From Candidatus Gracilibacteria bacterium CG17_big_fil_post_rev_8_21_14_2_50_48_13 (GTDB lineage Bacteria; Patescibacteriota; Gracilibacteria; 1-14-2-50-48-13): a DNA stretch of 35,557 nucleotides. The translations under genes and the position numbers were made by a program. This document shows, one piece after another, positions 1 to 35,557 of this stretch. Each line of letters opens with the position of its first letter. Position 1 is the stretch's first letter. The notes beneath the pieces are model-generated. The model was not told the DNA's origin and searched no databases. It saw nothing but the letters and a program-made list of their open reading frames with translations. The DNA lies in assembly GCA_002783265.1 (NCBI GenBank), contig PFFG01000004.1, forward strand, positions 1 to 35,557, given 5' to 3'.

Positions 1-231
1 ACCTTTCACGGGGAGAATGAAGGTGCCCTCCTTGCTCTGCGGGAAGACGCTGGTCTTCCAAGTACTCGCTCCGATGGTTGCCCGCACGGGGACGGATCCA
101 AAGCCCCGGCCCTGCACCTGAAAACTTTTGATCAGCGCTGTGTACTCCTGGGGTACGGTCAAAAAATGCCACGAGCCTTTTTCGGTGTTCCAAAGCCAGA
201 GTTGTGCGGAAAAGGTGATAGTAGGAGTCAT
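1..231 (-). CDS. DUF1905 domain protein (3' partial)
   Basis: The frame is open from an ATG at 231 to the left edge, giving 77 codons without the C-terminus. The translation has the DUF1905 pattern: FSAQLWLWNTEKGSWHFLTV near the start, then GRGFGSVPVRATIG, TWKTSVFP and FILPVK. DUF1905 is a small beta-barrel domain of unknown biochemical role. It occurs alone or fused to a YdeI/OmpD-associated domain, which could lie beyond the edge. No SD is visible before the ATG. The gene is divergent from the SLH protein gene, with 77 bases between them. The family call is firm; the function is unknown. Confidence 0.8.
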   Translation of the reverse strand, partial: MTPTITFSAQLWLWNTEKGSWHFLTVPQEYTALIKSFQVQGRGFGSVPVRATIGASTWKTSVFPQSKEGTFILPVKG

Positions 232-275
232 GGAGATGGGGGAAATACCAGAGGAAATTGCGCGAATCCTGCCAT

Positions 276-305
276 ATGATAGAGTAGTTTTGTTTTTTCG
301 CAAAA
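276..305 (+). repeat. 30-bp promoter/leader repeat, copy 1
   Basis: This segment is identical over 30 bp to 3942-3971. It ends 3 bases before the ATG of the SLH protein gene; copy 2 ends 3 bases before the ATG of the HAD gene. It contains TAGAGT at 280-285, with TTGCGC at 258-263 just upstream (16-bp spacer), a plausible -10/-35 pair. TTTTG ... CAAAA flanks a T-run and could form a weak hairpin. The repeat is directly seen; the promoter/leader role is inferred from its position. Confidence 0.7.
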
Positions 306-308
306 CCC

Positions 309-2150
309 ATGTCCAATTTGCTTCTGATCCTAAGAACTATTCTTGCTGCAACGTGCATACTCGTCTTTATGAATAGCACGGAGGTGATGGCGCAGCAGAG
401 TTCTAATGGTCCTATTGCTCGTCTTGAGGACGGGACCTATTCCTATACATATCAGGGTGTTACCGTACCTCTGCGTATGCTTGACACGGCCAGCGCTCAG
501 TTACACTGGGGTGGGTTTTTATTGCAAGATAAAGATCAATTACTCACGACCGAGGATATGAGATGGACGCCAGATTGGTCAACCTTTCATACGCAAGTAG
601 CTTTAGATGCTGCATCAGACGAAATTCACTCGTACCGCTTTTGGTATATGTGGGATCGTTATGTGGTCGTGAAAGTGTTTTGTGGGTTAGGGGAATTTTG
701 TACGATGGAAACGACAGATATCAACCCAAAAGTAATGAACGGTCCTTTGGTATTTGTCCCTGAAAAATACACGGCTGCTGAGAAAACAAGAATTAATGCA
801 CTGCGTGTGTGGCCCTGGGGTGTGATTCAGGATTGCACCGGTGGAAATTCTTTTATGACAGCCTACCTGCAACAGGGGGTTGTGCTTGATAAATGTGGTT
901 TCTACTATGATACTCAAGGGCAGGCGGAGAATATTGGTATTTCGGACATTGCCTTGCCTTGGGGTATCCCTTTTCCCGATTTACCCGTTCTGGAGTCAGC
1001 AGATCAATATGCCCTTGTGGATTTGTTCCAGTTCAATGGTGGGGGTACAGATACGTTGCAGAGTCTGCCAAAAACGCCCGGTATATCTATGCAGCGTCGA
1101 GGTGAGTTAGGACTCCAGTTGGGAGACACGCTGTACTGCTTGCAGATGGATAATATGTGGACTGATCTTGTTGATCGTGTGATTTCATTGCCGAAGGATG
1201 TCCTGGAATTTCAGGGGGGTGTATTTTCACTTGATGGGGAGCTACTCTGTCCAAGCCGAGCGCAGGGCGCGCTCATTGACTGGTTAAAGAATGCCGGAGC
1301 TATGTTTGACTTTGGGACACTCGAACAACCTGATTACAAGACGTTTTTCCCGCTCCATACCTCCATGCGTCTTGGTTATGACAAAAATGGTTTATGGGTA
1401 GATGGATCCTACGGATATAAGAGTAACTGGGCTGTAAGTCCTGATCTTCCTTCACAGAATGCCTATCCACTTTCCTCTCGGTGGGTGGGGGATGTGGCAC
1501 TTAATCAGTTTGTCTGGCCTGGAATTATCGCCGGTCCCTTTCCTGCAGCGGGTCTCACTTCTATGGTAGATGGAAAGGATATTGGAGCACGGTTGGTGAC
1601 GCGTGATGGAAAATATACATATTTAAGAGACAAACAAGCATTTTGGTTGCCAACCAATTATGATGCAGATTTGGTTGTTTGGCTGGCAGAAGCCGTATCG
1701 CAGGATGTTCTGCGTGGCAGGGATGATGGTACTCCATCGGTACAGCTTCCTCTTCTTCGTGCGGAAGGAATGACACTACTTGCACGTGCTCTTCACCTAG
1801 AAGAGAAGTACCCTGAATGTGGTATGCATCAAGCCATATCAAAGTTTCGGGATATGGATACGAATGCATGGTATGCACAAACAGTTTGTATGGTGGTCCT
1901 GGAAGGCATAGTACAGGGAAATCCTGATGGAACTCTCGCACCTGGGGCTCCTCTGCGGGTTGCGGAGTTTTTAACCATGGCCGCACGGGGTGCAGACGCA
2001 TTGCTAGCACAACCTCTGCCGGGTGAGGAATGGTATGCTCCTGTGATGCGTTGGGCTCTTGATGGTAAAAGTGGAGATTGGCTTCAGAATCCCGGTGACA
2101 TAACAGCGCGCTGGTGGGCTGCAGCACTGACGATGTATCTCCTGAAGTAA
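309..2150 (+). CDS. Secreted protein with C-terminal SLH domains
   Basis: A 613-aa protein with an N-terminal signal peptide: a hydrophobic stretch at residues 3-21 and a likely cut after VMA near residue 29. The last 150 residues look like three S-layer-homology repeats (about 460-510, 515-562 and 563-613); the middle one is clearest, with FRDMDTNAWYAQTV, GIVQGNPDGTLAPGAPLRVA and a following helix. SLH domains anchor proteins non-covalently to cell-wall polymers. I do not recognise the central 30-460 region. It is rich in W and Y and, with the SLH part, carries eight cysteines after the signal peptide, an even number that would permit disulfides. The ATG is fixed by the 30-bp leader repeat 3 bases upstream. 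The deaminase fusion gene follows after 4 bases. Confidence 0.8.
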   Translation: MSNLLLILRTILAATCILVFMNSTEVMAQQSSNGPIARLEDGTYSYTYQGVTVPLRMLDTASAQLHWGGFLLQDKDQLLTTEDMRWTPDWSTFHTQVALDAASDEIHSYRFWYMWDRYVVVKVFCGLGEFCTMETTDINPKVMNGPLVFVPEKYTAAEKTRINALRVWPWGVIQDCTGGNSFMTAYLQQGVVLDKCGFYYDTQGQAENIGISDIALPWGIPFPDLPVLESADQYALVDLFQFNGGGTDTLQSLPKTPGISMQRRGELGLQLGDTLYCLQMDNMWTDLVDRVISLPKDVLEFQGGVFSLDGELLCPSRAQGALIDWLKNAGAMFDFGTLEQPDYKTFFPLHTSMRLGYDKNGLWVDGSYGYKSNWAVSPDLPSQNAYPLSSRWVGDVALNQFVWPGIIAGPFPAAGLTSMVDGKDIGARLVTRDGKYTYLRDKQAFWLPTNYDADLVVWLAEAVSQDVLRGRDDGTPSVQLPLLRAEGMTLLARALHLEEKYPECGMHQAISKFRDMDTNAWYAQTVCMVVLEGIVQGNPDGTLAPGAPLRVAEFLTMAARGADALLAQPLPGEEWYAPVMRWALDGKSGDWLQNPGDITARWWAAALTMYLLK

Positions 2151-2154
2151 CCTG

Positions 2155-3411
2155 ATGAACAACGCTAGGCACTATGCATACATGAAAGATTGCATTGAAC
2201 TCTCCAGGCGTTCTTTGGAGAGGGGACAAGCTCCTTTTGCGACCATAATTGTCCAAGAAAATCAGGTTATTGCTTCTGCAATGAATAATGCGGCGAATAT
2301 TCCTTCAGAGCATGCAGAAGTCCTGGCTTTAAATCTAGCCATGAAAAAGGTGGGAGGAAAGTTACAGGGTGCAACCTTGTATACAAACTGCGAACCTTGT
2401 CCCATGTGTGCCTTTATGATTCGGGAGTATGGGATAGAAACAGTGGTTTATGCCATCCCGTCCCCTTTTATGGGTGGCCACTCGAAGTATAAGATTCTTG
2501 AGGATAAGGAACTGGATACCTTCGACAACTTCTTTGCGCCATCGCCCACTGTTATTGCGGGGTTTATGGAATCTGAGGCAATGCAGGTATTTCGAACATT
2601 TACACCACTTTGGATGTTTGGGAGCCATGCAAAAAGAGAGCAACGACTACGGGAACTCTGTTTGCAGACGATGCACTCTGACGCGTTTCAAGGCCAGTAC
2701 TCGTTGTTGTTGCCCACTCTTCAACTTACTGAGGATGAGGTACTGCAAGCCTATGCAAACTATGACATGAATGTGTTTGCCTACGACAATTCGATATATG
2801 GCTCATTGAGCCTACGCTTCGCACTTTTTCTGCACTACTTCTTGCAGGGGAGTTGGCATCAAGTTAGGCAGAAGACGGTGCTCGAGTACCTAAACGAAAT
2901 CCATGCAGAACGTATAGCTGATATGGGGTTTGGAGCGCCAACCCAGTACTTGTTCGACTATGTACTTCAGCAAAAAAAGTCTGCTATTCTTGTAGACTTC
3001 TACGATTCGGCTTTTGCTTTTGCAAAGGTGGCCTTGGCTCTTCGTGATGGCGGGTACCAGCGATACATTGCCATGGAAAAGCTGGATATGAATGAACATG
3101 CCTTTCCGAGTGGGCAGGATTGTTATCTTTTTCAGGACAGTCTGGAGCATGTTCGGGCACCGAAAACTTATTTGATGAAAGTGGTACAGGAAGTAGCACG
3201 GGGGACGTACTTTATCTTTTCATTGCCTATTGGTCCATTGATTCCATCGCACACGATGAGCTGGGCGTCTCTCGAAGAGATACTACAGTGGCTTGAAGAT
3301 TGTGGGCTGACGATCATACGTGCTGAAAAGTCATGGCTTAATCCCGAGGTGGATTTGTTTGTTGCTGATTCGTCGCTCTTTCATTGGGGACTTATATTGG
3401 CGCGTAAGTAA
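2155..3411 (+). CDS. Nucleoside/tRNA-type deaminase fused to a methyltransferase-like domain
   Basis: A 418-aa two-domain protein. Residues 1-150 are a zinc deaminase of the TadA/guanine deaminase type: HAE at 53-55 (one zinc ligand plus catalytic Glu) and PCPMC at 81-85 (two Cys ligands). The following GGHSKYKIL and VIAGFMESEA match the C-terminal part of nucleoside deaminases. Residues about 200-418 resemble a class I SAM methyltransferase: a glycine-containing motif I, ADMGFGAPT (255-263), and QDSLEHVRAP (327-336), the DxLEHV post-motif typical of Methyltransf_11/23. The substrate is unknown; a nucleobase, nucleoside or RNA is possible. The gene starts 4 bases after the SLH gene stop, so it is probably cotranscribed. 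ATG 2182 is an alternative start that keeps the whole domain. The deaminase half is near certain; the methyltransferase half is likely. Confidence 0.82.
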   Translation: MNNARHYAYMKDCIELSRRSLERGQAPFATIIVQENQVIASAMNNAANIPSEHAEVLALNLAMKKVGGKLQGATLYTNCEPCPMCAFMIREYGIETVVYAIPSPFMGGHSKYKILEDKELDTFDNFFAPSPTVIAGFMESEAMQVFRTFTPLWMFGSHAKREQRLRELCLQTMHSDAFQGQYSLLLPTLQLTEDEVLQAYANYDMNVFAYDNSIYGSLSLRFALFLHYFLQGSWHQVRQKTVLEYLNEIHAERIADMGFGAPTQYLFDYVLQQKKSAILVDFYDSAFAFAKVALALRDGGYQRYIAMEKLDMNEHAFPSGQDCYLFQDSLEHVRAPKTYLMKVVQEVARGTYFIFSLPIGPLIPSHTMSWASLEEILQWLEDCGLTIIRAEKSWLNPEVDLFVADSSLFHWGLILARK

Positions 3412-3439
3412 TGGCGCGGGGCAGGAAAGAACTACGATG

Positions 3440-3874
3440 CTAGTGGTAGATGTATGTGCTGCCAGACATACCTTCTTTGATGCTCAAGAGTGCTTGGGTA
3501 ATATACCCGCTCACATGGTCTTCTCTCTCGGAGGGATGAGCCCATAACAGCTCAGAACATTTTTCCGGTTCCATGTTCTTCGGGGTGCCTTCATATGTGT
3601 CGATGTTGAAGAATAAATAAACATAATCTGCGGTCTGATTTGGGCAAAGAACGTGCATGGTATGCACGAGAGTACAAGATTCTACTTCGATGCCCACTTC
3701 TTCATGAGCTTCACGTGAAACAGCCGCATACATGTTTTCACTCTCCTCCAAGTGCCCTGCTGGAAGAGTGAGATAACCGTTCTCATGCTGGGTATTTTGA
3801 CGACGGAGCATAAGGATCCTTTCCCCATGGCGAATGATGGCAAACACAGCAATGTGAACAGAATGACGTGACAT
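3440..3874 (-). CDS. Nudix hydrolase
   Basis: A 144-aa protein with a complete Nudix box, GX5EX7REUXEEXGU, at residues 40-62: GHLEES, then REAHEEVGI. The REAHEE glutamates bind Mg2+. Nudix enzymes hydrolyse nucleoside diphosphates linked to another group; this short single-domain form with LTLPAGHLE resembles MutT-like housecleaning enzymes, but the substrate cannot be told. The frame extends 34 codons further upstream, but those residues look non-native and overlap the HAD gene leader, so I start at ATG 3874, where the first strand (HSVHIAVFAII) begins. It converges with the deaminase fusion gene, with 28 bases between stops. Confidence 0.9.
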   Translation of the reverse strand: MSRHSVHIAVFAIIRHGERILMLRRQNTQHENGYLTLPAGHLEESENMYAAVSREAHEEVGIEVESCTLVHTMHVLCPNQTADYVYLFFNIDTYEGTPKNMEPEKCSELLWAHPSEREDHVSGYITQALLSIKEGMSGSTYIYH

Positions 3875-3941
3875 ACAAATATATGATTGGGAGCATGCGC
3901 TCCTGGATAAGTATTTACAAGGGTTGCTGACACCGTGTGGC

Positions 3942-3971
3942 ATGATAGAGTAGTTTTGTTTTTTCGCAAAA
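3942..3971 (+). repeat. 30-bp promoter/leader repeat, copy 2
   Basis: Identical to 276-305 and at the same distance (3 bases) from the following ATG. TTGCTG at 3924-3929 and TAGAGT at 3946-3951 give the same 16-bp spacing as in copy 1, although the sequence upstream of the repeat differs. That points to duplication of a transcription start/leader cassette rather than of a whole gene end. Confidence 0.7.
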
Positions 3972-3974
3972 TAC

Positions 3975-4556
3975 ATGCCCTCTATTCTTCTTCTCGATAT
4001 TGATGGTGTTCTCTTGCTCCGCGATGCCTACTTTTCTGAGCGGTTTTCCAGGGAACATCATGTGCCTATGGAGCGCATTCTCCCCTTTTTTCATGGGCCC
4101 TACCAAGACTGCGTCTTGGGAAGGCAGGATATCAAACAGGAACTGCTTCCTTTTCTTGCAGAGTGGGGATGGACGCAGGGTGTTGAGGAGTTTTTGCGCT
4201 ATTGGCATGCTGTAGATGGCGCACCAAATGAGGAGTTACTTCAGGAGTGCGCGCGGCTTCGGGCTTCCGGAACGTGCATCTTTCTTGCGACGGATAACGA
4301 GCCATGTCGTTTGCGCTATATTCTTGAAGAGCAAGGCCTTTCACAATACTGCGACGGTGTGTTTGCCTCCTGTGCAATCGGTTGTTCCAAGGAGGATCCG
4401 GCTTTTTGGACGCATGTCCTCCAAATCCTTGGCGTCACTTCGCACCATCTGTTGTTTATTGATGATGATGAGAAAAACGTCGCATGTGCTGTGAGTAAGG
4501 GAGTTCCTGCTGCGCACTATTGTGTGGGAATGCGGATTTCTGATTTAGCTTTATGA
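3975..4556 (+). CDS. HAD-superfamily hydrolase
   Basis: A 193-aa HAD phosphatase-like protein. Motif I is DID at 8-10 (nucleophile D8, acid/base D10), motif II is T106 in FLATDN, motif III is K139 in CSKED, and motif IV is DD at 163-164 in FIDDDEKNV. The helical cap inserted after motif I is of the C1 type seen in phosphoglycolate-phosphatase/epoxide-hydrolase-like HADs. The substrate is unknown, probably a small phosphomonoester. The stop overlaps the next gene start (ATGA, 4 bp), so translation of the P-loop kinase is likely coupled. The TGA stop here shows that TGA is not recoded. Confidence 0.9.
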   Translation: MPSILLLDIDGVLLLRDAYFSERFSREHHVPMERILPFFHGPYQDCVLGRQDIKQELLPFLAEWGWTQGVEEFLRYWHAVDGAPNEELLQECARLRASGTCIFLATDNEPCRLRYILEEQGLSQYCDGVFASCAIGCSKEDPAFWTHVLQILGVTSHHLLFIDDDEKNVACAVSKGVPAAHYCVGMRISDLAL

Positions 4557-5071
4557 ACCATAAAGAGATACAATCAGCCAAAAAAATCGCCATTATCGGC
4601 ATCAGCGGTGTGGGGAAGTCCTGGCTTGCCCGGAGGCTTGCGGCTCAATTGCACTTGCCTCTTGTTCACTATGATACGCTTTGTTGGGATGCACATTGGA
4701 CCCTTGTCCCTGAAGAAATGGTGGCGCAGCATCTTGCAGAGGCTATTCGTGAAGAACGGTGGATTTTGGAAGGGTATATCAACCCTCTGGCACAGGAGCG
4801 GCTTACGGCAGCGGACCTCATCATCTACCTTGATTATGCAGGATGGCGCGCTGCATGGGGCGGCATCTGTCGCTGGTGGCGTCATAGAAAACAACCGCGA
4901 CCGGAATTGGCGCACGGTTGCGAGGACCAGTGGAGTTGGGAGCGGCTATGGGTCATGTGGACGCGGGATGAGCGCCGGGAAATCGAAGGAGAAATTGCTA
5001 CTCATGCCTCCAAAGTAATGCGGTTGCGTTCTCGGAAAGAAACAAGTAAATTTTTTGAAGATGTGTCGTGA
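4553..5071 (+). CDS. Small P-loop kinase, adenylate-kinase/FlaR-like
   Basis: A 172-aa P-loop NTPase with Walker A GISGVGKS at residues 16-23, followed by LPLVHYDTLCW, the usual substrate-side segment of the FlaR/"topology modulation" group. WILEGYI and ADLIIYLDYA follow, the latter a degenerate Walker B. An Arg/Trp-rich lid lies at 100-130. Members are annotated as shikimate/adenylate kinase-like, but their physiological substrate is generally unproven. The start overlaps the HAD stop by 4 bp. The protein at 5765-6292 (minus strand) belongs to the same family, so the two copies bracket the 2H phosphoesterase. Confidence 0.85.
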   Translation: MNHKEIQSAKKIAIIGISGVGKSWLARRLAAQLHLPLVHYDTLCWDAHWTLVPEEMVAQHLAEAIREERWILEGYINPLAQERLTAADLIIYLDYAGWRAAWGGICRWWRHRKQPRPELAHGCEDQWSWERLWVMWTRDERREIEGEIATHASKVMRLRSRKETSKFFEDVS

Positions 5072-5100
5072 GATTTTTTGCATTTCAAACATAATCGTCC

Positions 5101-5727
5101 ATGGGTGAACGTACATATTGCTTCGATGATACACTCAATAAGGAATCCGTAGGTTATGTGGTGAATATAGAATGCTCTCAAGGCTTTCATGATGCAGTGG
5201 CTGAAATACGTAACGCATTTCATAAGGAATTTGGTGACGCTGTTTATTTACCTGGACAAGGTGCTATGCACATAACTGTCTATGACTTTATGACGACGCT
5301 CGAATCCTATGATAGGGATGTTGATGAATACTATAGATCAATGTCTGAAGAGCTAGATAGTGCGATATCCCATTCAATTGAAAGTATTCAACCGTTCACA
5401 CTTAGTTTCAATGTTCTAGAATTGTTTCAACCCTGTATTATAGCTAAAGCAAAGTATAGTTCTGAACTTGCGATCATCCGAAATAAGTTTTTAGACGTTA
5501 TGGAGCTGTTCCCTCAAACAAAACGACCTCCAAATATTGTCCACTCTACCATTATTGCGTTTAGAGAAAAAGTGCCCTTCGAGCAAGTACATGACCTCTT
5601 TTCAGGTTACACACTCTCATGGGAAGAATCAGTGCAATCTCTGCGTCTAATGCGTGAGACAAAAATTAGGGGTCAAGCTCAGGAGCTGGTCTGTGAATAT
5701 ACGCTGGCGTCTAAAAAGAATAGCTAG
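5101..5727 (+). CDS. 2H phosphoesterase-like protein (2'-5' RNA ligase/LigT fold)
   Basis: A 208-aa protein with the two H-x-[ST] motifs that define the 2H superfamily: HIT at 57-59 (MHITVYDF) and HST at 148-150 (VHSTIIAF), spaced as in LigT/CPDase proteins. Such enzymes act on 2',3'-cyclic or 2'-5' phosphodiester ends of RNA or nucleotides. The gene looks visibly richer in A and T than its neighbours and in a different codon style, which suggests separate acquisition. CATAAT lies 5 bases before the ATG, so a leaderless transcript is conceivable. Its neighbours are small kinases of the P-loop class. The fold is likely; the substrate is unknown. Confidence 0.75.
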   Translation: MGERTYCFDDTLNKESVGYVVNIECSQGFHDAVAEIRNAFHKEFGDAVYLPGQGAMHITVYDFMTTLESYDRDVDEYYRSMSEELDSAISHSIESIQPFTLSFNVLELFQPCIIAKAKYSSELAIIRNKFLDVMELFPQTKRPPNIVHSTIIAFREKVPFEQVHDLFSGYTLSWEESVQSLRLMRETKIRGQAQELVCEYTLASKKNS

Positions 5728-5764
5728 AATACTTTGTGGGGAGAGGGTATTCTCAAACTGTTTG

Positions 5765-6292
5765 TTACGTGATCCCAAAGGTGCCAACAAAGTACTGATC
5801 GATTTCACGCTGGTTTTTCAGAAGAACGAGCTTTTCTGGATATCGCAGTTGCAGGAATTTGAGTGACGGATTTCGTACCTTCCGGGGATACCGCCAAAGA
5901 AGGTAATGAATGAATCTCCACCGCAGGGCTGTTTTTTGCGAATCCTTCGCACCATATCGAGGTTCGAGTCCTTTCTCCGTTCTTTGTTTGCGACGAAGGC
6001 AGCGGTACAAAGACACAAGCGATGGTAGATCGAAGTAGACAATAGTATCTGCGGCTTCAAGCCGTTCAGTGAAGCAATACTTTGGATAATGTCCATCAAT
6101 AACCCACGCAGGCTGTTTGATGAAATGAAGAATGTGTTGTAGCACGACATGTGATTCAATACGATTCCAGTCGTCGTCATGACTAATCATATCTATATGA
6201 AGGACAGGAAGTTTGAGTTGAGCCGCCAATCGGTTAGCATACGTGGATTTTCCTGACCCACTGCTCCCCATGAGCAGAATTTTTCTTGGCAT
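5765..6292 (-). CDS. Small P-loop kinase, adenylate-kinase/FlaR-like (second copy)
   Basis: A 175-aa P-loop NTPase with Walker A GSSGSGKST at residues 9-17. LKLPVLHIDMISHDDDW is the FlaR-type substrate segment, then come WVIDGHY and ADTIVYFDLP, and an Arg-rich lid (RCLRRKQRTEKG). It shares the architecture of the 4553-5071 product but differs substantially, so it is an older paralogue or a separate acquisition. ATG 6292 is chosen; a GTG nine codons upstream is the alternative. It converges with the 2H gene (37 bases between stops) and diverges from csaA. The natural substrate is not deducible. Confidence 0.85.
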   Translation of the reverse strand: MPRKILLMGSSGSGKSTYANRLAAQLKLPVLHIDMISHDDDWNRIESHVVLQHILHFIKQPAWVIDGHYPKYCFTERLEAADTIVYFDLPSLVSLYRCLRRKQRTEKGLEPRYGAKDSQKTALRWRFIHYLLWRYPRKVRNPSLKFLQLRYPEKLVLLKNQREIDQYFVGTFGIT

Positions 6293-6360
6293 GTCGATTT
6301 GAAAGGGATTTATACACACTATAGCATTCCAGCTTTGTATTATCTATTGAGGAAAAATTT

Positions 6361-6389
6361 TTCAGATTGCATGGCAAGTATGGTATACC
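6361..6389 (+). promoter_or_regulatory. Candidate promoter of csaA
   Basis: TTCAGA at 6361-6366 and TATACC at 6384-6389 with a 17-bp spacer; TGG directly precedes the -10, so it has an extended -10 form. The predicted start is about 30 nt before the csaA ATG. It lies beside a perfect palindrome, GAAAAATTTTTC, at 6352-6363. Confidence 0.35.
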
Positions 6390-6425
6390 TGTGAGTAACC
6401 GATTTATTGCCTCAATGTTACTCGC

Positions 6426-6761
6426 ATGGAAATGATTACATGGAATGATTTTCAAAAGGTGCATCTTCTCGTCGGCACTATTGTCTCTGCAGAAGAATTT
6501 CCGGAAGCTCAAAAGCCAGCATACAGGTTGCGGGTAGATCTCGGTGAACTGGGTATTAAAAACTCCAGTGCGCAGATTACGGCGCTGTATACAAAGGAAG
6601 AACTTGTGGGCAAACAGGTTCTTGTTGTGGCGAACTTCCCTAAAAAGCAGATAGGTCCAATCCAGTCTGAGGTTCTTGTAACAGGCTTTGCCAACGGTGA
6701 TGGTCAGATTGTTTTAGCAACTACAGACAAGGAGTGCCCTAACGGCGCTCGTCTGATATAG
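6426..6761 (+). CDS. csaA: CsaA-like tRNA-binding protein/chaperone
   Basis: A 111-aa protein matching the CsaA family over its full length: WNDFQKVHLLVGTIVSAEEF at the start, then RVDLGELGIKNSSAQIT, VVANFPKKQIGPIQSEVLV and the C-terminal CPNGARLI. CsaA is an OB-fold homodimer related to the tRNA-binding domain of MetRS and Arc1p; it binds tRNA and has been linked to protein export chaperoning. The usual length is about 110 aa, so the gene is complete. ATG 6432 (two codons in) is an alternative start. The APH-like gene follows after 23 bases on the same strand. Confidence 0.93.
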   Translation: MEMITWNDFQKVHLLVGTIVSAEEFPEAQKPAYRLRVDLGELGIKNSSAQITALYTKEELVGKQVLVVANFPKKQIGPIQSEVLVTGFANGDGQIVLATTDKECPNGARLI

Positions 6762-6784
6762 ATATTTATTAACGCAGCATCATT

Positions 6785-7672
6785 ATGCTCTCTCTGTTAG
6801 ATGCAAAGCGCATCGCTTCGTATCTTGGACTTCAGGTTTCCTCATATGCGGAGATGACGGGAGGGCTTATTTCCAAGACGTTTTTGCTGACGGATAGTCA
6901 CGCGCGTCGATACGTGCTTCGGCTCAATGCAGAATATGGTTTTGACTATGAAAAAGACGAGTTTGTTGCAAAGACGTTTTCATCGCACTTGCCACTAGGT
7001 CAGGTGCGAGATCGGGGGATCTATAAAGGGGTGCATTTCTGTCTTTCGCATTTTATTGAGGGTACGGCAGATGAAAATATGACTGCCGAAGTGCTCCCTG
7101 CCTTTCTTGATATGTTAGTATCTATAGCCAGTCAGACACTTCCTAAAAACACTACGGGATTTGGCACATTGGATGCCCAGGGGAACGGACAGTATGCTTC
7201 TTGGCGCGATGTACTGACGAGCCCATATCAATGGCGTGATGTGGATACGTGGGAAATGCTCTACCAGACGACGTTTCTGGATAGATGCTTTGGAGAACGT
7301 ATCAGAAACAAGTTAGCAGAATGTACAGGCGATACCCAAAATTATCGCTTTTTGCAGCATGGTGACTTTTTTCTGGAAAACCTCCTGTTTCAAGGCGGGC
7401 GCGTTGAAGGGGTACTTGATTGGGGGAATGCCCTGTATGGCGACTTTCTCTACGATCTTGTGCATAGCGCAGAACGATATCCTGATTTCCCACTTGTCGA
7501 TATGGGCATTGATGTATATCGCGCAAAGGGGTTTGATTTGACTGCATTGGATGAACGTATATTCGCACTAAAGCTGTATAGTCTTCTCCATAAGGCGTCG
7601 TTTTTTGCTGAAGTGGGGAACCGGGCTCGCTACGATGAGGTGGTTGCGAAGGGGGAAGGGTTGCTCTCGTAA
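6785..7672 (+). CDS. Aminoglycoside-phosphotransferase-fold kinase
   Basis: A 295-aa protein of the APH/choline kinase/homoserine kinase-like fold. The catalytic loop is HGDFFLEN at 192-199 (base D194, metal ligand N199), and the metal-binding LDWGNALYGD at 211-220 carries D212. The N-lobe has a nucleotide loop, TGGLISKTFLL, and YVLRLN at about 43-48, where Arg stands in the usual position of the ATP-contacting Lys; Arg is common in distant members. The substrate is unknown and may be a small alcohol or amine metabolite; resistance should not be assumed. A terminator hairpin follows 43 bases after the stop. Confidence 0.85.
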   Translation: MLSLLDAKRIASYLGLQVSSYAEMTGGLISKTFLLTDSHARRYVLRLNAEYGFDYEKDEFVAKTFSSHLPLGQVRDRGIYKGVHFCLSHFIEGTADENMTAEVLPAFLDMLVSIASQTLPKNTTGFGTLDAQGNGQYASWRDVLTSPYQWRDVDTWEMLYQTTFLDRCFGERIRNKLAECTGDTQNYRFLQHGDFFLENLLFQGGRVEGVLDWGNALYGDFLYDLVHSAERYPDFPLVDMGIDVYRAKGFDLTALDERIFALKLYSLLHKASFFAEVGNRARYDEVVAKGEGLLS

Positions 7673-7715
7673 GTAGGAAAATTTCTATGCTTCATAATTC
7701 TGACTATTCATACAC

Positions 7716-7746
7716 AAAAAAACCTCGCTCATAAGCGAAGGTTTTT
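7716..7746. terminator. Bidirectional intrinsic terminator
   Basis: Hairpin AAAAACCT-CGCT / AGCG-A-AGGTTTTT with a short CATA loop and one bulged base. It has A-tract and T-tract on opposite sides, so it can serve both the APH-like gene (plus) and the 82-aa orphan gene (minus), which converge here. Confidence 0.75.
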
Positions 7747-7758
7747 GAATTGAGACTA

Positions 7759-8007
7759 CTAGAGTTTTTTAATCTCTTCAGCCATCTCTGCGTGGTCGAT
7801 CATGATACCATGACGATTGGTCATTGCGGTCACTACCCTCATGGGTATGTGCAATGATTTGACCAATAAGGATTCGAGCTCCGTAAGCGAAGCTTCTTCT
7901 TCTGGTGTCAATTGGGCCCCCAACTTTTCGAGAACACGTATTTGTTGTACGTATTTCGAAATTGACTGCGCATTGTGATTGATGCTGGCTAAACAATTTG
8001 GTGTCAT
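7759..8007 (-). CDS. Small hypothetical protein, 82 aa
   Basis: I do not recognise this protein. It is mostly charged and helical, with LTPEEEASLTELESLLVKSL around residues 33-52 predicted as an amphipathic helix or short coiled coil. It has no signal peptide, membrane segment or metal motif. Gene status is well supported: ATG 8007 has a real SD (AGAGGT at 8012-8017) at good spacing, a near-consensus promoter lies upstream (8037-8065), and a terminator lies just after the stop. It is therefore an independent single-gene transcript of unknown role. Confidence 0.72.
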   Translation of the reverse strand: MTPNCLASINHNAQSISKYVQQIRVLEKLGAQLTPEEEASLTELESLLVKSLHIPMRVVTAMTNRHGIMIDHAEMAEEIKKL

Positions 8008-8036
8008 AAAAACCTCTACTTTTTATTTTCATAAGC

Positions 8037-8065
8037 TGTATATACATAAAGTTTAATCGTGTCAA
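8037..8065 (-). promoter_or_regulatory. Sigma-70-type promoter of the 82-aa gene
   Basis: On the minus strand, TTGACA (8060-8065), 17-bp spacer, TATACA (8037-8042). This is the closest match to the consensus in the window. The transcript would start about 24 nt before the ATG, leaving room for the SD. Confidence 0.65.
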
Positions 8066-8100
8066 CAAATTTGCAAGGTACTTGATTTTCACCTATGGAT

Positions 8101-8130
8101 AAATAAATAGACCACACAAGGTGTGGTCTA
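8101..8130 (-). terminator. Intrinsic terminator of the 216-aa gene
   Basis: A perfect 9-bp stem, TAGACCACA / TGTGGTCTA (8108-8116 with 8122-8130), a 5-nt loop, followed on the minus strand by TTTATTT. It lies 22 bases after the stop of the 216-aa gene and separates it from the promoter of the 82-aa gene. Confidence 0.75.
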
Positions 8131-8152
8131 AATTGTGGATGTTCGACTCTTC

Positions 8153-8803
8153 CTACAACCCTATGGGGTCGCCTGGAAAGCCATTGATCCATTCGGATAC
8201 ATTACCCTCGCTCATGGCGAGGAAAAGGACAAGTGCCTTATTGGCTTCGGTCCAGTTCTTGGGATTCATTCCCATGAGAATCTGAAACGAGAGCTCAGGC
8301 TCATACTTGAAGAGTGCTGGGAAAACTCTTTTCAGAAATTCCCAATCACTTTCTTTTTCCTTTCTGACAAGATCATAGCTGGAAAGGAGCATATCAAGCC
8401 CCTCGCCACGTTGCATGCGTCGAGGGTCGACCATGCTCGGTTTTTTTTCGTCGTCCAGTAATTCCTGCGCTCTTTCGAACATAGGAATTGGATTTCCACG
8501 ATCCCTTTCAAACATGTAGCCGTACATTGTAAAAGTGTTTGGCTCTCGCTGCATGATTTTTGTTTTGCAGAGCCCGGGCCCTGCATAATCGAGGTACAGA
8601 GCTGGCTCTGTGAAATCATCTAGCTGAACAAAGCGTTCAGCTTCCGACCAACTTAGACTAAAGTCTTGGTTGGACAAATGCGACATGCCGCGAGGGCCAG
8701 CATACTCGATTGATGCCCGTGCAATAGCAGCAAGAACACGTTTTGGATCCTCGGTATCATCGGGAGTAATGAGATAATCACCGTCTCTTTTTTCAATTTT
8801 CAT
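8153..8803 (-). CDS. Hypothetical protein, 216 aa
   Basis: Not recognised. It is a soluble, acidic-looking protein with no signal peptide or membrane segment. Several aromatic- and Met-rich stretches (TFTMYGYMFERDRGNPIPMF around 91-110; WEFLKRVFPALFKYEPELSF around 153-172) suggest a compact alpha/beta fold. I see no catalytic motif. Expression signals are unusually complete: an AAGGA SD at 8812-8816, 8 nt before ATG 8803, a TTGACA promoter at 8848-8875 and its own terminator. It is a stand-alone gene that may be specific to this lineage. Confidence 0.75.
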   Translation of the reverse strand: MKIEKRDGDYLITPDDTEDPKRVLAAIARASIEYAGPRGMSHLSNQDFSLSWSEAERFVQLDDFTEPALYLDYAGPGLCKTKIMQREPNTFTMYGYMFERDRGNPIPMFERAQELLDDEKKPSMVDPRRMQRGEGLDMLLSSYDLVRKEKESDWEFLKRVFPALFKYEPELSFQILMGMNPKNWTEANKALVLFLAMSEGNVSEWINGFPGDPIGL

Positions 8804-8847
8804 GGTCCTTTTCCTTTCAAAGATCGTTGTTTGTTTGGGTCATGTGA

Positions 8848-8875
8848 ATTAAATACATTTTTGGTAATTTGTCAA
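8848..8875 (-). promoter_or_regulatory. Promoter of the 216-aa gene
   Basis: Minus-strand TTGACA at 8870-8875, 16-bp spacer, TTTAAT at 8848-8853. The -35 is preceded by TTG exactly as at 8060-8065 (TTGTTGACA in both), so the two orphan genes share their -35 context. Confidence 0.5.
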
Positions 8876-8915
8876 CAATCCAATAATCACTGTGAACGAG
8901 ACCCTGAAAACCCAC

Positions 8916-10352
8916 CTACCCAAAACTCCCCACCAAGCCCACAAGCGCCAGAGCCAGGAAGATGGGCAAAAATGTCTTTTGCAAGACGGCTCGGTAATCG
9001 GGCAGATGCACAATGGCACAAGCGGCAATGATGTTAAACAGACAGATGGCATTCCCAAGGGCCGCCCCTGTGGTTTGCAGAGAAAGCACCCAGTCCGTCG
9101 AGGTCCCCAGCTGCTGTGCGATTTGTATCTGTGTCGGCGCGAGCATAATATTGGACACGGTGGCGCTGCCGGCAACAAAGGTGCCCAAGGCACCAAGAAA
9201 TGGGCTCAGGAAGAGTGTTCCTTGACCGAAAGAGGCAAGTGCTTGTCCAATTTCCGCCACCATGGAAAAGCCCCCTATTGGCGTATAGGCCATGATCTTT
9301 GCAAGCATCAGAAGGGGAAAGAGAAGGAGGGCAATTTTTCCTGTTTTTGAGAGCACGGGAGGGAGGAGATTGCGTTTTCCTTTTGTCTGCCAAAGGAGCA
9401 CGAGACTCACCAAGATAAAGGCGAACAAGGGTGAACTGCCTATCATCAGTGTGGTGGAGACATTGGAGCCGAAGAGGTTCGTGAAGGTCACGGCACTTTC
9501 TTTGATGAAGCGAAACCATGGGAGTTTCGGGAGGAAGAGTAAGGCCAAAAGCGCAGCATAGGGCAGCCAAGGGCGAAGGCGCAGGGGTGTTTTTGCATGC
9601 CATGAGCGCATAATCAGTGCGAGAATCGTACCGAAGGCCGCAAGAATGGAGGCGAGCGACGGTACAAAAAAACTACAGAGGAGAAAGAGCAGAAATTGCA
9701 GGCCGAGCCACCCCGCCAAGGGAAGAAGCGGGACTTTCGCCTGAGTTTCCTTGCTGTATGCGCGCAACAGCAACGGCATAATGACGACGCTCGATAGGGC
9801 AATGAGCAGGGCCGACTGGGCGCTTATGTTCGCGACCACCTGCTCTGAAAGCTGCAAAGGTTCTTGGAGGCCAAGAATGATGGGGGCGCCGACGGCTCCA
9901 AAGAGCACAAATAGTGCATCAAACAGGAGGACAGAGGTCACGGAGAGGAGGGCGGGATAGCCTAGTGAGACAAGAATAGGTGGTACTAACGCACCCGGCG
10001 TTCCAAAACCTGCGACGCCTTCAAAAAAACAGGTCATTACGGACGCTATGAGGAAGAAACGCACGTGCGGATTTGGATGTAAATGCGCAGCGGCCTGTTG
10101 TATGTCTGCCAGCCGCCCGCTTGACATCATGGTGCTATGCAGCAGCAGGGCGCCAAAAACGATAAACAGGATCTGCAGGGTGTTCACGGCACTCGATACG
10201 CTGAGAGCGCCCAAAATAGTGCTGTCTCCATCACGGGCAAAGAAAAGGGCCACGGCTGTGAGAAAGCCAAAAAACACCCCCGTTTGTACGCCACGGAAAA
10301 GAGAAAGGGCAATGAGCAGGAGCAGTGGCAAACTAGAAAGGAGGAGTTGCAT
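8916..10352 (-). CDS. L-lactate permease (LctP) family transporter
   Basis: A 478-aa polytopic membrane protein, about a dozen hydrophobic segments. Family signatures are CFFEGVAGFGTPGALVPPIL around residue 109, FLGALGTFVAGSATVSNIML around 384-403, and LQTTGAALGNAICLFNIIAA around 422-441. LctP proteins are proton symporters for lactate and sometimes glycolate in the cytoplasmic membrane. At 478 aa it is shorter than typical LctP (about 550), but the core motifs are intact. In an organism likely to ferment, lactate export or uptake is a sensible role; direction is not deducible. GGAGG lies 17 nt before the ATG, too far for a standard SD. The helicase gene ends 36 bases upstream. Confidence 0.9.
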   Translation of the reverse strand: MQLLLSSLPLLLLIALSLFRGVQTGVFFGFLTAVALFFARDGDSTILGALSVSSAVNTLQILFIVFGALLLHSTMMSSGRLADIQQAAAHLHPNPHVRFFLIASVMTCFFEGVAGFGTPGALVPPILVSLGYPALLSVTSVLLFDALFVLFGAVGAPIILGLQEPLQLSEQVVANISAQSALLIALSSVVIMPLLLRAYSKETQAKVPLLPLAGWLGLQFLLFLLCSFFVPSLASILAAFGTILALIMRSWHAKTPLRLRPWLPYAALLALLFLPKLPWFRFIKESAVTFTNLFGSNVSTTLMIGSSPLFAFILVSLVLLWQTKGKRNLLPPVLSKTGKIALLLFPLLMLAKIMAYTPIGGFSMVAEIGQALASFGQGTLFLSPFLGALGTFVAGSATVSNIMLAPTQIQIAQQLGTSTDWVLSLQTTGAALGNAICLFNIIAACAIVHLPDYRAVLQKTFLPIFLALALVGLVGSFG

Positions 10353-10388
10353 ACAAAGAAAAGTACTGTCCTCCCAGTATACTACAGG

Positions 10389-11633
10389 TTATCTTCTGCG
10401 GCGAGCACCTGGCTTTCCTGGCCTGCCGCCTCGCCCGGGTTTTCCGCGCCGTGCAGGTGGCAGTGGTTTTGCGCTTATGGGGTGCTCGACGTGATACGGG
10501 TGATCCATGTGCACCGGCACCACCTTGGAAATGAGTTTGTGAATATCCCGGAGGAACACGCACTCCTCCTCGCTACAAAAGGAGAGCGCGATACCCTTGG
10601 CGCCTGCACGACCCGTTCGACCGATGCGGTGCACGTAGGTTTCGGGCTCGTTGGGAATATCGAAATTGATGACGTGGGACAAGCTATCAATATCGATGCC
10701 ACGCGCCGCAATATCCGTGGCAACGAGGGCGCGGGTTTTGCCGGCCTTAAAATTGGCGAGGGCAAGCTGACGCGCATTTTGCGATTTGTTGCCGTGAATG
10801 GCTTCCGCACGCACCCCTGCCTCGTTCAACATTTTGGCGATGCGATTGGCGCCGTGTTTCGTGCGGCTGAAAATGAGGGCAGATTCGATGCCGCGATCTT
10901 CCAGCACATAGCGCAGCAGGTCGGGCTTTTTGTCTTTTTTCACAAAATAGACGGCCTGGCGAATGATGTCTGACGTGGAGGACACGGGCGTCACCTCCAC
11001 TTTTATGGGATCATGCAAAATAGTGCCGGCAAGTTGGGCGATGGAAGGCGCGAGCGTCGCGGAGAAAAAGAGGGACTGGCGTTTTGCTGGCAGGTATTTG
11101 ATAACCTTTTTGATGTCATGAATAAAGCCCATGTCCAGCATGCGATCCGCCTCATCCAGCACAAAGGTATCGAGGTGCTGGAGGCGAATATACCCCTGCC
11201 CCAGAAGATCGAGCAATCGCCCGGGCGTGGCAATGAGCACATCCACGCCGCGCTCCAGGGCGCGCACCTGGGCATGCTGACCCACACCGCCAAAAATGAC
11301 GGTGGAGCGCACGTCCGTAAATTTGCCGTAGGTAGCAAAACTCTCCCCGATTTGGAGGGCGAGCTCGCGGGTGGGTGTGCAAATAAGTACCTTAATGGCG
11401 CGCCGGGTGATGGGTTTCTCTGGATCCCGCGCACTCTGCAAGAGGTGCAAAATAGGCAGAGCGAAGGCGGCAGTTTTCCCTGTGCCTGTTTGGGCGATGC
11501 CAAGAACGTCGCGCCGCTGGAGAATGTGCGGAATCGCCTGCAATTGTATGGGCGTTGGAATGCTGTATCCTTCCGCGCTTATGGCTTTTTGCAGCACGGG
11601 AAGCAGAGGAAGGTCGGCGAAGGTATGGGACAT
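10389..11633 (-). CDS. DEAD-box ATP-dependent RNA helicase
   Basis: A 414-aa helicase with all core motifs in order: Q-motif region FADLPLLPVLQ, IPTPIQLQAIP; motif I AQTGTGKT (47-54); Ia PTRELALQ (87-94); Ib TPGR (136-139); DEAD (160-163); SAT (191-193); ATDIAARGID (305-314); HRIGRTGR (335-342). A basic, Gly/Arg/Pro-rich tail (about 390-414) resembles the RNA-binding tails of RhlE-type helicases. It unwinds short RNA duplexes in ribosome assembly or mRNA decay. The frame runs open well upstream, but a promoter at 11659-11686 and the conserved N-terminus favour ATG 11633. RhlE-like is my best subfamily guess. Confidence 0.95.
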   Translation of the reverse strand: MSHTFADLPLLPVLQKAISAEGYSIPTPIQLQAIPHILQRRDVLGIAQTGTGKTAAFALPILHLLQSARDPEKPITRRAIKVLICTPTRELALQIGESFATYGKFTDVRSTVIFGGVGQHAQVRALERGVDVLIATPGRLLDLLGQGYIRLQHLDTFVLDEADRMLDMGFIHDIKKVIKYLPAKRQSLFFSATLAPSIAQLAGTILHDPIKVEVTPVSSTSDIIRQAVYFVKKDKKPDLLRYVLEDRGIESALIFSRTKHGANRIAKMLNEAGVRAEAIHGNKSQNARQLALANFKAGKTRALVATDIAARGIDIDSLSHVINFDIPNEPETYVHRIGRTGRAGAKGIALSFCSEEECVFLRDIHKLISKVVPVHMDHPYHVEHPISAKPLPPARRGKPGRGGRPGKPGARRRR

Positions 11634-11658
11634 GGGTATGAGTGAGGGTAACCCACGC

Positions 11659-11686
11659 ATACTACGCGCATTGGTCTGATAATCAA
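11659..11686 (-). promoter_or_regulatory. Candidate promoter of the DEAD-box helicase gene
   Basis: Minus-strand TTGATT at 11681-11686, 16-bp spacer, TAGTAT at 11659-11664. The predicted start is about 19 nt before ATG 11633. The 12-mer TGCGCGTAGTAT spanning the -10 recurs on the minus strand before the GFA-like gene (near 21130-21141). Confidence 0.5.
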
Positions 11687-11695
11687 AGAGGAACC

Positions 11696-12553
11696 TCAAT
11701 TCCAGCCACTCCAACCGCTTTTTGACCAAGACCCCCAGCGGACCTGCAGTTTGGACGCCATGGCTGCTCGTTCGTCTGCAGGGGTTACCATGAGTGTGGT
11801 TGCGGCGACATCTGCAAGCGTCGCCGTTGGTGCCTGAGCGCTGATTGCCAGTGGAGCATGCGCTTTGGGGCCACCTTCCTGGGCAGAAATCAGGTGATGA
11901 AAGGCCCCCCACTTTCGGCGGTAGGTGCCGGAGGTGGCCAGTGCTCCGTCCCAGAGTTCGAGGATACGTTCGTCACCGTGCTCAGTTGGGTCTTCAAGAC
12001 CAAGACGCCAGGCGCCTCCGGATCCATCGCCTCCCGCAACGCGAATATCTCCTCCGCCATCAATCAATACATGGGGACTCGCTGTCAGCAGGATCGGCAT
12101 AAGCCGGTCAATGAGATAACCCTTGCCAATGCCGCCAAAATCCAGAAATTGCCCCGGTGCCAGCGTCAGTGTATGATCGTGTCTTTTAAGCAGGTGCCAG
12201 TCCATATTGATGTGCTGTGACTTTTGGGCGACGGGAACATGCGTCAGAAAGCTCTCCACATAGCCGAAGTGCATGGGAGACGCGAGGGGCGTAAAACGTC
12301 CATCTGTCTGCAGTACATACTTTTCCGCGAGAACAAAGAGCTCCATAAACTCCGGAGTCATGTTCCCGTGCCGGTTCTTGTTGAGCTGGGAGAGTTGGGA
12401 GCCTGGGTCGAAACGGGAGAAGAGTCTGTTGATGCGCATGATCTCCCTGGAGATTTTCTCTGGAAGAAGGGCATCTGGGCGCTCGCTTGCGTACTGCAGG
12501 TTCCATGCTGTGCCCAGGGCTTCGAAGGTGATTTGCTGGAGAGGAAGAATCAT
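11696..12553 (-). CDS. apbE: FAD:protein FMN transferase, ApbE family
   Basis: A 285-aa ApbE protein. Diagnostic parts are FSRFDPGSQLSQLN (45-58), LDFGGIGKGYLIDRL (137-151), LIDGGGDIRVAG (163-174), ATSGTYRRKW (206-215), HHLIS (219-223) and LADVAATTLMV (246-256). ApbE uses Mg2+ and FAD to attach FMN covalently to a Thr or Ser of redox proteins. Most ApbE proteins are exported lipoproteins, but this one begins directly with the first conserved strand and has no signal peptide or lipobox, so it should act in the cytoplasm. It is the last gene of the redox operon, 3 bases after the Ig-like membrane protein gene; its client is probably encoded nearby. Confidence 0.95.
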   Translation of the reverse strand: MILPLQQITFEALGTAWNLQYASERPDALLPEKISREIMRINRLFSRFDPGSQLSQLNKNRHGNMTPEFMELFVLAEKYVLQTDGRFTPLASPMHFGYVESFLTHVPVAQKSQHINMDWHLLKRHDHTLTLAPGQFLDFGGIGKGYLIDRLMPILLTASPHVLIDGGGDIRVAGGDGSGGAWRLGLEDPTEHGDERILELWDGALATSGTYRRKWGAFHHLISAQEGGPKAHAPLAISAQAPTATLADVAATTLMVTPADERAAMASKLQVRWGSWSKSGWSGWN

Positions 12554-12556
12554 GAG

Positions 12557-13093
12557 TTACTTGGCGCGTTTAACGAGAACATAGGTACTGTTTGCATGTC
12601 CGTCTTTATTGACCGCAGAGACGACAATGACATTCATACCGGGAACCAGAGTAAAATCTCCGACACCCTTCACGAGAGGGTTGGGGTCCGTAGCATCTAC
12701 GACCTCTGCACTGACTTGGATATGAGTGGTATCTGCGCTGAATTCTTCACTCTGCTGAGGAGAAACAATGCGAAGGCTAGGCCCCAAAGGGTCTGAAATC
12801 AGCGTTTTTGGGACGTCCCCTGCCTGCAGCTGTGACGCTTGCTGTTCATAGATATTCGCGCTCTGTATTGACTGGATATTCTGCAGAGAGAAGTCGGGCG
12901 CATCGACAGGTAGTTGAGGTATTGTACTTTGCCACGACGGCAGGAAAGATCCAAACATCCAAAAGCTCAGGAAAGGAAGAGAAACACAGAGCACAATGAC
13001 TTCTCGAAGCGGTTTGCCAAAAACATGGATGGTACGCCAAAGGTACAGTGCAAGGAGGGGAATAGTCAGAAAGGCAATGGTCGTATTATGCAT
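12557..13093 (-). CDS. Membrane-anchored protein with Ig-like extracellular domain
   Basis: A 178-aa protein with two N-terminal hydrophobic segments (about 5-24 and 31-52) and a C-terminal domain of about 75 residues (SLRIVSPQQSEEF ... GDFTLVPGMNVIVVSAVNKD ... STYVLVKR). This pattern suggests a beta-sandwich of the glucodextranase-B/bacterial Ig-like kind. With two membrane passes both ends lie on the same side, most likely outside. ATG 13093 overlaps the stop of the ferredoxin-reductase fusion by 8 bp, so translation is coupled. I see no FMN-attachment consensus or cysteine pair in it. It may be an accessory subunit of the membrane reductase; this is inferred from operon position only. Confidence 0.7.
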   Translation of the reverse strand: MHNTTIAFLTIPLLALYLWRTIHVFGKPLREVIVLCVSLPFLSFWMFGSFLPSWQSTIPQLPVDAPDFSLQNIQSIQSANIYEQQASQLQAGDVPKTLISDPLGPSLRIVSPQQSEEFSADTTHIQVSAEVVDATDPNPLVKGVGDFTLVPGMNVIVVSAVNKDGHANSTYVLVKRAK

Positions 13094-14612
13094 GGGTGGG
13101 GCGTAAACGGTTGAGCGCAAAGGCAAGAAGTGACAGTGTGAGCACAAGGATCATGCCAACCAGCCCGGCAGTTTTGCCAAAACTCGCCCAGACATACCAA
13201 GCGCCACTGAAAAAATACACATAGGACAGACGCTGCAGGCGTTTCCAGTTAGGGCCGAGCAACTTTTGGCTCAGAGTATTGGAGGTCAAAAGCAGAATGA
13301 CGCCGGTCAGTTCCCCCATGTGCGCGGCAAACTGGTTCTTCTCAAAGCTCCAGTAGGCAGCTTGAAAATAGGTGCCGAGAAAATCAAAACCTAGCGATGT
13401 GTAGTGAATCAGGGCACTTGCTGCAACAACACTGGCAGAAAAAATGCCCAGTTCCTTGCGAAGGGGGATAAGCCGAGGGAAGAGACGATTTTTGGGAAAA
13501 ATATCTCGCAGTGGTCGTAGTATCATCAAAAGTATCACGGCGTAGAGGCTGAGGTCCCAAAGAAATGCTGTCCGTTCCGGCACAAGGGCGAGCATTGGTG
13601 TAAGGGCGGATGCAATCAGCAAAAGACGTTGAAACCAGGGGAGGAGAAATCGAAGGGCGATTTCACCATCCGAAGCTCCTGTTTCCCTGGAACTTGCCAA
13701 GTGTGCAAGGGAGTCTGCAGGAGCAGCAGAGACAAAATGCTCGTAATGAATGCGTTCCTCTGGAACGCCTTGTGCACGGAGAATGGCCCGCACATCGTCG
13801 ACCATCCTTGGATTACCACAAACATATATGTCTGCCTTGGTTGTGAGATGGTCGTCCATCTTCTTAAGCGCATCTGTGACGCGCCCCTGCACAACGCCTG
13901 GCATGCTCATCGTTTCCTTGGAAAGACAAATTGTGGTCGTGACTGCAGGATACGCGCGCAATTCTTCTGCATAGAGTATGTCGTCTTTGGTTGCTCCGCC
14001 AAAGAGTACATGACAAGGGATGTTGGCTGGGGTTGCCTCAATCATAGCCATGATGGGAGCTATACCCGTGCCCGTTGCTATGTAGAGCTTAGGTCGCGAT
14101 GTTTGCTCCAAGCAAAAGGAGCCCAGACCAGCTTGCAGTGTGATGTGAACATCCTTTGCGAGCGATTGCAGGACGGCACTACCACGACCGTTGGGCAGCA
14201 TTTTTATACAAAACCGTATAATTCCGTTGCGCCACGAACGAATAGAATAGCAGCGGGCAAATTCTCCTGCTGCATCCTGGAGATGAAGCGACGCAAACTG
14301 GCCTGGAGTAAACGTTCCTTCCGTTTCTGTGCGAAAATCAAACTCCAAGACACCCCGTGCCTTTTGGCGCTTTTCGACAAAGAAGGCCTGGATTTCTTGC
14401 TGCGTTGCAGTAGGGCGGGCGGGATCATTGTCTTCAACAGCGATGACTTGCACGGGGCAATTGCGAGCTGCCTCATAAATTGCAGCTCCGTTTGTCTGGT
14501 AGTCGCTGTTAACGACCCATGAGGTCCCTTCAACGCGAAAGATGTTTGGGCACGTGCGCTCGCAGTTTTTGCAGGAAATACAACCTGGTCGTATGGAAAC
14601 TTTGGTGATCAT
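13086..14612 (-). CDS. Ferredoxin / FAD-NAD(P)H reductase / ferric-reductase-like membrane fusion
   Basis: A 508-aa chain with three modules. (1) Residues 1-60: single-cluster ferredoxin, CISCKNCERTCP with C11, C14 and C17 plus C52 (NCPV) as likely 4Fe-4S ligands; C21 is extra. (2) About 75-295: ferredoxin-NADP-reductase-type domain, FAD motif RCYSIRS (120-126), NAD(P) motif GTGIAPIMAMI (181-191) and YVCGNPRMVDDV (263-274). (3) About 322-505: five or six membrane helices resembling the MsrQ/YedZ ferric reductase-like domain, with LTSNTLSQKLLGPNWKRLQR at 442-461. H403 remains, but the usual WKRLHRL histidine is Q460 and the following helix has no His, so normal b-heme ligation looks lost. It probably passes electrons between cytosolic NAD(P)H or ferredoxin and the membrane. 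It is coupled to the secreted protein gene (1-bp overlap, TAATG). Confidence 0.88.
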   Translation of the reverse strand: MITKVSIRPGCISCKNCERTCPNIFRVEGTSWVVNSDYQTNGAAIYEAARNCPVQVIAVEDNDPARPTATQQEIQAFFVEKRQKARGVLEFDFRTETEGTFTPGQFASLHLQDAAGEFARCYSIRSWRNGIIRFCIKMLPNGRGSAVLQSLAKDVHITLQAGLGSFCLEQTSRPKLYIATGTGIAPIMAMIEATPANIPCHVLFGGATKDDILYAEELRAYPAVTTTICLSKETMSMPGVVQGRVTDALKKMDDHLTTKADIYVCGNPRMVDDVRAILRAQGVPEERIHYEHFVSAAPADSLAHLASSRETGASDGEIALRFLLPWFQRLLLIASALTPMLALVPERTAFLWDLSLYAVILLMILRPLRDIFPKNRLFPRLIPLRKELGIFSASVVAASALIHYTSLGFDFLGTYFQAAYWSFEKNQFAAHMGELTGVILLLTSNTLSQKLLGPNWKRLQRLSYVYFFSGAWYVWASFGKTAGLVGMILVLTLSLLAFALNRLRPTHA

Positions 14613-15385
14613 TAGCTTGCGCGTGTTACTGCATGGGTGACCTGCGTGCGAGGGGCAGTTTTTTGCGTAATGACGACGTTATTGGAAGGAGCTGTGACCG
14701 TTGGGAACGTAGAAGCAGGGGTTTTGCTCAGCGCCGGAGCGGCAGTTTGGGAAGACCTTCTCACCACGGTTGGAGGGGTTTTGGCTCTTGGATTTGTTGT
14801 CGCAAAAACATTTCCAGTTGCTGTTGGCTCAATATCTTGAGGGCGAACCGCCGTGAGCGGGCGTACGCGAGGGAGATCGCTCATGGCGAGAACTCCTCGT
14901 AAAATTTCAGACATCCGCCAAAGTGCTTCCAATAGCCAAGCATGTTCTGCCTTATCTAGGGCGGCTTTTTGCTCGGTATTCAAGGATGCAAGATCTGAGG
15001 GTATGCTATAGAATTTAGGAGCACGAAGGGAAACCGGCAGTGTTTTTGGAGAAGTTCGGTTTGTTGAAACCGTTCTCGAAGGTGGATTCGGTGCAGTTGA
15101 GGTCTTTTTCTCTGTAGGAACCGGAGGGGTAACAAAAATCGGTGTGGTGATTTCAACCTCCTTTCTCGGAATATCAAGTGCAGGGCGTTCCTCTTCTTCA
15201 TCACTTTCCCGTTCTTCTTCCGTAGAGCGGAATTGCTCTTCCTCACCATCATCCTGGTCGTGCCCAGCCCGAGCGACGGGAAGGAGGTTGATGGAATGAG
15301 GAGTGGTGTGAGGGCTAGGTCCCTGGAGGACAAGCGCAAGGGCAAGGGAGCTCACGAGTAGGAGCAAGGAAAGCAATCGTTGCAT
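14612..15385 (-). CDS. Secreted low-complexity protein, first gene of the redox operon
   Basis: A 257-aa protein with a signal peptide (hydrophobic 4-20; likely cut after ARA near residue 40, or earlier). An acidic run follows (DQDDGEEEQ, ERESDEEEERP), then Thr/Pro/Ser-rich segments that should be disordered. The one likely folded segment is helical (LASLNTEQKAALDKAEHAWL, then LWRMSEILRGVLAM; about residues 132-167). There are no cysteines, no heme or metal motif and no known family. The acidic stretch could bind cations. The stop and the next start share one base (TAATG). Upstream lies the CTGAAGA operator at 15425-15445. The role is unknown; position suggests an extracellular partner of the membrane reductase. 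Confidence 0.7.
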   Translation of the reverse strand: MQRLLSLLLLVSSLALALVLQGPSPHTTPHSINLLPVARAGHDQDDGEEEQFRSTEEERESDEEEERPALDIPRKEVEITTPIFVTPPVPTEKKTSTAPNPPSRTVSTNRTSPKTLPVSLRAPKFYSIPSDLASLNTEQKAALDKAEHAWLLEALWRMSEILRGVLAMSDLPRVRPLTAVRPQDIEPTATGNVFATTNPRAKTPPTVVRRSSQTAAPALSKTPASTFPTVTAPSNNVVITQKTAPRTQVTHAVTRAS

Positions 15386-15411
15386 AGCAAATCGAAAGAA
15401 TGTACGAAACG

Positions 15412-15445
15412 ATTCTATACAGTGATTCTGAAGATATCCTGAAGA
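15412..15445 (-). promoter_or_regulatory. Operator-promoter of the redox operon (CTGAAGA direct repeat)
   Basis: Plus-strand half sites CTGAAGA at 15428-15434 and CTGAAGA at 15439-15445, 11 bp apart (one helical turn), within a 21-bp block (15425-15445) that matches 17230-17250 at 20 of 21 positions. On the minus strand, TAGAAT (15412-15417) stands 7 nt downstream as the -10. This is the layout of PhoB/OmpR-type activated promoters, in which the direct repeat takes the place of the -35. The block directly abuts the stop of the histidine kinase gene. Confidence 0.7.
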
Positions 15446-16585
15446 TCATTGGAAAAATACACGGAAGGTGCTTCCTTCACCCAAAGTGCTCCTGACGCGG
15501 ATTTTCCACTGATGTGCATGACAAATATCCTGCACGATGGAGAGGCCCAGTCCGCTACCTCCCGTTTCCAGGTTTCGGGAAACATCCGCTTTGTAGAAAC
15601 GCTCGAAGAGGTGCTTTTGTTGTTCGGGGGTGATACCTATCCCCTGATCTTCTACTTCAAGTATACCCTGAGGAAGCAAACGGACATGAATCGTGGAGTT
15701 GGGCGAGGAAAACTTTATAGCGTTGTGCAGCAAATTGTAGACAAGCCGATCGTATGCAAGAGGCCGAACCCTGGTTGAATAGTCGGCGAACTCTGTTTGT
15801 ATCACGCACTTTTTTTGCGCTGCCATCCCTTCAAGTCTTGCAGCGACGTCTCTGGTCCTTTTTGTGAGTGAAGTGATAAGGAAGGCTTCTTCTTCCTGGC
15901 CTGATGAAACGAGCAAGGATTCCGTGAGATCGGAAAGACGCTGCGTTTCCCCCAGCATATCCGTTAAGATTTCTCGACTATCCTTTTCGGTGATTTTTGG
16001 TTGTCGTAACACAGATTCAGCGCAGGCACTCATGGCGGCAAGTGGATTTCGCAGTTCATGTGCTGCGTCGGCCATAAATCGGTGCTCTTTTTCCATTTTT
16101 TCCTTTATGGGGCGCAGTGTTATACCGGCAAACCAATAACTGAGACCAGCGACAAATACGAGCACCCCTGCATTCAGCCAGAACAGTACCTCAAAGAACT
16201 CTTCAAGGAAATCACCACTATGGTCATCAGATCCATTGGTTGCAGAAAGAACTTTTCCTGTATGGGCATCAATGAGAACTTTGTCTGTGTCAGAAAAATA
16301 GACCTCATACACTTTTCTGTGTTCGCGCTCCTCTCGATCAATTTTTACAATAATCTTTTCTGGAGATTCTTTTGATGCGATATCTCGCACAAGAAGTTCA
16401 GGAATAACTTCACGTGACGTTTGCCACCGCTGCTGGACCTGACCCGCTAACACGAAGGAAAAACTGAGAAGAAGGACGGCTATGATGAGCGTGTAGAGGG
16501 CAGAGAGTTTGCACTGTGCTCGGAAAAACTCATTCTGTTGCCATTTTGTAGCCAATACCCCGAACGGTTTGAAGAGAGCAAGCAT
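15446..16585 (-). CDS. Sensor histidine kinase with PepSY-like extracytoplasmic domain
   Basis: A 379-aa membrane kinase. TM1 is about 30-48 and TM2 about 133-155. Between them, residues 68-118 resemble a PepSY domain (VYEVYFSDTDKVLIDAHTGK, VLSAT). After a short juxtamembrane linker come the H-box ADAAHELRNPLAAM (H176), N-box LLHNAIKFSS, G1 DQGIGI and G2 GGSGLGLSI. No full HAMP is obvious. The start is uncertain: ATG 16585 overlaps the regulator gene by 56 bp; a TTG at 16555 would begin just before the typical KWQQNEFFRAQCKLSALYTL entry. The partner is the OmpR-type regulator upstream. PepSY domains often occur in membrane redox proteins and peptidase inhibitors, which fits control of the adjacent redox operon. 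Confidence 0.88.
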   Translation of the reverse strand: MLALFKPFGVLATKWQQNEFFRAQCKLSALYTLIIAVLLLSFSFVLAGQVQQRWQTSREVIPELLVRDIASKESPEKIIVKIDREEREHRKVYEVYFSDTDKVLIDAHTGKVLSATNGSDDHSGDFLEEFFEVLFWLNAGVLVFVAGLSYWFAGITLRPIKEKMEKEHRFMADAAHELRNPLAAMSACAESVLRQPKITEKDSREILTDMLGETQRLSDLTESLLVSSGQEEEAFLITSLTKRTRDVAARLEGMAAQKKCVIQTEFADYSTRVRPLAYDRLVYNLLHNAIKFSSPNSTIHVRLLPQGILEVEDQGIGITPEQQKHLFERFYKADVSRNLETGGSGLGLSIVQDICHAHQWKIRVRSTLGEGSTFRVFFQ

Positions 16586-17210
16586 GCTGTTTGGAAAAAA
16601 GTTTTCGACGAAGATTTTTAATGTGCACCTCGAGACTGTTACTCCATTGATCTTTACTGTGTTCAAAGCAGTTTTCTAGGAGTTGGCCACGAGTACACGT
16701 CATGTTTTTGTGCTGCGCAAGGTAGGCCAGAATACGAAATTCCATGGGGGTCAGGAGAACCTCCTTGCCCGCAAGCGTGACCGAGTTGTTCTCGAGTGAG
16801 AGGGTTATATCCGTCCCGAGAGCGAGTAGGTCGGGCACGCGTGCACGTGGCCGCCGGAGGAGCGCGTCGACGCGCGCAAGCAACTCATCCATAGAAAAGG
16901 GTTTGATCAGGTAATCGTCACCTCCACTACGTAATCCCTCAACACGTTGATGAGTTTCCCCGAGTGCACTTAAAAACAAAACCGGCGTCTGGATGTTTTC
17001 TTCACGTATGGTTTTACAAAGCGAAAGACCATCGAGGTAGGGAAGCATCACGTCTGAAATGACCAGATCGAGATGATCTGCACGTGTACGCCAAAGATGA
17101 AGCCCATCCGTACCATTCCATGCATACTCCACCGTATGTCCTTCTTGTTTAAGAACACGTTCGAGTGATTTTGCGAGTGTCCGGTTGTCTTCAATAAGGA
17201 GAATATTCAT
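16530..17210 (-). CDS. OmpR/PhoB-family response regulator
   Basis: A 226-aa regulator. The receiver domain has acidic pocket E7/D8, phosphoacceptor D53 (VISDVMLPYLDG), S81 and K103 (YLIKPFS). The C-terminal winged helix has LTPMEFRILAYLAQH, TRGQLLENCF, SNSLEVHIKNLRRKL and VRGIGYKM. It should bind tandem DNA half sites as a dimer. The CTGAAGA direct repeat in front of its own gene and in front of the redox operon is the obvious candidate target. ATG 17210 is preferred over TTG 17216: the -10 (TACACT) ends 6 nt before this ATG, so the transcript may be leaderless. The stop is TGA; the kinase gene overlaps its 3' end. Confidence 0.95.
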   Translation of the reverse strand: MNILLIEDNRTLAKSLERVLKQEGHTVEYAWNGTDGLHLWRTRADHLDLVISDVMLPYLDGLSLCKTIREENIQTPVLFLSALGETHQRVEGLRSGGDDYLIKPFSMDELLARVDALLRRPRARVPDLLALGTDITLSLENNSVTLAGKEVLLTPMEFRILAYLAQHKNMTCTRGQLLENCFEHSKDQWSNSLEVHIKNLRRKLFSKQHACSLQTVRGIGYKMATE

Positions 17211-17216
17211 GAGCAA

Positions 17217-17250
17217 AGTGTACAGCGCAATTCTGAAGATTTCCTGAAGA
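17217..17250 (-). promoter_or_regulatory. Operator-promoter of the response regulator gene (CTGAAGA direct repeat)
   Basis: Half sites CTGAAGA at 17233-17239 and 17244-17250, 11-bp period, in a block (17230-17250) differing from 15425-15445 at one base. Minus-strand -10 TACACT at 17217-17222, again 7 nt from the block. The hexamer is followed by 6 nt and then ATG 17210, so transcription would start at or next to the A of the start codon. It predicts autoregulation. Confidence 0.7.
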
Positions 17251-17268
17251 ATAGGAAAAATATAGTAC

Positions 17269-19020
17269 TTAAGACCGAGATTTCTTTTTGGAAATTAATG
17301 CCACAGCATCACCAAAGGATTCCGCATTGGTGAGCGTCCCGCCATTGATAAAGAAAATTTCGTCAGCATTTTCTATGGTTCCAAGACGGTGGGCAATAAT
17401 GACTTTCGTTGTTGTTTTTGGTAGTTGCGCCAAAATGTCTTCCAGTAACTGTTCTGTCACCGTATCCACATTGGCCGTTGCTTCATCGAGAATCAACAAC
17501 TCCGGCTCCCGAAGGACAGCCCGCATAAAGGCAATCAACTGCTTTTGTCCAAGACTCAGACCTTCTCCACCACGGGCAATAGTCGTGGAGAGCCCCTCCG
17601 GAAACTTCTGAATTAGAGGTTGAATATGCCATTTGTCCATGGCGCGCAATAACGTTTGTTCATCACACTTTGTAAGCGTTGGATGCCCGTACACGATGTT
17701 GTCTTGCACCGTACCGGAAAAGAGAAAGGGATCTTGAAGAATAAAGCCGATCATCGATGTACGTTCTGCTTCCGTGTAGGTGCGAATATCTTTCCCTTTG
17801 AGGTAAATGGTTCCGGAACTGGGATCATATAATCGAGCAAACAAGGAGGCGGTTGTCGTTTTTCCTCCACCTGTCGGCCCCACAAGCGCGTAGGTTTTGC
17901 CCTGCATGAGGGTCACGTTAATATCATGCAGCACCGTTGTTCCATCTTCATAGGAAAAGGAGACCTGCTCACATTTCAAAATTGCCTCCGGGTATCCGGT
18001 TTTTCCTGCGGTCTCCGTGGGCAGATTTGTCTTAAGGGAGAGAATTCTTGCGACGCGATCCCAGGCCGCAAGGGCAGACTGAAACGATGCCCACAATTGT
18101 CCTAAAAAGCGGAAGGGTTCGTAAAAGCGGTTTGCGAGGGCAAGAAAACTGATGAGAAGTCCAATACTGAGTGCACCCGCTTGAATTTGCATGAGTCCCA
18201 CCACGAGAATGGTCAGCTGCGCCACATGATAGGCAAGTCCGTACAGAGGTGTAAAAAGCTGATTCGCAATGGCTGCTTCCAAAGAAGCTCGGTACGCACT
18301 CTTGTTGATACCGGCAAAATGATTGCGGAAATAGTCTCTTCGATGGAAGGCAACGATCGCTTTAAAGTTACTGAGCCCTTCACCGACTTCCGCACTGAGC
18401 GACCCTGTGGCCGCCTGACTTTGCTGATTGGTCTGTCGAACCCATGGGGAAATCAGTTGCGTAATAACAATGACCACCACGGCTGGCACAAGGGCAAGAA
18501 GTGCCAGATCCCAATGGAGTATCATCATGAGCACCAGTGCTCCTGACATGATAAAGATATTGCCAAAAAACTGGACGAGGGACTGGGAGAAAAACTGGTT
18601 GAGTTTTTCTGTATCGTTATTGATACGAGAAATGAGATCGCCCGTCGCATTTTGATGAAAAAATGCTATGGGCAGTTCCTGGATTTTTGCATACAGATCA
18701 TTGCGTAGGCGGAACAACGTGCGTTGTCCTACACTGCCCATGCGTGTTGTCTGCGTATATCCAGCAACAAAGGCGAGGGCAAAAATACCAAGGAGCGCCA
18801 GAGATATCCAGACTGCGCCCGCATACTCGCCTTTGGCAATGTATTGATCAATGGCGATTCCAAGAAGAAGAGGTCCAAGGAGGTTCAGGCCAGAATTGAC
18901 CAGAGTTGCAGCAAGGGCAAAAAATAGTGCCTTTTTCTCGGGGCTCAGAAGGGGCATGAGGTCGAAAAGCGTCTCACGCATCGACTTTTTGCTCTGGGTA
19001 GTTTTAAGCGTGTAGTTCAT
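17269..19020 (-). CDS. ABC exporter subunit B (consensus ATP-site partner)
   Basis: A 583-aa half-transporter: six membrane helices (about 30-310) with TRMGSVGQRTLFRLRNDLYA and FFHQNATGDLISRINNDTEK coupling segments, then an ATPase domain. Walker A GPTGGGKT (381-388), Q-loop ILQD, signature LSLGQ (488-492, degenerate; consensus LSGGQ), Walker B ELLILDEATANVD with catalytic E513, and AHRL switch. The degenerate signature here and the Asp in the partner's Walker B (D494) fall in the same composite site, as in TM287/288, BmrCD and TmrAB heterodimers. It overlaps the partner gene by 17 bp. The likely substrate is a lipid, drug or peptide and is not deducible. Confidence 0.93.
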   Translation of the reverse strand: MNYTLKTTQSKKSMRETLFDLMPLLSPEKKALFFALAATLVNSGLNLLGPLLLGIAIDQYIAKGEYAGAVWISLALLGIFALAFVAGYTQTTRMGSVGQRTLFRLRNDLYAKIQELPIAFFHQNATGDLISRINNDTEKLNQFFSQSLVQFFGNIFIMSGALVLMMILHWDLALLALVPAVVVIVITQLISPWVRQTNQQSQAATGSLSAEVGEGLSNFKAIVAFHRRDYFRNHFAGINKSAYRASLEAAIANQLFTPLYGLAYHVAQLTILVVGLMQIQAGALSIGLLISFLALANRFYEPFRFLGQLWASFQSALAAWDRVARILSLKTNLPTETAGKTGYPEAILKCEQVSFSYEDGTTVLHDINVTLMQGKTYALVGPTGGGKTTTASLFARLYDPSSGTIYLKGKDIRTYTEAERTSMIGFILQDPFLFSGTVQDNIVYGHPTLTKCDEQTLLRAMDKWHIQPLIQKFPEGLSTTIARGGEGLSLGQKQLIAFMRAVLREPELLILDEATANVDTVTEQLLEDILAQLPKTTTKVIIAHRLGTIENADEIFFINGGTLTNAESFGDAVALISKKKSRS

Positions 19021-20737
19021 AGTGGTGAGTGCTTTGTTGTGACGTATACATTTGTGCGTATTCAGGGCATGAGGTGAGTAGACCTTCGTGCGTGCCGATA
19101 CCGAGGAGTTCGCCTTCCATAAGAACGAGGATTTGATCGTACTCGAGGACAGAGGCTATGTTTTGCGTAATATTGATGATGGTGACGTCAGGATAATTGG
19201 TGTGCAGGTTCGCAAGAATACGTGCCTGGGTTGGGCCGTCAACACGTGCCGTAAAGTCATCGAGCATGAGAATTTTGGGATTCTGCGCAAGAGCGCGAGC
19301 AAGCATCAGTCGTTGTTTTTGCCCTCCGGAAAGGCTTGCCCCACGTTCAGAAACCATCGTGTTTACACCTTCAGGGAGTTGCTCGATGAAGGCAGAGAGC
19401 TCAGCTGTAGATAGTGCTTTTTGGGCAGCTTCCTTGGAGAGTTCTGTCTGAAATCCAATATTCTCAGCAAGGGTCGTGTTGAAAATGACACTATCCTGGA
19501 AAACAAAGCCTATATGTTGCGTAATATACTCCGGATCATAGGCAGAAAGAGGCTTATCGTCGTAGAGCACATCGCCTTCTGTTGGGGCGGTCAGACCGCA
19601 GAGAATTTGCAGTAACTGTGTTTTTCCTGCAGCGGTGGGGCCAACAATAGCAGTCTTACTCCCTGGTTCGACGGCAAAAGAAATATCTTTGAGTATTTGT
19701 TTGTCCCCTTTTTTTAAGGAAAGATGACGAACGGCAATGGAGCCCTTAGGAACGACCTGAAGACCGCCATGTGCGGGTGGCTCTGGTGCATCCAACACCT
19801 CGGAAATGCGATTGTATGAAGCCGTTGCCTGCATCGCAAAGTTACTCAAAAACCCAAGGGAAATGATCGGGAAAATAAAGAGCATGACGTAACTCATAAA
19901 GGCGGAGAGTTGCCCGAGAGTCATGGACCCCTGAATCACCAGGTGTCCTCCAAAGAGCAACAAGATAATTGTTGCTCCGTTTGAAATGAAGGTGATGAGA
20001 GGAATCATCGCAGAAAATAGATGGAGAATACGCATTCCTGTTTCTTTGGTGATTCGATTCACAACGGTAAATTTCTCCTGCTCTTGCTTCTCCACATGCA
20101 GCACACGGACAAGCGCAGCGCCCAGAATACTTTCACTAATCACCGCTCCTAAAGCGTCCATGTTTTCTCTTGTCTTCCGGAAGAGTGGGCCAAGCTGCTT
20201 GAAAATCACCATAAATGTTGCCGCAATAAGGGGCACAATAGTCAGCACCGCAAACGCGAGACCCCAGTTAGTCCACAGCAGTAGAAGCGCTGATCCTCCG
20301 ATAATCAGGTATGCTGAATTCATGGCAACAACGGCCATGGCAATATAAGACTTTACGGCATCTACATCCGCCGTCATGTGTGTCATCAGTTTTGCGCTAC
20401 TGACCTCTTCAATATAGGCATAAGGTTGACGAGAGATTTTCTCCGCCATATCTCTGCGCAAATGAAACGCCACCTTTTCCGAAAGAAGACTTTGCAGAAT
20501 ACCCTGAGCAACCCCAAGAGCAAAAATAAGCAGCATGAACCAGAAGAATTGCCAGAATATACTCGGCGACACCCCTGACGTGGAAGCAAAGGTATCGATA
20601 CCCTGGGAAATAATCTGTGGAATCCAGAGATTGAGACCATTACTCAGCAGGGTCAGCACAAACAAAGCGGTCAGCCAGGTTCGGTAAGGCCTAAGCAGTT
20701 TTTTCAGCGGTGCTGGTTTGCGAGGTTGAGTACGCAT
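19004..20737 (-). CDS. ABC exporter subunit A (degenerate ATP site)
   Basis: A 577-aa half-transporter with six membrane helices (about 20-310) and an ATPase domain. Walker A GPTAAGKT (366-373), Q-loop FQD, signature LSGGQ (469-473, consensus), Walker B ILMLDDFTARVD, in which D494 replaces the catalytic Glu, and an H-loop region NITQNIAS where the usual switch His is Gln. These changes mark the non-catalytic nucleotide site of heterodimeric exporters. Its intact signature completes the catalytic site of subunit B. It starts 9 bases after the GFA-like gene and overlaps subunit B by 17 bp, so the three genes form one operon. Confidence 0.93.
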   Translation of the reverse strand: MRTQPRKPAPLKKLLRPYRTWLTALFVLTLLSNGLNLWIPQIISQGIDTFASTSGVSPSIFWQFFWFMLLIFALGVAQGILQSLLSEKVAFHLRRDMAEKISRQPYAYIEEVSSAKLMTHMTADVDAVKSYIAMAVVAMNSAYLIIGGSALLLLWTNWGLAFAVLTIVPLIAATFMVIFKQLGPLFRKTRENMDALGAVISESILGAALVRVLHVEKQEQEKFTVVNRITKETGMRILHLFSAMIPLITFISNGATIILLLFGGHLVIQGSMTLGQLSAFMSYVMLFIFPIISLGFLSNFAMQATASYNRISEVLDAPEPPAHGGLQVVPKGSIAVRHLSLKKGDKQILKDISFAVEPGSKTAIVGPTAAGKTQLLQILCGLTAPTEGDVLYDDKPLSAYDPEYITQHIGFVFQDSVIFNTTLAENIGFQTELSKEAAQKALSTAELSAFIEQLPEGVNTMVSERGASLSGGQKQRLMLARALAQNPKILMLDDFTARVDGPTQARILANLHTNYPDVTIINITQNIASVLEYDQILVLMEGELLGIGTHEGLLTSCPEYAQMYTSQQSTHHYELHA

Positions 20738-20746
20738 AAAAATAAG

Positions 20747-21100
20747 TTAGTAGGATTTCCCATCCACCTTTTGCGGTGTGAGCGAATCGATATCAAGATT
20801 CTCAAGACATCGAAGGTTCACTGCATACGTCGTTTCTCCATTCTCTCCCTTTGCATAGGCAAAAGGCTTAATACCACAAGTTTGACAAAAAACGTGATGA
20901 ATATGTTCTTTATGAAAGAGGTAATCTGTGAGTTCATCTGCACCTTTTTGCAGGTGAAAGGCATTTTCTGGCACAAAGGAAAGAACAGTGCCCGCCCGTC
21001 CACACATGGAGCAATTACAGGTGATGCAGGATGCGGTATCAAGTTCCGTTTCAAATGCAACGGCTCCACAATGGCATGAACCTATGTATTTCTGAGGCAT
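20747..21100 (-). CDS. GFA-family (Mss4-like) zinc protein
   Basis: A 117-aa protein with the GFA/DUF636 cysteine set: GSCHCGAV near residue 8, CNCSMCGRAG around 28-37, and VFCQTCGIKPFAY around 69-81. These Cys bind zinc in an Mss4-like beta fold. Family members include a glutathione-dependent formaldehyde-activating enzyme and centromere-protein-V homologues; most have no tested activity. ATG 21100 is chosen because the conserved domain begins at once; the frame is open 14 codons further. It is the first gene of an operon with the ABC exporter pair and divergent from the ABC-F gene, 66 bases apart. Confidence 0.88.
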   Translation of the reverse strand: MPQKYIGSCHCGAVAFETELDTASCITCNCSMCGRAGTVLSFVPENAFHLQKGADELTDYLFHKEHIHHVFCQTCGIKPFAYAKGENGETTYAVNLRCLENLDIDSLTPQKVDGKSY

Positions 21101-21105
21101 AGAGG

Positions 21106-21134
21106 TTGGAGATTTAGTTAAGCCGAGGTATACT
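21106..21134 (+). promoter_or_regulatory. Promoter of the ABC-F gene, overlapping a divergent -10
   Basis: Plus strand: TTGGAG (21106-21111), 17-bp spacer, TATACT (21129-21134), with a predicted start about 26 nt before ATG 21167. On the minus strand the same bases read TAGTAT (21130-21135) in a TGCGCGTAGTAT context like the helicase promoter, so the GFA-ABC operon may start here in the other direction. TATAGT at 21155-21160, 6 nt before the ATG, is a second possible -10. Confidence 0.5.
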
Positions 21135-21166
21135 ACGCGCAAACCTTATCAAAATATAGTGAAAAT

Positions 21167-22621
21167 ATGTCACAAAAAACGTTGGTCAGTTTCAAAGATG
21201 TTATCTTTGGCTACGAAGAGAAACGCCCCCTCTTAAACGAGGTGAATTTTTCCGTGCGCGAGGGGAGTAAAATTACCATCATGGGGCAAAACGGTGCCGG
21301 GAAGAGCACGATTCTCAAAATCATGGCAGGGACTCTCAAAGCGCGGAAGGGCGATGTGAATGTTTTTCCCGGAACGACCATTGGTATTGCTCATCAGGTG
21401 ATGCCTCGAGAGGATCTCGAACTCACGGTGGAAGATTTTTTTCAGAAACAGCTCAGCGAGAAGGCCAAGGATATCGGACGCCGCATTGAAGAAGTGCTCG
21501 ACATTGTGAATTTGAAAGCTGCGCACGATAAAAAAATTAAAGAATTTTCCGGTGGACAGCAGGCGCGTCTTCTTCTCGCGGCAGCCCTTATTCAGGATCC
21601 CGATTTGCTGCTTCTAGATGAGCCAACGAATAACCTTGATCCCGAAGGTATCAACCATTTGCTCATGTTTCTCCTGATGTCCGAGAAGACCTGTATCGTT
21701 ATTTCCCACGATGCGGATTTTTTGAATGCCTTCACGGATGGTGTATTGTATCTCGATGTGCACACGAAAAAAATCGAACAATACGTCGGCGACTACTACT
21801 CCTTGCAGGAGGAAATCGCTAAGCGAATTGAAAAGGAAAATATGAAAAATGCGCGACTGGAAAAAGAAATTCGTGCCAATAAGGAGCAAGCGAACGAGTT
21901 TGCGCACAAAGGGGGAAAACTCCGTTTGGTGGCAAAAAAAATGCGCGATAAGGCGCAGGAGCTGGAAGAGATGAAAGTGGATGTGCGCCGGGAAGATCGC
22001 TCCATACGTGATTTTATTATTCCTGTGCAGGAACGTATTTTAGGGGAAATTCTCGTCATTGATTCCGTCACCATTATGCAGGATCACGAGGTGGTCGAGA
22101 AAAAACTGAGTGTCCCGACTGTGCTGCGAAAAGGGGAACACCTTCTCCTTTCCGGCCCCAATGGCATTGGTAAATCAACGCTTTTGGAGCTCCTTGCTAC
22201 AGGGAAGGCGCCTGGTGCCCACATCGCTTCTGGCATTGAAATTGGCTACTACCGTCAGGACTTTTCCACTCTGGATTTCGACTCGACGGTGTTTGACTGG
22301 CTTATGAAATACGACGATCGCTACACGGAACAGGATATCCGCTCCAAAGCCGCAAGCTTCCTCATTACGGGTGACGTTATGGCGAGAAAAATCGGTAGTC
22401 TCTCCGAAGGGCAGAAGGGGTTGGTTGCCTTTACGGAACTCGTGCTGATGCAGCCGGGGCTCCTCATTCTTGACGAGCCCACTAATCACATTAACTTTCG
22501 CCATCTCCCTGTTATCGCCAAAGCCCTTGATCAGTTTGAGGGTGTGATGGTGCTCGTCTCCCACGTAGAAGACTTTGTGAAGCAAATTCGTATTGATCGA
22601 GAATTAGATTTATCAGCGTAA
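21167..22621 (+). CDS. ABC-F family ATPase
   Basis: A 484-aa soluble protein with two ABC ATPase domains and no membrane segment. Domain 1: GQNGAGKST, signature FSGGQQ, Walker B LLLLDEPTNNLD, SHDADF switch. Domain 2: GPNGIGKST, signature LSEGQKG, LLILDEPTNH, SHVED. Between them is a charged helical linker (about 205-285, EEIAKRIEKENMKNARLEKE) matching the P-site tRNA interaction motif region. ABC-F proteins bind the ribosomal E site and act in translation control or antibiotic protection. It is shorter than typical EttA/Uup (530-640 aa), lacking the arm insertion. The ATP-grasp gene follows closely. Confidence 0.92.
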   Translation: MSQKTLVSFKDVIFGYEEKRPLLNEVNFSVREGSKITIMGQNGAGKSTILKIMAGTLKARKGDVNVFPGTTIGIAHQVMPREDLELTVEDFFQKQLSEKAKDIGRRIEEVLDIVNLKAAHDKKIKEFSGGQQARLLLAAALIQDPDLLLLDEPTNNLDPEGINHLLMFLLMSEKTCIVISHDADFLNAFTDGVLYLDVHTKKIEQYVGDYYSLQEEIAKRIEKENMKNARLEKEIRANKEQANEFAHKGGKLRLVAKKMRDKAQELEEMKVDVRREDRSIRDFIIPVQERILGEILVIDSVTIMQDHEVVEKKLSVPTVLRKGEHLLLSGPNGIGKSTLLELLATGKAPGAHIASGIEIGYYRQDFSTLDFDSTVFDWLMKYDDRYTEQDIRSKAASFLITGDVMARKIGSLSEGQKGLVAFTELVLMQPGLLILDEPTNHINFRHLPVIAKALDQFEGVMVLVSHVEDFVKQIRIDRELDLSA

Positions 22622-22653
22622 CCCCATTTTTCGTGCCTTCAGATCTTTCCCAT

Positions 22654-23613
22654 ATGACCATTAGTACCCGCATGCTTATTGAAGTAGGGCGGAAGCGAGG
22701 TATCCAGATTGATGTGCTCTCTGCATCCAAAAACATGTATATAGCCCATATCGGAGGGAAGGAATATCTCTGGAAGGCAACGGCCTTTGGTGGTTCTATC
22801 TCCTCTGCTCGCCTCATCGGAGACAAGGCGCTGACGCATACCTTGCTTCAGCGGTGGGGATTTTGTATCCCAGAAGCACGCGTTTTTCACGCCTCAGAAA
22901 AGGATGCCGCCATGACATGGTCTAAGGAAAAACAGAATGTGGTCTTTAAGCCCATCGATGGTTCCCACGGTTTTGGTATTACGGTTCTTCCCTACAGCCT
23001 CATGGAACGTGAGGAAGCGTGGGATCGGGTTATCAAAGCCTCGAAGCGGGGAACACATGTGCAAATTGAGGAGTATATTGGTGGGGAAGATTACCGGTTT
23101 CTTGTGGTGGGCAGTCGATGTGTGTATGTCATTGAACGCATGCCTGCGGCCGTCAAAGGCGATGGGAAACTTTCTGTTCGCCGATTGATAGATCGAGAAA
23201 ATAGACGTCCTGCACGAGGGAAGACTCGTTACGCCAGTTTTTATAGTCCGATTGAACTCGATCCTCAGCTTTTGGATAACCTCGCAAGAGGTGGCATGAC
23301 TTTGGATTCCGTTCCACCAGAAGGTGAAGTGGTGATTTTGCGTCGCGTGTGTAATGCGGGGAAGGGTGGAACAGAGCGGGATGTGACGGCGTATGTCTCT
23401 CCTGAGATGCAAAAAGAGGCCATTGAACTCGCAAGGCGACTTGAAATGGATGTCCTTGCTATCGATGTGCGATGTCCTGATATAGCGAAGGCGACCTCCC
23501 TGCGCAAAGATGTTCATATTCTTGAGCTCAATGCGACGCCGGGTATTACCCTTGGGATGGCGAACTGGGTTGCAGATGCGGTTTGGGATGCTCTCCTGGA
23601 AAAATATCAATAA
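22654..23613 (+). CDS. ATP-grasp ligase, cyanophycin-synthetase/glutathione-synthetase-like
   Basis: A 319-aa ATP-grasp protein. Visible motifs are VVFKPIDGSHGFGITV (nucleotide-binding strand and glycine loop), VQIEEYIGGEDYRFLVVGSR, VRRLIDRENRR, and the metal-binding end ILELNATPGI with E and N ligands. This is the ATP-grasp subtype of cyanophycin synthetase and the GshF C-terminal half, enzymes that join an amino acid to a carboxylate. There is no Mur-ligase domain, so it is not a cyanophycin synthetase; it may ligate a peptide or small acid. ATG 22654 is chosen; GTG 22633 is in frame too and neither has an SD. It is downstream of the ABC-F gene, probably in one transcript, ending at a strong terminator. 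Confidence 0.85.
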   Translation: MTISTRMLIEVGRKRGIQIDVLSASKNMYIAHIGGKEYLWKATAFGGSISSARLIGDKALTHTLLQRWGFCIPEARVFHASEKDAAMTWSKEKQNVVFKPIDGSHGFGITVLPYSLMEREEAWDRVIKASKRGTHVQIEEYIGGEDYRFLVVGSRCVYVIERMPAAVKGDGKLSVRRLIDRENRRPARGKTRYASFYSPIELDPQLLDNLARGGMTLDSVPPEGEVVILRRVCNAGKGGTERDVTAYVSPEMQKEAIELARRLEMDVLAIDVRCPDIAKATSLRKDVHILELNATPGITLGMANWVADAVWDALLEKYQ

Positions 23614-23645
23614 AAAAACGCAGATCCCGGAGGTCTGCGTTTTTT
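23612..23645. terminator. Bidirectional intrinsic terminator
   Basis: AAAAAAACGCAGA ... TCTGCGTTTTT with a GC-rich apex, between the stops of the ATP-grasp gene (plus) and the lipoprotein gene (minus). The stem starts inside the ATP-grasp stop codon. A- and T-tracts on both sides suit both directions. Confidence 0.85.
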
Positions 23646-23660
23646 GGCTCGTGTTGGAGA

Positions 23661-24401
23661 TTATTCCACTGTAAAGGGTGCGCTTGCTCCAAGTTCAAGA
23701 CCACCTGCGTCACTTTCATTCAGGCGAAGATCGTAGGTTCCAGGCTCTGTAGGAGCAGTAAGCGTCACAGATCCAGAGGTCTTCTTATTGAGATACATAT
23801 ATGCCTTGTCTGCGGCGTCGTTCACGGGTTCTGTACCATGAGGAGTCTCTGCAGGTATGAGTCCAATCCATGCAGTTGGATCAAGGGTTGCGGGAGCCGT
23901 AAAGGTTGCTTCAATGGCTTCACCTGCCTTATAGCTGGTTTTGCCCAGTGTAATGCTCACACCTGAACCAGTAGTTGGGTTTGCATCCATGACTGGAGCT
24001 GTTACCGTAAAACTCACGCTTGCAAGTTCTTTTCCGTTTGCATCACTGTCGTTGAGACGAAGATCAAAGGATCCACCGGTCATAGGCGCCTTGAGCGTTT
24101 TTGTACCGGAGGTTGCTCCATCAAGATACACATAACTGACGTCTGCCTTATCATTGGTTTCTTCACTACCATGAGGCGTAGCACTTGGAATAACGCCAAT
24201 CCAGGCCGTTTTCTCTGTCGCTTCCGTGGCAAAGGTCACAACGATGTCCTCACCGGCGGTAAAGGAGGTTTTGGTAAGGGTGAGCGTGTTTTTGGGTGCC
24301 TCTGCAACATTGCTGTTTGTCGGTGCAGGTTGACCAATACAGCTGGTCAGAAGGGTAGCGCTCAGGAGCAGTGCTCCAAGTGATGCATGTTTCAAGTTCA
24401 T
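23661..24401 (-). CDS. Lipoprotein with two tandem Ig-like repeats
   Basis: A 246-aa lipoprotein with a signal peptide and lipobox LLTSC (C21 becomes the lipidated residue), a short linker, and two homologous repeats of about 95 aa. Both repeats run K-T-S-[FY]-x-A-G-E, then TAWIG[VL]IP, ATPHG or ETPHG, Y[VM]YL, TSG and [FY]DLRLN[DE]SDA. This beta-sandwich repeat resembles the "WIG" modules found beside alkaline phosphatases and cell-surface enzymes. It is likely surface-exposed and possibly adhesive or calcium-binding (the DSDA turns are acidic). ATG 24401 is chosen because the signal peptide begins there; the frame is open 23 codons upstream. No partner gene is adjacent. Confidence 0.85.
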   Translation of the reverse strand: MNLKHASLGALLLSATLLTSCIGQPAPTNSNVAEAPKNTLTLTKTSFTAGEDIVVTFATEATEKTAWIGVIPSATPHGSEETNDKADVSYVYLDGATSGTKTLKAPMTGGSFDLRLNDSDANGKELASVSFTVTAPVMDANPTTGSGVSITLGKTSYKAGEAIEATFTAPATLDPTAWIGLIPAETPHGTEPVNDAADKAYMYLNKKTSGSVTLTAPTEPGTYDLRLNESDAGGLELGASAPFTVE

Positions 24402-24507
24402 AAGAAACTCGTAAGACAATAGATAGGCCAAGGCTACTCTTTTCCTAGAATTGTGCAAGTATCTGGGCATGCTTTACACAGCTTCCCCTTGCCATAAATA
24501 AGAATTT

Positions 24508-24536
24508 TTGCAAATTTTCGCGATTTGTTGTATTCT
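24508..24536 (+). promoter_or_regulatory. Promoter of the major pilin gene
   Basis: TTGCAA (24508-24513), 17-bp spacer, TATTCT (24531-24536) in the AT-rich 164-bp gap between the lipoprotein and pilin genes. Predicted leader about 23 nt, with no SD before ATG 24566. I see nothing else in this gap. Confidence 0.55.
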
Positions 24537-24565
24537 TAAATGTCGAACTTCCTTACTCACTCGAT

Positions 24566-25048
24566 ATGTTCACACAAAAACACAAGCAGCCGCAGCTCTC
24601 AGAAGGGTTTACCCTTTTGGAAATCTTGCTCGTGGTTGCAGCAATTGCAATTTTGGCAGGTATCGTTATTGTGGCGATCAACCCAAACAAGCAGCTGGCG
24701 GATACAAGAAATTCCCAGCGTCGTTCTGACGTCACTTCTATCCTCAATGGTGTCTATCAGTATGCCGTTGATAATAGTGGAACGATCCCGTCGACTATTC
24801 CAACTTCTGCTACGTGTGCTACACCTGCAACCAATGAGATTTGTAAAACCGGTGCCACATCTTGTAGTGGTCTCGTGGATCTCTCTGCGTTGACGACCAA
24901 TGAAGAGTATCTCGTTTCTCTGCCTACGGATCCCACGGGTTCGTCGACCAATGGAACAGGCTATTTTGTCGCACGAAGTTCCAATGGGCGTGTGACGGTG
25001 TGTTCACCAAGTGCAGAACAGAGCGCCAATATTACGGTAACGCGCTAA
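24566..25048 (+). CDS. Type IV pilin / major pseudopilin
   Basis: A 160-aa prepilin: a 14-residue leader ending in G, then mature N-terminus FTLLEILLVVAAIAILAGIV with E5, the classic class III signal cut and N-methylated by PilD. The helix continues to NPNKQLADTRNSQRRSDV, then a C-terminal domain with four Cys (CATPATNEIC, CKTGATSC-type spacing and one near the end), a frequent pattern in Gram-positive-like and CPR pilins. It is followed at once by a strong terminator, so it is a single-gene transcript separate from the assembly genes; that fits high expression of the main subunit. Confidence 0.92.
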   Translation: MFTQKHKQPQLSEGFTLLEILLVVAAIAILAGIVIVAINPNKQLADTRNSQRRSDVTSILNGVYQYAVDNSGTIPSTIPTSATCATPATNEICKTGATSCSGLVDLSALTTNEEYLVSLPTDPTGSSTNGTGYFVARSSNGRVTVCSPSAEQSANITVTR

Positions 25049-25064
25049 AGAGTAGTAAGGAACG

Positions 25065-25090
25065 AAGGGGAGCTTTGCTCCCCTTTTTTT
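25065..25090 (+). terminator. Intrinsic terminator after the pilin gene
   Basis: AAGGGGAGC / GCTCCCCTT, a 9-bp stem with a TTT loop, followed by a run of T. It begins 16 bases after the pilin stop and lies just before the histidine kinase gene. Confidence 0.9.
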
Positions 25091-25110
25091 GCATCTGACA
25101 CCCTTTGCAT

Positions 25111-27651
25111 ATGAAAAACCTCGTGATGGCCTTATCCCGGGTGTGTGCAGCACTGGTCTTGCTTCTTGCGGGTGTTGTACTTCTAGGGTGGATACTCGAT
25201 ATTGAAATCCTTGCACGAATGCTTGCAAGTTGGCAACCTACGGCGCCTTTACTTGCGATCTTGCTATTTTGTGTATCGCTTTCGCTCCTTCTGCCCACAC
25301 GTCTCCTCTCAACACGCGGCTTTCGCCTGTTCTGGGCCGTGTTTTTACTGTTCCTGGTTGTTGGTTTTACAGCGGCACATGTCTGGATATTCCCGGAGAT
25401 GCACATCACACAGATTCATGCTTGGGGCAATATTCGTTATTTGATCCCGAGTCTTTCAGAAGCTATCGCTATAGTGATTTTGGGTTTCCTGATGTTTTTT
25501 CGCGGAACGAAAAGTGAGTGGATTTTTTGGCCACGGTTGGTGTTTGAAGTACTGCTTGTCTTTTTTGGGCTCATCAGTCTTTTGGTCATTCCATCCTTTT
25601 CCGAGACCTACCAAGCAGTGGGATTTTTACCACAGCAACTCCCGGCCCTCCTGTTTTTGGGAACGGGTTTGTCTCTTACACTTCGTTCCATCGCAGACTT
25701 GCTAGTGATGCTCAACGCGCGCGACTCGTCCCTTTGGCGCGTGTTTATTCACTTTCCCATCAAAATTAAGCTGCGTCTGAGTTTCGGTGTCCTTGTCTTA
25801 CTGCTTTTGCTTTTTTCTCTGTTGGCGTTTTTCATGACTGCTCGTTTCCAATATGGGCTTCTGTCTATTGGCAGCAATATGCGCAGTGTGCAGGAACACT
25901 TAACCCAGCTCGCCACTGCTCACCGCGATGCGTATATCTTTGGGCGACTGGCACAGTCTGATTCACTTCCAGGGCGTGTTGCCTTTTTAACCTGGGAACG
26001 AACCTACGGTAAGGTGCAGGGGGAAATGCGTGCAATTGTTGAGGTATTTCGAAATGAAGGTCGTGAGAAGGACGGGGAAGCCTATCTCAAGCTCCTCGAA
26101 GACGTGACGGATTATGGATCGAGCTTTACGGCCATGTCACTTCAGCGAGAGGATACGCAAAAAATGGAAGAGGTTTTCTACGAAGGGAGATCGAAGATTG
26201 ATGGCATTTTAGAACAATCCTCCCAAATGATACGTCAGTATACGCTGAGTATTGCTGCCTATGCGGAAATTCTTCAACAACTCTTGTTTGTGTATATCAT
26301 ATTTTTTATAGCCATCGGCCTTGGGTTTGCGGGTGTCATGGCGAAGGTCATCACAAAACCCATATTAGAACTCACCAGTTACGCAAAATCTCTTAGGCGA
26401 GGTCGCATAACGACCTTTCCGCACATTGGCTCAAAGGATGAAATTGGTGTTTTAGCGACAGCTTTTTCAAAACTCACGCAGGAACTGCTCACCTCCAATC
26501 AGACGCTCAGGCAAGCAAACCTCTCGATTACCGAGGCGAAGGTGAAAAACGAAACCATTCTGGAAAGTATTGGTGAAGGAGTGATTGCAACGGATGAGTC
26601 AGGAACAATTTTGTATATGAACTCCATGGCGAAAACCCTCTTGCGTCTACGGGGGCTGAAGGATCAAACGTCACTTTTTTCCGTGCGTCCCCTCTCGGAT
26701 GAAGATGGTACGCTGACACCGGAACGCCATCCGTTTACACTTGCGATGAAGGAACGCAAGGTGGTGACCATGACGGATCTCACCTACCTCCTGCCCCGTG
26801 GAAAAGTACTGCCCATTTCCCTGACGATTGCCCCCATTTTGTTACATGAAGGCATGGCAGGAGCGATTATGGTGTTTCGTGATTTTACAAAGGAACGTCA
26901 AATTGATACGGCGAAATCCGAGTTTGTTTCTCTTGCATCGCACCAGTTACGAACGCCACTGACTGCAATGAAGTGGTATCTTGAACTGCTCCTGGAAGAT
27001 CCGAAAAAGAGCATCATTCCACAGGAAAGCAGGACGGAGCTTTTGAATGAAGCGTATACAAATAGTATTCGCATGAACTCGCTTGTGAACTCCCTGTTGA
27101 ATGTTTCTCGCCTGGAACTTGGCAAAATTTCACCAGAGCCACAAAGTGTCGAACCCTGCCGTATCCTTGAAGATGTCATGCATTATTTTTCCCAGGAATT
27201 GCGGGAGAAGGACATTAGTCTTGCCTACCTGTGTGATCGGCATATTCAGACCGTTTTTCTCGATCCGAAGTTATTCCGCATGATTATTGAAAATCTTTTG
27301 AGTAATGCCGTGCACTATACAAACCCAAAGGGGGAAATTCGCCTTTCTGTGCATAATCTAAAGCCAAAGTCGTCGTTTCAAGGACACCCCATTCGGCGCC
27401 ACTCTCTGGCGGTGGTCGTCGAAGATAACGGTATGGGTATCCCGAAAAAACAACAGGCAAAGGTGTTTAGTAAACTCTTCCGGGCTGACAATGTGCGCTC
27501 TATTGATACGGTAGGAAGCGGTCTGGGGCTCTACATAGCCTCGTCCTTTGCGAAAACCATGGGTGGCCAGGTGTGGTTTGTCTCTCAAGAGGGGAAGGGC
27601 TCACGCTTTACGGTCACTTTCCCCTTTGAGGAAAGCACGCCCAGTCATTGA
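25111..27651 (+). CDS. Large membrane sensor histidine kinase (HAMP-PAS)
   Basis: An 846-aa kinase. Seven hydrophobic segments occupy about residues 3-245, then a helical extracytoplasmic domain of about 140 residues, a further TM (LFVYIIFFIAIGLGFAGVMA), HAMP (KVITKPILELTSYAKSL), a PAS domain (ILESIGEGVIATDESGTILY), and the catalytic core: H-box ASHQLRTPLTAMKW with H611, N-box NLLSNAVHYT, G1 DNGMGIP and G2 GSGLGLYIA. ATG 25111 is used; a TTG two codons earlier is in frame. The single-domain regulator gene lies 50 bases downstream and is the obvious partner, which would place this kinase in control of pilus function. The ligand is unknown. Confidence 0.93.
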   Translation: MKNLVMALSRVCAALVLLLAGVVLLGWILDIEILARMLASWQPTAPLLAILLFCVSLSLLLPTRLLSTRGFRLFWAVFLLFLVVGFTAAHVWIFPEMHITQIHAWGNIRYLIPSLSEAIAIVILGFLMFFRGTKSEWIFWPRLVFEVLLVFFGLISLLVIPSFSETYQAVGFLPQQLPALLFLGTGLSLTLRSIADLLVMLNARDSSLWRVFIHFPIKIKLRLSFGVLVLLLLLFSLLAFFMTARFQYGLLSIGSNMRSVQEHLTQLATAHRDAYIFGRLAQSDSLPGRVAFLTWERTYGKVQGEMRAIVEVFRNEGREKDGEAYLKLLEDVTDYGSSFTAMSLQREDTQKMEEVFYEGRSKIDGILEQSSQMIRQYTLSIAAYAEILQQLLFVYIIFFIAIGLGFAGVMAKVITKPILELTSYAKSLRRGRITTFPHIGSKDEIGVLATAFSKLTQELLTSNQTLRQANLSITEAKVKNETILESIGEGVIATDESGTILYMNSMAKTLLRLRGLKDQTSLFSVRPLSDEDGTLTPERHPFTLAMKERKVVTMTDLTYLLPRGKVLPISLTIAPILLHEGMAGAIMVFRDFTKERQIDTAKSEFVSLASHQLRTPLTAMKWYLELLLEDPKKSIIPQESRTELLNEAYTNSIRMNSLVNSLLNVSRLELGKISPEPQSVEPCRILEDVMHYFSQELREKDISLAYLCDRHIQTVFLDPKLFRMIIENLLSNAVHYTNPKGEIRLSVHNLKPKSSFQGHPIRRHSLAVVVEDNGMGIPKKQQAKVFSKLFRADNVRSIDTVGSGLGLYIASSFAKTMGGQVWFVSQEGKGSRFTVTFPFEESTPSH

Positions 27652-27676
27652 TCCATCAGCAAAAATGTGTTAAAGT
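27648..27676 (+). promoter_or_regulatory. Candidate promoter of the pilus assembly operon
   Basis: TTGATC (27648-27653), 17-bp spacer, TAAAGT (27671-27676), overlapping the kinase stop. The predicted start is about 19 nt before the response regulator ATG at 27702. Match to consensus is moderate. Confidence 0.35.
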
Positions 27677-27701
27677 AACTTGAAAAAATAAAAATAAACC
27701 A

Positions 27702-28073
27702 ATGTCAACAAAGGAAAGCAAAACAATTCTCATCGTCGAAGACGAAAAGCCGCTTGTGCATGCGCTTCAGCTGAAGCTGGGTGCTCAAGGTTTTCATGTC
27801 CTCACGGCGGAAGATGGAGAGGCCGCCCTAGCACTTCTCGAAACGGAGCAGGTTGACCTGATTTTGCTTGATTTGGTGATGCCCAAGGTAGACGGATTTC
27901 AAGTGTTAGCAGCATTGGCCAAAAAAGGGAATACGGTGCCTGTGGTTGTCGCTTCAAACCTGGGACAGGAGCAGGATGTGAAACGGGCGAAGGAATTCGG
28001 CGTGAAAGACTATTTTATTAAGTCGAATACCTCCCTTGCAGATGTTGTGGAAAAAATTACATCGTACGTCTAA
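27702..28073 (+). CDS. Single-domain response regulator (CheY-like)
   Basis: A 123-aa receiver with no output domain. Acidic pair ED at 14-15 (LIVEDEKP), phosphoacceptor Asp in ILLDLVMPKVDG, VVASN in place of the usual Thr/Ser strand end, and K in YFIKSNTSL. It should signal by protein contact; with PilB encoded 5 bases downstream, a pilus motor or assembly protein is a plausible target. It pairs with the large kinase just upstream. PilG/PilH-type control is an analogy, not shown by the sequence. Confidence 0.92.
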   Translation: MSTKESKTILIVEDEKPLVHALQLKLGAQGFHVLTAEDGEAALALLETEQVDLILLDLVMPKVDGFQVLAALAKKGNTVPVVVASNLGQEQDVKRAKEFGVKDYFIKSNTSLADVVEKITSYV

Positions 28074-28078
28074 GTCCT

Positions 28079-29755
28079 ATGATACAAACCTACGATGAAA
28101 TGCGGGCACTTCTTTTGGAGACGCACTACGCAACAGAAGAAGACTTTGCTGCTCTGACGGAGGAGGAAAAAAAGGATAGTACGACCTGTATCACGGCCCT
28201 CTACCGGCGGCAGATTCTCACGCCTGCACTCTTTGGTCAGGCGATGGCAGAACATTATAAGACGCGCTACGTAAATTTGAATGTCTCCCCACCTTCTCGT
28301 GAACATATCTTGATGGTACCGGAGGATGTCGCAAAGCAGTTTTCCTTTGTCATTGTATTTTCTGAAGATGGAAAGCTCCAGATTGCGACGGATAATCCCG
28401 ATCAGGAAGGTCTGACTGCAAAGCTGGAAGAGTTGTTTCCTGGTAACGAGGTGACGATTCTTTATACGCTCACGGAAGAATTGGAGGATGTGTTCATTCA
28501 TTACAGACCGCCACTGCAAGATCGATTTCAATCGATTATTGAGAAAAAAGAGAGTATTGCTTCGGGGTTTCTTTCGGAAATTCTCGAGGATGCTCTGTCT
28601 CTACGAGCTTCAGATATTCACTTTGAACCGCTGCCTTCGGATGTCCTTATTCGTTTGCGTATTGATGGTGTCCTTCAGGAGGCCGGGCGTATTAGTAAAG
28701 AGCACTACGAAAACATGGTGAACCGCATGAAAGTGCAGGCGAATCTGCGTATCGATGAACATAAGGCCTGTCAGGACGGTGCCATTCGTATGACGGACGC
28801 TAAAAAGGCCTACGACCTGCGTGTATCGATTATCCCAACCCTGGATGGAGAAAAGGTCTGTGTGCGTGTGCTTGCCCAATATATCCGTGGTATTAGTGTC
28901 AGTTCGCTCGGACTTTCGCCGGAAAACGAAGCAACCTTGATTGATGCGATTCATAAACCCTTTGGCATGATTCTTGTGGTAGGGCCAACGGGTTCCGGAA
29001 AATCGACGACCTTGTATGCACTCCTGAAAATTTTGCATAAATCCGATGTGAATATCACGACCATTGAGGACCCTGTGGAATACAAAATTCCAGGTGTGAA
29101 TCAAATTCAGGTGAATGCGGAGACGGGGATTACCTTTGCTGCAGGTCTCCGTTCCGTTGCCCGACAAGACCCGGATGTGATTCTGGTAGGAGAAATTCGT
29201 GATGAGGAAACGGCAGATATTGCGGTGAATGCGGCCCTTACGGGGCATTTGCTCCTTTCTACCTTTCACGCGAACGATGCGGCAACGGCGATTCCTCGTG
29301 TACTGGATATGGGCGTCGAGCCGTTTTTGGTGGCGTCGAGTTTGGAGCTCATTATTGCCCAGCGCCTTGTGCGCACGATTTGTCCAACGTGCCGCTACAG
29401 TTACAGCGCCACGGTGAAGGATCTGGAAACCTTACTACCGGAAGCGCCGCAGTATTTCTCGCAGGAGGATATTACGCTGTATCGAGGAAAAGGTTGTGAA
29501 TCCTGTAATAACACAGGGTTTAAGGGGCGAACCGCACTTTTTGAGTTCATTCGTAATACGGCTGAAATGCAGGATTTGACGCTCCATAATCCTTCCATGA
29601 AGGAAATTGCCTTGCTCGCACGAAAACAGGGGGCGCTGTCGATGTTTGAAGATGGTCTTCTCAAGGTGAAAAAAGGGCAAACGACGCTCGAAGAGCTGCT
29701 ACGCGTGGCTCAGCCGCCTTCGACAACGCTCACCGACGCAACACCTACTTCGTAA
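28079..29755 (+). CDS. pilB: Type IV pilus assembly ATPase PilB/GspE
   Basis: A 558-aa secretion ATPase. An N-terminal GspE N1-like domain (about 1-140) precedes the motor: Walker A GPTGSGKST (302-310), Asp box TTIEDPVEY, Walker B region DPDVILVGEIRDEETA, and His box TGHLLLSTFHANDAAT. A tetracysteine zinc site is present: C435/C438 (CPTC) and C473/C476 (CESC), typical of PilB/GspE and absent from PilT. The hexamer powers pilin extraction at the inner face of the membrane. No PilT retraction gene is in this window. It is followed by pilC after 9 bases. Confidence 0.95.
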   Translation: MIQTYDEMRALLLETHYATEEDFAALTEEEKKDSTTCITALYRRQILTPALFGQAMAEHYKTRYVNLNVSPPSREHILMVPEDVAKQFSFVIVFSEDGKLQIATDNPDQEGLTAKLEELFPGNEVTILYTLTEELEDVFIHYRPPLQDRFQSIIEKKESIASGFLSEILEDALSLRASDIHFEPLPSDVLIRLRIDGVLQEAGRISKEHYENMVNRMKVQANLRIDEHKACQDGAIRMTDAKKAYDLRVSIIPTLDGEKVCVRVLAQYIRGISVSSLGLSPENEATLIDAIHKPFGMILVVGPTGSGKSTTLYALLKILHKSDVNITTIEDPVEYKIPGVNQIQVNAETGITFAAGLRSVARQDPDVILVGEIRDEETADIAVNAALTGHLLLSTFHANDAATAIPRVLDMGVEPFLVASSLELIIAQRLVRTICPTCRYSYSATVKDLETLLPEAPQYFSQEDITLYRGKGCESCNNTGFKGRTALFEFIRNTAEMQDLTLHNPSMKEIALLARKQGALSMFEDGLLKVKKGQTTLEELLRVAQPPSTTLTDATPTS

Positions 29756-29764
29756 TATACTCTT

Positions 29765-30808
29765 ATGTCCGCAGACCGCGACTATATTGTAGAAAATCTC
29801 GCCATGCTGGTGGATTCGGGCATGGATATCATGTCGTCTCTGAAGGCGTTGCATATGGAGGCGAATACCCGTGCGCTGAAAAAGCGACTTGGGACGATTA
29901 TTGAAATGGTGGAAGGTGGATCGCCCCTCTGGAAGGCCTTTGAACAAGTGAAATTGCTGTCAACGGCCAACATCGCGTTGATTCATATTGGTGAAGAGTC
30001 GGCGCATTTAGCGAGAAACTTAAGTCTCATTGCGGCGCAGCATCAAAAGGCGAGAGGATATGCATCCAAGATTCGTTCTGCACTCCTCTATCCCGTTCTG
30101 ATCTTGAGTTTGACCCTCATCATCGGTATTGGAATTTCCTGGTTCATTCTGCCGAAACTTGCCAAGGTGTTTCTTGATCTCAAGATTGAGCTGCCCTTAA
30201 TGACGAAAATTCTCCTGGGCGTTGGGGAAGTACTTGAGCAATACGGTCTGTTTCTCGTACCTGCGATTATTGGCGGTATTGTTCTCTTTATGTATATCTT
30301 CTTTGTCTTCAAAAAAACTCGATTTATTGGGCAATGGGTTCTTATGCGCACTCCTGTTCTGAAGGAGGTGATACAGGACATTGAAGTTGCGCGTTTTGGA
30401 CAGGTTTTGGGAACTCTTTTGCAATCAGGCCTTCCTATTGCAGCGGCCATGGACTCTATTATTGAGGCGACAAATTTTGATGCGTATAAAAGCATGTACA
30501 CCCAGCTCCGCGACTTGATAGTGGAAGGGGATTCCTTTCGATCCAGCTTTGAGCGCATAAAGAACTCTCGTCTCTATATTCCGCTGTTTATTCAGCAGAT
30601 TCTCGCCGCTGGGGAGAAGTCGGGCAATCTGTCTCCAGCGCTGAAGAAAATCGGAGATATTTACGAAGAAAAGACGGATGAGATGACGCGAAACCTCACG
30701 GTGCTCCTAGAACCCATTATGCTCTTTATCATCTGGCTTGGGGTTATTGGTGCTGCCATGGCGGTGGTCATGCCCATCTATAATTTGATCGGTAACCTCA
30801 ATAATTAA
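29765..30808 (+). CDS. pilC: Type IV pilus platform protein PilC/GspF
   Basis: A 347-aa membrane protein with two GspF domains. Domain 1 has LVDSGMDIMSSLKAL near the start, IGEESAHL, and the first TM near 110-135. Domain 2 has GQVLGTLLQSGLPIAAAMDS, AAGEKSGNLSPALKKIGDIY and the final TM (LLEPIMLFIIWLGVIGAAMA). It is the inner-membrane platform turned by PilB. It is about 50 residues shorter than typical PilC because the N-terminal cytoplasmic extension is missing; both domain signatures are complete. Its stop shares a base with the next start (TAATG). Confidence 0.95.
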   Translation: MSADRDYIVENLAMLVDSGMDIMSSLKALHMEANTRALKKRLGTIIEMVEGGSPLWKAFEQVKLLSTANIALIHIGEESAHLARNLSLIAAQHQKARGYASKIRSALLYPVLILSLTLIIGIGISWFILPKLAKVFLDLKIELPLMTKILLGVGEVLEQYGLFLVPAIIGGIVLFMYIFFVFKKTRFIGQWVLMRTPVLKEVIQDIEVARFGQVLGTLLQSGLPIAAAMDSIIEATNFDAYKSMYTQLRDLIVEGDSFRSSFERIKNSRLYIPLFIQQILAAGEKSGNLSPALKKIGDIYEEKTDEMTRNLTVLLEPIMLFIIWLGVIGAAMAVVMPIYNLIGNLNN

Positions 30809-31239
30809 TGCGCGACGGTTTTTCTCTTATTGAAATTCTGCTGAGTGTCGCCCTTCTCGCCCTTGTGGCTGGGGTAAGTATTCCTGTGTCTTTTTCCTGG
30901 GTGGCGTCCGTTGATCAGCGTCAAGCTGTGCGTATTCTTACCACCTCACTCGAAGAGGCCCGTACCTACGCCCGCGCAAATAAAAATGATGGAGACTGGG
31001 GCGTGCAGGTGGAAAATGGTTCTGTCATTGTCTTTCAGGGAGCAAACTATGCCTCCAGGGTCGTGGGAGAAGACCGCTCATGGTCACTTCCTGGTGGAGT
31101 CGACGTCACCGGCGCAAGCGGAGTGGTTTTTGCGAAAGTCACAGGTATACCCTCGAGCTATCCAGTTTTTACTCTCACGAAAGGATCCAATGTCTCAACG
31201 GTCACCGTCGGTGCCCTTGGTACTGTAACGCCCTACTAA
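30808..31239 (+). CDS. Minor pilin, GspH/FimT-like
   Basis: A 143-aa prepilin with a very short leader MRDG, then FSLIEILLSVALLALVAGVS with the conserved E5. The region after the helix (RQAVRILTTSLEEARTYARANKN) matches the GspH/FimT pattern of a long basic helix followed by a beta domain. Minor pilins prime assembly at the pilus tip. It starts on the last base of pilC (TAATG), so translation is coupled, and is followed by the next minor pilin after 1 base. Confidence 0.88.
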   Translation: MRDGFSLIEILLSVALLALVAGVSIPVSFSWVASVDQRQAVRILTTSLEEARTYARANKNDGDWGVQVENGSVIVFQGANYASRVVGEDRSWSLPGGVDVTGASGVVFAKVTGIPSSYPVFTLTKGSNVSTVTVGALGTVTPY

Positions 31240-31240
31240 T

Positions 31241-32047
31241 ATGAAAAAAGGATTTGTAACTATTGATGTCTTACTAGGGATGGTCCTGCTTGGACTGGTG
31301 ATTTCCGGCATCATGCTGTCGCTTATTTCTCTCTACAGTTCGAACACGGATTTATCGGCGACGGAGCGTGTGGTGACGGTGTTGCAGGAGAGTAATGAAG
31401 CTCTCAGAAGTATTCGGAACAAGGATTTCGAAACACTGGTGCCTGGTACTTACGGGTTAGCCTTTGCCTTACCGCAGGGGTGGACGCTGAGCCCGTCACC
31501 AGATGTTGTGGAGGGGATGAACCGGCAAGTGGTGATCGAGACGGTCTCCCAGCATGTACGACGGCTAACAACAACGATTTCCTGGGATGGTGGTGCTAAA
31601 ACCTCTACGTCCGTGGTCTATCTGACAAACTGGAAAAAATTGTTTGAACAAGCACCGCATTTGCAGTTTCTCGTAGATGACAACGAACTTATTTCCGATG
31701 GAAGGGGAAACAGTGAAATTCATGGCCTTCTTCTGGGTAACGATAAAAGTAGCCCCATTGTGGTGGATAAAGTGGAGATTACCTGGGATAAACCTATGCA
31801 TGAACTGAAAGAAATTATTGTAGGAGGAAACCAGGTATGGTCCTCAACGGGGCCGGGAACGCCCACGGGCTTGCAGCAAACGCCTGCTCTAGTGGATATT
31901 ACGGATCTTGTGATTGGAGGAAATGGAACTATTTTGATCGATAAGTTTGTCTTCACGGGGAACGTGAACAACGTGGATGTGACCATTCGATTTATCATGG
32001 GAGATGGTTCGGAGAAAACCGGAAATTTCCACTCACAACAAGGCTAA
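31241..32047 (+). CDS. Minor pilin with Asp at position 5, PilV/GspI-like
   Basis: A 268-aa prepilin-like protein: leader MKKG, then FVTIDVLLGMVLLGLVISGI. The usual Glu at mature position 5 is Asp. After the helix come ERVVTVLQESNEALRSIRNK, typical of PilV/GspI, and a large C-terminal beta-rich domain (about 130-268) that I do not recognise; it has DNELISDGRGNSEI and VDVTIRFIMGDGS. At 268 aa it is long for a minor pilin and could carry the tip-exposed binding part. It sits 1 base after the GspH-like gene and 2 bases before the next. Confidence 0.85.
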   Translation: MKKGFVTIDVLLGMVLLGLVISGIMLSLISLYSSNTDLSATERVVTVLQESNEALRSIRNKDFETLVPGTYGLAFALPQGWTLSPSPDVVEGMNRQVVIETVSQHVRRLTTTISWDGGAKTSTSVVYLTNWKKLFEQAPHLQFLVDDNELISDGRGNSEIHGLLLGNDKSSPIVVDKVEITWDKPMHELKEIIVGGNQVWSSTGPGTPTGLQQTPALVDITDLVIGGNGTILIDKFVFTGNVNNVDVTIRFIMGDGSEKTGNFHSQQG

Positions 32048-32049
32048 TC

Positions 32050-32556
32050 ATGCACAGAGTATTTTCATCACATCAGAAAGGCAGTAGTTTGATCGAAGTC
32101 TTGCTCTATGTAGCCATGCTTGCACTGGTGGGTGGAGCGCTCTTTCAAGTGATCAGTATTTTGTCTCAGGCAGAACTAAAAATGGAGCGGCTGCGAACCG
32201 TGCGTAGTGATGCTGCCTTTGTTATGGAACAAATTGCTGCGGATGCAAAACATGCATCAGCAATTGTTCTTCCATCGGCGGGTGCGGGGGGCAATACGCT
32301 TGCTTTGACGGTGGGCGCAGACACGGTTTCCTATGCGTGTACGGCAAATGTGCTCACCAAAAGTACGAATGGTGGTGTGGGTGTGCCGCTGCACAGTGCA
32401 CGGTCAGCGTGTACGCTCCTTTCCGTCGAGCATGTGGATATTGCGGGTGGGGCGGATTTCCTGCGCTATCACGTGACGATGCAGGCCTTTCCAGTACTGG
32501 ATATCCCAGGTCAGGATGCAGCGGTGTCCCTTACCTCTTCTGTACAACTCCGATGA
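32050..32556 (+). CDS. Minor pilin, PilW/GspJ-like
   Basis: A 168-aa prepilin: an 11-residue leader ending in KG, then SSLIEVLLYVAMLALVGGAL with E5 (Ser rather than Phe at +1). The segment LRTVRSDAAFVMEQIAADAK after the helix is like GspJ/PilW. There are two Cys in the C-terminal domain (YACTAN, SACTLL). The stop overlaps the next start (ATGA), so the last minor pilin is probably made by coupled translation. Confidence 0.88.
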   Translation: MHRVFSSHQKGSSLIEVLLYVAMLALVGGALFQVISILSQAELKMERLRTVRSDAAFVMEQIAADAKHASAIVLPSAGAGGNTLALTVGADTVSYACTANVLTKSTNGGVGVPLHSARSACTLLSVEHVDIAGGADFLRYHVTMQAFPVLDIPGQDAAVSLTSSVQLR

Positions 32557-32939
32557 TGATGCTTCCGAAACCCTTGAAAAAAGAGCCAGGCTTTATCACC
32601 TTGATGACGGTTCTCCTCATCGCGGTACTCGCGGTTTCCGTGCTCCTTGGCATGTTGTTTATGTCTATTGCTGATGCGGGTACGGCATCGGCACGAACTG
32701 CGAAAGTGTATGCGGGGATTTTTGCAGATGCCTGTGCGGAAATGGGACTCCATGCCATGGCAATGGATGACAATTATACGGGGTCCAGCGCCCTCACTTT
32801 TGCTCAAGGGTCTTGTTCGTACACTGTATCTGGTTCGATGCCAAAAATTATGCAGGTGACGGGGACGAGCGATGGCGTGGTGCAACGACGTACCATTGAA
32901 AAAAACCTCTCGGGCGTGACATGGACAGAATCCACATAG
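32553..32939 (+). CDS. Minor pilin lacking Glu5, PilX/GspK-like
   Basis: A 128-aa protein: a 13-residue basic leader ending in PG, then FITLMTVLLIAVLAVSVLLG. Position 5 is Met, as in GspK and Pseudomonas-type PilX, which cap the pseudopilus tip. The helix continues to ADAGTASARTAKVYAGIFAD, followed by a small domain with two Cys. It is much smaller than GspK (over 300 aa), so PilX-like is the better label. Three ATG codons lie in a row (32553, 32556, 32559); the first gives the ATGA overlap. It is the last gene of the operon. Confidence 0.8.
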   Translation: MMMLPKPLKKEPGFITLMTVLLIAVLAVSVLLGMLFMSIADAGTASARTAKVYAGIFADACAEMGLHAMAMDDNYTGSSALTFAQGSCSYTVSGSMPKIMQVTGTSDGVVQRRTIEKNLSGVTWTEST

Positions 32940-32949
32940 CCGAGAGGTT
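32904..32949. terminator. Inverted repeat over the pilus operon end (possible terminator)
   Basis: A perfect 10-bp inverted repeat, AACCTCTCGG (32904-32913) and CCGAGAGGTT (32940-32949), with a 26-nt loop holding the last codons and stop of the PilX-like gene and a small internal TGGA/TCCA stem. A second stem, AGAGTAA / TTACTCT (32963-32969 with 32977-32983), lies over the stop of the protease gene. Neither has a T-run, so simple intrinsic termination is doubtful; they may block convergent transcripts. Confidence 0.4.
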
Positions 32950-32976
32950 GTGAGCAAGTGTAAGAGTAAGAGCTGT

Positions 32977-35557
32977 TTACTCTGTTGGCTCTTCTGCGCT
33001 CGTGCTTTTGAGTTTCGCTAAGTCGCTATCGAACAGTGCGAAGTCCATGAGCGGCATAATGGTGGCATAGGCTTCAGCGCGTGTCATGACAGGGTAAGCA
33101 AAAAGTTCTTCTTGGTCTTCTTGCATGAATTGTGCGATTTGCATGGTGTAGGTGCGTACACATGTATTGACCGCGGCAAGGTTCTTGGAGCATGCGAGGA
33201 GTTCCGTATATGCACGACCATATCGTTCCTCATAGTCTTTGTAGGTCTCCGTTGCATAGTTTCCGACGACGAAGGAAGATGTTGGCGCAAAGGAAACGGG
33301 TGTGTCGCTTGTCCATTTTTGTACGGTAATGCCTTTGCGTGGTGAGAAGACCACCTGACGCGTGGGAGAAAAATTTGCCCATTCACCTAGGTATTCCATG
33401 GAAATCTTGCGCTCTCCATAGAGGAACGTCTCGAGATTGGAGAGTGCACGGTTCGTTTCCTCGAATCGAGCTAGAGTTGGATTGCTGGTATATATCTGGA
33501 GATCGGTTTCCGTATTGTCTCCGATGGAAACGCCGGCCAACTTCGCCTTGAAGAGAAGATCAAAATGATAGATCGCTTGTGATGGCACGTAATTGTTCAG
33601 GTCTATCGATAGGTCGCGCAGGATGTTGATAACCCGTTTTGCTCCATTTGGCGTATCAATGATAGCCTCGGAAAGAAAACAGACGGAATCTGCTTTGCGG
33701 CAGGTAGTGGATTCGGGTTGGACATTATAGACACTACGAACGTACAGGGAGAGAAAATCCTTCCAGCGAAGTGCCATGTAGGGGTGGAATTCCAGTGCAT
33801 TTCTCAGAAGACCGTAGCGCACCATGCGAAGGAGAGACTGTTTATACGCATCACTCTGATCGCTTATGTCGTTGAACATGAGCCTTGTGGCCGTGAGGTA
33901 GGGATTGGGGAGTATGGTCTCACCGGATGAAGGAAGAGAGACCTTTGTGGATAAAAATTCCAACGCCTTATCAACGGTTGAGGAAATGGAGCTGGAGGGT
34001 CCTGCAATGGTCATGCTGAGATTGTAGGGCTCACCTTCGGAATCAGCGATGCCGTGGATGACGCGAAGAATACAAAGACGCATAGCTGGCAGAGGACTGC
34101 CGTCCATATCCTTCATGAGGGCATAGAAAGGGGTGGACATGCTGGTGTAGGGGAGCGCTGATTCAGGTGTCGCCTGGCAGGCAATATATCCCTCAGATCC
34201 CTGAAGGCGGATACGCTTAATGAGGCTTTTGTCGAGGCCCTCGGTTTCGCTCGCTATGACATCTTCAAGAGGTAAACCCTTTCCAGAATTAATATCTTGG
34301 GAGGTGAGGGATATGCTTGCGAAGGTGTAGAGATTACCGAAAAACTCCGTGAAACTTCCCTCATATTCACCCACCATACTTCTATCATCACTCTCAATGG
34401 ATACCTTTGGTTTGTTTAGGGAGAAAGAAAAACTTTTTTCGAGGGCTGCTGTATCCGGCTTTATTTGTAGGCCGTCGAGGACGCGTGTCACTTCGTCTTG
34501 AAGACGGACAATATTTTTTTCATCGTAGAGTGGGGCGATCACCGTTATACTTAGAGATAGCGTGGGTGAAATCTGTGCATAGTAAGAAGAAAAAACATCT
34601 CTATTGCCCTTCGTCGCATCACCACGGTTGATGGGGGTCATCATCGTGATTCCGCCAATCGTCCTTTTTGCCAAGACTTCCCACTCTGGTGTGTAGTAGC
34701 CTTTGGCTTCAAGGAAGTAGGTATATTCCTTTTCTGTTTTGAGCTCGGGGGTTTGTTCCAGCTCTACACTGACTTCGTAGACAGCAATCTCTTTTTGCGT
34801 TTTGCTTTCCATGCGTAGAGCACGGTTTTTTATGTAGTTGCTGATTTTGTAATCAGAAGGAAAGGTATACGTAAGGAGACTATCCGTCACGGATCCTTGA
34901 GCATTGATGGTATCCAGTAGGCGCTGATATGCGGCAAAGTCCACGTGCTGAGTTCGCTGTTCAGGGCTCTGTGTACTGTGTTCCTCAATAAAATCTTTTG
35001 CTTCGCGAATTGAAAGACCATAGCCTAAATTCGCATCAAAAAAACCGCCCATGGTAAAGGTCGGAATCCCAATGAGCTTTCCTGCGGGGCTTATCATTGC
35101 ACCTCCAGAGTTCCCTCCTGCAATGACGGCGTCGGTCTTGATATATTGAAATCCATTATATTCTGTGGTCCCGCTTACAATACCCTTGGTTTCTGTGATG
35201 GTATCCGCGCCAATCCAGGGGTAGCCGACAATGAGTGCATCGTTTTGCACCGTTGGCACATAGTCGTAATCCACGGGAAGGGTGGCGAATTGACTATAAT
35301 CCACCGTTTTGCCATGCACATCGATGGGATCAATTTTGAGAAGGGAAATATCCATGTCGCTGTTGCGTGCAATGAGCGATGCCGTGTAGTCACACACGGG
35401 TCGAGCCTGCGCTTGTTTTGTCATACAGACACTAAAGGCGGTAGCGAGCTGGCCCGTTCCGTCGTCCACAACGTGGTTGTTGGAGAGGATGACCCCTTGG
35501 TTATTGATAATGGAGGCGCTCCCCCAGCCGAGCATATTGACCTGGAGACCAAATTGA
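32977..35557 (-). CDS. Surface trypsin-like serine protease (HtrA-type core) with SLH-like C-terminus (5' partial)
   Basis: The frame is open from the stop at 32977 to the right edge, so the N-terminus, including any signal peptide, is missing; 852 residues follow the first internal Met. Counting from that Met, the triad is H21 (LSNNHVVDDG), D62 (SDMDISLLKID) and S143 (AGGNSGGAMIS), the S1C/HtrA pattern. There is no PDZ domain; instead a long unrecognised beta-rich region (about 190-555) follows. Segments near 560-612 (LMFNDISDQSDAYKQSLLRM, YGLLRNALEFHPYMALRWKD) and 812-830 (VMTRAEAYATIMPLMD) look like degenerate SLH repeats, which would tie it to the S-layer. It converges with the pilus operon, 37 bases between stops. 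Confidence 0.85.
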   Translation of the reverse strand, partial: QFGLQVNMLGWGSASIINNQGVILSNNHVVDDGTGQLATAFSVCMTKQAQARPVCDYTASLIARNSDMDISLLKIDPIDVHGKTVDYSQFATLPVDYDYVPTVQNDALIVGYPWIGADTITETKGIVSGTTEYNGFQYIKTDAVIAGGNSGGAMISPAGKLIGIPTFTMGGFFDANLGYGLSIREAKDFIEEHSTQSPEQRTQHVDFAAYQRLLDTINAQGSVTDSLLTYTFPSDYKISNYIKNRALRMESKTQKEIAVYEVSVELEQTPELKTEKEYTYFLEAKGYYTPEWEVLAKRTIGGITMMTPINRGDATKGNRDVFSSYYAQISPTLSLSITVIAPLYDEKNIVRLQDEVTRVLDGLQIKPDTAALEKSFSFSLNKPKVSIESDDRSMVGEYEGSFTEFFGNLYTFASISLTSQDINSGKGLPLEDVIASETEGLDKSLIKRIRLQGSEGYIACQATPESALPYTSMSTPFYALMKDMDGSPLPAMRLCILRVIHGIADSEGEPYNLSMTIAGPSSSISSTVDKALEFLSTKVSLPSSGETILPNPYLTATRLMFNDISDQSDAYKQSLLRMVRYGLLRNALEFHPYMALRWKDFLSLYVRSVYNVQPESTTCRKADSVCFLSEAIIDTPNGAKRVINILRDLSIDLNNYVPSQAIYHFDLLFKAKLAGVSIGDNTETDLQIYTSNPTLARFEETNRALSNLETFLYGERKISMEYLGEWANFSPTRQVVFSPRKGITVQKWTSDTPVSFAPTSSFVVGNYATETYKDYEERYGRAYTELLACSKNLAAVNTCVRTYTMQIAQFMQEDQEELFAYPVMTRAEAYATIMPLMDFALFDSDLAKLKSTSAEEPTE

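Follow-up and report, generated by a model that had tools for sequence, protein, structure and literature searches.

Two nearly identical 21-bp blocks stand ahead of a response-regulator gene and a neighboring redox operon in a Gracilibacteria genome, which raises the question of whether one operator serves both promoters and, if so, which protein reads it and to what effect. The window, i.e. the whole stretch of DNA that was analyzed, comprises 35,557 nt of contig PFFG01000004.1, with both boxes taken to function on the minus strand. The blocks, at 15425-15445 (ATTCTGAAGATATCCTGAAGA) and 17230-17250 (ATTCTGAAGATTTCCTGAAGA), are identical at 20 of 21 bases, and our sequence check agrees with the initial annotation that CTGAAGA occurs twice in each of them, at an 11-bp period. 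Along the minus strand, the genes run in the order ABC exporter pair, regulator, kinase, exported protein, reductase, membrane-anchored protein and ApbE, and the features that matter here are:

20737-17269, minus strand: ABC exporter pair, upstream neighbor of the regulator gene
17233..17250, minus strand: predicted operator 1, TCTTCAG-GAAA-TCTTCAG, preceding the response-regulator gene
17217..17222, minus strand: -10 hexamer TACACT, set off by N10 from the second half-site of operator 1
16530..17210, minus strand: OmpR/PhoB-type response regulator, 226 aa (Response_reg PF00072, 2.7e-26; Trans_reg_C PF00486, 8.6e-21)
15446..16585, minus strand: sensor histidine kinase (HisKA, HATPase_c, PepSY)
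15428..15445, minus strand: predicted operator 2, TCTTCAG-GATA-TCTTCAG, preceding the redox operon
15412..15417, minus strand: -10 hexamer TAGAAT, with N10 spacing as at operator 1 and the ATG 26 nt further on
14612..15385, minus strand: exported protein, 257 aa, first gene of the redox operon, with a signal-like N-terminus followed by an Asp/Glu-rich acidic stretch
13086..14612, minus strand: ferredoxin-reductase-membrane protein, 508 aa (Fer4_13, FAD_binding_6, NAD_binding_1)
12557..13093, minus strand: membrane-anchored extracytoplasmic protein, its ATG at 13093 overlapping the preceding stop
11696..12553, minus strand: ApbE flavin transferase (PF02424, 1.2e-44)

The matches to a receiver and a winged helix place the regulator in the OmpR/PhoB family, as had been proposed, and its recognition helix is SNSLEVHIKNLRRK. 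The longest kinase ORF runs from 16666, and the likely start, judged by alignment with relatives, is the ATG at 16585, which overlaps the regulator gene. Between its two membrane helices the kinase carries an extracytoplasmic PepSY domain, which is missing from the kinases of the relatives examined, and EFFE, considered with regard to a BqsS-type ExxE iron motif, stands just ahead of the second membrane helix, with a conservation in relatives that is not clear from the alignment. In the redox operon, the exported protein matched no Pfam family. Long Asp/Glu-rich stretches like the one it carries (window 14612-15385) recur in otherwise unrelated exported proteins encoded beside such systems (L144:6802-7929, L145:6714-7271 and L150:6728-7330), and may bind cations. 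The reductase joins a 4Fe-4S ferredoxin and an FAD/NAD(P)H reductase to ferric-reductase-like membrane helices, the membrane part being recognized from the alignment, and homologues of the membrane-anchored protein also come after the reductase in genomes G341 and G024. With ApbE beside a membrane protein that is ferric-reductase-like and linked to NAD(P)H, the operon resembles MsrQ-like flavinylation clusters (PMC8238504), but it falls outside that class, as neither a PF01794 match nor an FMN-binding domain or substrate was found in it, and it differs further in having its own two-component system. TGAS, at the linker of the reductase, was considered as a flavinylation target and dropped, since it is not conserved among relatives; no flavinylation-like motif was conserved in the reductase alignment. 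In the G330 homologue of the reductase (L144:8894-10435) the membrane part precedes the ferredoxin and reductase domains, the reverse of the order in the window protein. Two further observations concern the surroundings: an L-lactate permease family protein (PF02652, 4.3e-52) lies near the redox operon, at window positions 8916-10352, and in G317 (L146:3-2202) homologues of the ABC exporter, with 51% identity, are found a few kb from that genome's own box-carrying regulator-kinase pair, as in the window.

Read on the coding (minus) strand, both promoters have the form TCTTCAG-N4-TCTTCAG-N10-(-10 hexamer), i.e. TCTTCAGGAAATCTTCAG-N10-TACACT for the regulator and TCTTCAGGATATCTTCAG-N10-TAGAAT for the redox operon, with a gap of exactly 7 nt between block and hexamer at both sites (TACACT at 17222-17217, TAGAAT at 15417-15412), again as first annotated. 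The -10 hexamers themselves are imperfect (4/6 for TACACT, 5/6 for TAGAAT), and at 15412 an overlapping TATAGA register is also present. The -35 position is occupied by AGGAAA at the regulator promoter and AGGATA at the redox promoter; neither has a -35 hexamer, and because of this a sigma-70 scan demanding both -35 and -10 called no promoter at either site. Both promoters therefore show the class II layout of the pho-box type, in which an operator of direct-repeat half-sites, here at an 11-bp period, takes the place of the -35 near the -10. The regulator ATG, at 17210, lies only 6 nt past TACACT, so that the regulator mRNA is probably leaderless. Just ahead of operator 2, a hairpin and a T-rich stretch at 15445-15480 overlap the 3' end of the kinase gene and could terminate the regulator-kinase transcript; terminator-like hairpins in general, including that of the kinase 3' end at 15478-15464, were no more frequent than in shuffled background, and the window matched no RNA family in Rfam.

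An identity of 20/21 bases might arise if the second block were a recent, functionless duplicate of the first promoter. Identity between the two sites, however, drops to background at once outside the 21-bp block, while the -10 spacing and the absence of a -35 are maintained, and four relatives (G330, G296, G317 and G217) also have distinct boxes at two genes, with differing spacers; a duplicate of this kind is extremely unlikely.

How exceptional the two sites are was judged by pattern search of the 1.28-Mb genome, with a reversed-pattern control. CTGAAGA-N4-CTGAAGA occurs twice exactly, never with one mismatch and 12 times with two, where chance alone would give about 0.01 exact copies (2 x 1.28e6 / 4^14). 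The earlier statement that the window holds no third tandem copy was borne out, and the same is true of the whole genome. Up to three mismatches, the window contains 6 matches vs 3.7 expected, a background from which the two exact copies stand apart. When a -10 was required as well, the genome gave 2 exact matches and nothing at one mismatch; at two mismatches there were 40, vs 38 for the reversed control. A surplus of random genome matches unrelated to promoters would have spoken against an operator, and there was none; since weaker third sites likewise show no excess over the control at two mismatches, the regulon appears limited to these two promoters, which seem to be the whole of it in this genome. 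A matrix built from relatives only ranks the window sites first, at 21.8 and 21.5 bits, with the next site in the window at 13.3.

The relatives were sampled independently of the motif, in that regulator homologues were chosen by protein similarity and their flanking DNA was then read. The nearest relatives found belong to the same class, with none of the same order among the relatives searched; a regulator search in genome contigs returned only diverged homologues of other phyla, which were left out. At loci with a close regulator (same class, window included), CTTCA-N6-CTTCA followed by a -10 box was found 12 times in 115 kb vs 0.05 expected, so that relatives retaining the regulator have retained the motif as well. 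Loci with distant regulators gave one strict match in 205 kb (in G024), and reductase-operon loci without a close regulator gave none in 227 kb. The spacing from box to -10 is mostly N10, within a range of N9 to N11. G330, a genome of another family, is the only other one in which regulator and ApbE/reductase occur together under the box. Its genes for regulator, kinase and ApbE/reductase lie side by side, and both downstream units carry a box, ACTTCAG-N4-TCTTCAG-N10-TATAAT before an S-layer-domain (SLH) gene right behind the regulator-kinase pair, and ACTTCAG-N4-GCTTCAG-N10-TATAAT before ApbE and the reductase. The redox operon is thus the local target of a box that, in relatives of other families, is also found ahead of genes for DUF347 membrane proteins, S-layer proteins and a secreted PepSY protein: it stands before the regulator in G144, divergently before the regulator and a secreted PepSY protein in G217, at the regulator and a DUF347 gene in both G296 and G317, at the head of an operon whose last gene is the regulator in G175, and before an S-layer/Ig protein behind the kinase in G024, the regulator of which is linked but more diverged (helix SDTIEVHISAIRRK).

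Whether the box follows the DNA-reading surface of the regulator was examined phylum-wide, in a sample in which 57 of 380 genomes had a regulator at E 1e-45 or better; class and phylum samples combined gave 96 regulators with readable starts, and 100 bp was read upstream of each. CTTCA-N6-CTTCA was present upstream of 13 of the 21 regulators with the helix [ST]Nx[IVL][DE]VHxKN (SNxxxVHxKN) vs 0 of the 75 others (Fisher p 5e-11), with 0.03 expected in resampled sequence. Eight helix-matched regulators have no strict box directly ahead of them. For about half of these, a box occurs at a different place in the locus (in at least G330, G175 and L242, in front of a different gene or operon) or departs from the strict form by one mismatch (L230), and the DNA examined for G034, G339, L231 and L275 contained no box. 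Regulators with a PNTVE-type helix have TCAG-N7-TCAG instead (TCTCAG repeats at 11 bp), found upstream in 18 of 33 vs 2 of 63 others (L230-L292, phylum-wide sample), and the two exceptions are the CTTCAG boxes of the window and G144, which match TCAG-N7-TCAG as well. Perfect 6-mer pairs upstream of regulators have a period of 11 in 25 of the 96, and any other period in 0 to 3. In both class-wide and phylum-wide samples TANNNT lies 10 to 12 nt beyond the box core, and the box goes with the type of recognition helix. In 31 of the 96 (window 17208-17222 included) a -10-like hexamer precedes the start codon by exactly 6 nt, the commonest spacing, suggesting that regulator mRNAs of this phylum are probably often leaderless. 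Because the SNxxxVHxKN regulators cluster, on a poorly supported tree, the association of helix and box does not amount to many independent events; a tree test of independent co-change had too few supported pairs, and the association reflects a conserved operator carried along with the regulator lineage.

The boxes could in principle belong to another transcription factor of the genome, the kinase-regulator neighborhood being incidental. This would not explain why they track the regulator lineage across families and classes, why the sampled reductase loci that have no close regulator are free of boxes, or why the type of box shifts with the recognition helix, and we regard it as very unlikely.

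Among known systems, PhoB of E. coli shares the tandem-repeat anatomy and an OmpR/PhoB winged-helix dimer as reader, and at phoA a gap of 10 nt likewise separates box and -10. In the pho box of E. coli, a 7-bp unit with 4 bp behind it occurs twice in direct repeat, giving an 11-bp period (PMC2648988). Its consensus, CTGTCAT, differs from the half-site found here (TCTTCAG/T), and the kinase and targets here are without a phosphate link. The PmrA/BasR box is likewise built from tandem half-sites, of CTTAA type, at an 11-bp period, and its reader has a recognition helix similar to that of the window regulator. BasR chains match the full-length regulator at 1.4e-30, but CTTCA replaces CTTAA, and kinase and targets are different. 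By sequence, the nearest solved DNA-binding domain is that of CarR (9yfa, which from its name and sequence we take to be a P. aeruginosa protein), with the helix SNVIEVHVNHLRRK against SNSLEVHIKNLRRK and a 46-bit match confined to the domain. BqsR of P. aeruginosa is an activator with the operator TTAAG-N6-TTAAG (PMC4682146), and the partner kinase in BqsRS senses Fe2+ via an ExxE motif (PMC12666569). Written as direct-repeat pentamers, TTCAG-N6-TTCAG, the window boxes have equal spacing and one mismatch per pentamer, an A/C change, so that the half-site is closer to BqsR/CarR than to the pho box. The differences are the PepSY domain of the window kinase and the number of sites, P. aeruginosa having 432 candidate operators when up to two changes are allowed, vs two here.

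The sign of the regulation has to be weighed as well, given that OmpR-family regulators can repress from positions overlapping the polymerase site. The boxes do overlap that site, and dimers bound over -40 to -23 might block polymerase, in which case the regulator would repress both its own gene and the redox operon. We consider this improbable: a bound dimer would have no -35 hexamer to cover, and for the same reason the promoters would hardly be active without an activator; the distance from core to -10 is mostly 10-12 nt in the relatives, as sigma contact would need; and the pho box of E. coli usually lies near the -10 and substitutes for the -35 region (PMC4971064). The missing -35 and the maintained spacing to the -10 thus favor activation. 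Taking all of this together, it is highly probable that both blocks are operators of the regulator at 16530-17210, and that it activates its own regulator-kinase gene pair and the ferredoxin-reductase/ApbE operon, as initially predicted; none of the refutation tests that could be computed went against this prediction, which the sequence comparisons support. We infer binding, activation and dependence on phosphorylation. The phosphorylated regulator would bind as a head-to-tail dimer, with one subunit per TCTTCAG at 11-bp spacing, and the bound site, spanning about -40 to -23, would stand in for the missing -35. The dimer would contact sigma and bring in the main RNA polymerase at -10 boxes that are weak by themselves, thereby driving the regulator-kinase operon in a positive loop, together with the adjoining operon for the exported protein, ferredoxin-reductase, membrane protein and ApbE.

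Autoregulated OmpR-family pairs with a tandem operator are a well-known kind of system. What appears undescribed, judging from a few keyword searches of open-access papers, is the sequence of this operator, its distribution among Patescibacteria and its link to an ApbE/reductase operon; for uncultured members of the phylum, the same searches returned no studies of operators. The comparisons connect one operator with a regulator, a helix type and two target promoters, which offers a route to reading small regulons elsewhere in the phylum. They also link an ApbE/ferric-reductase-like system to a dedicated sensor, in a radiation (the candidate phyla radiation) for which flavinylation components have been reported to be strikingly under-represented (PMC8238504). 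More tentatively, Patescibacteria response regulators may share a design in which an 11-bp repeat replaces the -35, feedback is positive and the mRNA often starts at the ATG. The helix would set the repeat (SNxxxVHxKN for CTTCA-N6-CTTCA, PNTVE-type for TCAG-N7-TCAG), making each small regulon readable from sequence, and in this lineage an ApbE/ferric-reductase-like envelope system would answer a metal or redox cue. That the signal is an envelope metal or redox cue is only a guess, prompted by the ApbE/ferric-reductase-like cargo, by the DUF347, PepSY and acidic exported proteins at or near the box in relatives, and by the likeness to CarR/BqsR; DUF347 proteins have been proposed as metal transporters in Frankia (PMC4531530). 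As a separate observation, TGA is read as an amino acid in several families of the class (L099, L104, L111, L112, L145 and L153-L162), where conserved reductase and regulator genes contain many in-frame TGA codons, a reading that fits the Gracilibacteria group.
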